64,000 nt of DNA, from assembly GCF_024138715.1 (NCBI RefSeq), contig NZ_CP092074.1, positions 4,836,001 to 4,900,000 of the forward strand, written 5' to 3'. The first letter of the stretch is position 1, and every line of letters begins with the position of its first letter. The position numbers were made by a program, and so were the translations under genes. Below, piece after piece: positions 1 to 64,000 of the stretch. Below the pieces are notes generated by a model. That model was given only the letters and a program-made list of their open reading frames with translations. It was not told the DNA's origin and searched no databases. This DNA is from Emticicia sp. 21SJ11W-3. GTDB taxonomy: Bacteria > Bacteroidota > Bacteroidia > Cytophagales > Spirosomataceae.

Positions 1-2064
1 TAAATCGAGCATGCTTTTCAACAACGTACGGTTCGTCTTATTGTCGTCAGCAATTAAAACCCTTTTAAACAAATCCAGGTTTTCCCATACGTCAGGCCCT
101 CCGGCTTCTGATTTAAGCTTCAGGTCAAAATAAAAAGTTGTGCCGCGGTTCAGCTCGCTTTCAACTTTCAGGCCACTGTACATTAGAGCCAGTAGTTTAT
201 TAGAGATAGTGAGCCCCAGACCTGTCCCACCAAACTTGCGCGTGGTAGAGGAGTCTTCCTGCGAGAACGCATGGAAAATCCGTTCCTGATTCTGCGGTGC
301 AATGCCAATACCTGTATCTTTTACGGTAAACCTGAAGGTATTCAGATTATGCTTTACATCGCCCAGAACCTCCAGTTTTAATTCTATTTCTCCGGTTTCT
401 GTAAATTTAACTGCATTACTGAGCAAATTAACCAGAATCTGTTTTAAACGAACCACATCTACCCAGATGTATCTGGGTGCATTAGCCGGAATATTGAGCA
501 GCACTTCCAGGCTCTTCTGGCTTGCCTGAAAAGTAATAATATCTGTAACCTGGGTAAGCAATTCATGAATATCAGTCTTTACGGCCACTATCTCCAGCTT
601 TCCTGCTTCAATTTTAGAGAAGTCCAGAATATCATTAATGATATCAAGCAATGTATTGGCCGACTGAAAAACGGTAGACATATATTGCTGCTGTGTATTA
701 TCCAGTTTGGTTTTCATTAGCAAATCAGTAAAACCGATTACGCCATTGAGGGGTGTCCTGATTTCATGGCTCATATTGGCCAGAAACTCCGACTTGGCCT
801 TGGCACCCTGTTCGGCCTCTTCTCTGGCTTTCCGAAACGAATAAACAAACCTGTAAGAAAGAATAAGCGCCTGAAAGAAAATAAACCCAAAATACCCAAA
901 GAAAAGATAATAGGAAGACGGCTGTATATAACCAAAATAACCCAGGATATTCAGCGCCACTGCCAGGCCTAAAGAAGACATACTCAGCATGGCAAATACA
1001 GAGCCTTTTTTCTTATGAATAAATGCCTGTAGCGCCTTATATAAATTATAAGAAACAAAGAAAAGAATAATAAAAAAGAACCCCTGCGAAATATACGTAA
1101 TGAAATAAACAGGCGATACAACAAGTGAGATAATGTAAACTATACAAATAAACTCTACTACGTCTATCACAACATTTTTACGCGGATACAAGGCCTTGAG
1201 GAACCTCGCAAACAAATAAATGCAAAAGAATATGGTAAAGTATTCAAGAAAGAATGTAATCCGGAAATCAATGCCGGGTATGGCCTGATTAATGTAATAA
1301 ATTTTATCTACACCTATAAGTCTGTAAATGTAAACCAGACAATAAAGGGCAAAGTATATCACAACGGGGTCTCTCTGCCCTAGGAAATAAAGCCCGAAGA
1401 ATATCAGGGAAACCATCAGCAGAATACCCGTCAGAATCAGCACTATTGAAAGCTCGGTTATCCAGAGGTCTTCCATAAACTGATTACTGCCCAGTATGAT
1501 TGGCTGCGAAAAACCACCACGGTAATGGTCAAAATTTGCCACCTGCATTACCAGGTGCAGGGTGTCTGACTGCACCATATACATCTTCTTAACCGGTAGC
1601 CAGTAAGGGCTGTAGGTTTCTTTAGAAGTACCCACCACCCCGTTTTCAGAAAGTTCCTGGCAGTTAATCCATATTTTATAGCTCGAATAAGCTGCCGGTA
1701 TAAAAAAAGATATCTGGGGGTTTTTCTTGTGGTCTATATAAATTTTAAGTGTATAGGTGGCGTAGCCAAATGCCTTGAATGGTTCACCCAGTTGTTTCAG
1801 GTTGTTCCAGATAGTAGTTTGCGGTATGTAATAATCAGGCCTGGTATTGGTTGCCTGCCCGGGGGGTAACAGCTTGTTCCAGTAGAAGCCCCATTCGCCT
1901 GAAAGGTCGATATGGTTATTATTGTGAGAAAAATCTGCTTTACGTAAATCTAATTCACCAGATTTAAAAGGCTGCGCAAATGCAAAAGAAGACAGCCCTA
2001 ATAAGATAACTCCTGTCAGGGCTAATGCAAAGCATTGGTTGATGTACCGAAAACAACTAATCAT
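1..2064 (-). CDS. Hybrid sensor histidine kinase with 7TM-DISM sensor (C-terminus cut by window edge)
   Basis: 688 codons are visible and the frame is open to base 1. Residues 1-30 are a signal peptide ending in AFA. About 35-190 form an extracytoplasmic jelly-roll-like domain and about 203-410 hold seven hydrophobic segments, the 7TM-DISM layout. A HisKA domain follows with phospho-acceptor H433 in SHEIRTPLNG, then an HATPase domain with N-box around N546-N550, DTGIGI (583-588) and GGTGLGL (612-618). At about 668 a receiver domain begins (VLIADDN, the acidic pocket), so it is a hybrid kinase. The ligand is unknown; DISM domains are thought to bind carbohydrate-like signals. The Asp acceptor and any output domain lie outside the window. 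Confidence 0.93.
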   Translation of the reverse strand, partial: MISCFRYINQCFALALTGVILLGLSSFAFAQPFKSGELDLRKADFSHNNNHIDLSGEWGFYWNKLLPPGQATNTRPDYYIPQTTIWNNLKQLGEPFKAFGYATYTLKIYIDHKKNPQISFFIPAAYSSYKIWINCQELSENGVVGTSKETYSPYWLPVKKMYMVQSDTLHLVMQVANFDHYRGGFSQPIILGSNQFMEDLWITELSIVLILTGILLMVSLIFFGLYFLGQRDPVVIYFALYCLVYIYRLIGVDKIYYINQAIPGIDFRITFFLEYFTIFFCIYLFARFLKALYPRKNVVIDVVEFICIVYIISLVVSPVYFITYISQGFFFIILFFVSYNLYKALQAFIHKKKGSVFAMLSMSSLGLAVALNILGYFGYIQPSSYYLFFGYFGFIFFQALILSYRFVYSFRKAREEAEQGAKAKSEFLANMSHEIRTPLNGVIGFTDLLMKTKLDNTQQQYMSTVFQSANTLLDIINDILDFSKIEAGKLEIVAVKTDIHELLTQVTDIITFQASQKSLEVLLNIPANAPRYIWVDVVRLKQILVNLLSNAVKFTETGEIELKLEVLGDVKHNLNTFRFTVKDTGIGIAPQNQERIFHAFSQEDSSTTRKFGGTGLGLTISNKLLALMYSGLKVESELNRGTTFYFDLKLKSEAGGPDVWENLDLFKRVLIADDNKTNRTLLKSMLDL

Positions 2065-2474
2065 CTACCTTATAAATAGTTTCTGGCCTTTTAACAAAAC
2101 CGGTTTCCCCCACCTGTGCTCCCTAAATGCCTGTTTGAATATCCTGTTAAAGTATATACTTCCGAGCCGGTATCCGAATACAAGTTAAAAAAAATCTTAT
2201 TGAAAAATACGAGTAAAAAAACAAATCACTTTCTACCATATTTTGGGTCACTAATTAACAGCAACAAATGTGCCTAAATAAATATGTAACCAAAAAAACA
2301 TTATTATACGTAAATAAACCAGGCACCATAAAAAAGCCCGGCAAAAGTTTGCCGGGCCTGTGTTTTTTTTAATTACCGAAAGACATTTATCGTAAAGTTT
2401 TCTAAAAACAATATCCATAAATGCAAATTACTGAAATCACTTACCAGAGCAGATGCTCTGCGTTGCCAGAATTA
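2065..2474. other. Intergenic, no gene seen
   Basis: This 410-base AT-rich spacer separates two minus-strand genes. Apart from the hairpin terminator at 2330-2372 I find no open frame with protein-like content, RNA gene or repeat. The promoter of the histidine kinase should lie just right of 2064, but I see no good TAnnTTTG element there. Confidence 0.6.
2330..2372 (-). terminator. Rho-independent terminator of the 2475-3179 lipoprotein gene
   Basis: The arms GCCCGGCAAA (2336-2345) and TTTGCCGGGC (2348-2357) form a perfect 10-bp stem with a 2-base loop. On the minus strand the stem is followed by a T run. A T run on the other side makes it potentially bidirectional. Confidence 0.85.
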
Positions 2475-3179
2475 CTACTTAGATGTTACTTCTTTTAAAT
2501 CTACTTTAATTTGTGTGTAGTAAAGCGTTGTGGTAGCTTCAAAACCTGAGTCTGTTCCTACAATTACCCAAATGTTACCGTTGGCATCAGACTTACCGGT
2601 AAACTCTCCGGTTCTTTTTACCAACTTGTACTTGCTTTCGGTGGTTCCGTTGGCCACATTGCCAATTACCTTCATGTCGTCTCCGCTGGTAGCCTGTTGC
2701 ATTTTCTTGATGTTCATCTCATGGTTCTTGGTGGTATTATTGGCTACTTTTTTCGGTTCTGTTGAAGTAAGGCCAATACCTACATACACGCTTTCAGCCG
2801 GCGACCCGCCAACACCTACCGAACCATCTGGTGCATTAGATGCAAATTCAACCTCGAACGTTCCTTTATAAAATTGGTTTGCTTTAGGGACGGTCATTTT
2901 CTTGGTTAGAAACATGAAGAGGTCGTCGCTGTGGTTGTTTCCTGAAATTCTGAATCCTTTTTTCAGGGTATCAAGAGGCGCAGGTAATTTAGCATCTTTT
3001 TTGGTTGTCAATTCGTAGAACGTTTCCTGGCCAATCGGATAATCTGCAAAGTCGGCGCTCCAGCCTTCAGCAGAAACATTAAACTGGTCGTTTAGCGATA
3101 GTTGTGGGGTGGTGGTTTCTTCTTTTGAACAAGCAAATAAAATAGCTACCGAAACAACACTTAAAATGATTTTTTTCAT
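2475..3179 (-). CDS. Hypothetical lipoprotein
   Basis: 234 residues with a type II signal peptide: KK n-region, hydrophobic core and lipobox LFAC with Cys17, so probably anchored in the outer or inner membrane. The mature part is rich in Thr, Gly and Asp, has one recurrent pattern of beta-strand-like stretches, and shows no catalytic motif I recognise. The aromatic and glycine-rich pattern fits a secreted beta-sandwich. It is a single-gene unit closed by the terminator at 2330-2372, and it diverges from ubiE. I do not recognise the family. Confidence 0.85.
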   Translation of the reverse strand: MKKIILSVVSVAILFACSKEETTTPQLSLNDQFNVSAEGWSADFADYPIGQETFYELTTKKDAKLPAPLDTLKKGFRISGNNHSDDLFMFLTKKMTVPKANQFYKGTFEVEFASNAPDGSVGVGGSPAESVYVGIGLTSTEPKKVANNTTKNHEMNIKKMQQATSGDDMKVIGNVANGTTESKYKLVKRTGEFTGKSDANGNIWVIVGTDSGFEATTTLYYTQIKVDLKEVTSK

Positions 3180-3554
3180 GATTTTTTATTGGATTTGTTT
3201 GTTACAGGGATACAGTTTGAAAAACATTAGTTGGAACTGGCAGCTAACAAAAGCGCATAAAAAATTGTATCTTATTGAATGTCAGGCCAATAAAAAATAA
3301 AAAAAATGGCAAAAACTTTTCAGAGCTGCCCATACGCCCTGGTACGTATATAGTAAAATTTTAAGCGTTTATGCGTAGTTTTTCACGCCTGAAAAGGTAT
3401 GGCTGACATACCCTTTTGATGGTTATTCCGTTATTTTTTTGTTTGAAATAATTTATGCCTGCAACGCATTTATCAGCCTAAAATCTATCTAATATGGAAT
3501 TGTGATTGTACCTTTGTTGTTTGTTATTGTATAAAGATTTCCGGAGATTAGAAC
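3180..3554. other. Divergent intergenic region upstream of ubiE
   Basis: 375 bases between the divergent lipoprotein and ubiE genes. The only clear signal is TACCTTTG at 3509-3516, a Bacteroidota -7 element for ubiE. No good -33 TTTG is found about 20 bases before it. No coding or RNA signal is seen. Confidence 0.55.
3509..3516 (+). promoter_or_regulatory. Probable -7 element of the ubiE-porT-yidD operon
   Basis: TACCTTTG matches the Bacteroidota -7 consensus TAnnTTTG exactly, 38 bases before the ubiE start. The -33 element is not convincing. Confidence 0.5.
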
Positions 3555-4283
3555 ATGGTAGTACCTTATAAAGAAAAAGAACAGGGAAAACGCGAGCAAA
3601 TTGCTGAGATGTTTGACAACATTTCGCCCAAATATGATTTGCTGAATCGTTTATTGAGTGTGGGCATTGATGTTTGGTGGCGAAAAAAAGCCATTTCAAT
3701 GCTTCGTTCGGCCAAACCGCAATTAATTCTGGATATTGCTACCGGCACCGGCGACCTGGCCATTGAAGCCGTAAAACAACTGAAGCCGGAAAAAGTGATA
3801 GGTGTAGACATCTCTGAAGGAATGCTGGCTATGGGTCGTGAAAAAATGAAGAAGCTGGGCCTTGACAAGGTAATTGAACTCAGAAGCGGCGACTCAGAGA
3901 AATTACTGTTTGAAAACAATACTTTTGATGCCGTTATCGTTTCTTTTGGAGTAAGGAACTTTGAAAACCTGGAAAAAGGGCTCGCCGATATGTATCGTGT
4001 TACTAAAGACGGCGGCACTTGTTTAATCATTGAGTTTTCAAAACCAAAAGCACCCATAATCAAGCAGCTATATTGGTTCTATAATTCTACTATTATACCC
4101 TTAATCGGGAAAATAATTTCTAAAGACAACGCGGCTTACAGTTATCTGCCTGAGTCGGTCAAAGCATTTCCTGAAGGAGACGATTTCCTTCGTGTATTTC
4201 AGCGGGCCGGCTATTCAGAAACCAGACGTGTGCCTCTTACTTTTGGCATTTGTACGGTCTATATCGGCAAGAAAAAGGCCTGA
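3555..4283 (+). CDS. ubiE: Demethylmenaquinone methyltransferase UbiE/MenG
   Basis: 242 residues, the normal length. It methylates demethylmenaquinone with S-adenosylmethionine in the last step of menaquinone synthesis. Family signatures are present: MFDNISPKYDLLNRLLSVGID near the N-terminus (19-39), the SAM-binding DIATGTGDLA motif, and VSFGVRNFENLEKGL followed by the GG-C-L-EFSKP block. It is the first gene of a three-gene unit with porT (43-base gap) and yidD. The linkage of ubiE with porT/sprT recurs in gliding Bacteroidota. Confidence 0.97.
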   Translation: MVVPYKEKEQGKREQIAEMFDNISPKYDLLNRLLSVGIDVWWRKKAISMLRSAKPQLILDIATGTGDLAIEAVKQLKPEKVIGVDISEGMLAMGREKMKKLGLDKVIELRSGDSEKLLFENNTFDAVIVSFGVRNFENLEKGLADMYRVTKDGGTCLIIEFSKPKAPIIKQLYWFYNSTIIPLIGKIISKDNAAYSYLPESVKAFPEGDDFLRVFQRAGYSETRRVPLTFGICTVYIGKKKA

Positions 4284-4326
4284 CGGGTGTTTCAGAATTA
4301 TGGATGATTCCTTTTCTTTTGTTTGA

Positions 4327-5094
4327 ATGAAAAATTACCAAGTATCCTTTTCACTAACCCTGATTACCTCACAAAAAAAAGCCTTTCTGTTTAGAATGGC
4401 CTGCCTTCTTATAGCGGTTTGTTTATTTCTGCCTGCCCGGGCGCAAATGAATAAACGCATCTATCAGGCTGACTATGATGCCAAAACTGTTAAATTTGGC
4501 TATTTTGTAGGCATACCTTTTACACACCTGAACATGAAGTTCAACAATTACTTCATGAATTCAGCCAATAACAATTATGCAGTTTCTTCTCCGACAACCA
4601 TTGGCTTGAAACTGGGTGGGGTGGCCAACATTCAGCTCAATGATTTCTTTGATTTCAGGATATTACCCACAGTAGCCCTGTATAACAGAAAAATTGATAT
4701 CAGGTACATAGTCCCGGCTTCTACACCCCCGTTTGAAGAGAGAAAGGAATCACGCGAGAGCGCCTGGTTCGAACTCCCCCTTATGGTAAAGTACAAGTCT
4801 TTAAGACGTGGTAACGTGCGTATGTATGTTTTTGGCGGGGTCAGATATGCCATAGAAACCAATCCCATTAAGAGAAGAAATGCCACGCAGTTTAACTCAA
4901 AAGCCAGCGATTTCAGCCTGGAATACGGCACCGGGCTTGAGATTTTCAGAGAGTATTTTAAGTTTGCACCAGAGCTGCATTTTTCTCATGGCCTGGCCAA
5001 TCTGGTAAATCGTTCTTCGGCTGCAGGCACAACCATGGAAGGCATCGACAGGCTCACTACGCATACAGTTACTTTATACTTTTTATTCGAATAG
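4327..5094 (+). CDS. porT: PorT/SprT family outer-membrane protein (type IX secretion)
   Basis: 255 residues. A signal peptide ends in PARAQ at about residue 40; it is unusually long, and Met24 could be the true start. The mature part has the alternating pattern of a small outer-membrane beta-barrel and ends in a C-terminal aromatic strand (TLYFLFE). PorT (SprT in Flavobacterium) is needed for type IX secretion and gliding. Family assignment rests on length, barrel pattern and the diagnostic position directly after ubiE, and it is supported by gldG elsewhere in the window. It is followed after 3 bases by yidD. Confidence 0.85.
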   Translation: MKNYQVSFSLTLITSQKKAFLFRMACLLIAVCLFLPARAQMNKRIYQADYDAKTVKFGYFVGIPFTHLNMKFNNYFMNSANNNYAVSSPTTIGLKLGGVANIQLNDFFDFRILPTVALYNRKIDIRYIVPASTPPFEERKESRESAWFELPLMVKYKSLRRGNVRMYVFGGVRYAIETNPIKRRNATQFNSKASDFSLEYGTGLEIFREYFKFAPELHFSHGLANLVNRSSAAGTTMEGIDRLTTHTVTLYFLFE

Positions 5095-5097
5095 CTC

Positions 5098-5307
5098 ATG
5101 AAGCACATCGCCATTTTTCTGGTTCGTCTTTATCAGGCAGGCATTTCTCCCTGGTTTCCGGCCTCATGCCGCTATACACCTACCTGCTCTCAGTATTCGG
5201 TAGAAGCATTTCAGAAACATGGTTTTTTTAAAGGCCTTTTACTGACCGTCAAAAGAATAGGCCGTTGTCATCCCTGGGGAGGCCATGGTTATGACCCAGT
5301 TCCCTGA
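5098..5307 (+). CDS. yidD: Membrane protein insertion efficiency factor YidD
   Basis: 69 residues with the canonical YidD core: an amphipathic N-terminus, then [10 protein letters not shown] and [15 protein letters not shown]. YidD is a small cytoplasmic membrane-associated protein that aids YidC-dependent insertion. It is usually found beside rnpA and yidC, but here it is the last gene of the ubiE-porT unit. A second, diverged and apparently exported YidD-like protein is encoded at 25467-25841. Confidence 0.95.
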
Positions 5308-5470
5308 AAAATTACTATATTTGCATTCTTCTTCATCAACTATTGATATTTTGCATTTTATCAAGAATAATCTTGACATTTCGTTTATTTATTGAAAATC
5401 AATAGCTTAGCTCGTTTTTAGGTCTGAAATAGTCTGTAAATTTGAGCTGCAACAAAACCTCCCTAAAGCA

Positions 5471-5998
5471 ATGACTCTCGAAGAGCGCCAGTTTCCGATT
5501 GGCAAATGGAAACCCGAAGAGCTGTATTCTGAAGAAGAAATGGCCCAGAATGTAAGCATTATAGAGCAATATCCGGCTAAATATACCGAGTTGACTAAAA
5601 ACCTGTCGGCAGAGCAACTGGCGCAGTCTTATCGCGAAGGTGCCTGGAGTATTCATAAAATAGTGGTGCATATTTCAGATATGCATATTCTGCATTTTGC
5701 CCGTTTTAAACAAACGCTTTGTGAAGATAACACACAGGGATACGGCTCAAATATAAATGGCTGGGCGAATAATCCGGAGGTAGAAACCGTACCTCTTGCA
5801 GATGCCCTGCTACTACTGGAAGCTACACATAAACGCTGGGTTCACCTGCTGAAATCAATGTCGCCCGCCGACTTCAACAAGAGCTTTTTCCATGTAGGCC
5901 GGCAAATGAACGTGACTTTAGCGCAGGCCTTACACATGGGTGCCTGGCACAGTAAACACCATCTGGAGCATATCAAGATTGCGTTGCAAAATCCGTAA
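5471..5998 (+). CDS. DinB/YfiT-like putative metal-dependent hydrolase
   Basis: 175 residues of the DinB four-helix fold, YfiT (BstA) type. The N-terminal FPIGKW motif is typical of YfiT, and three His positions that would bind a metal are seen: HIS (around 68) and the C-terminal WHSKHHLEHI. YfiT-like enzymes have been linked to bacillithiol-dependent thiol transfer; the substrate here is unknown. It is preceded by TAAATTTG (5437-5444), a probable -7 element, suggesting an independent transcript. Confidence 0.85.
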   Translation: MTLEERQFPIGKWKPEELYSEEEMAQNVSIIEQYPAKYTELTKNLSAEQLAQSYREGAWSIHKIVVHISDMHILHFARFKQTLCEDNTQGYGSNINGWANNPEVETVPLADALLLLEATHKRWVHLLKSMSPADFNKSFFHVGRQMNVTLAQALHMGAWHSKHHLEHIKIALQNP

Positions 5999-6057
5999 TA
6001 AACCTATATTAATCAGGCTTTAACATCAATACCTATTTTTAAGAGACTTTGTTATCC

Positions 6058-7947
6058 ATGAGCAATCCGTATTTTATAATTGATTTCGACAGTACTTTTA
6101 CTAAAGTAGAAGGGCTTGACGAATTAGCCAATATAGCCCTGATGGGTAATGCCAATCAGGAAAAAATTGTAGGCGAAATAAGAAAACTAACCGAAATGGG
6201 CATGAACGGCGAGATTTCGTTCGGCGAAGCCCTGCACAAAAGAATAGAGTTACTTAGCGCTAACCGCAGCCATATTGATAAACTTGTTGACTTACTGCAT
6301 ACCAAGGTATCTGACTCTTTTCAAAGAAATGAGAAATTCCTGCGTGAGTATGCCGATAATATTCTGATAATATCAGGCGGATTTAAAGAGTTTATTGTAC
6401 CTGTGGTAACTGCCATGGGCCTGAGAGAAGATAAAGTATATGCCAATAACTTTGTTTTTGATGCAGAAGACAACATTATTGGTGTTGACAACGACAACGT
6501 GCTGGCACATGCCAACGGTAAGGTGAATCTGCTACGCTCGCTGAATCTGGAAGGCGACGTTTATGCCATTGGTGATGGTTACACCGACTATGAGCTGAGG
6601 GCCTCGGGTCTTGCCAACCGCTTTTACGCCTTTACCGAAAATGTTGAACGCGAAAAAGTAGTGGCCATTGCAGATCACGTAGTGCCGTCGCTCGATGAGT
6701 TTTTGTACCTGAACAAACTACCTCGCAGCCAGTCATATCCCAAGAGCCGCATTAAGGTACTTTTGTTAGAAAATGTACACCCGGTAGCCATTGAATCTTT
6801 CAAATTTGAAGGGTTTGATGTGGAATTCCACAAAGGAGCGATGGATGAAGCCGAACTGGCAGAGAAAATAAAAGGGGTATCTATACTGGGTATCCGCTCA
6901 AAAACCAATGTTACCAAAAAAGTACTTGAAAATGCCGATAAACTAATGATTATCGGGGCGTTTTGCATTGGCACCAATCAGGTCGACTTAAAGGAATGTA
7001 CCGACAGAGGCATTGCTGTTTTCAATGCGCCTTACAGCAACACCCGTTCGGTAGTTGAACTGGCTGTGGGCGAAATGATAATGCTTATCCGGAATATTTT
7101 CGAGAAAAGCACGGGTATGCACGCCGGAAAATGGGATAAATCGGCCAATAACAGCTTTGAGGTACGTGGTAAAAAACTGGGTTTGATTGGTTATGGCCAT
7201 ATAGGCACACAATTATCGGTAATTGGTGAGGCACTGGGTATGGAAGTGTATTTCTACGATATTGTAGACAAAATGCCTATTGGAAACGCCAAAAAATGCC
7301 GCTCACTGGAAGAAGTACTACGCGTAGCCGATGTGGTAAGTATGCACATAGACGGCCGTAAAGACAACACCAATATTTTTGGCAAGCGCGAGTTTGAACT
7401 AATGAAAAAGGGTGTGATATTTCTGAACCTTGCCCGCGGCCATGTGGTGGAGGTACCTGCACTGGTAGAGGCCATTAAAGAAGGCAAAGTAGCAGGCGCA
7501 GGGGTAGATGTGTTTCCTTACGAGCCAAAAACCAATAATGAAGAGTTTATTAATGAGTTAAGAGGCTTGCCGAACGTGATTTTAACCCCACATATCGGCG
7601 GCAGTACCGAAGAGGCACAGGAGAGCATAGGGCATTATGTACCTGAACGCCTGCTGGAATTTATGAACAACGGCAGCACCACGGGCAGTGTCAACTTCCC
7701 GGAACTGCAATTGCCACTGCTGAAAGACTCGCACCGTTTGTTGCATATCCACAAAAATGTACCGGGTATTCTGGCTAAAATCAATAATATTTTTGCCAAA
7801 CATGCCATCAATATCAATGGCCAGTACCTGAAAACCAACGAAAAAATAGGTTACGTAATTATGGATATAGACAAAGGCTATACCGACGCATTTTTGCAGG
7901 AGATTAAAGATATTGAAGAGACGATACGGTTCAGGATGTTGTATTGA
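6058..7947 (+). CDS. serA: Fused phosphoserine phosphatase / D-3-phosphoglycerate dehydrogenase (SerB-SerA)
   Basis: 629 residues joining two steps of serine synthesis. Residues 1-225 are a HAD-IB phosphatase: DFDST (D9, D11), an ISGG motif II, and a GDGYTD motif for Mg2+. About 231-550 is a D-3-phosphoglycerate dehydrogenase with the NAD Rossmann motif GLIGYGHIG, the ARGHVVEV segment and the catalytic His in TPHIGGSTEEAQ. About 560-629 is an ACT domain, the usual site of serine feedback. ATG 6058 is chosen over TTG 6049 because homologous HAD domains start a few residues before the DxD motif. The transaminase step (SerC) is not in the window. Confidence 0.95.
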   Translation: MSNPYFIIDFDSTFTKVEGLDELANIALMGNANQEKIVGEIRKLTEMGMNGEISFGEALHKRIELLSANRSHIDKLVDLLHTKVSDSFQRNEKFLREYADNILIISGGFKEFIVPVVTAMGLREDKVYANNFVFDAEDNIIGVDNDNVLAHANGKVNLLRSLNLEGDVYAIGDGYTDYELRASGLANRFYAFTENVEREKVVAIADHVVPSLDEFLYLNKLPRSQSYPKSRIKVLLLENVHPVAIESFKFEGFDVEFHKGAMDEAELAEKIKGVSILGIRSKTNVTKKVLENADKLMIIGAFCIGTNQVDLKECTDRGIAVFNAPYSNTRSVVELAVGEMIMLIRNIFEKSTGMHAGKWDKSANNSFEVRGKKLGLIGYGHIGTQLSVIGEALGMEVYFYDIVDKMPIGNAKKCRSLEEVLRVADVVSMHIDGRKDNTNIFGKREFELMKKGVIFLNLARGHVVEVPALVEAIKEGKVAGAGVDVFPYEPKTNNEEFINELRGLPNVILTPHIGGSTEEAQESIGHYVPERLLEFMNNGSTTGSVNFPELQLPLLKDSHRLLHIHKNVPGILAKINNIFAKHAININGQYLKTNEKIGYVIMDIDKGYTDAFLQEIKDIEETIRFRMLY

Positions 7948-7969
7948 AGTTTTTATTGTTTACAAACAA

Positions 7970-8008
7970 CCAAAAAGCCCCGAAAGAATATCTCTCAGGG
8001 CTTTTTGG
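7970..8008. terminator. Bidirectional terminator between serA and the GMC operon
   Basis: Perfect 11-bp arms CCAAAAAGCCC (7970-7980) and GGGCTTTTTGG (7998-8008) with a 17-base loop. T runs are available on both strands between convergent genes. Confidence 0.88.
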
Positions 8009-8029
8009 TTAATATATGGCTTATGATTA

Positions 8030-8665
8030 TCAGTCTTGCTTATCATAAAGCGGGTCGTATTTCAGGCCGTATTTGTCTAATACATCCTGCGGTACGCCTT
8101 TCCATTCGTTAGGGGTGTTACCCATATAACCGAGGTCATCAAAGCCCATACGGGTGGTATAGAAGCCGGTTACAGTCAGGTTTCTGATTTGTGAGAAAAA
8201 CGAGGCACCCTGGCTAAACTCCGGTTTTACATCGTCCGGATACGCTATATCTTCTATAATCTCAATGCGTTGTGCAGGCGTAATCAGGGCAAAAGTTTTG
8301 CCAAAGCGCTTGCCGCTCTGGTTGTCCAGCCATTTTAAACCACCTCTGATAGGTGTCTGGTATTGCGGCATATCTTTTACAATAAACTCTATAAAAGCAG
8401 GAACGCCGGCTTGTGTGGCACTACCTGATTTACTATCGGCCGGAATAATAATATCTACTAATATGGCAATAGTGGCTAATTCTGACGCCGTCAGGAATTT
8501 ATCAGCCATTATTTTTTTATCTCTCTCTATTTCTTCCGGAATACGTGCCGGAGTAGTCTTAAACGGTTTTGGTTCCGGTGGAGCCGCTACGAGGTCGGTG
8601 GTTGGTAAAACGGCCATTCCCAACGAGCTCAATGAAAGTGCTTTTAGTGTATCTCTACGTTTCAT
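8030..8665 (-). CDS. Small (gamma-type) subunit of a GMC sugar/gluconate dehydrogenase, Tat-exported
   Basis: 211 residues of the gluconate 2-dehydrogenase subunit 3 family. The N-terminus has a twin-arginine motif (RRDTLKAL) and a short hydrophobic region, so it should cross the inner membrane folded and carry its partner flavoprotein with it (hitch-hiker export). It lies 15 bases after the GMC gene on the same strand. Similar pairs are gluconate 2-dehydrogenase, fructose dehydrogenase and glucoside 3-dehydrogenase. The cytochrome c subunit of those complexes is not encoded next to it. Confidence 0.88.
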   Translation of the reverse strand: MKRRDTLKALSLSSLGMAVLPTTDLVAAPPEPKPFKTTPARIPEEIERDKKIMADKFLTASELATIAILVDIIIPADSKSGSATQAGVPAFIEFIVKDMPQYQTPIRGGLKWLDNQSGKRFGKTFALITPAQRIEIIEDIAYPDDVKPEFSQGASFFSQIRNLTVTGFYTTRMGFDDLGYMGNTPNEWKGVPQDVLDKYGLKYDPLYDKQD

Positions 8666-8680
8666 GTCTTGAAAATGGTT

Positions 8681-10429
8681 TTAGATGTTCTTTGCTTTTC
8701 TCTGTTCAATGATATAATCAGAAGTGCGCCATGAGCTCGCCAGGATGGTCCAGGTAACGTTCTTATCACCTTGCGATACAAACGGAGCAGCATCTACCAC
8801 AAACAGATTTTTTACATCGTGTGCTTGCTGCCAGCCATTCAGAGCCGATTTCTTAGGGTCGTTACCCATACGAACCGTACCTACTTCGTGAATAATCTCA
8901 CCCGGCTGAGCCAAACCATAATTATTGCTGGCATCAGGTTTTTTACCCAACGGAATACCACCCATGGCATGGATAATCTGCTCGAAAGTATCCTGCATGT
9001 GTTTGGCTTGTTTGATTTCGTTTTCGCTCCATTTGTAATGGTAACGTAAGGTTGGGATACCGTATTTATCAACACCGTTCGGGTCAATCTCACAATAGTT
9101 TGATTCTAACGGAATAGGCTCTCCACGGCCTGCCATACCAATATAAGCCCCATAAGTAAGGCGGATATCTTCTTTCAGACGTGAGCCGTAGCCACCCGCT
9201 TTTCTTTTGTTACCGTTTTTATCAGGGAAAAGCCCGTTTACACGCTCAATGCCACCACCAAAGCCAAAGCCAGGCATACCCATGCCGCCACCATATTCAA
9301 TATGGTAACCACGCGGAAAATCCAGTTTGCTGTTATCTTCCCACCAAGGCGTAAATACGTGCATACCACCAACACCGTCTTCGTTGTAACGTTTACGGTC
9401 CATCAAAGCCGGAATAAATGCAGAACGGCTGGCCCCTGTTGAGTCGTTCAGGTATTTACCGATGATGCCGCTGTCGTTGGCTATTCCTCTCTGAAATCTC
9501 GACGATTTTGAGTTAAGCATAATACGTGCGGTTTCGCAGGTACTGGCAGCCAGAATAACTATTTTACCTTTTACTGAATACTCTTTTAAATCAAGTTTAT
9601 TTACATAAGAAACGCCGGTAGAAAGACCAGTGTTAGGGTCTGTCAGCACTTCTCTTACCATGGCATTGTTGATTAGTGTCAGATTACCTGTTTTAGCAGC
9701 AGGGATACATAATACTGACGACGACGAGAAGTCGGCATAAGCCTGGCAGGCTCTGCCACACTGTGCACAATAGAAACAGGCACCACGAGAATCGTTGATA
9801 GGCTTGGTAAGCATGGCCATACGCGAAGGAATAACCGGAATACCAATACCTGTGGCCGCTTTCTTCAACATCAGCTCGTGCAGACGTGGTTTGGGCGGTG
9901 GTAAAAATATACCATCGGGTTCGTTACGGATACCTTCTTTAGTACCAAACAAACCGATTAATCTATCTACTTTATCATAATATGGTGCATAATCTTCATA
10001 GCTGGTCGGCCAGTCGTCGCCGATACCTGTCATAGAGCCTCTGCGGAAATCGTCCGGACCGAAACGCATGGAGATACGTCCCCAGTGATTGGTTCTGCCA
10101 CCCAGCATTCTTGAGCGGAACCAGCGGAATTGCGTACCCGGCATAGCCGAGTATGGCTCGCCTTCAATATCCCAACCACCCCAGGCGGCATCAAAATCGC
10201 CGAACGGGCGGGTACGTGTACTGGCACCACGACGAGGGGATTCCCACGGATTCTTTAATTGCGTAATGTATTTAGGGTCTGCGGGATCAAAGTATCCACC
10301 CGCTTCAAGCAAGCAAACCTTTGCTCCGGCCTTAGTAAGCTGGTATGCCGCCATACCACCACCTGCACCTGAGCCCACAATAACAACATCGTAGACTTTC
10401 GGTTGCTCTTTAATTTCAAACAGGTTCAT
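8681..10429 (-). CDS. GMC family FAD-dependent sugar/glucoside dehydrogenase, large subunit
   Basis: 582 residues. FAD-binding GSGAGGG lies at 19-25, the GGRTNHWGR segment at about 110-118, and the C-terminal GMC signature carries HEVGTVRMG and GDKNVTWTI, with the catalytic His and Asn. Cysteines 218, 221, 224 and 228 form a C-x2-C-x2-C-x3-C cluster, as in dehydrogenases of this branch that carry a 3Fe-4S centre for electron transfer. It has no signal peptide of its own and would be exported with the Tat subunit encoded downstream. The substrate cannot be read from the sequence; glucoside 3-dehydrogenase and gluconate/fructose dehydrogenase are the main options. Confidence 0.92.
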   Translation of the reverse strand: MNLFEIKEQPKVYDVVIVGSGAGGGMAAYQLTKAGAKVCLLEAGGYFDPADPKYITQLKNPWESPRRGASTRTRPFGDFDAAWGGWDIEGEPYSAMPGTQFRWFRSRMLGGRTNHWGRISMRFGPDDFRRGSMTGIGDDWPTSYEDYAPYYDKVDRLIGLFGTKEGIRNEPDGIFLPPPKPRLHELMLKKAATGIGIPVIPSRMAMLTKPINDSRGACFYCAQCGRACQAYADFSSSSVLCIPAAKTGNLTLINNAMVREVLTDPNTGLSTGVSYVNKLDLKEYSVKGKIVILAASTCETARIMLNSKSSRFQRGIANDSGIIGKYLNDSTGASRSAFIPALMDRKRYNEDGVGGMHVFTPWWEDNSKLDFPRGYHIEYGGGMGMPGFGFGGGIERVNGLFPDKNGNKRKAGGYGSRLKEDIRLTYGAYIGMAGRGEPIPLESNYCEIDPNGVDKYGIPTLRYHYKWSENEIKQAKHMQDTFEQIIHAMGGIPLGKKPDASNNYGLAQPGEIIHEVGTVRMGNDPKKSALNGWQQAHDVKNLFVVDAAPFVSQGDKNVTWTILASSWRTSDYIIEQRKAKNI

Positions 10430-10593
10430 GTTTAATTGGTCGTAAATAGATATTAAGAGATATAATTTCGAGCTTTAAATGTAGTAATTTTTTTGATAAA
10501 AAATTCATTAAATAGCAAAGTATCAAACGCTGCAGGTTACAAGGCATAAGCGGGCAGTTGTTACCTAATTTATGATTCCGGGGAATAAATTTT

Positions 10594-13104
10594 TTACCCT
10601 GCGCGGTTCTTGCTCATTCTTTTGAACCACTTAACGATTTCAAACCAGATAACAGAAATAAAGCCCGTTAGCATGGCGAGCATCAGCTGATAAGCGTTAA
10701 GACTCTGAAACCCGAAAAACACTGTAACTGGCTTTAAATAAAGCATAAGTATGACCATGAAACTGGTAACAGAGACAATAAACAAAACCAGATTGTTTTT
10801 GTATCGAAGGGTGGTAAGGATAGAATAATAAAACGAACGGTTGATTAATGTCAGAAAAATATTTGCGGTTATTAAAACCGTAAAAACCATGGTTCGGGTC
10901 AGGGCTTCGCTGTATCCGTTCTGCACGGCATATACATAGGCAGACAGCGTGCCTAGAGTAATAACTAATCCCTGCAAAATACTGGTGGATAACTCTTTCC
11001 AGTTAAAAAACGTAACAGACATTGGTTTTGGCCTTTGCGTCATTGTGTTTTTTTCCATTGGCTCGTTCTCATATATAATTGAGCAGGTGGGCCCCATGAT
11101 GATTTCAAGGAAAATAATATGAACCGGCGAAAAAATATTAGGATATACCCACCCCAACGCCAGTGGTATAAACACGGTAAGAATTATTGGAATATGTATG
11201 GATATAATATACTGGATAGCCTTTTTAAGATTGGCGTAAATCTTTCTGCCCATGGCCACGGCATCTACCATTTTTGATAAATCATCTTCCAGCAAAATCA
11301 AAGACGCCGCCTGTTTAGCTATTTCGGTTCCTTTTTTCCCCATTGATATACCAATATGTGCCGCTTTCAGAGCCGGGCCGTCATTTACGCCGTCGCCTGT
11401 CATGGCCACTATCTGGTTATTGGCTTTCAAGGCATTGATAATTTTAAGTTTAGCCTCCGGGAACATACGCGTAAAAACCGTGTTTTTCATTACACTGTTG
11501 TTCAGTTCATTAGCCGGCAGGGCCATCAGTTCGTCGCCGGTAATACTGGTTTCATATCCTTTCAAGCCAATTTGCCTGGCAATTGATGTCGTGGTTGCCG
11601 AGTTGTCTCCGGTAATTACTTTTACATCAATGCCGGCCTTATAAAAACCTTCCAAAACCTCTTTTATGTTAGGTTTTGGTGGGTCATAAAACGCCACAAT
11701 GCCCTTGAAACTAAATTTAAAGTCTTGCTGCGCAGCCGGGAAAACATCACCGGCGTGTTCGGTTACGGCTACCCCCAGCAAACGGTAACCATCGGCGGCC
11801 AAAAGATTTATGGCTTCATTAATCTGTTTCGTTTCAACGTCAGTTAAGCCTGAAATGCTCATCAGGGCTTCGGGGGCGCCTTTGGCCGCTATCTTTCTTT
11901 TACCGGCCTTGTTTTCAAAAACGTGTGTCATCATGGGTGGTTTACCACTCAGAGGGTACTCATGTACCAGCCGATAATCCGGGCGTTCATCAATGGCCGA
12001 CACCTCACCATAGGCATTATGCAGGGCTATTTCCATAGGGTCGAAAGGAACAGGCTCACTTGCCCACATGGCCGCAGCCATGAGTTCTTTTTCCTGTTTG
12101 TTCAAAACATCGCCCGCTTCAAATATTCTGTTTGCCGACAAAAGGTATAATTTTGCCAGGCTCATTCTGTTTTCGGTAAGCGTACCCGTCTTGTCGGTAC
12201 AGATAACCGTGGCACTGCCCAGGGTTTCAACGGTTTTCATTTGTTTTACCACAATGCCCTCTTTCATTAAGCGCCAGGCGCCCAAAGCCATAAAAGTGGT
12301 AAATGCAACGGGTATTTCTTCAGGCAGAATGCTCATGGCCAGCGTGAGCGACTGCAACAGGCTATGAAGCACCTGTTGCGTATTTATAAAATTAATGGCC
12401 CATACAATTACAAAAACTACTGCCCCAAGCATTGCCATTTTTTTTACAAAATTGGCAATCTGGTTTTCTAATGGTGTTTTTTCTTCTTTTATGCCCTCCA
12501 GGCTACTGCCAATTTTACCCAGCCTGGTTTCGTTACCAATAGCGGTAACAGTTGCTACAGCCAGGCCCCCTGCTACCGTTGTGCCACTGTAAACAAAGTG
12601 ATCTTCTGAGGTTTTATCTTTAAGCACTGCCATCGACTCACCCGTCAGTATAGATTCATTGACTGAAAAATCATTTGAATGAACAATAACTCCATCAGCG
12701 GTAATCAGCGTGCCTTCTTCTACCACCAGACTATCACCAACTACCAGAGCTTCGCTTTTTATCTCAACCATTTCGCCGTTTCTGATAACCTTGCAGTTGG
12801 GTTGCGACAACGCCTTCAGTTTCTCAAGTGCATTTTTACTTCTTGAATCCTGATATAAAGAAATGGAAATCTGAAATATAATAGCGCAGGTCATAAAGAT
12901 CGCATCACCCACGTTACCGCTTATGAGATAAATAGAGGCTGCTACCAGTAAAAGAATGAGCATAGGCTCTTTAAAAATGCCCAGCAGGTTTTCTAAGAAT
13001 GTGTTTTCTTTCTTATAGCTTAACTGGTTAATGCCATAGGCCTCTCTGGCTTTTAGCACTTGCTCATCAGTTAACCCTTGAATATTAAAATTATTTGCAG
13101 GCAT
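10594..13104 (-). CDS. Cation-transporting P-type ATPase (Ca2+-type, P2)
   Basis: 836 residues from ATG 13104; the longer TTG start at 13122 adds only six residues. An N-terminal cation ATPase domain and actuator domain with TGES come first. In M4 the motif is PEEIP (261-265) rather than PEGLP of classical Ca2+ pumps. D304 in DKTGTLTEN is the phosphorylation site, and TGDN and GDGVNDGPAL are present. Six further hydrophobic helices follow in the C-terminus, as expected for type P2. The ion is not certain: Ca2+ is most likely, Mg2+ or Mn2+ possible. It appears monocistronic. Confidence 0.92.
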   Translation of the reverse strand: MPANNFNIQGLTDEQVLKAREAYGINQLSYKKENTFLENLLGIFKEPMLILLLVAASIYLISGNVGDAIFMTCAIIFQISISLYQDSRSKNALEKLKALSQPNCKVIRNGEMVEIKSEALVVGDSLVVEEGTLITADGVIVHSNDFSVNESILTGESMAVLKDKTSEDHFVYSGTTVAGGLAVATVTAIGNETRLGKIGSSLEGIKEEKTPLENQIANFVKKMAMLGAVVFVIVWAINFINTQQVLHSLLQSLTLAMSILPEEIPVAFTTFMALGAWRLMKEGIVVKQMKTVETLGSATVICTDKTGTLTENRMSLAKLYLLSANRIFEAGDVLNKQEKELMAAAMWASEPVPFDPMEIALHNAYGEVSAIDERPDYRLVHEYPLSGKPPMMTHVFENKAGKRKIAAKGAPEALMSISGLTDVETKQINEAINLLAADGYRLLGVAVTEHAGDVFPAAQQDFKFSFKGIVAFYDPPKPNIKEVLEGFYKAGIDVKVITGDNSATTTSIARQIGLKGYETSITGDELMALPANELNNSVMKNTVFTRMFPEAKLKIINALKANNQIVAMTGDGVNDGPALKAAHIGISMGKKGTEIAKQAASLILLEDDLSKMVDAVAMGRKIYANLKKAIQYIISIHIPIILTVFIPLALGWVYPNIFSPVHIIFLEIIMGPTCSIIYENEPMEKNTMTQRPKPMSVTFFNWKELSTSILQGLVITLGTLSAYVYAVQNGYSEALTRTMVFTVLITANIFLTLINRSFYYSILTTLRYKNNLVLFIVSVTSFMVILMLYLKPVTVFFGFQSLNAYQLMLAMLTGFISVIWFEIVKWFKRMSKNRAG

Positions 13105-13408
13105 AATCAGGTTAGTTTTCAATAGTTGGCAGGGGCACAGGCTAAAGTTACAGCTAGATTAATCGGATACCAAAATGAGGCTTTCTGAATCTGCTATATG
13201 AGCTTTGCCAAAAAAATAACGCAAACCATAAATAGACAAGACCGGCCAATTGCAATTGATACCAAATAAAAGCCTAATGTAACTAAAGTTGCTGAAAAAT
13301 ACTTGAAAAGTATCAATTGTTGCAGTAACAGGGCGCGCTAAATAAGCCCAAACATTATTGAAGAGGCCCTACTTTTATAAATACTTGATTATAAGATTTA
13401 ATTACCCT

Positions 13409-15070
13409 TTAAGAAGCAAATTTTCTTTTGCGAAGCACAAATAAAAGAACACCAAACAAGGCTAATACGCCCAAAGGCAAACCAATATTTATAACCTGCC
13501 ATTGGGTGCGTTCGTCGCGGGTGCGTAGTTTGTCAAGGGGGCGCAGTTTTACTTCTTTGCCACGTGCCTGAATCACCCCGTTTTCGTCAATCAGGTAGTC
13601 AATGGCGTTCATTACAAAATCTTTGTTACCAAAAATATGCCGGGTGGTTTTATCAAACCCTAAGGGCAAAGGATTACCGGTTTTAGGATTAATGTCGTTC
13701 ACAATTAAATCGCCATCAGAGCAAACCAGCACTTTAGTAGGTGCACTTTCGGCCTTAAATGTTTTATAGTTGGGGTCTGACGGCAGCAGCCTGTTCTTGT
13801 AGAGCGACTCAAACCTGCCTTCCAGCAAATAAGCAATAACTTTTATGCCGGCGTTATAATCTTCCTGTTGGGTTTCGGTATGCGCTTCGTTGTAGGTAAC
13901 CAATGCAGGGGCATTGAGTACTTTTGTGTAGGGGGTTGTCATCAACAAGGGGGTTTTGTGAATACCCGGCGAGCTAACTGTATCAATAGAGGCTACATAG
14001 CGACAGAAAATCAAATCAAGATTATTGGTTATGAGGCTTTTGCCAAAATTGTTAATAACCGGAAAATAACGGTAGGGTATGGGCTGAATATTTGGCTTGT
14101 CGCCTATGTTACCTACTACCATCGGAATAGCAGCCGAACTGGCGCCGTCTTTCACAATGTTGCTGTTGATACGCACACCATATTTAAAAAACAGGTCGGT
14201 CAGGTTCAATTCCAGTGGCTGGGCGTATGTACTTTCCAGACTTACCGAATCTACTTTAAGGCCATCAACAAAAAATAAGGCGCGCCCACCGCTCATTACA
14301 AACTGGTCTATTTTATACTTGGTGCTGTCGTCAATCGGAGAGTCAGGTTTGGGTAAAATCAGCGCATCAAGGCCATCAAAAGTTGGAGATAGCCTGGCAT
14401 CAACAATGTAAATTTCGTAACGCTCCTGCAGCGAGGTAATCAAATCAGTAAAATTAACGGGCTGTAGTTTGGTAAATTCGGTCAGCAAACCTATTTTCTT
14501 CTTCTCTTTAAGTGTCAGTTTTCTGATAGCCGTTGCCAGTTCATATTCGACATTTTCGTACGACTGATTCAGTTTCTCTTGTGCTGTTCTGCCTTCGGTA
14601 CCTTTTAACAACAAAACCGGCACCTCTTTACCCTCAAAAGTAACTACTGCATAAGGAAATATGATGTTTTCTACCTGACGCCCGCCTTTGGTATCAACCA
14701 CGCGTGTGGGCTGCATGCCCCGCTTCATCAGTTCGGCGTAAAACTCTTCACGTTTTTTGGTGTCATTTTCTGCGTTGGGGTCTATGGCCCTGAACTCAAT
14801 GTTTTTACCGCCATACACCTTGAATTCATCCAGCGTAGTATTTACAGCTCGCTTCAATCTTTCAAATCCTCCGGGCAGCTCGGTTCCTTCCAGATAAACT
14901 TTTATCAGTACTTCCTTATCCAGGTTTTCAAGCAGGCTTTTAGTGGCGTCAGAAATAGAATATCGTTTTTCTTCGGTGAGGTCAAGACGAAAAAAAACGA
15001 ACGACGCCAGCACATTTAGTACGATGATTCCGCCGACAATAGAAAGGATTTTTATAAATTTACTTTTCAT
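13409..15070 (-). CDS. gldG: Gliding motility-associated ABC transporter substrate-binding protein GldG
   Basis: 553 residues. One N-terminal membrane anchor (about 8-30) leads into a large periplasmic domain that contains the RYSIS-ATK segment and a GGRALFFVDG motif, and one C-terminal membrane helix (about 527-548) ends in RKRK. This is the GldG architecture, equivalent to the ABC-type transport protein that works with GldA and GldF in gliding Bacteroidota. gldF, usually directly upstream, is missing here: the neighbour is a divergent cupin gene. Whether the protein still serves gliding is inferred only. Confidence 0.9.
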   Translation of the reverse strand: MKSKFIKILSIVGGIIVLNVLASFVFFRLDLTEEKRYSISDATKSLLENLDKEVLIKVYLEGTELPGGFERLKRAVNTTLDEFKVYGGKNIEFRAIDPNAENDTKKREEFYAELMKRGMQPTRVVDTKGGRQVENIIFPYAVVTFEGKEVPVLLLKGTEGRTAQEKLNQSYENVEYELATAIRKLTLKEKKKIGLLTEFTKLQPVNFTDLITSLQERYEIYIVDARLSPTFDGLDALILPKPDSPIDDSTKYKIDQFVMSGGRALFFVDGLKVDSVSLESTYAQPLELNLTDLFFKYGVRINSNIVKDGASSAAIPMVVGNIGDKPNIQPIPYRYFPVINNFGKSLITNNLDLIFCRYVASIDTVSSPGIHKTPLLMTTPYTKVLNAPALVTYNEAHTETQQEDYNAGIKVIAYLLEGRFESLYKNRLLPSDPNYKTFKAESAPTKVLVCSDGDLIVNDINPKTGNPLPLGFDKTTRHIFGNKDFVMNAIDYLIDENGVIQARGKEVKLRPLDKLRTRDERTQWQVINIGLPLGVLALFGVLLFVLRKRKFAS

Positions 15071-15149
15071 TAAGATTTTCTGACGACTCCGGTTCTTTTT
15101 AATATTTGCCCAAAATTAAGATATTCGTTCATCTAATTCCACATTAATA

Positions 15150-15653
15150 ATGAAAACCGCTCAATATTGGATTGAAAAATATCAGATGCAGGCACACCCT
15201 GAAGGCGGTTACTTTGCCGAGAATTACCGTGCAGCCGAAACCATTCGACAAGATGCTCTTCCAAAACGTTTTGAAGGCGACAGAAATTTCAGCACCGGAA
15301 TTTATTTTTTGCTTGAAGGCCACCAGTTCTCGGCTCTCCATCGCATAAAGTCAGACGAAATCTGGCATTTTTATTACGGCTCACCTCTTTATGTTTTCTA
15401 TATTGATAATCAGGGTTTTGTAAAAACACTGAAACTGGGCAATAACCCCGAAAACGGCGAGGTATTTCAGGCCCTGGTACCTACCGGCGTTTGGTTTGGC
15501 AGCAAACCTGCGCAAGCTGACGGTTTTTCGCTGGTTGGCTGTACAGTAGCGCCCGGATTTGATTTTGCAGATTTTGAGCTCGGCGCCAGAGAAAAACTGG
15601 TATCTGAATACCCTGAACACGGTGAAATTATCAAGATGCTGACCCATCAATAA
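15150..15653 (+). CDS. DUF985 cupin-domain protein
   Basis: 167 residues of the DUF985 cupin family. The start is marked by HPEGGYFAE, followed by TGIYFLLEG and the cupin core HRIKSDEIWHFYYG, in which His and Glu residues could bind a metal. The second half shows VPTGVWFGSKP and GCTVAPGFDF. Members fold like RmlC cupins; no reaction is established. It diverges from gldG by about 80 bases and precedes DUF4293. Confidence 0.9.
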   Translation: MKTAQYWIEKYQMQAHPEGGYFAENYRAAETIRQDALPKRFEGDRNFSTGIYFLLEGHQFSALHRIKSDEIWHFYYGSPLYVFYIDNQGFVKTLKLGNNPENGEVFQALVPTGVWFGSKPAQADGFSLVGCTVAPGFDFADFELGAREKLVSEYPEHGEIIKMLTHQ

Positions 15654-15692
15654 AAAAAGACCGAGGAATCGGAAACGATTTGCCTGATTCTT

Positions 15693-15700
15693 TACCTTTG
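15693..15700 (+). promoter_or_regulatory. Probable -7 element for the DUF4293 gene
   Basis: TACCTTTG is a full match to TAnnTTTG, 40 bases before ATG 15740. No clear -33 TTTG is seen. Confidence 0.45.
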
Positions 15701-15739
15701 CAGAAGTTTTAAATTTTGAATTATTAACGTATTGTTGAA

Positions 15740-16210
15740 ATGTTACAACGCCCCCAATCTTTGTTATTGCTTCTTACAGCTATTTGTATGATTTTGTTTA
15801 TGGCTACCCCGATATGGCATAAGGCAGGTACAGGAGAAGAAGCCATATTAAGCCCTTATTATCTGGCACATATGAAAGGCACCCTGGCAGCCGTTGCCAA
15901 ACCAGTATATTATCTGGCCATATTGGCTGTTGTTTCGGCCGGGGTATCTATATTTACCATTTTTCAGTATAAGAACCGTGTACGGCAGATGCTTTTTGTG
16001 GCACTAAATTCGCTGATTGGTGCCGCTTTGCTGGGAGCAACGGTGTATCTTATACAATTTGAAGGCACTAAGTATTTTGCCCCTGAACAACAAGGTGAGT
16101 TTGGGATAGGCTTCTGGGCTGCGTTTGCGGCGCTGGTATTCAACTGGATAGCTAACCGGCTGATTCGCCGCGATGAAAAAATAGTAAGAGATGCCGATAG
16201 AATGAGGTAA
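15740..16210 (+). CDS. DUF4293 integral membrane protein
   Basis: 156 residues beginning MLQRPQSLLLLL, the hallmark of DUF4293, a Bacteroidota family of unknown function. Four hydrophobic segments are seen at about 7-25, 52-75, 82-102 and 117-136, with a positively charged C-terminus (NRLIRRDEK) likely in the cytoplasm. It ends just before the convergent terminator at 16231-16272. Confidence 0.88.
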   Translation: MLQRPQSLLLLLTAICMILFMATPIWHKAGTGEEAILSPYYLAHMKGTLAAVAKPVYYLAILAVVSAGVSIFTIFQYKNRVRQMLFVALNSLIGAALLGATVYLIQFEGTKYFAPEQQGEFGIGFWAAFAALVFNWIANRLIRRDEKIVRDADRMR

Positions 16211-16230
16211 TCATCATCTTAGTCTTTATC

Positions 16231-16272
16231 AACGAAAAAATCCTGGCCTTCACAGATCAGGATTTTTTCGTT
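16231..16272. terminator. Bidirectional terminator
   Basis: Perfect 15-bp stem: AACGAAAAAATCCTG (16231-16245) against 16258-16272, with a 12-base loop. It lies between convergent genes and has A/T runs in both arms. Confidence 0.9.
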
Positions 16273-16282
16273 TGATATCGTC

Positions 16283-17344
16283 TTAAACACGCTTGCTGAT
16301 GTTGCCGAACATCTGGGTGAGTGTTTCTTTCAGGTCATACTTCCAGGTCCATTCCGGATAATGCGTCTTGAATTTGGTAAGGTCAGAAATATACCAGATA
16401 TGGTCGCCGCTGCGGTTATCTTCTGCGTAGCTGTAATTCATTTTATTACCTGTTATTTCTTCACACAAGGCTATTCCCTCTGTCATTGAACAGTTAGCAA
16501 AACGGCCACCACCGGCATTATAAACCTCACCCGGGCGAGGCGCATTATAAAAATGCCAGAACATATTCACGAGGTCCCAGCTATGAATGTTATCTCTTAC
16601 CTGCTTGCCTTTGTAACCAAAAATGGTGTAGTGGTTTCCGGTAATGGCACACTTCATAAGATAAGCAAGAAAACCATGCAACTGTGCTCCTGAGTGATTA
16701 GGCCCCGTTAGACAGCCACCACGAAAAACGGCGGTTTTCATACCGAAATAACGGCCGTATTCCTGCACCATTACATCTGCCGCCACTTTTGACGCCCCAA
16801 AAACAGAGTGCTTTGAGTGGTCAATTGACATCAGCTCATCTATACCATTTTTATAATAAGGGTGTGCCTGGTCTATTTCCCAACGGGTTTCAAGCTCTAC
16901 CAATGGCAGGTAGTTTGGCGTATCGCCATATACTTTATTGGTAGATGTAAAAATAAACACAGCATCCGGACAGTGCCTGCGGGTCATTTCCAACATTACA
17001 AGCGTTCCATTGGCATTTACTGTAAAGTCAGTAAATGGTTCACGCGCTGCCCAGTCGTGGCTGGGTTGGGCGGCTGTATGCACAACCAGCTTGATATCAT
17101 GACCGTATTCGTTGAAAATCTTGCCGATTTGTTCTTCCGAGCGGATATCGGCATTATAATGTTTGTAGTTACTGAACTGCTCTTCCAGCCGGTTACGGTT
17201 CCAGTCTGTTGAGGCCTCCGAACCAAAAAAATAAGAGCGAAGATTATTATCTATCCCAATTACCAAGTCAAATTTTTCAGCAAAAAAAGCTACAGATTCG
17301 CTTCCTATTAAACCCGCCGAGCCGGTTACTAGCGCTATATTCAT
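16283..17344 (-). CDS. NAD-dependent epimerase/dehydratase, CDP-paratose 2-epimerase-like
   Basis: 353 residues from ATG 17344. The longer frame to 17419 is rejected because it would cover the promoter element and add an atypical N-terminus. GSAGLIGSE binds [17 protein letters not shown] and [10 protein letters not shown] are the extended-SDR active-site block, and the YxxxK helix is in the FGASKVAAD region. The HDWA and TSTNKVYGD wording is typical of CDP-tyvelose/paratose 2-epimerases. No other nucleotide-sugar genes are adjacent, so its sugar remains unknown. Confidence 0.88.
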
Positions 17345-17391
17345 TTCAGAATTTTTAGTGTGAAGTTCAAAAAACAAAAATAGGCATTTTA

Positions 17392-17424
17392 CAAAAGTAC
17401 GAATTGCCAGAAGCCCCATACCAA
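17392..17424 (-). promoter_or_regulatory. Promoter of the epimerase gene
   Basis: On the minus strand TTG (17424-17422) is followed after 22 bases by TACTTTTG (17399-17392), a match to the Bacteroidota -33/-7 pattern. It supports the start at 17344. Confidence 0.45.
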
Positions 17425-17453
17425 TTGTAAATGCCTATACTGTGAGCTAATAA

Positions 17454-17690
17454 TTAAGCTCCGGTTTTCCCGTACAACTTCTCGCGAATCTCGTTGGCAC
17501 GTTTCTCGAGGTCAGGGTTAGCCGTATATTTATTCTTTAACTGTCTTGCGGCCGAATCGGGGCTTACACCATAAACCCACTCATCACCCTTGCGGACATC
17601 CTTTTGCTCAATTCTGTTAGTCTTTTGATAATTGCATGAAGCCAACGAAACAGCAACAATTGCAAATGATAACACGCTCAACTTTCTCAT
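17454..17690 (-). CDS. Small hypothetical lipoprotein
   Basis: 78 residues. The signal peptide ends in the lipobox LASC (Cys19), followed by a short charged mature part with DEWVYGVSPDSAARQLKNKY and a helical C-terminus. No known domain. It lies on the same strand upstream of the epimerase, but the epimerase has its own promoter-like element in between. Confidence 0.8.
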   Translation of the reverse strand: MRKLSVLSFAIVAVSLASCNYQKTNRIEQKDVRKGDEWVYGVSPDSAARQLKNKYTANPDLEKRANEIREKLYGKTGA

Positions 17691-17811
17691 GTTAATAATG
17701 ATGGTATTTAAATTTGCACAAATTTAAGTTCATCCGGCCAAACTGCCAAAATAAATTGTCTTTTTTAAATGCCTTCGTTTCTTTTATTAGAAGTAATTGA
17801 TAAATTTACAC

Positions 17812-19122
17812 ATGGCACCATCACAAGAAGAAAAACTGCAAAAAAGCCTTACACCTACGCTATTGTGGGGGTTAGGCGTTGGATACGTAATCTCTGGCAT
17901 GTACTTTGGCTGGAATCTCGGCCTTGAAAAAGGCGGAACATTAGGCATGGCAGTTGCCACCTTCATAGTAATTATACTATATATTACTTTTTCTTTGAGC
18001 TATGCCGAACTGGCTTGTGCCATTCCCAAGGCTGGTGGGGCCTTCGACTACGCCAACAGGGCCCTGGGCAAAAAATGGGGATTCCTGGCCGGGATGTCTC
18101 AAAACATTGAATTTCTTTTTGCACCCCCTGCCATTGCGGTGGGTATAGGTTCTTACTTCCATGTTATATTTCCGCAGTTTTCAGTTACAGGCATTGCCAT
18201 AACCGCGTATATTCTATTTACGTTACTGAATATACTCGGCACTAAACTGGCGTCTGCATTTGAGCTGGTTATTACCATACTGGCCGTATTGGGGCTGATA
18301 ATATTCTGGGTTGTGGTTTTTCCGGATTTTGAGTTTAAAAACCTGCAGGTAAATGCTTTACCCAACGGCTGGTCGGGCAGTTTTGCGGCCTTGCCGTTTG
18401 CTATCTGGTTTTTTCTGGGTATTGAAGGCCTGGCCAATGTAGCAGAAGAATCGGTGAATCCGCAAAAAGACATCACCTGGGGTTTCGGTTCGGCCATGAC
18501 CACCCTGGTTGTGCTATGCCTGCTTACTTTTCTGGCTGCTGTGGGCGTAAACGGCTGGGAAACCATCGTTTATAATACTGACGGAAGCGCTTCTGACTCG
18601 CCACTGCCAATGGCTATGAGCAAAGTAATTGGTAGCAACAGCGGTATTTATCAATTAATTGTAGGTATTGGTACCTGCGGACTGATTGCGTCTTTCCATG
18701 GCTTGGTTTTGGCTGCCGGACGCTCAACTTTTGAGTTTGGCCGGGTCGGGAACGCCCCCGGTTTTCTGGGCAGAGTAAATAACCGGTTCAAAACCCCTGC
18801 CAATGCATTATTGGTTAATATGGTGTTGGGTGTACTGGCACTGCTTACCAACTCTACGGCCGACATCATCATTCTTTCGGCATTTGGGGCTTTAACCATG
18901 TATATTTTCTCGGTGGTTTCTCTGCTGGTGCTGCGTAAAAAAGAGCCAGAATTAGCCAGACCATTCCGCGTACCATTGTATCCGGTTTCACCTCTCATCG
19001 CTTTGGTTATTGCTTCTATTGCCTTAATGGCCATGATTATTTATAACCCGATGCTGGCGCTTGTGTTTTTTGCGATTTTGATTGGGAGTTTTGTTTTGGC
19101 AGAGATAATTAAGAAGGTATAA
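17812..19122 (+). CDS. APC-superfamily amino acid/ethanolamine permease
   Basis: 436 residues from ATG 17812; the TTG at 17797 is weaker. About twelve hydrophobic segments. The first helix region WGLGVGYVISGMYFGWN and the later LSYAELACAIPKAGGAFDYA block are strongly like ethanolamine/putrescine-type permeases of the APC family, and SFHGLVLAAGRSTFEFGR occurs in ethanolamine permeases. It probably imports an amine or amino acid by cation symport. No ethanolamine-lyase genes are near, so the substrate is inferred. Confidence 0.88.
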   Translation: MAPSQEEKLQKSLTPTLLWGLGVGYVISGMYFGWNLGLEKGGTLGMAVATFIVIILYITFSLSYAELACAIPKAGGAFDYANRALGKKWGFLAGMSQNIEFLFAPPAIAVGIGSYFHVIFPQFSVTGIAITAYILFTLLNILGTKLASAFELVITILAVLGLIIFWVVVFPDFEFKNLQVNALPNGWSGSFAALPFAIWFFLGIEGLANVAEESVNPQKDITWGFGSAMTTLVVLCLLTFLAAVGVNGWETIVYNTDGSASDSPLPMAMSKVIGSNSGIYQLIVGIGTCGLIASFHGLVLAAGRSTFEFGRVGNAPGFLGRVNNRFKTPANALLVNMVLGVLALLTNSTADIIILSAFGALTMYIFSVVSLLVLRKKEPELARPFRVPLYPVSPLIALVIASIALMAMIIYNPMLALVFFAILIGSFVLAEIIKKV

Positions 19123-19197
19123 AACAGAAATTACTTCCGGTTTTTTTTAATAGATGCAGACAGCGGATTCAAAAAATTTCCGTAGGCAATAAACAAT

Positions 19198-19233
19198 AAA
19201 AGCGACACAAGTTTAAGGCTTGTAGTCGCTTTT
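19198..19233. terminator. Terminator between convergent permease and NagX-like genes
   Basis: AAAAGCGAC (19198-19206) pairs with GTCGCTTTT (19225-19233). An inner ACAAG/CTTGT extends the stem around a one-base bulge. Confidence 0.8.
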
Positions 19234-19259
19234 GTTTTAAGGTTCTGCCAGATGCTGAA

Positions 19260-20369
19260 CTATACTCGCAGGAATATTTTGTTACGATACATAAACCAAA
19301 GGAAACCCCATTTAACTGCAATAATGCCCCCTGCCAACACTACCTCATAATAATGCTCACCGGCTAAATCGGCCATCCATTGAAAAACCCCTTTTGAGGT
19401 ATAGTACCAGTCAATGAATTTTCCCGACATATAAATCAGGATAGAGTTTACACCTATTATCATAAAGAAAAAGGCCCATCGGCGATACCCCAACACATCA
19501 ATTATAAAATAAAACACAGCCAGCAAAAGCAGGCTGCAACCACCAACATAGAGCACGAAAGAGCTTGTCCAGAGATTTTTGTTGATAGGAAAGAATAAAT
19601 CCCAGAAACCACCCACAATGAGACAAACAACCCCGGCCAACGCCAACGATGGCGCTTTTCTTTTAATATCAATAGTACTGTTTTTCAAAAAATTACCTGC
19701 AAAAATACCCAGTAAACCTGTGCCAATGGCCGGGAAGGCCGATACAAGCCCCTCGGGGTCATGAATGCCCCTGTGCAATCGCCCGGGAAGAATGGTTCTA
19801 TCTACCCAAGAGGCAAAGTTTCCTTCCATTGATAAATCACCCATCGGGAAGCCCGGCGCTGAGGTAAATTTCAGCAACAGCCAGTAGCCTATCAATATAC
19901 CCACAAACCAGACATACTGAAACCGCTGGCTGGCATATATGTAAATAATACAGGCAAACATATAGGCTATGCCTATGCGCCCTAAAACGCTCGGGAAACG
20001 CACTTCGGCCAATGGCTTAATATGTAAGCCGTTATTATAGATGATACCCAATACAACCAGAATAAGCCCTCTTTTGATTATCCTTCGAAGGAGTTTAGAT
20101 TTGTCGGTTCCTTTTTCCAGCTCACGGCCTACAGAGTAAGGTGTAGAAACGCCAGACATGAACAGAAACAGTGGAAAGATGAGGTCATAGAACCGGAAGC
20201 CGTTCCACTCTACATGCGAAAGCTGGGTGGCTATCCAGATAGCCGCAGGGTGTTTGGTGGCCACCATTAATTCATGGAAAAAATCTTCTGCACCCATTAT
20301 CCAGAACATATCAAAACCACGCAGTGCATCCAGGGAATAAAGTCGTTGTGAAGGCGTACTTTCACTCAT
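19260..20369 (-). CDS. NagX/HGSNAT-like multispanning acyltransferase (DUF5009 family)
   Basis: 369 residues beginning with the diagnostic RLYSLDALRGFDMFWIMG and EWNGFRFYDLIFPLFLFMSG. About ten to eleven membrane segments. Family members resemble human heparan-alpha-glucosaminide N-acetyltransferase and the NagX protein of N-acetylglucosamine clusters, and are thought to acetylate sugars across the membrane. The central GRLHRGIHDPEGLVSAFPAIGTGLLGIFAG matches a similar block in the paralogue at 29886-31157. No nag gene is nearby. Confidence 0.88.
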   Translation of the reverse strand: MSESTPSQRLYSLDALRGFDMFWIMGAEDFFHELMVATKHPAAIWIATQLSHVEWNGFRFYDLIFPLFLFMSGVSTPYSVGRELEKGTDKSKLLRRIIKRGLILVVLGIIYNNGLHIKPLAEVRFPSVLGRIGIAYMFACIIYIYASQRFQYVWFVGILIGYWLLLKFTSAPGFPMGDLSMEGNFASWVDRTILPGRLHRGIHDPEGLVSAFPAIGTGLLGIFAGNFLKNSTIDIKRKAPSLALAGVVCLIVGGFWDLFFPINKNLWTSSFVLYVGGCSLLLLAVFYFIIDVLGYRRWAFFFMIIGVNSILIYMSGKFIDWYYTSKGVFQWMADLAGEHYYEVVLAGGIIAVKWGFLWFMYRNKIFLRV

Positions 20370-20583
20370 TTTTTTAGGGCTTAGGTTTATTGCTTAAAAG
20401 TAAACATTTTCTTATATTCTAATACATTAAAAACTATAATTTTGACTACTGATTTCGGGTATTTAAAATGGTAGTAAGTAAAACTAAATCTGAAATATAA
20501 ACATCTGAACAGGGTTTACACATAAAACCTGATAGCGGAACGTAACCCAATACTTTTTCTTCTAATAAATGTTATTCAACTGT

Positions 20584-21093
20584 ATGCTAATAAGACTTGC
20601 TGCCACAGCCGATGCACCACGTTTACGTGAACTTTCAGAAACTACTTTTCGTGATACTTATACGGAGTATAATACTCCTGAAAATATGGAAAAGCATGTG
20701 GCTAAGAACTTCACCATAGAGCAGATAGAAAAGGAATTAAAAGACCCTGCTAATCAGTATGTGGTTTGCGAGGATGGTGATACGCTGACCGCATTTGTAA
20801 AGCTGGTGAGTAACCATGCAGCCAAAGGTTTAGAAGGAGAAAATGACATAGAAATAGAAAGAATATATGTGCGGAAAGCTTTACATGGCCAACAGCTAGG
20901 CCGAAAACTAATTGACTTCTGCACCGACTGGGCTAAAGAAAACGGTTTTAGTGTTATATGGCTGGGTGTTTGGGAGCATAACCATAATGCCATGCGCTTC
21001 TATGAAAAGATGGGATATGAACGCTTTGGAGAACACTCATTTGTATTGGGGGATGATAACCAGACCGATTATCTGATGAAGAAGTATATTTGA
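20584..21093 (+). CDS. GNAT family N-acetyltransferase
   Basis: 169 residues from ATG 20584; an upstream ATG at 20569 adds five residues. Homologues begin at MLIRLA-like positions. The GNAT core is seen as IERIYVRKALHGQQLGRKLIDF (acetyl-CoA pyrophosphate loop, Q/R-x-x-G-x-G/A form) and the C-terminal NHNAMRFYEKMGYERFGEHSF. It resembles PaiA-like polyamine/diamine acetyltransferases, but the acceptor cannot be assigned. Confidence 0.9.
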   Translation: MLIRLAATADAPRLRELSETTFRDTYTEYNTPENMEKHVAKNFTIEQIEKELKDPANQYVVCEDGDTLTAFVKLVSNHAAKGLEGENDIEIERIYVRKALHGQQLGRKLIDFCTDWAKENGFSVIWLGVWEHNHNAMRFYEKMGYERFGEHSFVLGDDNQTDYLMKKYI

Positions 21094-21095
21094 AA

Positions 21096-21132
21096 TAGAA
21101 GACCTAAACGGAGCAATCGCTTAGGTCTTCTA
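21096..21132. terminator. Hairpin between convergent GNAT and rRNA methyltransferase genes
   Basis: Perfect 12-bp stem TAGAAGACCTAA (21096-21107) / TTAGGTCTTCTA (21121-21132). No strong T run follows, so it is a probable rather than certain terminator. Confidence 0.65.
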
Positions 21133-21136
21133 TACC

Positions 21137-22489
21137 CTACTCAGGTATCTCCATCCTGATGCGCCATTCTTTAGGCAGATAATTATTCACTCTGTCACCG
21201 ATTACCTTCATAAAGCCGAGATTCAAACCCTGGTATTGAGCCAAAAGCCAACCTTTGGGTTGGCCAGAGAAGTCGATAGTCAGGTTTTCTTTTTTCAAAA
21301 ACTTCAAGGCTTCCTCTTTCGATAGCTCAATGGCTGGTAAATTTTTGGCAATGGCAGTACTAAGAGCTAAATCATGACTTGGTATGAAGTCGTTACCCTT
21401 AAACTGGCCTATCTCTAAACCGGAAGAACGTTTCTGCAAAGCCCTGAAAACAACAGCATAATTACTGATGAGTGCTCCAGGTATGGCTACTATTTGTCCG
21501 TCCGGCTTTTCAAAATATTCAAAGGCAGCCGGTTCCTGTAGCCATTCTTTCAAAACATCAATTTTTTTCTGAGGTACCCGGTTCAGCTTTACTTTCCCGC
21601 TGCCCTCCAGTTTTTTCCCTCTGGTTTTTCTGAACACAGCCAGATAGAATCCTTCGCCTTTCACTTTATGAGGGAAGAACTGATACCCGTATTTCTTTTC
21701 CGAAATGCCCCATTCTGCAGGTATTTTTAGCTTAACAGATTCAAAATCGGCCACTTGGGTTAACCAATGGGCATTCTGCTCGTTTTCTTTTTCATTATAG
21801 GTGCAGGTTGAATAACACAAGATGCCCCCCGGTGCTACCAGCATGGCTGCTGCCTGTAGAATCCGTTTTTGTCTGGCACTACAAATCTGCACACTATTCT
21901 CCGACCATTCGTTCATAGCCTTGGGGTCTTTTCTGAATAGCCCTTCACCTGAACATGGCGCATCGGTTAGCACCACATCAAAGAAACCTTCCAGATCAAT
22001 CATTTCCTCAGGATCATGGTTGCTTACCACATAATTCGGGAAGCCCCATTTTTCAAGGTTCTCTTTCAAAACCCCTACTCTGCTTTTGATTACTTCATTA
22101 GCAACTAACAGACTTTTATCATTGATTAAAGAAGCCAGTAATGTACTTTTACCACCCGGTGCGGCACATAGATCCATTACACGCAACGAATGGTTTAAAT
22201 CGGTTGTTTGCTTCACCGCCTCAGCTACAAACATAGACGAGGCCTCCTGCACGTAATAGGCACCGGCATGGAAGGCAGGGTCTAGCGTAAAAACAGGCCT
22301 TTCGGGCAAGTAAGCAGCATCAGTAAGCCACTGAACTTTATCAGCAGATGCCACAGGCTCTGCTGTTTTCTTTCTATCATTCAACCTGATAGTAACGGGC
22401 GTGGGTTCTGAGAGGCTCTTTACAAATGCCTCATATTCGTCGCCCAAAATGGTCTGCATTTGCAGCGCAAAAGCTTCAGGTAATTCCAT
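21137..22489 (-). CDS. rRNA cytosine-C5 methyltransferase, RsmF/NOL1-NOP2-Sun family
   Basis: 450 residues. SAM-binding DLCAAPGGKS, the catalytic motif DAPCSGEG with its nucleophilic Cys, and the second Cys in YSTCTYN are all intact, so it should be active in making m5C in 16S rRNA. The C-terminal region after about 300 (KLNRVPQKKIDVLKEWL to LPKEWRIRMEIPE) matches the RsmF-type extension with a PUA-like domain. It is transcribed alone. Confidence 0.92.
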   Translation of the reverse strand: MELPEAFALQMQTILGDEYEAFVKSLSEPTPVTIRLNDRKKTAEPVASADKVQWLTDAAYLPERPVFTLDPAFHAGAYYVQEASSMFVAEAVKQTTDLNHSLRVMDLCAAPGGKSTLLASLINDKSLLVANEVIKSRVGVLKENLEKWGFPNYVVSNHDPEEMIDLEGFFDVVLTDAPCSGEGLFRKDPKAMNEWSENSVQICSARQKRILQAAAMLVAPGGILCYSTCTYNEKENEQNAHWLTQVADFESVKLKIPAEWGISEKKYGYQFFPHKVKGEGFYLAVFRKTRGKKLEGSGKVKLNRVPQKKIDVLKEWLQEPAAFEYFEKPDGQIVAIPGALISNYAVVFRALQKRSSGLEIGQFKGNDFIPSHDLALSTAIAKNLPAIELSKEEALKFLKKENLTIDFSGQPKGWLLAQYQGLNLGFMKVIGDRVNNYLPKEWRIRMEIPE

Positions 22490-22655
22490 TATTTATTATT
22501 TACTAAAGTCTTGTTTGGTAAATCGCGCGCATCAATTCCTGAAAGACTTTACACTATTATTTACAAATCTACAAAAACCGTTTATCTAAAACAGCCTGTA
22601 TTTCAAAACTCCTGATTAACAGCCGTTCTGCGTTTATATATTCACTTACTCTCAT

Positions 22656-22687
22656 AAAAAATAAAACCCCTATCCGAAGAAAGGGGT
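22656..22687 (-). terminator. Terminator of tsf
   Basis: ACCCCT (22666-22671) and AGGGGT (22682-22687) pair. On the minus strand the stem is followed by the T-rich stretch 22665-22656. Confidence 0.75.
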
Positions 22688-22724
22688 CAATTTCAAAAAC
22701 AACGAATCTAAATCGTGCGACAAA

Positions 22725-23555
22725 TTAGATTTGTACACGTTTGAACGCTGTCACTTTCAAACCTTTTTGTGTATTTTCAAGTAATTGAGCAATGGTAACA
22801 GAGCTGTCTTTAACGAACTCCTGGTTCAACAAAGTGTTTTCTTTGTAGAATTTGCCAAGTTTACCCATCGCAATTTTCTCAAGCATTGCTTCTGGTTTAC
22901 CTTCCTGCCGAGCTACTTCCATACCGATTTCAATTTCTTTCTGAACAACAGCCGGATCTACATCATCTTTATCAAGACCTACGGGTTTCATAGCTGCAAT
23001 CTGCATGGCAATATCTTTACCAACTTCAGTTACGTCAGTTCCCTGAGTATTATCAAAAGCTACCAATACACCCAGTTTACCTGTTGAGTGGTTGTATGAA
23101 ACCACCTGAGCAGATTCAAGGGTAGCGTAATCAGTAATCACTAATTTTTCTCCGATTTTACCTATTAATTCGGTGATGTTTTCTTCTACCGAACGGCCAT
23201 CTGCCAAAGTAGTGCTCAATAGCGTTTCTTTGTCTTTAATATTGTTGGTAACACCAGCCTGAAGAATTTCTTCTGCCAATGTACGGAAAGCCTCAACTTT
23301 AGAAACAGGCTCGGTTTCGCAGGCAAGCGCCATGATGGTTGCACTTGAACCGTCTGCGCTAACGCTTGTTAAAACAATACCTTCTTTAGTTTCGTTGTCA
23401 GCGCGTTTAGCTGCTACTTTCTGACCAGCTTTACGAAGAATCTCAACGGCTTTATCGAAATCGCCTTCAGCTTCTGTTAAAGCTTTTTTGCAGTCCATCA
23501 TACCAGCTCCTGTCATCTGACGGAGTTTATTTACATCTGCTGCTGTAATATTCAT
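22725..23555 (-). CDS. tsf: Translation elongation factor Ts
   Basis: 276 residues with the full EF-Ts layout: N-terminal UBA-like domain (ITAADVNKLRQMTGAGMMDCKKAL) carrying the contact residues for EF-Tu, then two dimerisation subdomains (LACETEPVSK and IAMQIAAMKPVGLDKDDVD). It catalyses GDP release from EF-Tu. rpsB, its near-universal upstream partner, is absent: the next gene to the right is on the other strand. tsf has its own promoter at 23651-23682. Confidence 0.97.
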   Translation of the reverse strand: MNITAADVNKLRQMTGAGMMDCKKALTEAEGDFDKAVEILRKAGQKVAAKRADNETKEGIVLTSVSADGSSATIMALACETEPVSKVEAFRTLAEEILQAGVTNNIKDKETLLSTTLADGRSVEENITELIGKIGEKLVITDYATLESAQVVSYNHSTGKLGVLVAFDNTQGTDVTEVGKDIAMQIAAMKPVGLDKDDVDPAVVQKEIEIGMEVARQEGKPEAMLEKIAMGKLGKFYKENTLLNQEFVKDSSVTIAQLLENTQKGLKVTAFKRVQI

Positions 23556-23879
23556 GATTTTATATAATATAAAGAGTTTCTAAAAAAGATTTATCAACAG
23601 TAAGCTATTGATTTTGTAAGAAAAAAGCCATAGTAGCTACTTTCGGGGTGCAAAATTATAAGTTTTTTCAGTAAAAACCAAAAATGCAAGAAATTAGCAA
23701 GGGAATTTATGGTAAGATAATACTATGGAACCATAATGAGCATATTTGTTAATTCAACTTCAAAATAGACCGTTAAAAAAAAATGGATTCACAGCCCCCC
23801 CGCTGATTTGAGTTTACTTAAAATATCCAAATATATTGCATAAAAAACGCCCTTATTAAATCATAAAACCTTTAATTAA
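23556..23879. other. Divergent intergenic region between tsf and a lipoprotein gene
   Basis: 324 AT-rich bases. Only the tsf promoter (23651-23682) is identifiable. No remnant of rpsB or other coding sequence is seen. Confidence 0.6.
23651..23682 (-). promoter_or_regulatory. Promoter of tsf
   Basis: On the minus strand TTTG (23682-23679) is followed after 20 bases by TAATTTTG (23658-23651), an excellent Bacteroidota promoter about 100 bases before the tsf start. Confidence 0.6.
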
Positions 23880-24527
23880 ATGAAAACAAAATTATTTCTT
23901 ATTTTCGTTACAGTAGCTTGCTTCCTTTTAGGAGCATGCCAGAAGAAGCAGTACGCTTCTTTTCAACAAGGGCAAGTCGAAACCTTTACTCATTCCAGGA
24001 CTCTTGTTAGCCCCCCAAAATCAACTACTCAAGAAAACAAGGCTTTTGAAACAAATCTGGCTACCGGAGAGATTATTACCAGTAATGTTGATAATCCTGC
24101 AGAAGCCTTTGAAGCCTCAACCAATATAGCTTCACCCGGTTTAATAAAAACAGAACCGGTAGAAGAATTGACATACAACCAAAAAGCTATTGACACAGAG
24201 TTTGAAAAACTAAACAAATTTGAAGAGTATTTAAATGCAAATAACGGTAAAACGCCCGAAGAGTTAAAAGAATCGGCTTTGGCAAATGAAATAAAGTTAG
24301 ATGCTAATATAAATAATACTTTTAAAGGTGGTGAGCTGCCCGGAGGGGTTCCTGCTTTCTGGTGGGGATGCGTTTTTACTGTAGTTGGGGTTCTGCTAGT
24401 GTATATAATATCAGATAATGATAAGGAACAAACCAAAAAAGCAATAAATGGATGTTTGGTAGCTGCTGGTGTGGTGGCTCTTTACTATTTAATAGCTCTT
24501 CTTGTGGGCTTTAGTACGCTTTTCTAA
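23880..24527 (+). CDS. Hypothetical lipoprotein with two C-terminal membrane helices
   Basis: 215 residues. The lipobox is LLGAC (Cys20). The middle (30-150) is polar, low in hydrophobic residues and likely disordered. Near 155-175 and 192-212 are two hydrophobic helices separated by a charged DNDKEQTKKA hairpin; the second starts at GCLVAAGV. A lipid anchor plus C-terminal helix pair suggests a protein held in the inner membrane at both ends. Function unknown. It is followed by the large inverted repeat at 24551-24602. Confidence 0.82.
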   Translation: MKTKLFLIFVTVACFLLGACQKKQYASFQQGQVETFTHSRTLVSPPKSTTQENKAFETNLATGEIITSNVDNPAEAFEASTNIASPGLIKTEPVEELTYNQKAIDTEFEKLNKFEEYLNANNGKTPEELKESALANEIKLDANINNTFKGGELPGGVPAFWWGCVFTVVGVLLVYIISDNDKEQTKKAINGCLVAAGVVALYYLIALLVGFSTLF

Positions 24528-24550
24528 CAATAGGCATCAAGAGCATCTAT

Positions 24551-24602
24551 AAGAGTCAATCGATTAGCTGATGAAAATTTATCAGCTAATCGATTGACTC
24601 TT
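24551..24602. repeat. Perfect 22-bp inverted repeat (hairpin)
   Basis: Arms 24551-24572 and 24581-24602 are exact reverse complements, 22 bp with no mismatch, around an 8-base loop GAAAATTT. No T run follows, so it is not a standard terminator. It lies 24 bases after a lipoprotein stop codon and could be a stabilising hairpin, a binding site or a remnant of a mobile element. Confidence 0.9.
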
Positions 24603-24766
24603 GTAAATGAAAAACAATTAAATAAATTCATTGTCATTTCTGATTCAGAATACACTATTTCTTGTACATTAAAAGTTTGAAGATGCATTTGTAAGTATTA
24701 ATTTCACAAATTCTATACAATCAATCAGAGATTTCTTTTTTCAAATTTTTGTAATGTTATGATTAT

Positions 24767-25522
24767 ATGAAATGTATAAATAAAAAAGTGTGTGTTTCTG
24801 CGATTTGGGTAATTGTCTTAACATTCTCAACAACCTATCTTTACTCACAAAAATCTTATAGAATAAAGGCTGATATTTCAATAAAAGACAAACATACTGA
24901 AAATACCTACGGATTGACCATTGGTAAAGTATATTACAGTATTGTTTCTAAAAAATTGGTTTACAAGTTATCATTCCCTAGTCAAGAAACTATTGTAATT
25001 AAAGATACCATTTTATACAAAATTGACAATAATGGAACAATCAAAAATGAGCAGAGAACTTTGCTGGTAAATGAATTTACCATTTTTCATCTTTCACTTT
25101 CCGGCAAGTTATCAGATTATGGTCTAAGCCAGGGAAATACTTCAAAAATTTACAAAGTACAAAAAGTTGAAAAAGACGCAAATGGCAGAGTAATTACGAC
25201 CTGGGAAGTTGCCGAAAAAAAACTAATAAAACTTATGGGTAAGATAAAAATGGCAAATGTTGATAAAAAATTAGATGCCATTGCGTTTTATGATTTACAA
25301 GGCAAACTATTAAGTCAACAGTTCTTTAAAGATTATGACAATATAAATGGTGTAATTTTCCCAAAACAAATTACTCAAATTTCATACAACGCCGATGGGA
25401 CTCAAAAAATACAGCAGACAACCTTTAAAAATATTGAAATTGACGAAAGTGGTGAAGATAATATTTATGACTACCCTCTGCCTGTTCCTGCTTTGCCCGG
25501 GTCTGGTAAAAGCCCAAAGTAA
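24767..25522 (+). CDS. Periplasmic protein resembling outer-membrane lipoprotein-sorting proteins (LolA-like)
   Basis: 251 residues. A signal peptide (to about residue 27, ending YSQ) precedes a domain rich in beta strands that ends with KQITQISYNADGTQKIQQ, a pattern seen in LolA/LolB-fold proteins of Bacteroidota: short strands interrupted by D/N/G turns and a YDLQGKLLSQQFF block. This is a fold-level guess without a definitive motif. The next gene, coding an exported YidD-like protein, starts inside this one (56-base overlap), so the two are translationally linked. Confidence 0.7.
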   Translation: MKCINKKVCVSAIWVIVLTFSTTYLYSQKSYRIKADISIKDKHTENTYGLTIGKVYYSIVSKKLVYKLSFPSQETIVIKDTILYKIDNNGTIKNEQRTLLVNEFTIFHLSLSGKLSDYGLSQGNTSKIYKVQKVEKDANGRVITTWEVAEKKLIKLMGKIKMANVDKKLDAIAFYDLQGKLLSQQFFKDYDNINGVIFPKQITQISYNADGTQKIQQTTFKNIEIDESGEDNIYDYPLPVPALPGSGKSPK

Positions 25523-25841
25523 AGATGAAATAAATCTGCTTAGAGGGGTTATGCAACAACCACCTAAAAAAACCTATAAAGAGGCTACTGGCAATAAAAA
25601 CGAGGTACAATATCTATTTTCAGGGCTGTTTTTGTTTTATAAAACCTTTTTTTCTTCTCAGGACATGACCTCTTGCACATTCACGCCGTCTTGCTCTGAG
25701 TACGGAATTTTGTCTGTCAAAAAATATGGCCTGGTAATGGGAGGTGTCAGAACGATGGACAGACTTACCCGTTGCAACGGATTAAGCCCGACCAAGTATG
25801 AAGTTGACATGAAGGCAAAGTTATTGATTGATAAACCCTAA
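25467..25841 (+). CDS. Exported YidD-like protein
   Basis: 124 residues from ATG 25467. A longer frame from 25395 adds 24 residues ahead of a good signal peptide (TTLCLFLLCPGLVKAQ), so the inner ATG is preferred. After a linker come the YidD landmarks: CTFTPSCSEYGILSVKKYG and DRLTRCNGLSPTKYE, matching YidD's C-x2-TP-S/T-C-S-x-Y and R-C motifs. Canonical YidD is cytoplasmic and has no signal peptide; here cleavage at AQ would place it in the periplasm. It overlaps the upstream gene by 56 bases and is 4 bases from the next. The function is open. Confidence 0.82.
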   Translation: MTTLCLFLLCPGLVKAQSKDEINLLRGVMQQPPKKTYKEATGNKNEVQYLFSGLFLFYKTFFSSQDMTSCTFTPSCSEYGILSVKKYGLVMGGVRTMDRLTRCNGLSPTKYEVDMKAKLLIDKP

Positions 25842-25845
25842 CCTG

Positions 25846-26673
25846 ATGAAAAGACTATTATTATTTTTTTGGTTCTCTCTAAGATTCATACATATTTCTG
25901 CCCAAGACCTTTATAACTACGATAATTCAAAAAAATTTGCTGAATATCTCTCTAAATCCGGTCAATATGAATTAGCTACAAGAGAGTTTGAACGCCTGAC
26001 TTTTATGCAACCGCAGAATGACTCGCTCAAAACTTCACTTTTAACTATGTACAGGCGCTCAGGCAAACTTGATGACGCTGTGGCCCGCGGAAGACAATTA
26101 TACCCTGACCTTTCATTGATGACCGCACCTTCTGCCATTGAATATAGCAGAATTTTACTACTCAGGAACGACTTTAAAACGGCCGGAAACTTCTGGGCAA
26201 TTAACAAAAGGCTTTCTCAGCCAGATAAAGTGATTCTGCAAGCTACGGCTGAGATTTTGAAGGACGATTATAAAGAAGCCAATGAGATACTGGCAACATT
26301 GAAAGACAACGACCACCAACTGGCCTATGATTATAAAACACTGGCGGCGCAGGCTGTTAAAGTTAAAACCAAAAGCCCGGCTTTGGCAGGTATCATGTCG
26401 GCGGTGGTGCCGGGTACAGGCCGTTTTTATGCCAAAGACTGGAAAGACGGCATCGTTTCTATGTTATTTGTAGGCACTATGGCTTTTCAGTCCATCCGCG
26501 GATTTAATAAAAGCGGTGTAAACAGTACTCGCGGTTGGATATACGGCACCGTTGGCCTGGGCTTTTACCTGGGTAATATTCATGGCTCGGTGGTTTCTGC
26601 TAAAAATTACAACAAAAAAAGCCGGCAGACCTTCAGAAATCGTATTGACAATCTATTCAACAGTTATTTCTGA
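25846..26673 (+). CDS. TPR-containing envelope protein with a membrane-associated C-terminal domain (1)
   Basis: 275 residues from ATG 25846; the preceding six codons are not needed. An N-terminal signal sequence ends near HISAQ. Residues 20-165 are helix-turn-helix TPR-like repeats with conserved small/aromatic positions. The C-terminus (about 180-250) is hydrophobic with a PGTGRFYAKDWKDGIVS motif, then a Lys-rich tail. The same arrangement recurs in the next gene, which looks like a diverged duplicate. It follows the exported YidD-like gene by 4 bases. Confidence 0.78.
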   Translation: MKRLLLFFWFSLRFIHISAQDLYNYDNSKKFAEYLSKSGQYELATREFERLTFMQPQNDSLKTSLLTMYRRSGKLDDAVARGRQLYPDLSLMTAPSAIEYSRILLLRNDFKTAGNFWAINKRLSQPDKVILQATAEILKDDYKEANEILATLKDNDHQLAYDYKTLAAQAVKVKTKSPALAGIMSAVVPGTGRFYAKDWKDGIVSMLFVGTMAFQSIRGFNKSGVNSTRGWIYGTVGLGFYLGNIHGSVVSAKNYNKKSRQTFRNRIDNLFNSYF

Positions 26674-26694
26674 TTATTCTTTACCCTATCAATT

Positions 26695-27561
26695 ATGCCG
26701 GTTCCAAAACCACATCAATTTATAGTCAGGCTTCTGGCAACTGTTTGTCTGACAATCCCAAACCTGCTCTGGGCTCAAAATCTGAAAGAAACGTTTGATT
26801 TTGCTAATCATCTCTATGAAAAGAGAGATTTTGACGGTGCAGCCAATACTTATAGAAGAGTTATTTTCTTTGATAAAAAAGAGGAGTTCAGAAAGCAATG
26901 TTATAAAAACATTGCCGATTGCCTCTATGCCACCCAAAACTTTGAAGAAGCCGCCGATTACTATGAGCTGGCTTTTTATCAGCAAAAAACTGATAGCCTG
27001 AAAGCAGAGATTCTGTTCCGGAAACTTTCTTGTTTTTTACTGACCAATAACTTTGAATATGCCGAAATAGAACTCTTTAGCTTACCTGAAAACCTCAGCG
27101 AATCACAAAAAAGACGAAAAACCTTTTATGCGGCTGTTCTTCATTTTTCAACAGACCGATACAAAGAGGCAAAAAAGGAATTTATAAGCCTGATTGATTC
27201 AACAGACCTGGAAGCGAAGCAGAAGATACATGAGTTGTTTGCAAAAAATGAGAAAATCAGTCGGCTCAACCCTAAAACAGCTCAGACCCTGAGTATGATT
27301 CTACCCGGATTAGGGCAGTTTTATGCCGGAGATGTAAAAAACGGTTTTAATTCTTTTTTGCTCACCGGAGGCATTATCACCTGGGGAGTACTTACGGCTA
27401 TTAATAGCGCTGCACGGTTTGATGTTTTCATTACCATGGTTCCGTGGTTTCAGCGATACTACATGGGTGGTTACAATAAAGCTGCCATTATTGCAGAGAA
27501 TCAGAAGAAAAAACGAAGAGCAAAAGTTTATAATCAGCTGCTCGATGTAGTTTCAAAGTAA
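26695..27561 (+). CDS. TPR-containing envelope protein with a membrane-associated C-terminal domain (2)
   Basis: 288 residues. The signal peptide ends in LLWAQ (residue 28). Helical TPR-like repeats span about 30-190 (FANHLYEKRDFDGAANTYRR is one unit). The C-terminal domain starts with LPGLGQFYAGDVKNGFNS, the same signature as the preceding protein, followed by two hydrophobic helices and a basic tail (QKKKRRAK). It is the last gene of the four-gene unit 24767-27561, 21 bases after its neighbour. Confidence 0.78.
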   Translation: MPVPKPHQFIVRLLATVCLTIPNLLWAQNLKETFDFANHLYEKRDFDGAANTYRRVIFFDKKEEFRKQCYKNIADCLYATQNFEEAADYYELAFYQQKTDSLKAEILFRKLSCFLLTNNFEYAEIELFSLPENLSESQKRRKTFYAAVLHFSTDRYKEAKKEFISLIDSTDLEAKQKIHELFAKNEKISRLNPKTAQTLSMILPGLGQFYAGDVKNGFNSFLLTGGIITWGVLTAINSAARFDVFITMVPWFQRYYMGGYNKAAIIAENQKKKRRAKVYNQLLDVVSK

Positions 27562-27590
27562 ATCTGTTTACATATAAAGATTTTACTGCA

Positions 27591-27631
27591 TAAAAAAGCC
27601 CCTGAAAAGCCTTTATTAGCAGTTTCAGGGG
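27591..27631 (-). terminator. Terminator of the PEGA lipoprotein gene
   Basis: CCCCTGAAA (27599-27607) / TTTCAGGGG (27623-27631), 9 bp. On the minus strand the stem runs into GGCTTTTTTA. Confidence 0.82.
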
Positions 27632-27668
27632 TGTATATAACAATACCGGCAGCGGGCATTGCATCAAA

Positions 27669-28112
27669 TTACTTGCTCACAACATACAACTCAACCACGT
27701 TTTTCTTAGAGTCGATGTCAATCCTTGTTGGATTCAACATGGCAGTTTTGTTGTTTTTAGATAATGTAATGTCATATACCTTTCTGTCATATTTCAATAC
27801 CGACCCAGACAATGCATCAATACCCCAACCCAATAAATTGCCAAGATTCAAGACACTAACCACATTAAATTCTTTATCAAGCGTAATCAATCTGGTTTCG
27901 TAGCCATCAAGTTTGTATTCAACATCTGTATCGTTCAGGCTTCTTTTCATATTAACTGTACATGGCGTTTTGCATAGTTCAATGCCATCTTTGTAGATTG
28001 TTGCACCAGACGGTGTACTGTTAAAGGTAATTCTGTCTTTTGTGCCGGTAAAGATAGTTGCGCAACTTGTCATCATCAGGCCAGTAATGGCCAGTAAAAA
28101 AAATCTTTTCAT
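27669..28112 (-). CDS. PEGA-domain lipoprotein
   Basis: 147 residues. Lipobox MTSC (Cys17). The next segment, DRITFNSTPSGATIYKDG, and the CKTPC and YKLDGYE blocks form one PEGA-like surface domain, a beta-sandwich found in envelope lipoproteins. The last 60 residues contain a GNLLGWGIDALSG helix and polar strands. It is on the opposite strand to the TPR genes, which converge on it. Confidence 0.82.
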   Translation of the reverse strand: MKRFFLLAITGLMMTSCATIFTGTKDRITFNSTPSGATIYKDGIELCKTPCTVNMKRSLNDTDVEYKLDGYETRLITLDKEFNVVSVLNLGNLLGWGIDALSGSVLKYDRKVYDITLSKNNKTAMLNPTRIDIDSKKNVVELYVVSK

Positions 28113-28632
28113 AGTAATACTTAATAATTAAAATTTAGCTCCTACTCATTAGGCTTTTCGGAAAACGCCCCGTTTTTTATGATGGTTTCTGGTCTCCATT
28201 TTTGTATGTTTATGTAATATGAGGCTTTGGCTACCTATTAATACATAATATATACAATTTACCTTTAATGCTCATTAAGGTTTATATCACTAAACCATTA
28301 CCAATAAGCAACATACAAGGAAGTTTCAATCTGGCCTCTACTTCCAGACAACCAAGAAACACATTACCCCTACAAAAATTGAATAATTATTTTAAGCAGG
28401 GTACCTTTCAGATATTATCTATTGATTAAGAATTTATTTTACCGAAAAGCCTGAAACAACCCATAAACAAATTGTAGGCTTTATGCAGGCAGCAAAGGTT
28501 GTATTATGCTGGGGTTACTTAAACCTCATAAATTTATGCAAGTATGCAAAAAACAAAACAAATTGGCAAGCCGTTACCTATAAAAATGACAATTAATCCC
28601 AGCCGTTATCATCCACTTAAAAATCTGAGATT
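28113..28632. other. Long divergent spacer, no gene seen
   Basis: 520 AT-rich bases between the PEGA lipoprotein and a beta-barrel gene. Open frames are short and without protein-like composition. No TAnnTTTG element, tRNA or strong repeat is seen; one short GC hairpin near 28160 (AAAACG/CGTTTT) is weak. It is big enough for a small RNA, but nothing specific supports one. Confidence 0.55.
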
Positions 28633-29115
28633 ATGAAAAAAATAATTGCCACAGCTATGCTGTGTTTTCTTTACTTTTTATCATTACACAATTTACAGGC
28701 ACAGGAATTTTACAACGGGCCAAAAACCCTTAATGCCGGATTGTTTTTCGGATATGGAACTGGCGTGGGTGCATCTTTTGATGCCAGAGTGCACGAATAT
28801 CTGAGTGTGGGAGCCATGGGGGCTTTTACGTCACAGAATTATATTGGAGGCACCAGAAGTTCTGTAAGTTTAAGTGCCCGTGGCGCGTTTCATGCTGGCA
28901 AGCTCATTAATCAGGCTATGCAAACAAATAATGAAGATTTTGACCCTTATGCCGGGATACTGGTTGGTTTAAGAGCTGAAAGCTATTTACAAAACCAGAC
29001 AAAGGGCCTTGTAGGAATATTTGTGGGGGGCAGGTATTATTTTCAGAGCAAGCTGGGCATATATATGGAACTGGGTGCCCCTTATTCGTCAGTGGGTATA
29101 ACTTATAAACTCTGA
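28633..29115 (+). CDS. Outer-membrane beta-barrel protein (small)
   Basis: 160 residues. The signal peptide ends in LQAQ. The mature protein is Gly- and aromatic-rich with alternating hydrophobic positions (NAGLFFGYGTGVGASFDARV), and its last residues (SSVGITYKL) resemble a barrel's terminal strand. About eight strands fit a small barrel. No enzyme motif. Function unknown. Confidence 0.8.
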   Translation: MKKIIATAMLCFLYFLSLHNLQAQEFYNGPKTLNAGLFFGYGTGVGASFDARVHEYLSVGAMGAFTSQNYIGGTRSSVSLSARGAFHAGKLINQAMQTNNEDFDPYAGILVGLRAESYLQNQTKGLVGIFVGGRYYFQSKLGIYMELGAPYSSVGITYKL

Positions 29116-29134
29116 ATCAGCAAAACCGCTGTAC

Positions 29135-29178
29135 AACAGAAGAGGCGAGCTTTTACCCACCTCTTCTGTTATTTTTAT
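29135..29178 (+). terminator. Terminator of the small barrel gene
   Basis: Perfect 11-bp stem AACAGAAGAGG (29135-29145) / CCTCTTCTGTT (29160-29170) followed by ATTTTTAT. Confidence 0.88.
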
Positions 29179-29834
29179 AGCTCTCTGATACGAATAGATT
29201 TAAATGAAATCATATCGCCATGGTCTTGCAGGGCAATTTTGCCTTTTGCATGGGGCTTGGCGTATTCTGCGTCAGCAAATTTACTTTTGGCTACCATTGC
29301 TATCCAGTCGGTACTGCCGTACTCGTACTCTACCAATTTTTTGCCATTCAGCCAGTGCTCAACGTGGTTATCTTTCACAATAATCTTACCGGTGTTCCAC
29401 TCGCCTGCAGGTTTTACTACCGTAAAATCGTTGGCTGGCTGCATATCATAATTGGCAGCTGTTTTCTGGGTGTCTTTCAACTTGGCCGGATACCCGCTGT
29501 CGTCAATTATCTGGTACTCAGGGCCAGACATATATGAGGCACTTGATTCAGGTTTTTCAATTACTTTATAAATAATACCGCTGTTACCCTTAGGAGCCAC
29601 TTTGTATTCAAATTCTAACTCAAAGTTTTCATATTCTTTGTCAGTCACCAGGTCTCCGCTTTTGCCGTGGGTCATCAGTGTGCCGTTCATTACATGCCAG
29701 CCTTTAACGCCGGTGCCATGCCAGTTATGCCAGCCGGTGGTTGTTTTGCCATCAAATAGTTTTACCCATTTCCCTTTCTGTGCAGTTGCATTCATTACAC
29801 AAAGTGCGAAGGCCGCAATCAGTATTTTTTTCAT
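29175..29834 (-). CDS. DUF1080 protein (3-keto-glycoside hydrolase/lyase type)
   Basis: 219 residues from ATG 29834; TTG 29840 is less likely. The signal peptide ends in NATAQ. The DUF1080 fold is a concanavalin-like beta-sandwich, seen here in KWVKLFDGKTTTGWHNW, in KGNSGIIYKV and in the closing GKIALQDHGDMISFKSIRIREL. Characterised members of this family cleave 3-keto-glycosides. It lies just before a NagX-like gene on the same strand (gap 51 bases). A GMC dehydrogenase that could make a 3-keto sugar is encoded at 8681-10429. Confidence 0.92.
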   Translation of the reverse strand: MKKILIAAFALCVMNATAQKGKWVKLFDGKTTTGWHNWHGTGVKGWHVMNGTLMTHGKSGDLVTDKEYENFELEFEYKVAPKGNSGIIYKVIEKPESSASYMSGPEYQIIDDSGYPAKLKDTQKTAANYDMQPANDFTVVKPAGEWNTGKIIVKDNHVEHWLNGKKLVEYEYGSTDWIAMVAKSKFADAEYAKPHAKGKIALQDHGDMISFKSIRIREL

Positions 29835-29885
29835 GTTCAATAATTAGGTTGATTAATAGATAAATATACTTACTAAAAAACAAAT

Positions 29886-31157
29886 TTAAACTTTAAAAAT
29901 TAATTTTCTTCTGTAAAAATAAAGCAGAATAACATACCATATCAGCAGATAAATCAGCGCACCTGCCAGCGAGGCATTTTTGGGCTCGCTAAATAAAGGA
30001 GCAATGTTGTAATCATAAAGCCATGATATTAAACCCGGGTAGTCATTGGCAGCCTTACCGTTTAGCGGAATCTTGATGGCATCAAGCGCCCTTGGAACTA
30101 TACCCGAAAAGAAGAAAACAACCATTGGGTTTACGCCAAAAATCACAAAGGGCTTTGTCCAGAAATTCACCGCCATTACATCAACCACATAATATAGTAT
30201 GGCCAGTGTTATTAAAGCCCAACCACTTGTATAAAAAACAAAAGAACTTGTCCATAAAGCCTTGTTGATAGGAAAAACCATATTCCACAATAAGCCAATG
30301 CCCACACCGGATAATCCCGCTAATAACAGATATAATGCTTTTTTCTCGCTCGTAAAGCGCGCTGTTGTTAGCATTTTTCCGGTTAAAACACCTGCTAGCC
30401 CGGTTGCAATGGCTGGTATGGTACTCAAAATCCCTTCCGGGTCCCAGGTTTTGGAAACACTCCATAAGTGCCCCGGCAGCAAGACGTTATCCAGCCAGGC
30501 AGCCAGATTAGTTCCTTTTTCAAAATTGGCTTCACCTATACCCGGCACAGGTACCAAACTCATTAATGCCCAGTAACCCAACAAACAAACCAAAGCAACG
30601 GCTATATGCACGGGGGTTTCGGTGGTAGCATACAAAACCGATACTATCAGATACACCAGAGCAATGCGCTGCAATACACCTGGTATGCGAACAGTGCTGA
30701 AATCTTCTGCCACAAAAGCCAGTATAATCATCAGCAAGAATAAAGCAGTGGCTACCACAAATTGCCTTTGCCTGTTATACTCGCCCAAAAGCGCTATGGT
30801 AATAATGGCGGTTAAGCCTAAACGAAACAGCATAAGCGATACCCCGGCCAGTTCACCAATATGTATTTTAGAATAGAAGTTAAGAAACAAACCTAAAAGA
30901 AATATCCTGAGCGTGCGGGTAATTATCCGCCCGAAAACAACGCCATCAAAGCGCTTAACCGGCATTGACAAAACCGTAGACACCCCCACTATAAACAGGA
31001 AAAACGGAAACACCAGGTCGGTAGGTGTGCATCCGTGCCATTCGGCATGTTCCAGAGGTGGATAGATGTGCCCCCAGTCGCCCGGGTTGTTCACAATAGT
31101 CATCAGCATAATAGTCATGCCCCTGAAAACGTCTAGTGACGTCAAGCGTTGTTTCAT
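29886..31157 (-). CDS. NagX/HGSNAT-like multispanning acyltransferase (DUF5009 family), second copy
   Basis: 423 residues, a longer paralogue of 19260-20369. Family start RLTSLDVFRGMTIMLMTIVN and CTPTDLVFPFFLFIVGVS. The central PEGILSTIPAIATGLAGVLTGK and FPINKALWTSSFVFYTSGW blocks align with the first copy. About ten membrane segments. It is upstream of the DUF1080 gene on the same strand and may be co-transcribed with it, suggesting carbohydrate acylation or turnover. Confidence 0.88.
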   Translation of the reverse strand: MKQRLTSLDVFRGMTIMLMTIVNNPGDWGHIYPPLEHAEWHGCTPTDLVFPFFLFIVGVSTVLSMPVKRFDGVVFGRIITRTLRIFLLGLFLNFYSKIHIGELAGVSLMLFRLGLTAIITIALLGEYNRQRQFVVATALFLLMIILAFVAEDFSTVRIPGVLQRIALVYLIVSVLYATTETPVHIAVALVCLLGYWALMSLVPVPGIGEANFEKGTNLAAWLDNVLLPGHLWSVSKTWDPEGILSTIPAIATGLAGVLTGKMLTTARFTSEKKALYLLLAGLSGVGIGLLWNMVFPINKALWTSSFVFYTSGWALITLAILYYVVDVMAVNFWTKPFVIFGVNPMVVFFFSGIVPRALDAIKIPLNGKAANDYPGLISWLYDYNIAPLFSEPKNASLAGALIYLLIWYVILLYFYRRKLIFKV

Positions 31158-31338
31158 CTGTATGTTAGTAGGTTATCTTTAGCAATTTAGCGATTAAACA
31201 ATACATACACCAATGTATTATTACATAAAACATTACACTATTAATTACTCTACTGACATACAGCCTTTAAATACTACTATGTTTTTCAATTACGCTATTT
31301 CAGTTTAACTAACTATGTATCTCAAACATAAAATTTCG

Positions 31339-31346
31339 TAGCTTTG
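31339..31346 (+). promoter_or_regulatory. Probable -7 element of gnd-gntK
   Basis: TAGCTTTG, a full TAnnTTTG match, about 105 bases before the gnd ATG. No convincing -33 element. Confidence 0.4.
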
Positions 31347-31451
31347 GGCATTATCATGGTCATCTGCCCTGATAATGCCTTTTCTCTGCAAAGCATTAAT
31401 AAATCTGAAATTATTTTATCATTTAAACCAACCTGCAAGGGTATAAAATAT

Positions 31452-32357
31452 ATGCAAATCGGAATTGTCGGCCTGGGTAAAATGGGCTATAATCTGGCTC
31501 TTAACTTACGAAATCATAACTACGACGTAGTTGCGCAGGATGTAAACACAGAATCGGTTAAAAAAATAGGAGAAGAAGGCGGCATAACCATTGCCTATAC
31601 GCTTAAAGAGGTATGTGAGAAGCTGACAGGCCGAAGAGTGATATGGCTAATGGTACCGGCAGGAAACATAGTAGACAGCGTTATTGAAGAGTTACTGAAT
31701 TACCTATCTCCTAACGACATCGTGATTGACGGCGGTAACTCTCACTTCAAAGAGTCGGTTCGTCGATATAATTATTTAAAATCAAAAAGCATAGAGTACC
31801 TTGATTGCGGCACCAGCGGTGGCACCAGCGGTGCCTTAAATGGAGCCTGCACCATGATTGGTGGCGACAAACAAACTTTTGAATACGTTGAAGCCGTGTT
31901 TAAAGATATTTCACTGGAAAACGGATACCTCTACACAGGTGCTTCCGGTAGCGGGCATTTTGTAAAAATGGTACATAATGGTATTGAATACGGTATGATG
32001 CAGGCCATTGCCGAAGGCTTTGAGGTTTTTGAGCGGTCGGAATACGATATTAATTTTGAAGCTGTTGCCAAGTTGTTCAACCACGGTTCGGTAGTACGAA
32101 GCTGGTTGATGGAGCTTACTGAAAACGCGTTCAGAAAAGACCCGCACCTGGATGCGATCAAGGGAATTATGCACTCGTCAGGTGAAGGCAAATGGACACT
32201 GGAAACCGCGCTTGATTTAGGCGTGCCTACACCTGTTATTGCTTTATCCTTACTAATGCGCTATCGGTCGCAGATAGAAGATACGTTCTCCGGAAAAGTA
32301 GTGGCAGCTCTGAGAAATGAATTTGGCGGACACGCCGTAGAAAAAGCGAACGGGTAA
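31452..32357 (+). CDS. gnd: 6-phosphogluconate dehydrogenase, decarboxylating (short type)
   Basis: 301 residues from ATG 31452, just before the NAD(P) motif GIVGLGKMGYNLALNL. The longer frame adds 36 non-homologous residues. DGGNSHFKESVRR, DCGTSGGTSGALNG and KMVHNGIEYGMMQAIAEGFEV are family signatures; the Lys and Asn in KMVHN are catalytic. This is the short GntZ/YqeC-type enzyme (about 300 residues), often NAD-linked, not the 470-residue pentose-phosphate form. It precedes gluconokinase by 9 bases. Confidence 0.93.
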   Translation: MQIGIVGLGKMGYNLALNLRNHNYDVVAQDVNTESVKKIGEEGGITIAYTLKEVCEKLTGRRVIWLMVPAGNIVDSVIEELLNYLSPNDIVIDGGNSHFKESVRRYNYLKSKSIEYLDCGTSGGTSGALNGACTMIGGDKQTFEYVEAVFKDISLENGYLYTGASGSGHFVKMVHNGIEYGMMQAIAEGFEVFERSEYDINFEAVAKLFNHGSVVRSWLMELTENAFRKDPHLDAIKGIMHSSGEGKWTLETALDLGVPTPVIALSLLMRYRSQIEDTFSGKVVAALRNEFGGHAVEKANG

Positions 32358-32366
32358 GTACTGAAA

Positions 32367-33812
32367 ATGGCAAACACAGTAACAGAATATTTTATTGGCA
32401 TTGATGTAGGCACTACCACTACCAAAGCCGTTGTATTTGACAGAGCCGGTAATGTGCTGAACCAATACAGCAGTGGCTATGGTATGACCCACCCAAAAGC
32501 TAACTGGAGCGAGCAAAACCCTGACGAAATCTATGAGGCATTCAGGGAGGCACTCCATGCAGTTGTAACGCCTGCTATTGCCGAAAAATGCATCATTTCT
32601 TTTTCGTCAGCCATGCATGGGCTAATTGCTGTTGACGAATCGGGTAAGCCACTCACCAATCTGATTCTGTGGGCTGATAACCGCGCCACCGATTTGGCTG
32701 TGCAATTAAAACCTACTGAAACCGGGCAAGAAATTTATCATAGAACGGGCATCCCTATACACCCGTTCTCGGTTTTCAGCAAGATATTGTGGCTGAAAGA
32801 AAACGAACCGGATGTTTACAGGCGTGCGCATCAGTTCATTGGTATAAAAGAATACCTGTGGTTCCGGCTGTTCGGCGATTACACCATTGATTATTCGCTG
32901 GCATCGGGCAGTGGATTATTCAACTTTAAAGAAATGGCCTGGGACTCCCTGGCTTTGTCAATACTTGGTATTTCTGTGGCTCAGCTTCCTATGTTGGTAC
33001 CTACCACTTATATGCGGGAAAATGACACAAATCCATCACTTCCGTTAGTCAGCTATGTAATTGGTGCAGGAGATGGCCCACTGGCCAATCTTGGTTCTGG
33101 CGCTATGAAACCCGGCCAGATGGCTTTTACAATGGGTACCAGCGGTGCCGTAAGAATGTGCGTGCCACTGCCTTACACCGACCCCAAAATGCGTACTTTT
33201 AATTTTTACCTTTCAGAAAACCAGTATATCATAGGCGGCGCAACCAACAACGGGGGCATTGTGCTGCAATGGCTGGAAGAACAAATACTGATATCAAAAA
33301 ATACCAAAGCCCAGTTAATAGCAGAAGCGCAAAAGCTGGAAACGGGCAGCGGAGACCTGTTGTTTTTGCCATATATTTTAGGAGAAAGAGCCCCGGTATG
33401 GAATGCCGAAGCTAAGGGCGTTTTCTTCGGCCTGAGCATTACGCATACACAGGCACATCTGGTAAGAGCCGTAATGGAAGGCCTGATACTGAATGTGTAT
33501 TCTATTGGTAAAATACTGATGGAGCAGCAGCCTGTTAATGAAATATTTGCCAGCGGTGGATTTGCTAAAAGCGACTTCTGGCTTCAGCTGGTGGCTGATA
33601 TTTTTCAGAAAAAAGTAGTTGTATGCGAGACCGTGGAGGGGTCGGCCTGGGGAGCTGCTTTGCTGGCCATGCAGGCTTTGGGAATTACAGAAGAAGCAGG
33701 GAGAACGGCTGAAGGAAAAGTGTTTTTGCCTGATGCCGAGGCGGGCGAAAAATACCACCGTATTCATGAGAAGTTTGAACGCCTGTATGATAAACTGAAA
33801 GATGAATTTTAA
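32367..33812 (+). CDS. gntK: Gluconokinase, FGGY family
   Basis: 481 residues. FGGY kinase with phosphate-binding GIDVGTTTTKAVVFD at the N-terminus, MHGLI, the substrate-binding NRAT-D block, IGAGDGPLANLGSGA, and FASGGFAKSDFWLQLVADI near the C-terminus. It phosphorylates gluconate to 6-phosphogluconate, the substrate of the gnd product directly upstream, so the pair forms a gluconate catabolic unit. Confidence 0.92.
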   Translation: MANTVTEYFIGIDVGTTTTKAVVFDRAGNVLNQYSSGYGMTHPKANWSEQNPDEIYEAFREALHAVVTPAIAEKCIISFSSAMHGLIAVDESGKPLTNLILWADNRATDLAVQLKPTETGQEIYHRTGIPIHPFSVFSKILWLKENEPDVYRRAHQFIGIKEYLWFRLFGDYTIDYSLASGSGLFNFKEMAWDSLALSILGISVAQLPMLVPTTYMRENDTNPSLPLVSYVIGAGDGPLANLGSGAMKPGQMAFTMGTSGAVRMCVPLPYTDPKMRTFNFYLSENQYIIGGATNNGGIVLQWLEEQILISKNTKAQLIAEAQKLETGSGDLLFLPYILGERAPVWNAEAKGVFFGLSITHTQAHLVRAVMEGLILNVYSIGKILMEQQPVNEIFASGGFAKSDFWLQLVADIFQKKVVVCETVEGSAWGAALLAMQALGITEEAGRTAEGKVFLPDAEAGEKYHRIHEKFERLYDKLKDEF

Positions 33813-33817
33813 CGTAT

Positions 33818-33862
33818 TGCGAAGCGATGCTTCGCATTAGTTCCGCGGAGTGATACTCCGCG
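33818..33862. repeat. Twin hairpins with identical GAT loops
   Basis: Hairpin one: TGCGAAGC/GCTTCGCA (33818-33836). Hairpin two: CGCGGAGT/ACTCCGCG (33844-33862). Each is a perfect 8-bp stem around GAT, separated by seven bases. They lie five bases after the gntK stop. Paired GC-rich hairpins in an AT-rich gap resemble REP/MITE-like elements. Confidence 0.85.
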
Positions 33863-33921
33863 AGTCATTGAAGAGCAATTTGAAACTAGAATAATAAAAA
33901 CTAACCCAATCAGAAATCCAC

Positions 33922-34419
33922 TTAATTTCCTTTAAAAAACAGCTTGAAATTGTGGTACAATCCGGTTGTTCTGAAAGTAAAGTGTTTGTGTGAAATAAAA
34001 TTAACAACGAAGCTCATACCCATACCAAAGAAGTGAGAAATAAGCGCTCCAAAATCAATACTTTTACCAAAAACAAGCTGTTCTTTTTCAAAAATGGTAT
34101 ATTCTCTTAAAATGTGCAGGCAATAGTAAGCTCCTTTAACGGTTATAATACCCGAAATAAGAGAGACTAACAGAAACTTGATGCCCTCGCGAAAAGAGTT
34201 TTTAGAATGCCTTTGATTAAAAGCAAAAATTTTGGTGAGAAAAAAACCGATGATAAAAGCTATAACATAACCAAGGGCAATTGATAGCTGAAACGAAAAC
34301 CCAAAGAAGTTCTGTGTAATAGAACTTACAATTAATTGTACCATTACACCAGAGCATGCAATAAAAAAATACGAAATCAGCTCTTTATATTTTGCCAGTT
34401 TGCCTTCTAACTTTACCAC
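33922..34419 (-). CDS. GtrA-like membrane protein
   Basis: 165 residues with four membrane helices at about 15-35, 43-62, 80-100 and 128-147. It matches the GtrA family, small proteins implicated in moving undecaprenyl-linked sugars across the inner membrane or in related transport. Family traits are the FFLTKIFAFNQRHS segment after helix 2 and NFISHKHFTFR at the end of helix 4. No glycosyltransferase gene is adjacent. Confidence 0.88.
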   Translation of the reverse strand: MVKLEGKLAKYKELISYFFIACSGVMVQLIVSSITQNFFGFSFQLSIALGYVIAFIIGFFLTKIFAFNQRHSKNSFREGIKFLLVSLISGIITVKGAYYCLHILREYTIFEKEQLVFGKSIDFGALISHFFGMGMSFVVNFISHKHFTFRTTGLYHNFKLFFKGN

Positions 34420-34537
34420 CTGAATTTATTTTACTATTCGATTAAATTATTGTAATAATAATAGAACGCCAAAAGTAATAAAAATTTATGAGGTAGGCAT
34501 ATTAAATATTGTAGGCGGTTGGCCCACAATATGAATA

Positions 34538-36244
34538 TTAGTATCTCCAGCTTTTTAGGTCTGCACCTTTAGGCGCTGTTTTCTTTACTTCTTCTGCCCA
34601 CTTGGGTATAAACATGCGGTGGTAACGTAATCTTGAAATATAATTGGGCTGTGTGTGGTCGCCATTCCAGCAATGCTCGGCTCTGTCGCCGTAATCCACT
34701 TCTCCGTCATAGGCGGGGTTAGATACCCCCTTCAACATTTCTTCGGCCAGATACACGGCATTGTTGAGATAGTAATTATCCATATCGCCACAATAAATAT
34801 GGATTCTACCCTTCCATTTTTCACCGTTTTTTGCCCAGTCACGCTTCATAATATAAGCAAGGTCATAGTTTTCTTTCCAGTAATTGGCCACCTCTTTATC
34901 TATCACTCCGGTTTGTTTATCCCATATTCTTTTGGGGTAACCATCTTTGCCAATAGGAGAATACACGGCTTCCCAGATATCAAACTGCTGGCCGCTTCTG
35001 GTTTTGCTCCCTAATGCCAGCTCCCGCATGTTCATTTCGGCTACCGTGGCTGATATTTGCCCCAGATAATCACGGTGGCCGGGTCTGGGCAGTTTTTTAA
35101 ACTGGCTGTCGTACCAATACGCATTCTTATCTTCATAAATATTTACGGTTGTAAAGGCTCTGAAATCAATCGGGTCCGGGCATGCCGCATAACAGCCATT
35201 GTACTGGTCAGGATACTTGACCTGTACTGCCAGGGCCTCCCAGCCACCCGTTGAGCCACCATAAGTGAATCTTGCCCAACCCTCACCAATACCTCTGAAC
35301 CGTTTTTCAATTTCCGGAATCAACTCATAGGTAATAGCATCGCCATAAGGCCCGATGTTTTCTGAATTAACCGCGTACGAATCATCGTAAAACGGACAAG
35401 CGTGTTGTATCTCGATAGCTATTACCCGCGGAAAATCCTTTCCTGTCCACATTGTATAGAAATCGTAGGCTTCCTGCTGCACTATTTTATTGTAGCCGTA
35501 TATCTTGAAACGGGCGTTATAATCATTCGGAAGATTGGCATCGGGAGGAGTGGTGCGGAAACCATCAAAATCTTCAGGAAAATGCCCATGAAAAATAGCC
35601 AGCGGATATTTCACGTCAGGGTGTTCATCAAAGCCTTCAGGCAACAAAATATGCGCGCCCAAATACATAGGCCTGCCCCAGAACTCGGTCAGCATTTTAC
35701 TCTGTATCTTAATATGTTTGATGTACTTAGTATCTTTAGGCTCTTCAACCGGAGGTATTATCTGGTCCAGATTTAACTTCACAATGGTGGCTCCTTTAGG
35801 GTCAAATCTTACTTTAACGGGTTTTGAGTACAGGTTTCCCGGTGCCAGATTCCATTGCTGGCCTTCGCCCCTATCCATTGGCATTTTTACGGTATGGCCG
35901 TCTTTCCGGTGAAAGGTCTCGTACTTATGTAACAAAACCTGTACGTAATATTCACCTGCCGGCACCTCTTTCAGGTATCTTTTCGGATACCCGAAACTGT
36001 TATTGTTGTTTACTATTCTCGCCTGAGAGGCATTCCAGTTTTCTACATCAATGCCAAATACCAGTTGCGTATTCAGGGCATCGGTAATATCAAAACGGGG
36101 TTCCCGGTTCGGGTTTGTTGAGAGCATTACCAACAGTCTTCCGTCTAGCAGGCCTTGCTGGCCGAAGGCGGTTACAGAAAACTGCGTTTGCGCAAACCCT
36201 GCTACCGACAAAAGCAGAAGGGCGAACAATAGACTTTTTTTCAT
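34538..36244 (-). CDS. Secreted esterase-like alpha/beta hydrolase
   Basis: 568 residues. The signal peptide ends in GFAQ. An N-terminal beta-rich domain (20-170) is followed by an alpha/beta hydrolase domain of the putative esterase type: YPLAIFHGHFP starts it, GGSTGGWEA carries the nucleophilic Ser elbow, and a His-rich region (EHCWNGDHTQPNY) near 535 could supply the catalytic His. The substrate is unknown. It is followed on the minus strand by nothing for about 100 bases, then by GtrA. Confidence 0.82.
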   Translation of the reverse strand: MKKSLLFALLLLSVAGFAQTQFSVTAFGQQGLLDGRLLVMLSTNPNREPRFDITDALNTQLVFGIDVENWNASQARIVNNNNSFGYPKRYLKEVPAGEYYVQVLLHKYETFHRKDGHTVKMPMDRGEGQQWNLAPGNLYSKPVKVRFDPKGATIVKLNLDQIIPPVEEPKDTKYIKHIKIQSKMLTEFWGRPMYLGAHILLPEGFDEHPDVKYPLAIFHGHFPEDFDGFRTTPPDANLPNDYNARFKIYGYNKIVQQEAYDFYTMWTGKDFPRVIAIEIQHACPFYDDSYAVNSENIGPYGDAITYELIPEIEKRFRGIGEGWARFTYGGSTGGWEALAVQVKYPDQYNGCYAACPDPIDFRAFTTVNIYEDKNAYWYDSQFKKLPRPGHRDYLGQISATVAEMNMRELALGSKTRSGQQFDIWEAVYSPIGKDGYPKRIWDKQTGVIDKEVANYWKENYDLAYIMKRDWAKNGEKWKGRIHIYCGDMDNYYLNNAVYLAEEMLKGVSNPAYDGEVDYGDRAEHCWNGDHTQPNYISRLRYHRMFIPKWAEEVKKTAPKGADLKSWRY

Positions 36245-36274
36245 GAATGTTTAGTTTAGTAGTTTATGGGTTTA

Positions 36275-37036
36275 TCAATGATGTTGCTTGCCATACTTCT
36301 TCAGGGCTGTTTCTACATCCAGTTTTGCAGCTCTTATTAATCCATTGCCTGCTTTTTCTCCGGCGGCTATGTCAATATTATGAATATCGTAGGCTTTGCC
36401 TCCCAGGTCAACCATTATTACATCAAAAGTAAAAGCAGTTTCAGTATTGGCTATAAACCAGTGAATGTTGTTCTTCTCGTCTGAAACAGACGAACTGCTG
36501 CCCACACCGGCCGTTTTTTCAATGGTAGGTTTTATAAGCAGGTATTTATCTTCTTCTGCTACTTTGTCATAGTGTTTCAGTGCAAATTCACCTTTTAAAA
36601 CCAAATGCGCCGACGACATATTTGAATGCCCATGCGGAATAATAGCACGGCCTTTTTTCATACCAAAAATCTTCCTGATAAAAACTGTCTTTTCAGGCAG
36701 CCCATCCAGTTTCGGAAACTTAACCATTCTGGTATTTACACCCAGGTCGGGGTAATCAAACCCATGCGTCAGGGTTTCAAAATCAATAAACTTTAACAGC
36801 TCGGATAATTCTATCTGATTAAAGAGCTCTTCAACCTGCTGCTGCCACAAAACCGGTGGAATCTTTTGCAACTTCAGGTCATTACAAATCTCTGTCAATT
36901 GTTTTGCCCAGTGCGTGGCAACAGGCCTGACCGAACTTGCAAAAGCCTGAGAAGTAAATAAACTCTCTAATAAAAAATAATTAAGAGTTGTACCCAGCAT
37001 TGTTTTTCCGAACTCCCGTCGGTTTTGCAATTCCAT
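36275..37036 (-). CDS. Tat-exported hypothetical protein with a cupin-like core
   Basis: 253 residues. The N-terminus has NRREFGKTML, a twin-arginine-like motif followed by a hydrophobic stretch ending in SQAFAS. A central block (RAIIPHGHSNMSSAHLVLKGEFALKHY, spanning about 131-157) is cupin-like with three His that could bind a metal. The end (GNGLIRAAKLDVETALKKYG) is helical. It is 4 bases after the YdeI-like gene. I do not recognise a named family. Confidence 0.75.
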   Translation of the reverse strand: MELQNRREFGKTMLGTTLNYFLLESLFTSQAFASSVRPVATHWAKQLTEICNDLKLQKIPPVLWQQQVEELFNQIELSELLKFIDFETLTHGFDYPDLGVNTRMVKFPKLDGLPEKTVFIRKIFGMKKGRAIIPHGHSNMSSAHLVLKGEFALKHYDKVAEEDKYLLIKPTIEKTAGVGSSSSVSDEKNNIHWFIANTETAFTFDVIMVDLGGKAYDIHNIDIAAGEKAGNGLIRAAKLDVETALKKYGKQHH

Positions 37037-37040
37037 ACTA

Positions 37041-37637
37041 TTATTTAGGTTTTGGGGTATATTGGTTGGCCCTTTCGTTTCTTTCAGCCAGTGTTACGGT
37101 TTCCAGAATCCTCTTCTTTCTGGTTTCTTCCTGTTTTGCATTCAGCAGCCATTCAAGTATGCCTCTTTTTACCGACCGGGGAAAAGCCTCAAAATAGGCC
37201 TTTGCAGTAGGATTATTATCTAATGCCTGTTGTAAATCTGGCGGATTAATCAGGTTCTCCACATCATCAAGGGCTGTCCAGTAACCATTTTCCTTGGCGA
37301 AATCAATTATTTTTGTGCCAGGTGCTGCCATTAACCCATCGGCAATCAAATTTTCAACCTTTGCCTTGTTTACTCTGCTCCAGTTGCTTTTTGGATTTCG
37401 CCTGGCAAAAAACTGATAATAAAAATCATCATTACCACTTTTTATTGAACTATCTACCCACCCAAAGCACAGCGCTTCATCTACGGCTTCATCATAAATG
37501 ACACTTGGCACACCGCTTTGCTTTTTGTATAGCTTTAGCCAGATGCTCGTGTGCTTATCGTGGTTATCTGAAAGCCATTGTCTCCAGGCCTTTCTGTTCT
37601 CAAATGCCATTGCATTAGCCAAATCATTACCAGCCAT
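37041..37637 (-). CDS. YdeI/OmpD-associated family protein
   Basis: 198 residues of the YdeI/OmdA type. Signatures are RKAWRQWLSDNHDKHTSIWLKLYKK, the YDEAVDEALCFGWVDSS block and the C-terminal FPRSVKRGILEWLLNAKQEETRKKRI. Family members are cytoplasmic; a role in envelope or antimicrobial-peptide stress has been proposed but no reaction is established. It lies directly upstream of the Tat protein gene. Confidence 0.9.
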   Translation of the reverse strand: MAGNDLANAMAFENRKAWRQWLSDNHDKHTSIWLKLYKKQSGVPSVIYDEAVDEALCFGWVDSSIKSGNDDFYYQFFARRNPKSNWSRVNKAKVENLIADGLMAAPGTKIIDFAKENGYWTALDDVENLINPPDLQQALDNNPTAKAYFEAFPRSVKRGILEWLLNAKQEETRKKRILETVTLAERNERANQYTPKPK

Positions 37638-37836
37638 AATAAATTCAATACAATAATTAAAAACCGTAATTTAAGAGATTGCAAGCAGTAAGGGCGCACT
37701 TCAAGCAACAGCAAAACCACAGACGGCACGCATTTAACAAATATAATAGCAGGCCATGTAAATAGAAAGTATCGTGCAGGTAATTTAAACGGAAGATTTT
37801 AAGAGTGGCGAGTGTGCAAAAATTGATAAATGCCTG

Positions 37837-37872
37837 TTAAAAAATCAGAGGTACCTTTTCCGGGTACCTCTG
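37837..37872 (-). terminator. Terminator of rlmN
   Basis: CAGAGGTACC (37846-37855) / GGTACCTCTG (37863-37872), perfect 10 bp. On the minus strand it runs into a T stretch (37845-37837). Confidence 0.85.
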
Positions 37873-37877
37873 GTAGT

Positions 37878-38927
37878 TTAAGCTGCTACTGTGGGCTCTT
37901 TTATGGCCAGTTGACCACAGGCTGCGTCAATATCTTTCCCGCGGCTTCGGCGTACATTTACTATTACGCCTTTATCTTCCAGAAATCTTGCAAATTTACC
38001 GAGTTTGTCTTCTGTAGTATTTACAAAGTCTGCTTCTGCAATGGGGTTATATTCTATGATATTCACTTTTGCAGGTACTTTCTTGGTAAACTCCCACAAT
38101 TCTTTAGCATCCTGCAGGCTATCGTTGAAATCATTAAAAACGATGTACTCGAACGTTATCCGGTTACCTGTCTTTTTATAGAAATAATTCAAGGCAGTAG
38201 CCAGGTTTTTCAACGAATTGGTTTCGTTAATGGGCATAATCTCGTTACGCTTTACATCATTGGCGGCGTGCAACGACAAAGCCAGATTAAACTTCACGCC
38301 ATCATCACCCAGTTTCTGAATCATCTTGGCTATACCTGCAGTACTGACGGTAATACGTTTCGGCGACCACCCCAAGCCATCAGGAGATGTAATTCTGTCT
38401 ATCGATTCAATCATACTGGCATAATTCAACAAGGGTTCACCCATACCCATATATACTATATTGGTAAGCGGAGCCTGATAGTGTTCTTCTGCTTGTTGTT
38501 TTATTAATACTACCTGGTCATAAATCTCGGCGGCATCAAGATTACGCTTGCGGGGCATATAACCGGTTGCACAAAACTTACAGGTGAGCGAACACCCAAC
38601 CTGCGACGACACACAGGCGGTCATACGGTCATCCGCCGGAATCAAGACCCCTTCAACCAGATTACCATCAAACAATCTGAAGCCCGACTTAATGGTTTTA
38701 TCGTTCGAAACCTGTTTTCTTAAAACCGATACCGGTCTTATTTCAAAATTCTCTTTCAGTAAATCGCGGGTTTTTAATGAAAGGTTTGTCATTTCATCAA
38801 AACTTCTTGCCGATTTTTTCCAGAGCCATTCTAATATCTGCTTGGTCCGAAACCCCTGCTCTCCATGACCCGAAAGCCAGGTTTTCAGTTGGTCGGCAGA
38901 AAGCTTTCTTATATCTTGTTTTTCCAT
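37878..38927 (-). CDS. rlmN: Dual-specificity RNA methyltransferase RlmN
   Basis: 349 residues from ATG 38927. The frame to 38996 would add 23 atypical residues. A radical SAM enzyme making m2A in 23S rRNA and tRNA. CxxxCxxC is C112-C116-C119 in GCSLTCKFCATGYMPRKRNL, NIVYMGMGEPLLNY is the family block, and two further cysteines (C105 and about C338 in AACGQLA) are the methyl-carrying and resolving residues. Length fits the family norm. Confidence 0.96.
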   Translation of the reverse strand: MEKQDIRKLSADQLKTWLSGHGEQGFRTKQILEWLWKKSARSFDEMTNLSLKTRDLLKENFEIRPVSVLRKQVSNDKTIKSGFRLFDGNLVEGVLIPADDRMTACVSSQVGCSLTCKFCATGYMPRKRNLDAAEIYDQVVLIKQQAEEHYQAPLTNIVYMGMGEPLLNYASMIESIDRITSPDGLGWSPKRITVSTAGIAKMIQKLGDDGVKFNLALSLHAANDVKRNEIMPINETNSLKNLATALNYFYKKTGNRITFEYIVFNDFNDSLQDAKELWEFTKKVPAKVNIIEYNPIAEADFVNTTEDKLGKFARFLEDKGVIVNVRRSRGKDIDAACGQLAIKEPTVAA

Positions 38928-39067
38928 ATTTTCTTCAACTATTTTGCAAAGTTCTGAAATTATCGGGGGTTTTACCAAAATATGCTGAATTATCATAATT
39001 CATACCCCGATTGAAGTAAACAATAATGTGCTAACAGAAGTTTGGTAATTGAAAGAATTAAACAAAA

Positions 39068-39865
39068 ATGAAAAGATTTTCAAACAAGGTTGTCTGGATT
39101 ACGGGGGCTTCTTCCGGCATCGGCGAAGCCACCGCTTATGAATTTGCCAAAGAAGGCGCAAGACTGGTTCTATCGGCAAGGCGCCTGGATGAGCTTCTCA
39201 GGGTTAAACAAAACACAGGCCTGCCTTATGCCGATGTGCTGGTTTTACCAATTGATGTGGAGCGCCAGGATGAGTTTCCGGAAAAAGTACAGGCTGTTAT
39301 CAGGCATTTCGGCAGGATTGATGTGTTGTTCAACAATGCCGGGATATCACAACGAAGTTCAGTAGCTGAAAGCAGCATGGAAGTGTACCGTAAAATTATG
39401 GATATCAATTTCTTTGGTGTGGTAGCGCTAACGAAAGCGGTTTTGCCTGTAATGGTAGAACAGAAATCGGGCCATATTGCCGTAACAAGCAGTATATCTG
39501 GCAAGTTGGGTACGCCTATGCGCTCAGGCTATTGCGCTACCAAGCACGCCCTGCATGGATTTTTTGATTCTTTGCGTGCCGAGGTCTGGAAAGAGAAAAT
39601 AAATGTAACCATTATTTGCCCGGGTTATATACATACAGATATATCAATCAATGCCATAGCAGGTGATGGTGGGAAACATGGTAAAATGGATAAAAATCAG
39701 GAAACGGGAGTATCGCCGGAAGCATGTGCAAGCGAGATTGTAAATGCCATTGCCAAAGGCAAAGAAGAGGTGTACATCGGGCGTAAAGAAGTAATGGGTG
39801 TGTACCTGAAAAGGTTCTTCCCGGGTATTCTTTCAAAAATTGTCAGAAACCAAATGCCCAAATAA
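39068..39865 (+). CDS. Short-chain dehydrogenase/reductase
   Basis: 265 residues of a classical SDR: TGASSGIGEATAYEFA binds the cofactor, NNAGISQRS is the central motif, and catalytic Ser in SSISGKLGTP with YCATKHAL completes the S-Y-K triad. The ARRLDELLR segment after beta2 suggests NADP preference. It resembles DHRS7-like SDRs, but the substrate is unknown. It is a monocistronic unit ending in the 39900-39927 terminator. Confidence 0.92.
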   Translation: MKRFSNKVVWITGASSGIGEATAYEFAKEGARLVLSARRLDELLRVKQNTGLPYADVLVLPIDVERQDEFPEKVQAVIRHFGRIDVLFNNAGISQRSSVAESSMEVYRKIMDINFFGVVALTKAVLPVMVEQKSGHIAVTSSISGKLGTPMRSGYCATKHALHGFFDSLRAEVWKEKINVTIICPGYIHTDISINAIAGDGGKHGKMDKNQETGVSPEACASEIVNAIAKGKEEVYIGRKEVMGVYLKRFFPGILSKIVRNQMPK

Positions 39866-39899
39866 TATTCGGCAAAAATTACAATTGATAAAATTTTAA

Positions 39900-39932
39900 A
39901 CAAAGGCTCCAAAACTGGAGCCTTTGTCTTTT
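39900..39932 (+). terminator. Terminator of the SDR gene
   Basis: Perfect 12-bp stem ACAAAGGCTCCA (39900-39911) / TGGAGCCTTTGT (39916-39927) with an AAAC loop and a CTTTT tail. Confidence 0.88.
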
Positions 39933-40114
39933 CCAGGAATAATACAACACTATTTGGCCTATTGTCCATTTATTTGTAAAAAAAATTAAAAATTTACTTT
40001 TTTTTAATTTCACTTGACATTTTAACAAAAAAACTTACTAATTTAACGCCTCAATAGGTGGCCTAACCCATGTATTGCATTTACTAAACTAAAAAAACAA
40101 ACTAAACAAACTGT

Positions 40115-43100
40115 ATGAGGAAACTTCTACTTGCCAGCATAATGCTGGTATTGGGTAGCTATGCTTATGCCCAAAATGTCAATGTAACTGGAAAAGTTAC
40201 GGCTGATGATGGCTCCGTTCTACCAGGAGTGAGTGTCGTAGTAAAAGGCACTAATCAAGGTGTTCAAACAGATGCAAGTGGTATCTACAAAATTTCTGCA
40301 AAGAAAGGCGCCTCTCTATTATTCAGTTTTATTGGCTTTGAATCGCAAACCATTGCAATTGGTAACTCATCTACTATTGATGTAACACTTAAAGCCGATG
40401 CGGCTCAGCTGAACGAAGTAGTTGTAACAGCTCAGGGTATTCGTAAAAACCTGAGAGAGGTTGGTTACGCTTATTCAAAAGTTAGTACAGAAGACGTAAC
40501 GGTGGGTCGTTCTCCGCAGTTAGCTCAGGCACTTTCTGGTAAAGTAACCGGTTTGGCGGTCTACAACGTTAACAATAGCGTTGACCCACAGGTGAAAGTG
40601 GTATTACGTGGTTTCCGCTCATTGACGGGTAACAACGAAGCCCTTATTGTTCTTGATGGTATTCAGACCACCTCTACTGTGCTTGCGCTAATTAACCCTA
40701 ATGATATCGAAAACATCTCGATTCTTAAAGGTGGCCAGGCCGCAACTCTTTATGGTTCTGCCGGTATCAACGGTGCTTTGGTAATTACCACTAAAAAAGG
40801 TACAAAAGGTAAACTTAAAGTAAATTACTCTAATAGTACAAACGTTGAGCAAATCAGCTTTTTACCTGAGTTTCAGGATAAATATGGTTCTGGTTCTCAC
40901 TACTACCCTTCTTATGGCTCGGCAGGTTACAGCAGCGACCCCCTTGTGCGTATGAAAGGCAACTGGCGTTCTTTTGAAAACCAACAATTCGGTGACCCTT
41001 TTGATGGTTCACTTCGCCAGTTAGGCCGTTCGGCATCAGATGGTACCACAAACATTTTACCATACGCAGCTGTAAAAAATGCGCGTTACAAAGCATTTGA
41101 CACTGGCGTATCAATGAACAACCAGATTGGTTTTACCGGTGGTGACGAAAACGGCACCTACTATATGTCGTTAGAAAATCAGAAAATTCAGGGCATTGTA
41201 CCTGGCGATAAAAGTGAAAGAACAGGTGCCAGGGTTGCCTCATCAAGAGACTACAACAAACTAAATGTTGGTTTCAATGCAAGTTATACACAGGCAAAAT
41301 ATGACAGAACAAACTCAGACTTCTATAACGACGTAATCAACCAGCCTGCCAACCTTCCACTACAGGATTATCGCGACTGGCAAAACAACAAATTTGCTAA
41401 TCCGAATGCCTTTTTTAACGATTACTACAACAACCCTTACTTTAACGCAGATAACCAACGTAGGGTTTATAAAGATGCAAACATTTCAGGAACGCTTAGC
41501 TTAACTTATAAAGTTACCCCTTGGGCAACATTAAGCAACCGCCTGGGTGCTATGAATAACTCACGTACACAGAAAAGTACTACAGGTAAGTTCTTGTATT
41601 CAGACTACGCTAAAACCAAGGCTTTTATTGCTGAACCTTTCTATCGTGATGGTGACGGTACTGGTGTTTATCGTGCCGTTACTGACATATTAGGTGGGGT
41701 TACAGATTACACCAAAACTGAAAACGTAATCAATAATGAATTTCAGTTGACGTTAGAAAAAGACTTCGGCCCGTTTGCTAATAAATTAATTTTAGGTAAT
41801 AGTGTTTATCAAAAGTATATCAAAGAAGTACAGGTTGGTTCAAGCTCAATTGTGGTACCTGGTGTTTACAACGTTTCGAACCGTCAGGGTGAGTTAACAG
41901 GTTTTGAAAACACTTACATGAACCGTCGCGTAGGCTACTATGCTGACTTATCAAGCAACTTCAAAAACTGGCTGATTCTGAACGGTACTTTCAGGTATGA
42001 TCAGACATCGCTATTCTATAAACCGGGTCGCCCTAAAAACCTTTGGTCGTACCCTTATTATGGCGTTGCGCTATCATTTATCCCTACCGATGCGTTCCCA
42101 TCGCTTAAAAGCAATGTGTTGAACTACGCCAAATTACGTGTCAATTACAACAAAAACGCAAATGACAATATTGACGTTTATGGCCTTGACCTGACATATC
42201 CAAATGGCGCTAACTTCCCATTTGGTAATACGGTAGGTTTAACTGTAGGCAATACTTTGCCTGATGTAAACTTAAAGCCGGAATCGGTAACTTCAGGAGA
42301 GATCGGCGGTGAATTCCAGTTGTTCAACAACCGCGTTAATATTGACGTTTCAGCTTATACCCAGAAATCTGTTGGCCAGGTAATTACTGTAAAAGTACCA
42401 AACTCTACCGGCTTCCCGAACTTATTGATTAATGTGGGTGAAACTAAAAACTTCGGTTATGAAGGTGAGTTTAAATACCTTATCTCAAAAGGCACAAAAT
42501 TCTCATGGGATGCCAGTGTAAGGTATTCTTACAATGATAACAAGGTATTGGAATTGTATCCTGGTATAAACGAGTTCGTTCTTGCTGATGGCTTCTCGTA
42601 TGCAAATACAAACGTAATAAAAGGTTCTCGCTTCCCGATGCTGAAAACTGATGGGTATCAATATGCCCCTGATGGGTCTGGCTATCGTTTGGTTAGTGCA
42701 ACTACCGGGTATCCGTTGCGTCAGACAACCCTTACCCCAAGAGGTGGCACATTGCCGCGTCATATTGTTGGTCTTGGCTCAAGATTGAATTATGGCAACT
42801 TTACATTTACGTTTAACTTCGAATATCGTGGAGGCAACTATATGTTTAGCGACCTAGGACGTCAGATGACCTTTACCGGTTCTGGTAAATGGACAGAAAA
42901 CAGAACTGACCAGATTTTCCCGAACTCTGCTTACTTAGATGATAAAGGTAAAGTAGTACCTAACACTACCGTTAAGGTACGTGAACCTGAGTACGCTCTT
43001 TGGGTTGACCAATACCGGAATATTGCAGAGAACTTCGTAGCTCCGGCCTGGTTCATTAAACTGCGTGATATCAACCTTTCTTACAGCGTTCCGCAAAGTT

Positions 43101-43297
43101 TCCTTACCAAAACAAAAATATTCTCTGGTGCGAGCATAGCTCTGTACGGTCGTAACCTGTTTACTATAGTAGACAAATTGAACTACTACACAGACCCTGA
43201 GTATAGCAGAAGTACAGGAAACGGCTTAGGTCTTAACAGTACTGGCCAAACCCCTCCTGTGCGCCAGTACGGTGTAAACGTTAACCTTACATTTTAA
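40115..43297 (+). CDS. SusC/RagA family TonB-linked outer-membrane protein (1)
   Basis: 1060 residues. The signal peptide ends in AYAQ. A carboxypeptidase-regulatory-like domain (22-100, VTGKVTADDGSVLPGVSVVVKG) precedes a TonB plug and a large barrel; the TonB box-like segment is near NEVVVTAQG. The barrel ends in TPPVRQYGVNVNLTF with a terminal Phe. SusC proteins import oligomeric substrates with TonB energy, under the lid of the SusD partner encoded 22 bases downstream. No glycoside hydrolase or regulator lies inside the locus, so the substrate is not readable. Confidence 0.95.
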   Translation: MRKLLLASIMLVLGSYAYAQNVNVTGKVTADDGSVLPGVSVVVKGTNQGVQTDASGIYKISAKKGASLLFSFIGFESQTIAIGNSSTIDVTLKADAAQLNEVVVTAQGIRKNLREVGYAYSKVSTEDVTVGRSPQLAQALSGKVTGLAVYNVNNSVDPQVKVVLRGFRSLTGNNEALIVLDGIQTTSTVLALINPNDIENISILKGGQAATLYGSAGINGALVITTKKGTKGKLKVNYSNSTNVEQISFLPEFQDKYGSGSHYYPSYGSAGYSSDPLVRMKGNWRSFENQQFGDPFDGSLRQLGRSASDGTTNILPYAAVKNARYKAFDTGVSMNNQIGFTGGDENGTYYMSLENQKIQGIVPGDKSERTGARVASSRDYNKLNVGFNASYTQAKYDRTNSDFYNDVINQPANLPLQDYRDWQNNKFANPNAFFNDYYNNPYFNADNQRRVYKDANISGTLSLTYKVTPWATLSNRLGAMNNSRTQKSTTGKFLYSDYAKTKAFIAEPFYRDGDGTGVYRAVTDILGGVTDYTKTENVINNEFQLTLEKDFGPFANKLILGNSVYQKYIKEVQVGSSSIVVPGVYNVSNRQGELTGFENTYMNRRVGYYADLSSNFKNWLILNGTFRYDQTSLFYKPGRPKNLWSYPYYGVALSFIPTDAFPSLKSNVLNYAKLRVNYNKNANDNIDVYGLDLTYPNGANFPFGNTVGLTVGNTLPDVNLKPESVTSGEIGGEFQLFNNRVNIDVSAYTQKSVGQVITVKVPNSTGFPNLLINVGETKNFGYEGEFKYLISKGTKFSWDASVRYSYNDNKVLELYPGINEFVLADGFSYANTNVIKGSRFPMLKTDGYQYAPDGSGYRLVSATTGYPLRQTTLTPRGGTLPRHIVGLGSRLNYGNFTFTFNFEYRGGNYMFSDLGRQMTFTGSGKWTENRTDQIFPNSAYLDDKGKVVPNTTVKVREPEYALWVDQYRNIAENFVAPAWFIKLRDINLSYSVPQSFLTKTKIFSGASIALYGRNLFTIVDKLNYYTDPEYSRSTGNGLGLNSTGQTPPVRQYGVNVNLTF

Positions 43298-43319
43298 TCA
43301 ACATTATCATTGACTAAAC

Positions 43320-44867
43320 ATGAAATTAAAATCATTTATTATATCAGCTCTGGTTGTTTTGGTTGGTAGTAGCTGTAAGGAGTCTTACTTCGACATTAAC
43401 ACTAACCCTAACTCCCTACCTACTGCTTCGCCAAACTACGTATTTACCAATGCCCTGAACGTTTCGGCCAATAACATTGCCGGCAATACAAACACAGGAG
43501 GTTCAAGCGAAATTGGCTTTTATTGGGCCGGACAATGGACACAAGGTAACGGGTACATCATTAATACCGCCCAGTTTGCCTATAACTTTACCAATGGAGA
43601 TTTTAACTATTGGGATGGCTATTATGATAACCTTCAGGATTACGAATATGTAATTAAAAATGCTGATGCCAATAATCAAGCCTTCTTAAAAGGACCAGCT
43701 AAAGTAATGAAAGCTATGTTGTTTCAACAACTGGTTGATATGTATGGCAATGTGCCTTATACTGATGCATTGAAGGGAACGGCTTCTTTGGCTCCGAAAT
43801 TTGATGATCAGAAAACAGTATATGAAAACCTGATTAAGTTGTTGGATGAAGCCATCGGAGACCTGAAAGCCAATGCTTTTGCAAGTGCATTTTCTGGTTC
43901 TGACATTGTATTCAAAGGAAACAATACTAAATGGATTCAGTTTGCTAACTCTTTGAAATTGCGTATACTGATTCGCCAAACAAAAATTTCGGGAAGAGAT
44001 TCTTATATTAAACCTGAAATCAACAAAATTGTCAGCGAAGGTACAGGCTTTATTACCGGTGAAGATGTAGGCCTGGGTGGTTCATCGTTCTTCCTTGCCA
44101 CTGCCGGAAAATTAAACCCTGTGTATGACCGTTGGGGATATGACGCAAATGGTGCTAAAAGAGCATTGAATAACTATCCTCGCCCAACACAATTCCTAAT
44201 TAACAGCCTTAAAGCAGCGGGTGATACCCTTCGTATGAAGAGAATTGCTTATGCTAACAGTGGCGAAAACGGCAGCGCACCAGGTACAAGCATTTTGAAA
44301 GAAGTAGCGGCAAACTATTCAGGCACACCATTTGGTGTTAGTTCAGGTTACCTACCTGCCAATACTGTATCTTTAGGACCAAGCCTAATTGTAAAAGGTG
44401 AATACAACAGACCTTATATTTTGATGACTGCTTCTGAAGTTCAGTTTTTATTGGCAGAAGCAAAACAGCGATATGCCGATGTTACGCTTCCAAAAACCGC
44501 TAAAGAGTATTTTGAAGAAGGTATCAAACAATCTTTCCGTGTTTTGGGGGCTAGCACTTCAGGTGCCGAAGCTTACAAAGGAAGTGGCATTGTAAACTAT
44601 GACTGGGATGCTTCAACAGATAAACTAGCGGCCATTGCTATTCAGAAATGGATTTCGTTTGTAAACTTTAACGGTCTTGAAGCGTGGGCTGAATACAGAA
44701 GAACTAATCTTCCGGTTACGCCTCAAACTATCCAATTACCCGGTGAAACCAAACGTCCGCTTCGTTTCTTCTATCCGGGCACTGAATTGGGTTCTAACGG
44801 TGAAAATGTAAAAGCACAAGGTACGATAGATGTATTCACGACCAGAATTTTCTGGGATGTAGACTAA
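43320..44867 (+). CDS. SusD/RagB family outer-membrane lipoprotein (1)
   Basis: 515 residues. Lipobox SSC (Cys19). N-terminal SusD signature FDINTNPNSLPTASPNYVFT, TPR-like helices, and a C-terminal region with FVNFNGLEAWAEYRRT, as in SusD-like proteins of the RagB branch. Surface-exposed partner of the SusC product upstream; binds ligand and closes the barrel. A strong terminator follows at 44883-44920, so this SusCD pair is its own transcript. Confidence 0.93.
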   Translation: MKLKSFIISALVVLVGSSCKESYFDINTNPNSLPTASPNYVFTNALNVSANNIAGNTNTGGSSEIGFYWAGQWTQGNGYIINTAQFAYNFTNGDFNYWDGYYDNLQDYEYVIKNADANNQAFLKGPAKVMKAMLFQQLVDMYGNVPYTDALKGTASLAPKFDDQKTVYENLIKLLDEAIGDLKANAFASAFSGSDIVFKGNNTKWIQFANSLKLRILIRQTKISGRDSYIKPEINKIVSEGTGFITGEDVGLGGSSFFLATAGKLNPVYDRWGYDANGAKRALNNYPRPTQFLINSLKAAGDTLRMKRIAYANSGENGSAPGTSILKEVAANYSGTPFGVSSGYLPANTVSLGPSLIVKGEYNRPYILMTASEVQFLLAEAKQRYADVTLPKTAKEYFEEGIKQSFRVLGASTSGAEAYKGSGIVNYDWDASTDKLAAIAIQKWISFVNFNGLEAWAEYRRTNLPVTPQTIQLPGETKRPLRFFYPGTELGSNGENVKAQGTIDVFTTRIFWDVD

Positions 44868-45169
44868 CAACCTGGTACCGATAAAAAAAAGACAACAGGC
44901 GTACCTGTTGTCTTTTTTTTATACCTCAACAAATACAAATTATTAAGAAAAGCGGTTTAGCATAGCAAAATATATCTGTTTGTCTGCTAAACTTCAGGTT
45001 GCCCTTCGTCGAAAAATAAATCAGAAAAATCGTTACAAGAAATTAATTCATCTAAAAAGATATTTAAATTTTTTTAAAAAGTATCTCAAATTTCAAAAAA
45101 ACACTATACCTTAGTACCAAAGTACAAACGTATTGTATAATTAATTAGCTAAACAAACTAACGAACTGT
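44868..45169. other. Spacer between the two SusCD pairs
   Basis: 302 bases. It contains the terminator at 44881-44922 and, near its end, a 5' leader very like that of the first SusC gene (AAACAAACT...GAACTGTATGA). Otherwise no gene. Confidence 0.6.
44881..44922 (+). terminator. Strong terminator after the first SusCD pair
   Basis: GACAACAGG (44891-44899) and CCTGTTGTC (44904-44912) with an A8/T8 extension: a 19-bp perfect stem with loop CGTA, ending in T8. Confidence 0.95.
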
Positions 45170-48100
45170 ATGAAGAAACTTCTACTGGCCTGCTTTATGC
45201 TGGCTTGGGCGAGTTTTACATTTGCCCAAGATGTGACCGTAACCGGAAAGGTTACCGCTGATGACGGCTCCGCACTACCCGGAGTAAGCGTTATTCTGAA
45301 AGGAACAACAAAAGGTACACAAACCAATGCCGACGGTAATTATTCAATTGCTGCAACAAAAGGCTCCTCTCTCCTATTTAGTTTTATAGGCTTTGAATCA
45401 CAAACAATTGCAGTTGGCAATATGTCTGTTATCAATGTTACATTAAAGAGCGACGCCGCGCAATTGAATGAAGTTGTGGTAACTGCATTGGGTATCTCTC
45501 GTGAAAAAAAATCACTTACCTACACGGCTCAAAGCATTAGTTCAGACAAACTAACGGTTTCTCGTGATGCCAACGTGGGTAATGCCCTTGCCGGTAAAAT
45601 TGCCGGTGTGCAGGTATTGGGTCAGTCGGGCGCCAAATTTGGTTCACCAAATATCCGTATACGTGGTGTAAACTCTCTTACAGGCGGAGACCCCCTTTAT
45701 GTGGTAGATGGTACGCCGGTAGGTAGCATTGCCGATGTAAACATGGACGATGTTGAAAACCTGACTGTATTGAAAGGGCCATCGGCTACTGCTCTGTATG
45801 GTAACCGTGCATCTGGCGGGGTAATTGTAATTACAACCAAACGTGCCAAATCAGGTGAGACCACCTTTACTATCAACCATAGTACTACTATGGATCGGGT
45901 GGGTCTGCTACCAAAATATCAGAACGAATACGGTGGTGGTTACTCTCAGGATTGGGAAACATTTAACTATAACCCTGCTATTCACCCTGCTGCCTGGGCT
46001 TCTTACAACGGACAAAAAATCCTTGACTACTCGGCTGATGAAAGCTGGGGGCCACGCCTTGACGGCTCACCTCACCGCTCAGCGTTTTCTTGGCAGCCTG
46101 GCCCTGAATTTGGCAAGCTGACACCATTTGAGGCTTCTCCAAACAACGTAAGAGATTTCTTTGAGAAACCTTTCAGCCACAATACAAACCTTGCGTTTGC
46201 TAAAGGTGGCGATAATTTCCAAAGCCGCGTTTCATATACTCATCTTGACAACAACGGTATTATACCTAACAGCAAGCAGTTGAGAGATTATATCAGCGCC
46301 AAGAACACTTTTAACATTACAAAGAAATTTTCAGCAACGCTTGATATTACCTACTCTGCTACACGTGCCAAAAACGTACCTGCAGATAACTACGGTTCGT
46401 CAGGTGGTACAACAGGAAGCATGGGCTTGCCTACTGGTGTGCCGGTAGCAGCGGTTGGCTATAACCAGACTGTGGGTTCATTTAACCAGTGGTTCCAACG
46501 CCAGTTGAAAATAGAAGACCTCAGAAATTACAAAAATCCTGACGGAACTTACAGAAGCTGGAATATTGGTGGCCCGCTTGACCCAAAACCAAAATACTGG
46601 GACAGCCCTTATACGCAGATGTATGAAAGTACTAACCTGAACAATAACGACCGTATCTATGGTAGCTTTGGGTTGAGATATAAAATCTTCGATTTCCTTA
46701 CTGCTTCTGTAACTACTCGCAGAGACTGGAGAAATTACTACGGAGAAGGCCGTATTGCAACAGGAACCCTGAACGCAGGTGGATTGGGTGCCTATGCTAA
46801 CTATACAACTACCGGCTATGAAAACAACCATGAAGCCTTGTTGGCACTTGACAAAACACTAGGCAAGATATCATTGGTTGGAACTGCCGGTGGCAACATC
46901 AGATATTCAAGAACAACTGTGCTTTCGCAAGCTACCTCGGGTGGCCTTACGTCTCCGGGCTTCTATAACATAGCGGCTTCAAAAGACCGTCCTTCTGTTG
47001 GCAACAGTTTAATTGAAAGACAAGTAAACAGTTTGTTTGGTAGTGCAAGTATCGGTTATGACAATACCTACTTCTTAGAAGGAACTATTCGTAACGACTG
47101 GTCGTCAACGCTACCGGTTGCGCACAATTCTTACACCTATCCATCGGTAGGTGCCAGTGTTGTAGTTTCAGAGCTGATTCCGAAAAACAGCATTTTGTCA
47201 TTTGCTAAAATCAGAGGTAGCTATGCACAGGTAGGTACCGACGTTGACCCGTACAGAATTTATCAGACCTATTCAATTGGTAATGCGTTCGGCTCAAACC
47301 CGACTTTGTATTTGCCAACACAACTACCAAATGCCGACCTTAAACCAGGCCTTTCATCAGCCTATGAGGGTGGTATTGACCTGAAATTCCTGAATAATCG
47401 TATCAGCGTTGAGTTTACAGCTTATAAAAACCAGAACAAAAATCAGATTCTTGCATTGTCTGTACCACCAGCCAGTGGTTACAGTTCAACACTTATCAAT
47501 GCCGGTATGATTGAAACCAAAGGTTTTGAATTACACATAGGGGCTACTCCTATCAGAACCACCGGCGGATTTACCTGGGATGTGGATATTAACTTAGACC
47601 GCAGTACATCAAAAATTGTTGAATTGCAGGAAGGTCTTACTAATTATCAGTTAGGTGGCCCAACCTGGAGAACCTTAACTGTAAATGCCCGTGTAGGTGA
47701 ACAATGGGGTATTTTACAAGGCAAAGGATATGTAACTAATGACAAAGGCGAAAAAGTGGTAGGAGCCGATGGCCATTACTTAGTGCAGGACAACAAATTG
47801 CTTGGTTCGGTACTGCCTAAGTTCAAAGGTGGTTTGTTGAACGTATTTACCTACAAAAATTTATCGCTAAGAGCTAATATCGACTTCATTGTGGGAGGAA
47901 AATTCTTCTCTACAACCCGTATGTTTAACGCTTATGCTGGTCTTGCTGCCGAAACGGCCGGCCTGAACGAATTGGGTAAACCAAAACGTGACCCGGTTTC
48001 AGCAGGTGGTGGTATTTTGTTGCCCGGCGTTACTGCTGACGGCAAACCTAATACTGTTCGTGTTGAAACGCAGGAGTTTTATGAAGACAAAATGTTTGGA

Positions 48101-48358
48101 TTTAACGAAGCATGGATTTATGACCAGACTTACGTAAAACTAAGAGAGGTTTCGTTGGGATACAACATTCCTAAAGGATTTTTGAATGGTAAAGCATTTA
48201 AATCAGCCAGAGTTTCATTGATTGTTCGTAACCCTGTGTTGATTTACAGCGCCGCTGGTGGTGGTATTGATATCTCGGAAGCTGAACTTTACTGGACAGA
48301 AGGTGGACAGTTGCCTCCGGTACGTTCATACGGTATCAACCTTAATTTAGGATTCTAA
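45170..48358 (+). CDS. SusC/RagA family TonB-linked outer-membrane protein (2)
   Basis: 1062 residues with the same architecture as the first SusC: signal peptide, carboxypeptidase-regulatory-like domain (VTVTGKVTADDGSALPGVSV), plug and barrel ending in the sequence YGINLNLGF. The first 100 residues are very close to those of the first copy, while the barrel is diverged (different insertions, e.g. TGSMGLPTGVPVAAVG around 425-440). It is followed after 55 bases by its SusD partner. Confidence 0.95.
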   Translation: MKKLLLACFMLAWASFTFAQDVTVTGKVTADDGSALPGVSVILKGTTKGTQTNADGNYSIAATKGSSLLFSFIGFESQTIAVGNMSVINVTLKSDAAQLNEVVVTALGISREKKSLTYTAQSISSDKLTVSRDANVGNALAGKIAGVQVLGQSGAKFGSPNIRIRGVNSLTGGDPLYVVDGTPVGSIADVNMDDVENLTVLKGPSATALYGNRASGGVIVITTKRAKSGETTFTINHSTTMDRVGLLPKYQNEYGGGYSQDWETFNYNPAIHPAAWASYNGQKILDYSADESWGPRLDGSPHRSAFSWQPGPEFGKLTPFEASPNNVRDFFEKPFSHNTNLAFAKGGDNFQSRVSYTHLDNNGIIPNSKQLRDYISAKNTFNITKKFSATLDITYSATRAKNVPADNYGSSGGTTGSMGLPTGVPVAAVGYNQTVGSFNQWFQRQLKIEDLRNYKNPDGTYRSWNIGGPLDPKPKYWDSPYTQMYESTNLNNNDRIYGSFGLRYKIFDFLTASVTTRRDWRNYYGEGRIATGTLNAGGLGAYANYTTTGYENNHEALLALDKTLGKISLVGTAGGNIRYSRTTVLSQATSGGLTSPGFYNIAASKDRPSVGNSLIERQVNSLFGSASIGYDNTYFLEGTIRNDWSSTLPVAHNSYTYPSVGASVVVSELIPKNSILSFAKIRGSYAQVGTDVDPYRIYQTYSIGNAFGSNPTLYLPTQLPNADLKPGLSSAYEGGIDLKFLNNRISVEFTAYKNQNKNQILALSVPPASGYSSTLINAGMIETKGFELHIGATPIRTTGGFTWDVDINLDRSTSKIVELQEGLTNYQLGGPTWRTLTVNARVGEQWGILQGKGYVTNDKGEKVVGADGHYLVQDNKLLGSVLPKFKGGLLNVFTYKNLSLRANIDFIVGGKFFSTTRMFNAYAGLAAETAGLNELGKPKRDPVSAGGGILLPGVTADGKPNTVRVETQEFYEDKMFGFNEAWIYDQTYVKLREVSLGYNIPKGFLNGKAFKSARVSLIVRNPVLIYSAAGGGIDISEAELYWTEGGQLPPVRSYGINLNLGF

Positions 48359-48413
48359 TCTCAGAAAATCAGTATAAAAGTCATATTTCATACTGTTAAA
48401 AAAATATTGACAC

Positions 48414-49859
48414 ATGAAAAAAACATTTGCATATAAATCATTAGCTGTTGCAGTTGCCTTGTCAATTGCCACTACTTCCTGCGATCCGGGTGATTTTGGC
48501 GATATGAATGTCAGCCCGAATAACCCTTCAACTCCTAATACTGCCGGTTTTTTTACTTCGGCATTACGCAATTTTGGTACCATGACTACCGAAATGGTTC
48601 CTTCATTGTATACCCAACATTTTGGTGATGTTACTTACATTGAGGATTCTCGTTATAAAACCATTAATTTTAACTTCAGTGGTTATTATACAGGCCCACT
48701 AATTGCGTATCAGACCATTATTGATTTGAACACCAACGCAGATACCAAAACTACGGCAGCTGCCAACGGCTCAAATAATAACCAGATTGCTATCGCTCGT
48801 ATTGCAAAAGCCTATACTTACATGTGGATGACCGACCGTTGGGGAGATATTCCTTACTCACAGGCATTAAAGGGTAAAGCAAACTTCAGCCCTGCTTATG
48901 ATACGCAGCAGTCAATCTACACTGATTTGTTTAACGAATTAAAACAAGCGCAGGCACAGTTTGATGGTGGAGCAACCGTAAAAGGTGATATTATCCTGAG
49001 TGGAAACGCTACTCGTTGGAAGAAATTTGCCAATACCTTGCGTATGATTATGGCATTGCGTCTTTCGAAAGTTGACCCAACTAAAGGTAAGGCCGAATTT
49101 GCCGCAGCCATGGCAGATGGCCCACTGGCATCAAATGCTGACAACGTGAAGTACGGGTATCTTTCAGAGGCAAACAATGAGCACCCATTGTATAATAACT
49201 ATATCACAACAAACCGTAAAGATTTTGCTGTGAGCAATACTTTTATCAATTATCTGGTAAAAACTAAAGACCCGCGTATAACTGCTATGGCAGACCCCAA
49301 CATTGAGCAAAAATACGTCGGTGTGCCTTATGGTGTGTTTCCTCCTACCTGGAAAGCACAGGATGTATCGCTGGCTGCCAGCGCCATTCGTCAGCAAAAT
49401 TCAACTGCAAACATAGTAACTTATGCCCAGGTATTGTTCTCTCAGGCAGAAGCTGCCAAATTAGGATGGATATCTGGTGATCCTAAAGCGTATTATGAAA
49501 GTGCCATCAAGGCTTCAATGGAACAATGGTTAGGCGCTGCTGCTACAGCAACGGCTGTTAGTGATTTCTTGCAACAACCAGATGTAGCCTATGATGACAG
49601 CAAAGCTTTGCAACAGATAGCTACGCAAAAATGGGTTGCCTTGTTCTATCAGGGCAATGAGGCCTGGGCAGAATGGCGCCGTACAGGATACCCGGCACTG
49701 ACACCACCGGCAAATGCTCTGAACCCAAGTAAACAGATACCTCACAGAATGGCGTACCCTGTAACAGAACAGACACTTAACAAGGTTAATTACGACAAAG
49801 CCATTGCCAGCCAGGGTGCTGACACCCAGGATACCCGTGTATGGTGGGACAAAAAATAA
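48414..49859 (+). CDS. SusD/RagB family outer-membrane lipoprotein (2)
   Basis: 481 residues. Lipobox TTSC (Cys23), then MNVSPNNPSTPNTAGFFTSAL, a SusD start, and the C-terminal NEAWAEWRRTGYPALTPPAN block typical of the SusD_2 group. It forms the lid of the second SusC. A terminator hairpin follows at 49891-49916. Confidence 0.93.
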   Translation: MKKTFAYKSLAVAVALSIATTSCDPGDFGDMNVSPNNPSTPNTAGFFTSALRNFGTMTTEMVPSLYTQHFGDVTYIEDSRYKTINFNFSGYYTGPLIAYQTIIDLNTNADTKTTAAANGSNNNQIAIARIAKAYTYMWMTDRWGDIPYSQALKGKANFSPAYDTQQSIYTDLFNELKQAQAQFDGGATVKGDIILSGNATRWKKFANTLRMIMALRLSKVDPTKGKAEFAAAMADGPLASNADNVKYGYLSEANNEHPLYNNYITTNRKDFAVSNTFINYLVKTKDPRITAMADPNIEQKYVGVPYGVFPPTWKAQDVSLAASAIRQQNSTANIVTYAQVLFSQAEAAKLGWISGDPKAYYESAIKASMEQWLGAAATATAVSDFLQQPDVAYDDSKALQQIATQKWVALFYQGNEAWAEWRRTGYPALTPPANALNPSKQIPHRMAYPVTEQTLNKVNYDKAIASQGADTQDTRVWWDKK

Positions 49860-49886
49860 GCATAATTACCGAAACACATATATCGC

Positions 49887-49916
49887 AAAGAGGCAGTCAT
49901 TCGGCTGCCTTTTTTG
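49887..49916 (+). terminator. Terminator after the second SusCD pair
   Basis: AGGCAG (49891-49896) / CTGCCT (49905-49910) followed by TTTTTG. Confidence 0.75.
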
Positions 49917-50019
49917 TTTTTTTTGGGGGTGATTTAGAAAAAATCAGGAGGAGGCACTTTATATAAAAAAACCAATTACCCATTAAGTAAGTTAAAAATT
50001 AACCCACAAATCTGAAGAG

Positions 50020-50105
50020 TTGGAGAAATTTATTAAAGATAACAAGACGAACTTCAAAGAAGATGCTTCTGTATCTGCATTGATTGAATACTACAATACT
50101 TTGTA
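50020..50105 (+). pseudogene. Short open frame fragment, possible small peptide or gene remnant
   Basis: A 28-codon reading frame (TTG or upstream GAG codons into LEKFIKDNKTNFKEDA and ending IEYYNTL before TAA). Its amino-acid pattern is protein-like and the LEKFI-DN start resembles N-termini of some short Bacteroidota envelope/anti-sigma proteins. No ATG, no upstream promoter. A hairpin follows immediately. It could be a peptide gene with a non-ATG start or a residue of a decayed gene. Confidence 0.35.
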
Positions 50106-50109
50106 ACAA

Positions 50110-50131
50110 AAAAGGGCTCTAAAGCCCTTTT
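50110..50131. terminator. Terminator shared by the small frame and the desulfurase gene
   Basis: AAAAGGGCT (50110-50118) / AGCCCTTTT (50123-50131) with CTAA loop. It works best for the minus-strand desulfurase gene ending at 50138. Confidence 0.85.
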
Positions 50132-50137
50132 CGTTTT

Positions 50138-51286
50138 TTAAGCCAATATTTGCTTGGCATATATATCTGTTAGTACTTCTACTACTTTATCTATTTCTTC
50201 AGGGGTATTATATTTACCAAACGAAAACCGTACGTTCCCTCTATCGGGGTGTACATTTAATGCCCCCAGCACATGAGAGCCTACGTCTGTTCCACTTGAA
50301 CAGGCACTCCCGCCTGAACATGAAATCTGGGCGATGTCCAGATTAAATAAAAGCATATCGTTATCCTCGCTCGGCGGGAAACTCACATTCAGAACCGTAT
50401 AAAGGCTGTTTTCAACATCGGCAGAATTTCCATTAAATGTAACGCCTGGTATATTTGCTTTTAATTTATCAATCATACGGGCTTTAAGGCCTTTCAGATA
50501 AGTCTGGTGCTCTTCCATGTCACGGTATGCAATCTCTAATGCTTTAGCCATGCCAACAATGCCATAAACGTTTTCGGTTCCTCCTCTCATGTTACGCTCC
50601 TGAGAACCCCCATGAATAAACGGGTGTATCTTATTATTGACATTGATATACAAAAAGCCTACCCCTTTAGGACCATGAAACTTATGTGCTGCGCCTACAA
50701 TAAAATCTACTGGCAGGTCTTGCAGGTCATGCTTATAATGGCCCATGGTCTGAACAGTATCTGAATGAAAGACCGCTTCATATTGTTTACAGATTTCGCC
50801 CACTTTTTTCAAATCTATCAGGTTACCGATTTCATTATTACCGTGCATTAACGAAACCAGCGACCGGGGTTTGGTTTGTAACAATTCTTGCAGATGCGCC
50901 AAATCAACCCTGCCTATGTCGTCTAATTTTACAAAGCTAAGCTCTATAACACCTTGCTTGGCCAGATACTCTAATGTATGTAAAACAGCATGATGTTCAG
51001 TTCTTGATGTAATTGCGTGCTTTAGCTGATACGTATCTATGCTGCAGGTAATGGCTGTATTGTCTGCTTCTGTGCCGCCAGAGGTAAAGAATATCTCAGA
51101 TGGCGAAGCGTTTAACAACGAGGCAATAGTTTTACGTGCTTTTTCAATGGCCGAGCGCACCTGCCTGCCATGTGCATGTATAGATGAAGGATTCCCGAAG
51201 TTTTCGGTCATTAACGGAAGCATGGCTTGCAGAACGTCGTCATCTAGACGGGTGGTTGCTGCATTATCGAGATAGATGCGAGGCAT
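50138..51286 (-). CDS. Cysteine desulfurase, NifS/IscS family
   Basis: 382 residues. PLP enzyme that removes sulfur from cysteine for Fe-S or thio-modification. YLDNAATTRLDDDVL starts it, TSGGTEADNTAI and SDTVQ bind PLP, AAHKFHGPKG carries the Schiff-base Lys, and the active-site Cys is in SGGSACSSG. The short loop around this Cys fits the NifS/IscS group rather than SufS. No scaffold gene (iscU) is adjacent. Confidence 0.93.
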   Translation of the reverse strand: MPRIYLDNAATTRLDDDVLQAMLPLMTENFGNPSSIHAHGRQVRSAIEKARKTIASLLNASPSEIFFTSGGTEADNTAITCSIDTYQLKHAITSRTEHHAVLHTLEYLAKQGVIELSFVKLDDIGRVDLAHLQELLQTKPRSLVSLMHGNNEIGNLIDLKKVGEICKQYEAVFHSDTVQTMGHYKHDLQDLPVDFIVGAAHKFHGPKGVGFLYINVNNKIHPFIHGGSQERNMRGGTENVYGIVGMAKALEIAYRDMEEHQTYLKGLKARMIDKLKANIPGVTFNGNSADVENSLYTVLNVSFPPSEDNDMLLFNLDIAQISCSGGSACSSGTDVGSHVLGALNVHPDRGNVRFSFGKYNTPEEIDKVVEVLTDIYAKQILA

Positions 51287-51390
51287 AATTTATTTGGTTT
51301 CTGCAAAATTAATACTTGTTTTTATATTGTACAACCCACAGATATTATAGACTAAGCAAATTTTATTTGGCAAAGCCAGTTATCAGGCTA

Positions 51391-51849
51391 CTACAACTCT
51401 ACGCTGGCATTCCTTTTAAAGGCAGCTCCGAAGTCAATCATCGATTCGGTTTTTAATACACCGTCAATATTATCTATTTTATCATATAAAACAAGGCGCA
51501 TGTGCTCGCTAGACTTAGCCACAATACGAATATATAAGGTGTACTGCCCGGTAATATAATAACACTCAGTAACTTCAGGTATCTTCCGTAACTCTTCAAT
51601 AATTTGTTTAGAGTCTGAGTCTTCTTTCAGAATAATGCCTGTAAAGGCGCTCCACTCATAACCTAACTTGCGCTCGTCTAAAATAATTCCGGCGCCTTTC
51701 AGAATGCCTGCCTTTTTCATACGGGCAACGCGCTGATGCACCATTGTGTTAGAAATATTCAAATTTTTGGCTATTTCAGAATAGGGTTTCCTGCCATCTT
51801 TTTCAAGATGAATAAGAATCTGCTTATCAAAATCATCTAAAAAGTTCAT
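51391..51849 (-). CDS. Lrp/AsnC family transcriptional regulator
   Basis: 152 residues: N-terminal helix-turn-helix (LDDFDKQILIHLEKDGRKPYSEIAKNLNISNTMVHQRVARM) and a C-terminal RAM (ligand-binding) domain. It lies divergently beside ornithine aminotransferase (160-base gap). Lrp-type genes often regulate their divergent amino-acid catabolic neighbour, so it probably senses ornithine, arginine or a related amino acid. The intergenic AT-rich inverted repeat (51864-51929) is a candidate operator. Confidence 0.92.
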   Translation of the reverse strand: MNFLDDFDKQILIHLEKDGRKPYSEIAKNLNISNTMVHQRVARMKKAGILKGAGIILDERKLGYEWSAFTGIILKEDSDSKQIIEELRKIPEVTECYYITGQYTLYIRIVAKSSEHMRLVLYDKIDNIDGVLKTESMIDFGAAFKRNASVEL

Positions 51850-51863
51850 ATAATTAACAAGTC

Positions 51864-51929
51864 ATATTTACTTAATATTTGCCATATTTAATATTTTTCA
51901 CTTTCATATTATGTATAATTAGTAAATAT
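51864..51929. promoter_or_regulatory. Candidate Lrp operator in the divergent promoter region
   Basis: ATATTTACT (51864-51872) is exactly inverted as AGTAAATAT (51921-51929). The intervening bases are AT-rich with several TATTT tracts. Arms 48 bases apart would suit wrapping by an Lrp octamer. Confidence 0.4.
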
Positions 51930-52008
51930 AACTTATATATTGATTAAATAAAGTCATTTTAACATTTTTATGCGAGAATCCATAAAAAGGTCTTAAATAT
52001 ATATTACT

Positions 52009-53247
52009 ATGATGACAGATACTTTCTTAAGCGACCAACTGATTGAACTGGAAGAGCGTTATGGCGCACATAACTACCACCCCCTACCGGTAGTGCTGGA
52101 AAAAGGTGAAGGAGTGTACTTGTGGGACATAGAAGGAAAACGTTACTATGATTTCCTGTCGGCCTATTCGGCAGTTAACCAGGGGCATTGTCATCCACGC
52201 ATCATAAATGCATTAATTGAGCAATCGCAGAAACTGACGCTTACGTCGCGCGCATTTTATAATTCAATTTTGGGCCGTTTTGAAGAATACATAACCAATT
52301 ATTTTGGTTATGACCGCGTACTACCTATGAATACCGGCGTAGAAGCTGTTGAAACAGCCATGAAGTTGTGCAGAAAATGGGGGTATCAGGTAAAGGGTAT
52401 TCCAGAAAACAAAGCTAAAATAATATTTGCGGGTGGCAATTTTCATGGAAGAACGTTATCAGTAATTTCAGCATCTACTGACCCGACAGCACGTAAAGAT
52501 TTCGGCCCCTATATGAGCGGCATTGAAATAGTGCCTTATAACAATATTGAAGCATTAGAGGAAGCGCTGATAAACGACCCCTACATAGCCGGTTTTATTG
52601 TAGAACCCATGCAGGGTGAGGCTGGCGTAGTAGTGCCGGATGACCAATATTTGCCGGAGGCCTTCAGGCTTTGCAAAGCAAGCCGGGTACTCTTTATTGC
52701 CGACGAAATTCAGACTGGTATTGCACGCACAGGCAAAATGCTGGCGACAGACCATTATCATATAAGGCCTGATATGGTAATTCTGGGTAAAGCGCTCTCT
52801 GGTGGTGTGCTGCCTGTTTCGGCTGTATTGGCTGATGATGAGATTATGCTGACATTGAAACCCGGAGAACATGGCTCTACCTATGGAGGGAATCCTTTGG
52901 CATGCGCCGTGGCCATGGAAGCATTAAAGGTTGTGAAAGAAGAAAACCTGGCAGGTAATGCCGATTACCTTGGACGGATTTTTCGCCATGAAATGCAAAA
53001 GCTGGTTGAAGAAACCGGTATTGTAACAGAAGTACGAGGAAAGGGTTTGCTGAATGCCATTCTGATAGACACCACTGAGGAGTCTGACCTTGCCTGGGAC
53101 ATATGTCTTGAGCTGAAAAACAACGGATTGCTAGCGAAACCTACGCATGGTAATAAGATAAGGCTTGCGCCGCCTTTGGTAATGACTGAATCTCAATTAT
53201 GGGATTGCATAGAAATTATCTCAGACACCATCAGAAGGTTTGACTGA
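52009..53247 (+). CDS. rocD: Ornithine aminotransferase
   Basis: 412 residues of the class III PLP aminotransferase family. It converts ornithine plus 2-oxoglutarate to glutamate-5-semialdehyde and glutamate. [20 protein letters not shown] and [17 protein letters not shown] are ornithine aminotransferase hallmarks; [16 protein letters not shown] binds [14 protein letters not shown] and the Schiff-base Lys in LGKALSGG follow. Length fits. It diverges from the Lrp gene. Confidence 0.94.
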
Positions 53248-53277
53248 TACCAGGTAATACAGGCGGGCGTACAATTA

Positions 53278-53832
53278 TTAGTATTCCCACTTTTGAGGTA
53301 AGCCCATTTGCCTGGCATAGTAGGCCGGAGCATAAGTATGCACCCTTTGTAAAAGTTTATTTATTTCCTGCTCAAACTCTACGTAGTAATCTTCGTGAAG
53401 TTTGGGCATTTTTTTTAATATAAAATCAGTACGCCTGGCTATGTACAGCGCCAGGGTATCTGTTTTGGTACTATATTTCTCAAGCATTTTAAACTGATTC
53501 TCAAAAAAGGTATTCAGGAGATAAAGCGTAAGTTCTATTTCGCCATATTTATCTTTGGTAACCTTTACATGGGTTGTAATCTTACTATTGAGCTCTCTAA
53601 TGTCTTTCAGCATCCAGCTTGCAATACTCTGACTCATTTTTGAGACCAGCTGAATAGCCTTTTTTATTTCCTCGCGCCGGTCGTCCAGAAACGATTCGTT
53701 TTCCAGTAATTGATACTGTAATTGCTGAGCCAGTAAATTGTTTTTGCCAATGAGCCTTAAAAGCATCTTATCTTTTTCTTTGGCGGGCAAGTCTAAAATA
53801 GCTTTTTCGAGCTCCTTATGTAATTTAGCCAT
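53278..53832 (-). CDS. Conserved hypothetical cytoplasmic protein
   Basis: 184 residues from ATG 53832; the longer frame to 53913 runs through the FKBP terminator (53866-53894) and is rejected. It starts MAKLHKELEKAILDLPAKEKDKMLLRLIGKN, is almost entirely helical and charged, and has many Leu/Lys/Glu positions compatible with a coiled-coil or four-helix bundle. No motif known to me. No signal peptide or membrane helix. Confidence 0.78.
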   Translation of the reverse strand: MAKLHKELEKAILDLPAKEKDKMLLRLIGKNNLLAQQLQYQLLENESFLDDRREEIKKAIQLVSKMSQSIASWMLKDIRELNSKITTHVKVTKDKYGEIELTLYLLNTFFENQFKMLEKYSTKTDTLALYIARRTDFILKKMPKLHEDYYVEFEQEINKLLQRVHTYAPAYYARQMGLPQKWEY

Positions 53833-53865
53833 AGAATAACAAACCGTATTACTGATATAAAACTT

Positions 53866-53894
53866 AAAGGCCCCTGAAAAGTTCAGAGGCCTTT
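53866..53894 (-). terminator. Terminator of the nrnA-FKBP operon
   Basis: AAAGGCC (53866-53872) / GGCCTTT (53888-53894) with inner CTGAA/TTCAG and one mismatch. T-rich after the stem on the minus strand. Confidence 0.75.
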
Positions 53895-53921
53895 GGTAAA
53901 GCAAGGTATTCAATAAGAATA

Positions 53922-54812
53922 TTATCTTGTGCTTTTTATTTCAACCACAAAAATCAGCGGTGAGTATGGTGGTATTTTGTAACCACCGTTGGTATTATCA
54001 GCCACACCCTGGGTTCCATATCCTAGAGCAGAAGGGAAAACCAACACGGCTTTTTCACCAACCTTTAATTTTAGCAAACCTTCTTCAAAGCCTTTAACCA
54101 CACTGTTACTACCTAAATACACGTCTATCTGGCCTTTGTCAAATTCTTTTATACTGCTTGCCAGATAGCCATTATAAACAACACCGGCTGTCTGGCCTGA
54201 AGCTAACTGTGTACCCGTTGTCTGAGACAACTTTAATACACGCAGGCCTGATTCTGTTTTCTCTCTTGAAACTACCGTAACATTTCCCATACCGGTTGCT
54301 ATGTAGTCTTCAATCTGTTTGTCTTCAGAACGATTTTTTACAATCTCCAGATCTACCACAAGAACAGATTTGCCAGGTACATTATTATAATTCTGTGAAC
54401 CATAAGCAAGATAAGAAGGTATCAGGAAAGTACCTCTTTCTCCTGATTTAAGTTTGCTGATAGCATCCGAAATTCCCTGCAATCCGATTGTACCCCCAAA
54501 AATGACAGTAGCGGGTTTATTTGTTGAGCGTAAAGAACTGTCAATCTTGGTACCATCTAACAAAGACATTACGTAATGAAGTACAACTTCATCGCCTACC
54601 TTAATAGAATCACCAGAAGCATTAGTCTTGGTAATCTGATAATACATTCCATTATCTGCCTTTTTCATGTTCAGATTTTTGGAATTGATATACGTCAACA
54701 TTTCCTGTTCATTCTTCTTGACGGTTTCTTCCAAATCGTTCTTCAAAAAGTCTGAACAAGAGCTCACAAGAGCGGTACAACCAACAAGTAATCCGAGTAC
54801 TATCTTTCTCAT
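53922..54812 (-). CDS. FKBP-type peptidyl-prolyl isomerase lipoprotein with two FKBP domains
   Basis: 296 residues. Lipobox VSSC (Cys19). Two FKBP-like domains: about 65-160 (VGDEVVLHYVMSLLDGTKIDSS, LAYGSQNY) and about 185-296 (QTAGVVYNGYLAS, FPSALGYGTQG, PPYSPLIFVVEI). Both carry the hydrophobic active-site pattern only in part; the second is the more canonical. Predicted envelope chaperone or isomerase. It is 14 bases after the other FKBP gene in the same operon. Confidence 0.9.
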   Translation of the reverse strand: MRKIVLGLLVGCTALVSSCSDFLKNDLEETVKKNEQEMLTYINSKNLNMKKADNGMYYQITKTNASGDSIKVGDEVVLHYVMSLLDGTKIDSSLRSTNKPATVIFGGTIGLQGISDAISKLKSGERGTFLIPSYLAYGSQNYNNVPGKSVLVVDLEIVKNRSEDKQIEDYIATGMGNVTVVSREKTESGLRVLKLSQTTGTQLASGQTAGVVYNGYLASSIKEFDKGQIDVYLGSNSVVKGFEEGLLKLKVGEKAVLVFPSALGYGTQGVADNTNGGYKIPPYSPLIFVVEIKSTR

Positions 54813-54826
54813 TACATTTAATTTAT

Positions 54827-55669
54827 TTATTTCACATCGATAATTTCCATTTCAAAAATTAACGGACTGTACGGAGGAATAACACCCCCTGCACCCTGCT
54901 CGCCATAAGCCAGATTAGATGGGATAAAGAAAATGCTTTTTTCGCCTTTTTTCATCATCATCAGTGCTTGTTCCCAGCCTGGTATTACCATTCCCTGGCC
55001 TACAGTCAGTTCAAGAGGATCCTTACCCACAGAAGAATCGAACACTTTACCGGTAATAAGTTTACCTGTGTATTCTACCTTGACGGATTTACCTGCCGTA
55101 ATGGTTGCACCAGTGCCCTCTTTCACAACGACCCTGTACATACCATATTGTGTTTTGGTGGCATTAGGAAAATTCTTTTTAGCGTATTCGTCCATGATTT
55201 TCACTTCATCATTCTTTTTGGCCTGTTGCGCTTTCTCAAAATCTTCCATGGTTTGTACCTTTTTCACCTTCACCAGAAACTGCATATCCGAACCTTTTGC
55301 TACACCGGCAGGCATAGGTTGTTGCGCTCTTATAAACAAGGAGTCTGAACTGACGAAAATGGTTGCACTGTCTCCCTCAGAAATATGAAAAAGACTGTTT
55401 TCGAACGATCCCTTAAAGGCGCCTTTCTGCAAACGCATCATTATAGGCTCGCCACGTTTATAAGTATTGGTAAACACTGTATCGTTTGGCGCTTTTACTA
55501 TCAGGTCAAAAGTAACGATATCGCCCTCTTTGGCTTTTTTACCGTTGCCTAGTTCGTGTATCTGGTATTTAGAGCCGTCGGCATCCTGAGTTACTTTAAA
55601 CTGGTCACAAGAAAAAAGCAAACTTGCCGCTAAAACCAGGCCAGAAGAAGTTTTCAAAAATTTTGTCAT
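54827..55669 (-). CDS. FKBP-type peptidyl-prolyl isomerase lipoprotein (GldI-like)
   Basis: 280 residues. Lipobox LFSC (Cys21). One N-terminal FKBP-like domain (about 48-135) and a good C-terminal FKBP domain (KSVKVEYTGKLITGKVFDSS, IPGWEQALMMMKKGEKSIFFIPSNLAYGEQGAGGVIPPYSPLIFEMEII). GldI of gliding Bacteroidota is a lipoprotein of this type; similarity plus gldG in the window suggests a related role, but other FKBP lipoproteins fit equally. In an operon with nrnA upstream (39-base gap). Confidence 0.88.
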   Translation of the reverse strand: MTKFLKTSSGLVLAASLLFSCDQFKVTQDADGSKYQIHELGNGKKAKEGDIVTFDLIVKAPNDTVFTNTYKRGEPIMMRLQKGAFKGSFENSLFHISEGDSATIFVSSDSLFIRAQQPMPAGVAKGSDMQFLVKVKKVQTMEDFEKAQQAKKNDEVKIMDEYAKKNFPNATKTQYGMYRVVVKEGTGATITAGKSVKVEYTGKLITGKVFDSSVGKDPLELTVGQGMVIPGWEQALMMMKKGEKSIFFIPSNLAYGEQGAGGVIPPYSPLIFEMEIIDVK

Positions 55670-55708
55670 GAAATTTATTTATTAGTAAGATATTACAATT
55701 GTATTTGG

Positions 55709-56749
55709 CTAGCTATTGTTAAGCAGCTGGGTTTTATGTAAGGGCAACAAAAGCAGAAATTTTTCAAGCGTTTTTGAAAGGCTTTCATGAGAACGGCCAC
55801 CAGCTGCATTTTTATGCCCGCCACCGCTGAAATAATTCCTGGCAAACTCGCTCACCGAGAAATCTTTCACCGACCGGAACGAAATACGAATCATGTCGTC
55901 GCGCTCTACAAACATGGCTGTCATCTGTACGTCTTTTATAGATAGTCCGTAATTAACAATACCCTCGGTGTCGCCATTTTTTGAACCAAATCTGGCAAGT
56001 TCTTCTTTAGAAATACTCATATATGAAACCCGGTATTCTGGCAGATGCACCAGCTTTTCGCTCAGCGCAAAGCCAAGAAACTGAATCCGTTCTAATGAGT
56101 TATTATCAAATATCTTCCGGTGGATATCATTGGTACGTACACCAATTTCGATTAGTTCTCCGGCTACCCTGTGCAAATCTTTTGTGGTACTGTCAAACCT
56201 GAAAGACCCCGTATCTGTTACCAGCCCGGCATATAAGCATTCAGCAGCAGGAATATCAATCAGGGCTTTATCGCCCAGCAACTCAATCAGCAGATAGATT
56301 AACTGGCAGGTAGCTGCGGCTTTTTCGTTCCAGAATATAAAATCGGCAAAGTTTTCAGGCTGTTGATGGTGGTCTATCAAAACCTTTTTGGCAGAGGCGC
56401 TTCTCACATACTCTTCCATAGCCTTGATACGCCCCAAAGCCGAAAAATCAAGACAGAAAATAACCTCTGCAGCAGCAATTAATGCCTTGGCGGTTTCCTG
56501 TTTTTCACTCTCAAAGTTAATAACTCCTTTCTCGCCCGGCATCCATTGTAAAAACTCGGGGTAATCGGTAGGGGTAATTACATTTACTGAATGATTTTTT
56601 TTCTTTAAATAGGAAGCCAAGCCCAACGATGACCCGAGTGCATCGGCATCGGGGTTCTGGTGAGTAGTAATAACGATTCTTTTGGGCGAAGCCAATAAAA
56701 GGTTAAAGTCCTGTAATTTCTGAACTGAATCTGTGAAAAACTCTTGCAT
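55709..56749 (-). CDS. nrnA: DHH/DHHA1 phosphoesterase, NrnA-like (nanoRNase/pAp phosphatase)
   Basis: 346 residues from ATG 56749. DHH family signatures: TTHQNPDADALGSSLGLASYL, CLDFSALGR, LIDHHQQPENF (the DHH motif), YAGLVTDTGSFRFDST. C-terminal DHHA1 domain with GGGHKNAAGG. The enzyme degrades short oligoribonucleotides and dephosphorylates pAp. TTG 56767 is rejected since it would include the promoter -7 element (56764-56757). First gene of the FKBP operon. Confidence 0.93.
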   Translation of the reverse strand: MQEFFTDSVQKLQDFNLLLASPKRIVITTHQNPDADALGSSLGLASYLKKKNHSVNVITPTDYPEFLQWMPGEKGVINFESEKQETAKALIAAAEVIFCLDFSALGRIKAMEEYVRSASAKKVLIDHHQQPENFADFIFWNEKAAATCQLIYLLIELLGDKALIDIPAAECLYAGLVTDTGSFRFDSTTKDLHRVAGELIEIGVRTNDIHRKIFDNNSLERIQFLGFALSEKLVHLPEYRVSYMSISKEELARFGSKNGDTEGIVNYGLSIKDVQMTAMFVERDDMIRISFRSVKDFSVSEFARNYFSGGGHKNAAGGRSHESLSKTLEKFLLLLPLHKTQLLNNS

Positions 56750-56756
56750 AACGCAA

Positions 56757-56787
56757 CAAAGGTACAAAGTAAAGCCGGGAAAACAAA
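56757..56787 (-). promoter_or_regulatory. Promoter of the nrnA-FKBP operon
   Basis: On the minus strand TTTG (56787-56784), 19 bases, TACCTTTG (56764-56757), a perfect match to the Bacteroidota consensus. The -7 element ends seven bases before ATG 56749, so the transcript leader is at most a few bases. Confidence 0.65.
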
Positions 56788-56970
56788 CACGCCTAAAACG
56801 AATACAAACCCCCTGTTAAATATATGTAAAGCCATAAATTTACAGTTTTTTAACATTTTAAAGGTTAAAAGTAACACGGGTTTGGCAATTGATATAAAAA
56901 AATGAAATAAACCCGGCAGGATTCATATTTTCTCTTATGTTTGCAGGTAGTTTATTTTAACCTGTTATAT

Positions 56971-58470
56971 ATGAAAAACCTACTGTTAATCCTGTGCCTG
57001 TCAGTATCTTATCTGTCTTTTAGCCAACAGGAATCTACTGAACAATGGCGCCCTGCTTTTCATTTTTCTCCGGCCAGAAACTGGACCAACGACCCTAATG
57101 GACTGGTATATCACGACGGCGAATGGCATATATTTTATCAGCATAACCCTTTTGAAAACAAATGGGGGCACATGAGCTGGGGGCACGCCGTAAGCAAAGA
57201 CCTGATGCACTGGCAGCACCTGCCTGTGGCCATACCGGAAGATTCGGTCTGGATTTTTTCGGGCGGAGCCGTAGTAGACCCAAACAACACCAGTGGTTTT
57301 GGCGCCAATAGCATGGTAGCTATCTATACTGCCGACTATCACGGCAAAAAAGAGAACCAACACCTGGCCTACTCTACCGACAAAGGCAGAACCTGGACCA
57401 AATATCAGAAAAACCCCATTATTCCCGTACCGCTACCGAACGGAAAGGTAATGAAGGATTTCCGCGACCCGAATATGTTTTGGCACGAGCCAACCAAACA
57501 ATGGATACTGGTAGTTGTGTTACCTACAGAGTTCAAGGCTCATATTTATGGTTCAAAAAACCTGACCGACTGGACTTTTCTGAGCGAATTTGGCGGACAG
57601 GGGGATGTTAGAAAAATATGGGAGTGCCCCTCATTAATTGAACTGCCCATTGAAGGAGAAAAAGCATCGCGATGGGTTCTAATGCTATCGTCAAGCAGCC
57701 CGCATCAGGATTTTGTGGGAATGCAGTATTTTGTGGGGGATTTTGACGGCAAAAAATTTACTAATGATAACCCGGCAGATACAAAGCTGTATGTTGAGTA
57801 CGGAAAAGACTTTTATGCGGCTATTCCGTTTACTCATGCGCCTAAAAAAAGCATGCTGGGCTGGATGGCCAGTTGGCAATATACCGATGCCCTGCCTACT
57901 TTTCCGTGGAAAGGGCAAATGAGTTTGCCCAGAGAAATTTCACTGAAAAGAACCAAAGATGGTTTAAGGTTATTGCAAAAACCGACAGAAGAGGTTTTAA
58001 AAGCTAAAAACTGGAAAGGCACCGTACAAATGGAAGACTTAATTGTAGACGGTGACAAAAGCCAGATAAGAAAAAACATGACAGATTCTTACATGATTGA
58101 GATAGAGTTTGAACTGAATGGCGCCCGTGAAGTTGGTGTAAAAGTGCTGAAAAAACAGGGTACCAGCCAGGAAACAGTGGTGGGGTATCAGGCAGACAGC
58201 GAACAGCTTTATATTAACCGCATTAATTCGGGTAAAATCATTAGCCCGAACTTTGCTTCTCTGGATGCCAGCCCTATGAAAACTGAAAGAGGAATGGCGA
58301 AACTTCAGATATTTGTAGATAAAATGTCGGTAGAGGTATTTGGTAATGATGGTGAGGCGGCTGTAACAAGCCTGGTTTTTCCGGAGGCACAAAGTTTAGA
58401 GTGGCAGTTGTTCAGTAATGGCGGCAAGGCAAAAGTAACTAAACTAAAAGTTTGGGAATGGCAAAAATAA
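56971..58470 (+). CDS. Glycoside hydrolase family 32 (beta-fructosidase/levanase type)
   Basis: 499 residues from ATG 56971. The signal peptide ends in LSFSQ. Five-bladed propeller with the GH32 triad: D41 in WTNDPNG (nucleophile), D166 in FRDPN (stabiliser), E218 in WECP (acid/base). A C-terminal beta-sandwich spans about 350-499. It releases fructose from fructans or sucrose; exo- versus endo-action is not readable. Neighbours are a Gfo/Idh/MocA oxidoreductase and a lipoprotein; no fructan SusCD lies nearby except the pairs at 40-50 kb. Confidence 0.94.
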   Translation: MKNLLLILCLSVSYLSFSQQESTEQWRPAFHFSPARNWTNDPNGLVYHDGEWHIFYQHNPFENKWGHMSWGHAVSKDLMHWQHLPVAIPEDSVWIFSGGAVVDPNNTSGFGANSMVAIYTADYHGKKENQHLAYSTDKGRTWTKYQKNPIIPVPLPNGKVMKDFRDPNMFWHEPTKQWILVVVLPTEFKAHIYGSKNLTDWTFLSEFGGQGDVRKIWECPSLIELPIEGEKASRWVLMLSSSSPHQDFVGMQYFVGDFDGKKFTNDNPADTKLYVEYGKDFYAAIPFTHAPKKSMLGWMASWQYTDALPTFPWKGQMSLPREISLKRTKDGLRLLQKPTEEVLKAKNWKGTVQMEDLIVDGDKSQIRKNMTDSYMIEIEFELNGAREVGVKVLKKQGTSQETVVGYQADSEQLYINRINSGKIISPNFASLDASPMKTERGMAKLQIFVDKMSVEVFGNDGEAAVTSLVFPEAQSLEWQLFSNGGKAKVTKLKVWEWQK

Positions 58471-58509
58471 CTACTGCCAATAGCCTTAGTTTAATTGATG
58501 CCGGAGGTT

Positions 58510-58517
58510 TATATTTG
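58510..58517 (+). promoter_or_regulatory. Probable -7 element of the Gfo/Idh/MocA gene
   Basis: TATATTTG, a TAnnTTTG match, 37 bases before ATG 58555 and inside the rejected longer frame from 58495. The -33 element is weak. Confidence 0.35.
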
Positions 58518-58554
58518 CAAATCCGGATACCAACCTAACGACACTAACCTGATT

Positions 58555-59952
58555 ATGGACAGTTTTTCGCGACGAGACATTCTTAAAACCTTTGGCCTTA
58601 CTGCCGGCGGTTTATCATTTTTAAATGCTGAATCATTTGCCGGAACAATTGAGGACGAACCCATCGTTATTCCTGATGACGACAGGTATATAACGCTCGA
58701 CAAACCTGTAACAGCTATTGTACTGGGCGCCGGCAACCGTGGTAATGTTTATGGCCGGTTTGCGCTGGCTTTCCCGAACGAACTGGATATGGTTGGTGTG
58801 GCAGAGCCGATACCTTTCAGAAACGATAAATTTGCCAAAGCCCATAATATAGAAGACAAACACCGTTTTAATACCTGGGAAGACGTTTTCAAGGTGCCAA
58901 AATTTGCTGATGCCATTATCATTTCTACCCCCGACGACCTCCATTATGGCCCGGCCATGAAAGCACTGGAAATGGGCTACGATGTACTGCTGGAAAAGCC
59001 TATTTCTCCTTCATATCAGGAGTGCCTTGACATATTGGCAATGGCCAAAAAAACCAAAAGAACAATAGCCGTTTGCCATGTATTGCGATATACGCCGTAT
59101 TTCAGAAAACTGAAAGAAATAGCACAGAGCGGCCAGTTTGGCAAACTGATTAGCGTGAACCATCTGGAGGGTATTGAATACCAGCACATGGCGCACTCTT
59201 ATGTACGGGGTAACTGGCACGTAGCTAAAGACACTAACCCGATTATTCTGGCCAAGTCATGCCACGACCTCGATATTTTACGATGGGTAATCGGCAAACC
59301 TTGCAAAAGTGTTGCGGCACATGGTTCATTAACCTGGTTTAAAAAAGAAAATGCGCCTGAGGGCAGCACCGAACGCTGCACAGATGGCTGCAAAGTAGAA
59401 AAAGAATGTCCTTTTTCGGCTATTAATATTTATCATAAGCAACGCCTGCGTATCAGGGTGCTGGATGTAACCGATGATTTGACCAAACAGGGCGATGAGA
59501 TTATGGAAAAACTGAAAACGTCTCCTTATGGCCGATGTGTATATAGAATGATCAACGACCAACCCGACCACTATACCACCACCATGGAGTTTGAAGGCGG
59601 CACCACCGTTAGTTTTGCTATGGAGGCTTTTACTTCGTTTGAGGCGCGTAAAACAAGGTTGATGTTCTCGCATGGAGAAGTATGGGGCGATATGGACGAG
59701 ATTCAGACTTATGATTTCAGAACGAAACAGAACACAAAATGGCGGGCAAGCGAATTGCCCGAATATAAAAGCCAGGCATCTGGCCATGCCGGTGGAGACT
59801 ATGGCCTGGCCCGGAACTTTGTGCAGGCAGTGGCCCAGAAAAAACCTGAGTTGCTGACCTCAACCATTGAGGCATCTATTGAAAGCCACGTGATGGGCTT
59901 TATGGCCGAGAAAAGCAGATTAAGTAAACAGATGGTAGATGTAAAAATTTAA
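58555..59952 (+). CDS. Gfo/Idh/MocA family oxidoreductase with twin-arginine signal
   Basis: 465 residues from ATG 58555. MDSFSRRDILKTFGLTAGG is a Tat motif plus hydrophobic segment. The Rossmann NAD(P) motif is VLGAGNRGNVYG, the conserved LEKPIS-like sequence is DVLLEKPISPSYQECL, and HDLDILRWVIGKPCKSV is the family active-site region. A Cys-rich insert (ERCTDGCKVEKECPFSAI) is present. The Tat signal implies that it acts in the periplasm on a sugar or glycoside. Substrate unknown. Confidence 0.88.
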   Translation: MDSFSRRDILKTFGLTAGGLSFLNAESFAGTIEDEPIVIPDDDRYITLDKPVTAIVLGAGNRGNVYGRFALAFPNELDMVGVAEPIPFRNDKFAKAHNIEDKHRFNTWEDVFKVPKFADAIIISTPDDLHYGPAMKALEMGYDVLLEKPISPSYQECLDILAMAKKTKRTIAVCHVLRYTPYFRKLKEIAQSGQFGKLISVNHLEGIEYQHMAHSYVRGNWHVAKDTNPIILAKSCHDLDILRWVIGKPCKSVAAHGSLTWFKKENAPEGSTERCTDGCKVEKECPFSAINIYHKQRLRIRVLDVTDDLTKQGDEIMEKLKTSPYGRCVYRMINDQPDHYTTTMEFEGGTTVSFAMEAFTSFEARKTRLMFSHGEVWGDMDEIQTYDFRTKQNTKWRASELPEYKSQASGHAGGDYGLARNFVQAVAQKKPELLTSTIEASIESHVMGFMAEKSRLSKQMVDVKI

Positions 59953-59955
59953 TTT

Positions 59956-60351
59956 ATGATGCGTAAACTATTAATTATTGCTCTTTTGGCACTGGGTGCC
60001 TGCAAAAATAAAAAGGCAGATTTGGGAGATTTTGATTTACAGAGTTTCAAAACCGACCGCGGGGGTTGTGAAGACAAAAGAGTAAAACTGATTGAGCCTC
60101 TGAAAGACCTGCGGCCAAAAATTCTGGGACTGACAGAAAACCAGATTGTTGATAATTTTGGGCGGTATGATTACCAGATTCTGAGCCGCCGGAACGAGAA
60201 AGTATTTGTGTATTTTTTAGAAAAAGGCCCACAATGCGAACAAATCCAGAACCCGACCAACTCGCGCTCGATGCTATTGTATTTCAATGCAGCCAGTCTG
60301 GTAAAAGAGGTATCGTTTCAGAATGGAGGGGTTATTGATACGTATAAGTGA
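59956..60351 (+). CDS. Small lipoprotein, possibly BamE/SmpA-like
   Basis: 131 residues. Lipobox LGAC (Cys16). A segment GLTENQIVDNFGRYDYQIL recalls the BamE/OmlA motif (G-t-x-x-Q-v-x-x-x-x-G), and the following short strands fit that fold. It starts 3 bases after the oxidoreductase gene and may be co-transcribed. BamE-like function is a fold-level guess. Confidence 0.7.
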   Translation: MMRKLLIIALLALGACKNKKADLGDFDLQSFKTDRGGCEDKRVKLIEPLKDLRPKILGLTENQIVDNFGRYDYQILSRRNEKVFVYFLEKGPQCEQIQNPTNSRSMLLYFNAASLVKEVSFQNGGVIDTYK

Positions 60352-60421
60352 TGTACATGAAGGATGTTTTCTAAGGATACAGGGCCGCGTTAAGTGTTCA
60401 CATATTTTTTTTTGAAAACAC

Positions 60422-60451
60422 TTTGTTTTTAAAAAATACTCAATACTTTTG
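60422..60451 (+). promoter_or_regulatory. Promoter of the trp operon
   Basis: TTTG (60422-60425), 18 bases, TACTTTTG (60444-60451), close to the Bacteroidota consensus. The transcript would begin about 10 bases later, shortly before the leader ATG 60475. Confidence 0.65.
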
Positions 60452-60474
60452 TACCCAGAATTTAAACACGAACA

Positions 60475-60534
60475 ATGACTCAACGCAATATTATAGCTAA
60501 CATCTGGTGGTGGCGTTCTTCCGACAAAGGATGA
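60475..60534 (+). CDS. trpL: trp operon leader peptide
   Basis: A 19-residue peptide, MTQRNIIANIWWWRSSDKG, with three consecutive Trp codons at 60505-60513, followed by TGA 60532-60534. Such peptides sense charged tRNA-Trp by ribosome stalling. It sits between the promoter and a hairpin terminator (60573-60608). The peptide has no other function. Confidence 0.88.
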   Translation: MTQRNIIANIWWWRSSDKG

Positions 60535-60608
60535 ACAGCGTAGCTATGTATTGACTCAACGATATAATACCCGGCGGCTTACAGTTCATCCTGTAAGCCG
60601 CCTTTTTT
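60529..60608 (+). promoter_or_regulatory. trp attenuator (antiterminator/terminator)
   Basis: Terminator: GGCGGCTTACAG (60573-60584), loop TTCATC, CTGTAAGCCGCC (60591-60602), T6. Antiterminator: GGATGAAC (60529-60536) is exactly complementary to GTTCATCC (60584-60591) over the terminator loop. A ribosome stalled on the Trp codons (60505-60513) leaves GGATGAAC free so the loop is taken; a ribosome ending at 60534 covers it and the terminator forms. Confidence 0.82.
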
Positions 60609-60640
60609 GTGTCATTATTGCACCGAAATTGTTCAGAAAC

Positions 60641-61051
60641 ATGCAGCAGAAATTTAATTCAGAAATAAGTTACTGGCTTTTTGTGCCGATATTCTGTTTG
60701 TTCTCAGCACTGATAACCACGGCTATAATTGATAAAGCCTGGCCGATGCTGATGATCATGGTATGCGTAACAGCATTCATGGTTAACCTTTTGGCTCGTA
60801 CCTGTTATGTAATAGAAAACCGTAAGCTGACTATTATCTGCGGATTTCTTTTTAAGCAGGAAATTGACATAGAGAATATCCTGAAAATTGAAAAAACCAA
60901 TAGCCCGATTAGCTCTCCGGCCTTATCAGTCAAACACCGGATTGAGATTACTTTCGGTAAATATGACACGGTTATTATTTCACCAGAAAGACGAGCCGAA
61001 TTTATTGAAGCACTGACATTGATTAATAAAAATATTAGCACAAACCTCTGA
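60641..61051 (+). CDS. Small membrane protein with a PH-like domain, first cistron of the attenuated trp transcript
   Basis: 136 residues from ATG 60641; the frame from 60551 would run through the terminator. Two hydrophobic helices (about 12-35 and 38-56) with a short turn, then a cytoplasmic domain (YVIENRKLTIICGFLFKQEIDIENILKIEKT, ISSPALSVKHRIEITFGKYDTVIISPERRAEFIEAL) of the bacterial PH (YdbS/DUF304-like) type. It lies directly after the attenuator and five bases before trpE. No known role in tryptophan synthesis. Confidence 0.82.
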   Translation: MQQKFNSEISYWLFVPIFCLFSALITTAIIDKAWPMLMIMVCVTAFMVNLLARTCYVIENRKLTIICGFLFKQEIDIENILKIEKTNSPISSPALSVKHRIEITFGKYDTVIISPERRAEFIEALTLINKNISTNL

Positions 61052-61056
61052 CTCTC

Positions 61057-62481
61057 ATGCAAAAGTTTGGTATTACTACCCGATACAAACGCCTACTGGC
61101 CGATATGTTGACCCCGGTTGGGATTTTCCAAAGAATCCGTAATCACTTTCCGCATTCGGTTATTCTTGAAAGTGCCGACTACCACGCCATGCACAACAGT
61201 TTCAGCTACATAGCCTGCGACGAGGTGGCGAGTTTCCAACTGGATAACGATATAGTAACACAGGCATTTCCTGACGGAACCACGGCTCAGTTTCCGCTTC
61301 ATAACAGAAAAGAAGCCGTTGGCGTATTGCAAGCCTTTGCGGCTCAGTTCGAAATGCCCAAAACCGATTTCTCATTTATCACTAACGGTTTATTCGGCCA
61401 CATTACCTACGACTCGGTTGAATATTTTGAAGACATAGAAATACAGGCCAAAAGCCCTGAAAATGCCATTCCGCAGATTCTATATAGAGTTTACCGATAT
61501 GTAATTGCCATCAATCATTTCAAAGATGAGCTCTATATATTTGAGCATACCTATACACCAGACGGCCAGGAACCCAAGCCGCTGTCAGACGGGCTTGAAA
61601 CGCTTGAGTTTTTTGTAAAGAATCCTAAAGTAACTACTTCGCAATTCAAAGCCGATTCAGCAGAAGAAACCAATATCAATGATGATGACATGCGTGAAAT
61701 CATCAAAAAATGTATTGGTCACTGTCTGCGTGGTGATGTTTTCCAGATTGTGCCTTCCAGACGTTTTTCGAGAAAATTTGAGGGCGATGATTTCAACGTT
61801 TACAGGGCGCTTCGTTCCATTAATCCTTCTCCTTACCTGTTCTATTTTGATGGTGGAGATTATCATATTTTCGGCAGCTCACCGGAGAAACAGATATTTA
61901 TTAAGGACGGACAAGCCGAAATACACCCGATTGCGGGTACTTTCAGAAGAACAGGTGATGATGAAAGTGATGCCGAACTGGCGCGTCAATTGCACGCCGA
62001 CCCCAAAGAATCAGCCGAACACGTGATGCTGGTTGATTTGGCCCGCAATGATTTATCGCGCAGTTCAGATTCTGTAAAAGTAGATATTTTTAAAGAAGTG
62101 CAGTTCTACAGCCATGTAATACACCTGGTATCTAAAGTAACCGGAAAAATGCACACAGGCACCAACCCGCTGCAGTTGGTAGCCGATACTTTCCCGGCCG
62201 GAACTTTGTCTGGTGCGCCTAAACACAACGCCATGACCATCATCAACCGTTTTGAGCCTACCAACCGCAGCATTTATGGAGGGGCCATCGGCTTCATGGA
62301 TTTCAAAGGCAATTTTAACCATGCCATAGCCATCCGGACTTTCCTCAGCAAAAACAATACGCTTTTCTATCAGGCAGGTATGGGTGTAGTGGCTAAGTCA
62401 GACGTAGAACTGGAAATGAAAGAAATTCACCTGAAACTGGCCGCTTTAAGAAAAGCCATTGAAATGGCAGGGGAAATATGA
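61057..62481 (+). CDS. trpE: Anthranilate synthase component I
   Basis: 474 residues. It makes anthranilate from chorismate with ammonia from TrpG. N-terminal feedback domain (LESADYHAMHNSFSYIAC, 35-52), then the chorismate-using block: FQIVPSRRFSRKF, PSPYLFYFDGGDY, IHPIAGTFRRTGDDESDAEL, EHVMLVDLARNDLSR, FPAGTLSGAPKHNAM, YGGAIGFMDFKG. These catalytic regions are intact. Next in the operon is trpG after 101 bases. Confidence 0.96.
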   Translation: MQKFGITTRYKRLLADMLTPVGIFQRIRNHFPHSVILESADYHAMHNSFSYIACDEVASFQLDNDIVTQAFPDGTTAQFPLHNRKEAVGVLQAFAAQFEMPKTDFSFITNGLFGHITYDSVEYFEDIEIQAKSPENAIPQILYRVYRYVIAINHFKDELYIFEHTYTPDGQEPKPLSDGLETLEFFVKNPKVTTSQFKADSAEETNINDDDMREIIKKCIGHCLRGDVFQIVPSRRFSRKFEGDDFNVYRALRSINPSPYLFYFDGGDYHIFGSSPEKQIFIKDGQAEIHPIAGTFRRTGDDESDAELARQLHADPKESAEHVMLVDLARNDLSRSSDSVKVDIFKEVQFYSHVIHLVSKVTGKMHTGTNPLQLVADTFPAGTLSGAPKHNAMTIINRFEPTNRSIYGGAIGFMDFKGNFNHAIAIRTFLSKNNTLFYQAGMGVVAKSDVELEMKEIHLKLAALRKAIEMAGEI

Positions 62482-62529
62482 TTTTTTGAAAATTGGAGAA
62501 AGAATAGATTTGTTGAAAGTGAATTAAAA

Positions 62530-62565
62530 AATCATTCACTCAATCGCACAATCACTAAATCACTC
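62530..62565. repeat. Degenerate octamer repeat between trpE and trpG
   Basis: Units AATCATTC (62530), AATCGCAC (62542), AATCACTA (62550) and AATCACTC (62558): a degenerate octamer tract with a 4-base interruption, in a 101-base spacer. Low-complexity repeats of this sort occur often in Bacteroidota spacers. Confidence 0.6.
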
Positions 62566-62582
62566 ATTAAAAATAGTATATA

Positions 62583-63149
62583 ATGAAAATTCTGGTTCTT
62601 GATAATTACGATTCGTTTGTGTACAATCTGGTCTATATCCTGAAAGATTTAGGCGGAAATGTAGACGTTTTCAGAAACGACAAAATAGCTCTGGAAGAAG
62701 TAGCTCAATATGACAAGATTCTTCTTTCGCCAGGCCCCGGTATACCAGAAGAAGCCGGAATCATGATTGACCTCATTAAAGAATATGCGCCCAAGAAAAG
62801 CATTTTCGGGGTTTGCCTGGGGCATCAGGCAATTGGTGAGGCCTTTGGCGCCAAGCTACATAACATGGGCGATGTATTGCACGGAGTAACTACTCCGTGC
62901 CTGATAACCGACAAAGATGAACTGCTCTTTAGGGGTGTGCCTGAAAAAATAGAAGTTTGCCGTTATCACTCCTGGACAGTGGTACCCGAAACCATGCCTG
63001 CAGAACTGAAAGTAACTGCTATTGATGAAAAAGGATTTGTAATGGCTGAAGCCCATACAAAGTACGATGTGAGAGGGGTGCAGTTCCATCCGGAGGCATA
63101 CCTGACACAGCACGGAGTGAAAATGGTTGAAAACTGGTTAAAAAATTAA
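62583..63149 (+). CDS. trpG: Anthranilate synthase component II (glutamine amidotransferase)
   Basis: 188 residues, a class I glutamine amidotransferase supplying ammonia to TrpE. LSPGPGIPEEAG, the nucleophile C78 in FGVCLGHQAIGE, and the catalytic His/Glu in VQFHPEAYLTQHG are all intact. Length is normal for a free subunit. It is followed by trpD after 11 bases. Confidence 0.96.
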   Translation: MKILVLDNYDSFVYNLVYILKDLGGNVDVFRNDKIALEEVAQYDKILLSPGPGIPEEAGIMIDLIKEYAPKKSIFGVCLGHQAIGEAFGAKLHNMGDVLHGVTTPCLITDKDELLFRGVPEKIEVCRYHSWTVVPETMPAELKVTAIDEKGFVMAEAHTKYDVRGVQFHPEAYLTQHGVKMVENWLKN

Positions 63150-63160
63150 TTTGCCTCAGC

Positions 63161-64000
63161 ATGAAACAATATTTACAGGTTTTGCTTCAAAACCATACAC
63201 TTTCAAGCGAAGAAGCCAAAGAAGCACTATTGAGAATCGGTCGCGGAGAAAGCAACTCATCGCAAATTGCTGCTTTTCTGATGGGTATTCAGATGCGCGG
63301 GGTTACAGTTGAAGAGCTGGAGGGGTTTCAGCAGGCTATGCTGGAACTGGCTGTGCCCATTGACCTGACTGACTTTGACCCGATGGATGTTTGCGGCACC
63401 GGAGGTGACGGAAAAGACACTTTCAATATTTCTACTACCTCTGCCTTTGTAGTGGCCGGGGCAGGGCAGCCCATTGCCAAGCATGGAAATCATGGGGTTT
63501 CATCGGCCGTTGGTTCAAGCACCGTACTGGAATATCTGGGGGTAAAATTTACTAACGACGAAGGTTTCCTGAAACGCAAGCTGGAAACCGCAGGTATCTG
63601 CTATATGCATGCGCCGTTGTTTCATCCGGCTATGAAATACGTAGCGCCCATCCGTAAAGAATTAGGCCTGAAAACCTTCTTCAATATGCTGGGGCCATTG
63701 CTAAACCCCGCCAAAGTACAAAAGCAGCTGACGGGCGTATATGACATGAAAGTATTTGACCTCTACACGCAATTGTTTAACCGTTCAGCAGCACAATTTG
63801 GTATTATTTATGACCTGGGCGGCTACGATGAGATTTCGTTCACGAACGATTTCAACATTGGCACCAGGCATGGGGTGGTAGTGCATTCTCCTACCCATTT
63901 TAGTTTTGACCTGACCGAGCAATCTGCATTGCATGGTGGTAATACGCTGGAAGAATCCGCAGGTATTCTCATCAATATTCTTGAAAACAAAGGTACTGCT
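63161..64000 (+). CDS. trpD: Anthranilate phosphoribosyltransferase (3' end beyond window)
   Basis: 280 codons visible, open to the right edge. It joins anthranilate to PRPP. GTGGDGKDTFNISTTSA is the PRPP-binding glycine motif and KHGNHGVSSAVGS the anthranilate/PRPP loop; LGPLLNPAKVQKQLTGVY follows. Starts at ATG 63161, 11 bases after trpG. Family members are about 330-345 residues, so some 50-60 residues are missing. Confidence 0.95.
   Translation, partial: MKQYLQVLLQNHTLSSEEAKEALLRIGRGESNSSQIAAFLMGIQMRGVTVEELEGFQQAMLELAVPIDLTDFDPMDVCGTGGDGKDTFNISTTSAFVVAGAGQPIAKHGNHGVSSAVGSSTVLEYLGVKFTNDEGFLKRKLETAGICYMHAPLFHPAMKYVAPIRKELGLKTFFNMLGPLLNPAKVQKQLTGVYDMKVFDLYTQLFNRSAAQFGIIYDLGGYDEISFTNDFNIGTRHGVVVHSPTHFSFDLTEQSALHGGNTLEESAGILINILENKGTA

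Follow-up and report, generated by a model that had tools for sequence, protein, structure and literature searches.

The window, i.e. the whole stretch of 64,000 nucleotides that was analysed, comes from Emticicia, a genus placed by NCBI in the Leadbetterellaceae, Cytophagales. The element described here is followed by the genes bPH_4-trpE-trpG-trpD, in this order (Table 1). Beyond the window (L354), the gene series continues with trpC, trpF, a trpB-like PLP-dependent enzyme that was taken as trpB, and trpA. Two extra genes lie between these members of the operon, encoding a DUF6036 nucleotidyltransferase-like protein and a Dabb-domain protein (L354, 2005-2481 and 3715-4095). A bPH_4-domain gene ahead of trpE was also present in the relative L004 (1086-1496). 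In L031, L032 and L044 the leader lies 551-583 nt from trpE, equally far as with the bPH_4 gene; in most loci this spacing is about 113-268 nt. Elsewhere in the window, positions 28135-28204 of the minus strand hold a DUF805 RNA (RF03081, 76 bits), a known Rfam motif.

Table 1. Features of the trp leader region and downstream genes (positions in the window).
Feature	Position	Strand	Basis
Bacteroidota-type promoter: TTG 60423-60425, 18 nt, -7 box TACTTTTG 60444-60451	60423-60451	+	Sequence; relatives
Leader peptide ORF MTQRNIIANIWWWRSSDKG, 19 codons, ATG 60475, stop TGA 60532-60534	60475-60534	+	Sequence; WW(W) leaders at the same place in relatives
Three consecutive Trp codons (sensor)	60505-60513	+	Sequence; W-run leaders in relatives
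P1 outer hairpin, 5' strand, directly before the Trp codons	60486-60499	+	MFE; covariation
P1 outer hairpin, 3' strand, directly after the antiterminator	60541-60553	+	MFE; covariation
Protector (segment 1), partner of 60529-60539	60513-60522	+	MFE; 79% paired in 26 relatives, covariation weak
Antiterminator GGATGAAC (segment 2), extendable to 60528	60529-60536	+	Sequence; shuffles; relatives
Intrinsic terminator hairpin: arms 60573-60584 / 60591-60602, 12-bp stem, loop TTCATC 60585-60590	60573-60602	+	Sequence; consensus scan; stem covariation
Antiterminator target GTTCATCC, loop plus closing pair G60584-C60591	60584-60591(92)	+	Sequence
Terminator T-run, six T	60603-60608	+	Sequence
Small bPH_4-domain protein gene, between attenuator and trpE	60641-61051	+	PF06713 (E 2e-22); alike gene in L004
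trpE	61057-62481	+	PF00425, PF04715
trpG	62583-63149	+	PF00117
trpD, runs past the window end	63161-64000	+	PF00591, PF02885

A preliminary description of this DNA had claimed a complete trp attenuator, with a 19-residue leader carrying three consecutive Trp codons and an antiterminator that pairs with the terminator loop. The leader, the terminator and the 8-nt complement could be read directly in the sequence, and GGATGAAC is the exact complement of GTTCATCC. This pairing gains one further pair (A60528 with T60592) and was rarely equalled by chance (p = 0.004; 500 dinucleotide shuffles). One detail of the description had to be corrected, as the antiterminator contains not a part of the leader stop codon but the whole of it. 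The minimum free energy (MFE) of 60457-60612 was -51.3 kcal/mol (z = -5.15), and a scan of 60300-60700 with a terminator consensus found the terminator of Table 1 and no other. The pattern of a Trp-run followed by an antiterminator occurs only once in the 5.18-Mb genome, which consists of one contig. A short Trp-run ORF thus precedes tryptophan biosynthesis genes, an intrinsic terminator separates it from the first gene, and, according to sequence and computed folding, an antiterminator that excludes the terminator is available differently to a stalled and a finished ribosome. On this sequence evidence we consider the trp attenuator genuine. A near-repeat, TGACTCAACG (60477-60486 and 60553-60562), which is not kept in L004 or L031, was dropped as a chance occurrence.

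To place the element among its relatives, 230 regions upstream of trpE were collected. L001-L030 are the best 30 of 200 genomes of the family, which we take to be the Spirosomataceae of GTDB; L031-L110 are the best 80 of 188 loci; and L111-L230 were hand-picked among the matches listed. After setting aside 21 exact repeats and two cut regions, 176 distinct loci carried both a WW(W) leader and a terminator. The full set was incomplete in 31 of the 230 regions, of which 24 had no W-run ORF and seven had such an ORF but no terminator. An alignment of 26 family loci (A1) was also made. Two observations concern the surroundings of the trp genes in these genomes: L136 has a 5S-rRNA-like stretch (recognised by eye) and a terminator upstream of its trp attenuator, and many contigs of the family have their first base 400-700 nt ahead of trpE, which would fit a repeat, for instance an rRNA operon, in front of trp.

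The promoter that had been proposed for the window was borne out by these relatives. The box TACTTTTG is kept in all 11 loci of L001-L011, and 137 of 175 loci have the motif TAnnTTTG no more than 60 nt from the leader ATG, compared to 5% in shuffled sequence. From the position of the promoter, transcription in the window is predicted to start at about 60456. In Flavobacterium psychrophilum, the -7-type box sits at -12 to -5 according to PMC9723704. In 47 of the 175 loci (among others L012-L025, L053, L054 and L057-L060) the box ends only 4 nt (23 loci) or 5 nt (24 loci) before the leader ATG; in the window this distance is 23 nt. Because a box at -12 to -5 would put the start at the AUG or one base earlier, the trp leader mRNA of those 47 loci, not that of the window, would encode a leaderless leader peptide.

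The MFE fold of the window consists of an outer hairpin, P1 (60486-60499 with 60541-60553), which encloses the Trp codons and the antiterminator, of a protector helix (60513-60522 with 60529-60539) and of the terminator. In A1, nine of the 19 pairs of P1 and the terminator had changed on both sides, a number that none of 500 shuffles reached. Five of these changes were among the 12 pairs of the terminator stem (95% paired) and four among the inner seven pairs of P1 (89.6% paired). Ungapped pairing scores of P1 were also higher for own than for swapped partners, both in the 176 loci (15.4 vs 13.2, permutation maximum 13.7) and in the family (16.25 vs 13.37); in Flavobacteriia-type loci the score was 12.85 for own and 12.01 for swapped partners, with a permutation maximum of 13.00. 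The protector was paired in 79% of cases in the 26 relatives, compared to 26-55% for slid versions, and scored 11.7 with own vs 9.8 with swapped partners. Three of its pairs had changed on both sides, which was reached by 124 of 500 shuffles. Judged from these sequences, the protector is less well supported than P1 and the terminator.

To locate the antiterminator target, the segment after the Trp codons, searched from 6 nt after the last Trp codon, was allowed to pair without gaps anywhere in the terminator. In 150 of the 176 loci, the centre of its best complement lay no more than 4 nt from the loop centre. In 144 loci the pairing was both loop-centred and had a score of at least 14, comprising 87 different sequence pairs, while swapped partners satisfied both criteria in 30%; the remaining 32 loci fell short of the loop-centred score cut. 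The mean pairing score was 18.6, compared to 14.95 (SD 0.21) over 2000 partner permutations of the 176 loci. An earlier set of 135 loci, obtained with a stricter terminator finder, gave 119 loop-centred pairings vs 21% with shuffled antiterminators. Among 111 distinct pairings, with one representative each, 77 had a dinucleotide-shuffle p ≤ 0.05 and 17 had p > 0.2. Copies were also sought with a covariance model (R1) built from the 26 relatives. In the window's own genome only the trp element was significant (E 6e-25; next match 0.46), and in a sample of the class 42 of 149 genomes matched at E ≤ 0.01. Ten of these 42 matches were inspected, of which five had a Trp-run leader and terminator; the other five lacked them and were taken as chance matches. 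The loop-centred antiterminator appears to be a widespread variant in the Bacteroidia.

The extent to which the pairing reaches into the terminator arms varied among the groups. In the family and its close kin (L001-L050, L111-L143), the 5' arm contributes bases to 52 of 55 pairings. Among the Flavobacteriia-type loci (L051-L110 except L075), 44 of 51 pairings have no 5' arm base and all 51 have 3' arm bases, with the pairings centred 1.5 nt past the loop centre. Overall, 84 of the 144 loci touch the 5' arm and 60 do not, and 92 touch the 3' arm. Within the window's genus, the top of the 5' arm reads CTG in L005-L011, opposite CAG or CGG, so that ATGAACAG can pair with CTGTTCAT; in L001-L004, CAG faces CTG, this type of extension is lost and the pair A60528-T60592 is gained. 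The preliminary description held that the antiterminator attacks the loop plus the closing pair and no whole arm. This holds for the window's small clade, L001-L004, but not for most family relatives, in which part of the 5' arm is paired as well. Seen across these sequences, the loop-plus-closing-pair pattern is one point in a range.

The family pattern (52 of 55) also bears on the possibility of a plain E. coli-type attenuator, in which the 5' arm is the functional target of the antiterminator and the match extends into the loop only incidentally. A gapped extension of this kind can be drawn by eye in the window (GTAGC at 60540-60544 with 60577-60582), and the putative attenuator ahead of ilvD in this genome targets the 5' arm plus the loop, centred 5.5 nt before the loop centre. 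When gaps are disallowed, however, only one base of the 5' arm, its last, is paired in the window, and the 60 loci without 5' arm bases, the 92 with 3' arm bases and the offset of +1.5 nt in Flavobacteriia-type loci do not fit a target in the 5' arm. Moreover, the best ungapped match in E. coli K-12 is centred at -7.0 and contains no loop base. We therefore consider this explanation unlikely, and prefer an antiterminator directed at the apex of the terminator.

As the preliminary description had proposed, compensatory changes were sought between 60529-60536 and 60584-60591. Joint changes of the two segments were seen next to a conserved core, towards the 3' side of the target. In 68 loci that could be anchored on TGRRC / GYYCA, the first flanking pair on the 3' side was a standard pair in 85%, compared to 44% (SD 5.5) with shuffled partners, and occurred as A-T (18), T-A (20), G-C (15) and G-T or T-G (5). 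The second and third flanking pairs showed a smaller excess (66 vs 49% and 47 vs 33%). Pairs flanking the core on the side of the 5' arm were barely above shuffled partners (91 vs 88, 63 vs 60, 51 vs 46 and 41 vs 33%).

We placed 64 of the 68 anchored loci on a TrpE tree. The first flanking pair was A-T in the window's genus (L001-L011) and T-A in its Lacihabitans/Leadbetterella-type neighbours, and L012, with an unpaired T/C, branches just outside these two groups. Independent contrasts of A against T went the same way in four out of five cases and never in the opposite direction (p = 0.125), too few for significance. For G against the rest, on average 2.0 of 4 contrasts went the same way and 0.3 the opposite way; for T against the rest, 2.4 of 6 and 0.0, respectively. 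With at most eight independent contrasts, this sign test has low power. In A1, the antiterminator pairing was satisfied in 83% of cells vs 26-47% for slid versions, and its covariation score exceeded that of all 500 shuffles; three of its ten pairs had changed on both sides, which is unexceptional (equalled by 83 of 500 shuffles). Across the relatives, wholly different pairs occur, such as GGGATGA/TCATCCC, GGCTGAT/GTCAGCC, ATTGAGTGA/TCACTCAGT and GTCGTGA/TCACGAC. Hence, inheritance of one motif is an insufficient explanation for the complementarity.

Toeprints place the leading edge of a ribosome 12 nt downstream. We took the footprint as reaching 12 nt past the first base of the A site, so that a ribosome on the stop codon covers stop-18 to stop+12. 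A reach of up to 12 nt downstream is also stated in PMC4833913. The distance from the last Trp codon to the start of the antiterminator is nearly constant in the 144 loci (median 17 nt, SD 2.4, range 10-35) and is 15 nt in the window; with its start at 6 nt, the search would have admitted smaller values. The position of the stop codon ranges between 12 nt ahead of the antiterminator start and 36 nt behind it (SD 8.6), and its overlap with the antiterminator is not conserved across loci. With the ribosome waiting at the first or the last Trp codon of the run, the antiterminator was wholly free in all 144 loci. With the stop codon in the A site, it was wholly covered in 119 loci, partly in 20 and uncovered in five. 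In no locus does the stop precede the start of the antiterminator by more than 12 nt, the limit of contact with the footprint. The ribosome-position logic that had been proposed for the window, in which stalling at Trp frees the antiterminator and completion of the leader hides it, thus fits the geometry of this set, with the antiterminator mostly covered on the stop. An apex-directed antiterminator is the best explanation for what was seen directly: the anatomy of the element, its conservation, the covariation of its pairings and the spacing relative to the ribosome.

It might be argued that the leader and terminator are real and that the loop match is a relic or chance match without function in this species, as some relatives have a weak pairing or none (the 17 of 111 distinct pairings with p > 0.2). 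The window's own p value of 0.004 speaks against this, as do the retention of the pairing in relatives, the paired changes and the near-fixed distance to the Trp codons, and we regard a functionless match as extremely improbable.

We calculated equilibrium folds of the leader RNA at successive transcript lengths, so that the pairing that wins at each length is a computed result. With the ribosome on any of the Trp codons of the window, the predicted probability of the antiterminator was 0.995-0.999 while the exposed RNA ended at 60591-60597, fell to 0.05-0.89 at 60599 and reached 0 at 60602. A ribosome on the stop codon kept it at 0.000 at every length, and in naked RNA it was at most 0.22, with the protector dominant. 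At 60602 the completed terminator had an equilibrium probability of 0.997, whether the ribosome was stalled or not. The 144 loci, which had already been selected for complementarity, behaved similarly. At 7 nt short of the end of the stem, the mean probability of the antiterminator was 0.90 with a stalled ribosome, 0.02 with a ribosome on the stop and 0.24 in naked RNA; with the full stem exposed it was 0.13, 0.00 and 0.00, respectively. Only 20 of the 144 loci kept the antiterminator above 0.5 against the completed terminator. Because the completed terminator wins at equilibrium, the pairing in the window could work only if it forms first. In these calculations the antiterminator is favoured chiefly as long as the 3' arm is not fully exposed, which would make antitermination a kinetic event.

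The free segment could also bind the loop of a terminator that has already formed, as a kissing or pseudoknot interaction that tunes termination rather than preventing the hairpin. The complementarity is aimed at the loop, and many loops hold 5-7 nt. Yet loops of 3-5 nt are too short to hold the whole pairing while closed, and the pairings reach into the arms (5' arm in 84 and 3' arm in 92 of the 144 loci), so that they exclude the closing pairs. Tuning of a formed terminator therefore seems very unlikely.

We propose that transcription of the trp operon in the window is, very probably, attenuated in a ribosome-mediated manner, by means of an antiterminator directed at the terminator apex. When Trp-tRNA is sufficient, the ribosome would reach the leader stop and cover 60529-60536, the terminator would form and transcription would end. 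When Trp-tRNA is scarce, the ribosome would stall on UGGUGGUGG and mask the 5' strand of P1 and most of the protector, leaving GGAUGAAC accessible immediately beyond the front of its footprint. As the loop emerges from the polymerase, GGAUGAAC would pair with GUUCAUCC and hold the apex, where closure of the hairpin would begin, during transcription of the T-run. If the leader is not translated, P1 and the protector would hide GGAUGAAC and termination would be the default. We infer from this arrangement that tryptophan is the signal, that readthrough changes in response to it and that the block of hairpin nucleation is kinetic.

We give an even chance to a broader proposal, that Bacteroidia as a whole use this strategy in their trp operons. 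A segment freed by stalling would capture the apex of the nascent terminator (the loop, joined in Flavobacteriia by the initial bases of the 3' arm) and block nucleation during the short transit of the T-run, with no stable rival hairpin that sequesters the 5' arm. The switch would be purely kinetic, and the code between antiterminator and loop would have been rewritten many times by paired changes. Well over 100 natural variants of one switch are now available, in which the stop, the loop and the arms vary and the distance from the Trp codons to the antiterminator hardly does. These many variants with a near-constant distance make the element a good system to distinguish equilibrium competition from blocked hairpin nucleation as the action of an antiterminator.

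Other amino-acid operons were searched for leaders of a similar kind. By a simple criterion, no His-rich leader with terminator was found upstream of hisG, and no Phe-rich leader with terminator upstream of pheA, in 30 family loci each. Upstream of ilvD, 11 of 30 loci had a match, of which L332 and L344 look spurious; an Ile/Leu/Val-rich leader with terminator was present in L322 (the window's own genome), L324-L326, L328, L329, L331, L341 and L342. In nine of the 11 loci the centre of the complement preceded that of the loop by 3 to 7.5 nt, and the segment near the stop pairs with the upper part or most of the 5' arm plus part of the loop. The ilvD element is a putative branched-chain attenuator nearer to the E. 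coli scheme, in the same genome. In another Bacteroidia genome, with trpE located elsewhere, a Trp-run leader and terminator lie upstream of a trpD-type gene (PF00591; L411, 1501-1542), which suggests that split trp operons carry separate attenuators.

In the literature searched, mostly non-subscription, we found no loop-aimed antiterminator of Bacteroidota; a study by Lopatovskaya et al. 2010, reportedly a comparative study of attenuation, may treat Bacteroidota trp attenuators. No such antiterminator was found in the accessible parts of PMC1262725, PMC4833913 and PMC3766115, and a term search of the text of PMC2965389 gave no result. The candidate trp attenuators of Actinobacteria, described from comparative evidence in PMC1262725 as far as its text was available, share a repeated-UGG leader, a terminator and an antiterminator. 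They differ in having conserved complementary triples (gGCC-rGCy-GGCC) shared by the antiterminator and the terminator, and were called analogous to those of proteobacteria. In F. psychrophilum, of the same phylum as Emticicia, Bacteroid-trp has been noted ahead of the trp operon and control of amino-acid operons by leader-peptide attenuation has been inferred; the available parts of these papers do not describe a loop-aimed antiterminator (PMC6414381, PMC9723704).

The E. coli trp attenuator (Trp_leader, RF00513) shares the Trp-run leader, the 1:2 protector and the terminator with T-run, and its antiterminator likewise follows the Trp codons at roughly the distance of a ribosome's edge (14 nt vs 15 nt in the window). 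The window aligned weakly to RF00513, with 20.4 bits vs a cutoff of 41, i.e. below the gathering score. The contrast with E. coli that had been claimed held when the same measure was applied to both, in the one E. coli genome compared. In K-12 trpL (L356), the partner of CGGGC is GCCCG, which lies in the 5' arm, and the match is centred 7 nt before the loop centre, whereas the pairing of the window is centred near the loop centre and comprises one base of the 5' arm, six loop bases and one or two bases of the 3' arm.

The closest known system is the Bacteroid-trp RNA (RF01692), which is listed in a table of Weinberg et al. 2010 (PMC2864571). Like the window, it has a Trp-rich leader peptide upstream of Bacteroidota trp genes and a hairpin across the Trp codons, and it ends in the 5' arm of the same terminator. 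In contrast, its consensus, in the alignments shown, stops at the 5' arm AAAAAGGCUUGUC, leaving the terminator loop, the 3' arm and the antiterminator pairing outside. RF01692 matched six of 20 loci tried, six of eight outside Cytophagales and none of 12 within Cytophagales; it had no match in the window at the gathering score, nor at E ≤ 10 in 60400-60700. P1 likewise joins the surroundings of the Trp codons to the sequence after the antiterminator, and covaries in the 26 loci. Hence, the element of the window is predicted to work like Bacteroid-trp and is not filed as a member of RF01692. The kind of attenuator and the trp leader of Bacteroidota are already known from that model. The present comparison extends the element to Cytophagales and adds, from sequence outside the existing Rfam model, the putative loop-centred antiterminator that supplies the piece missing from it.
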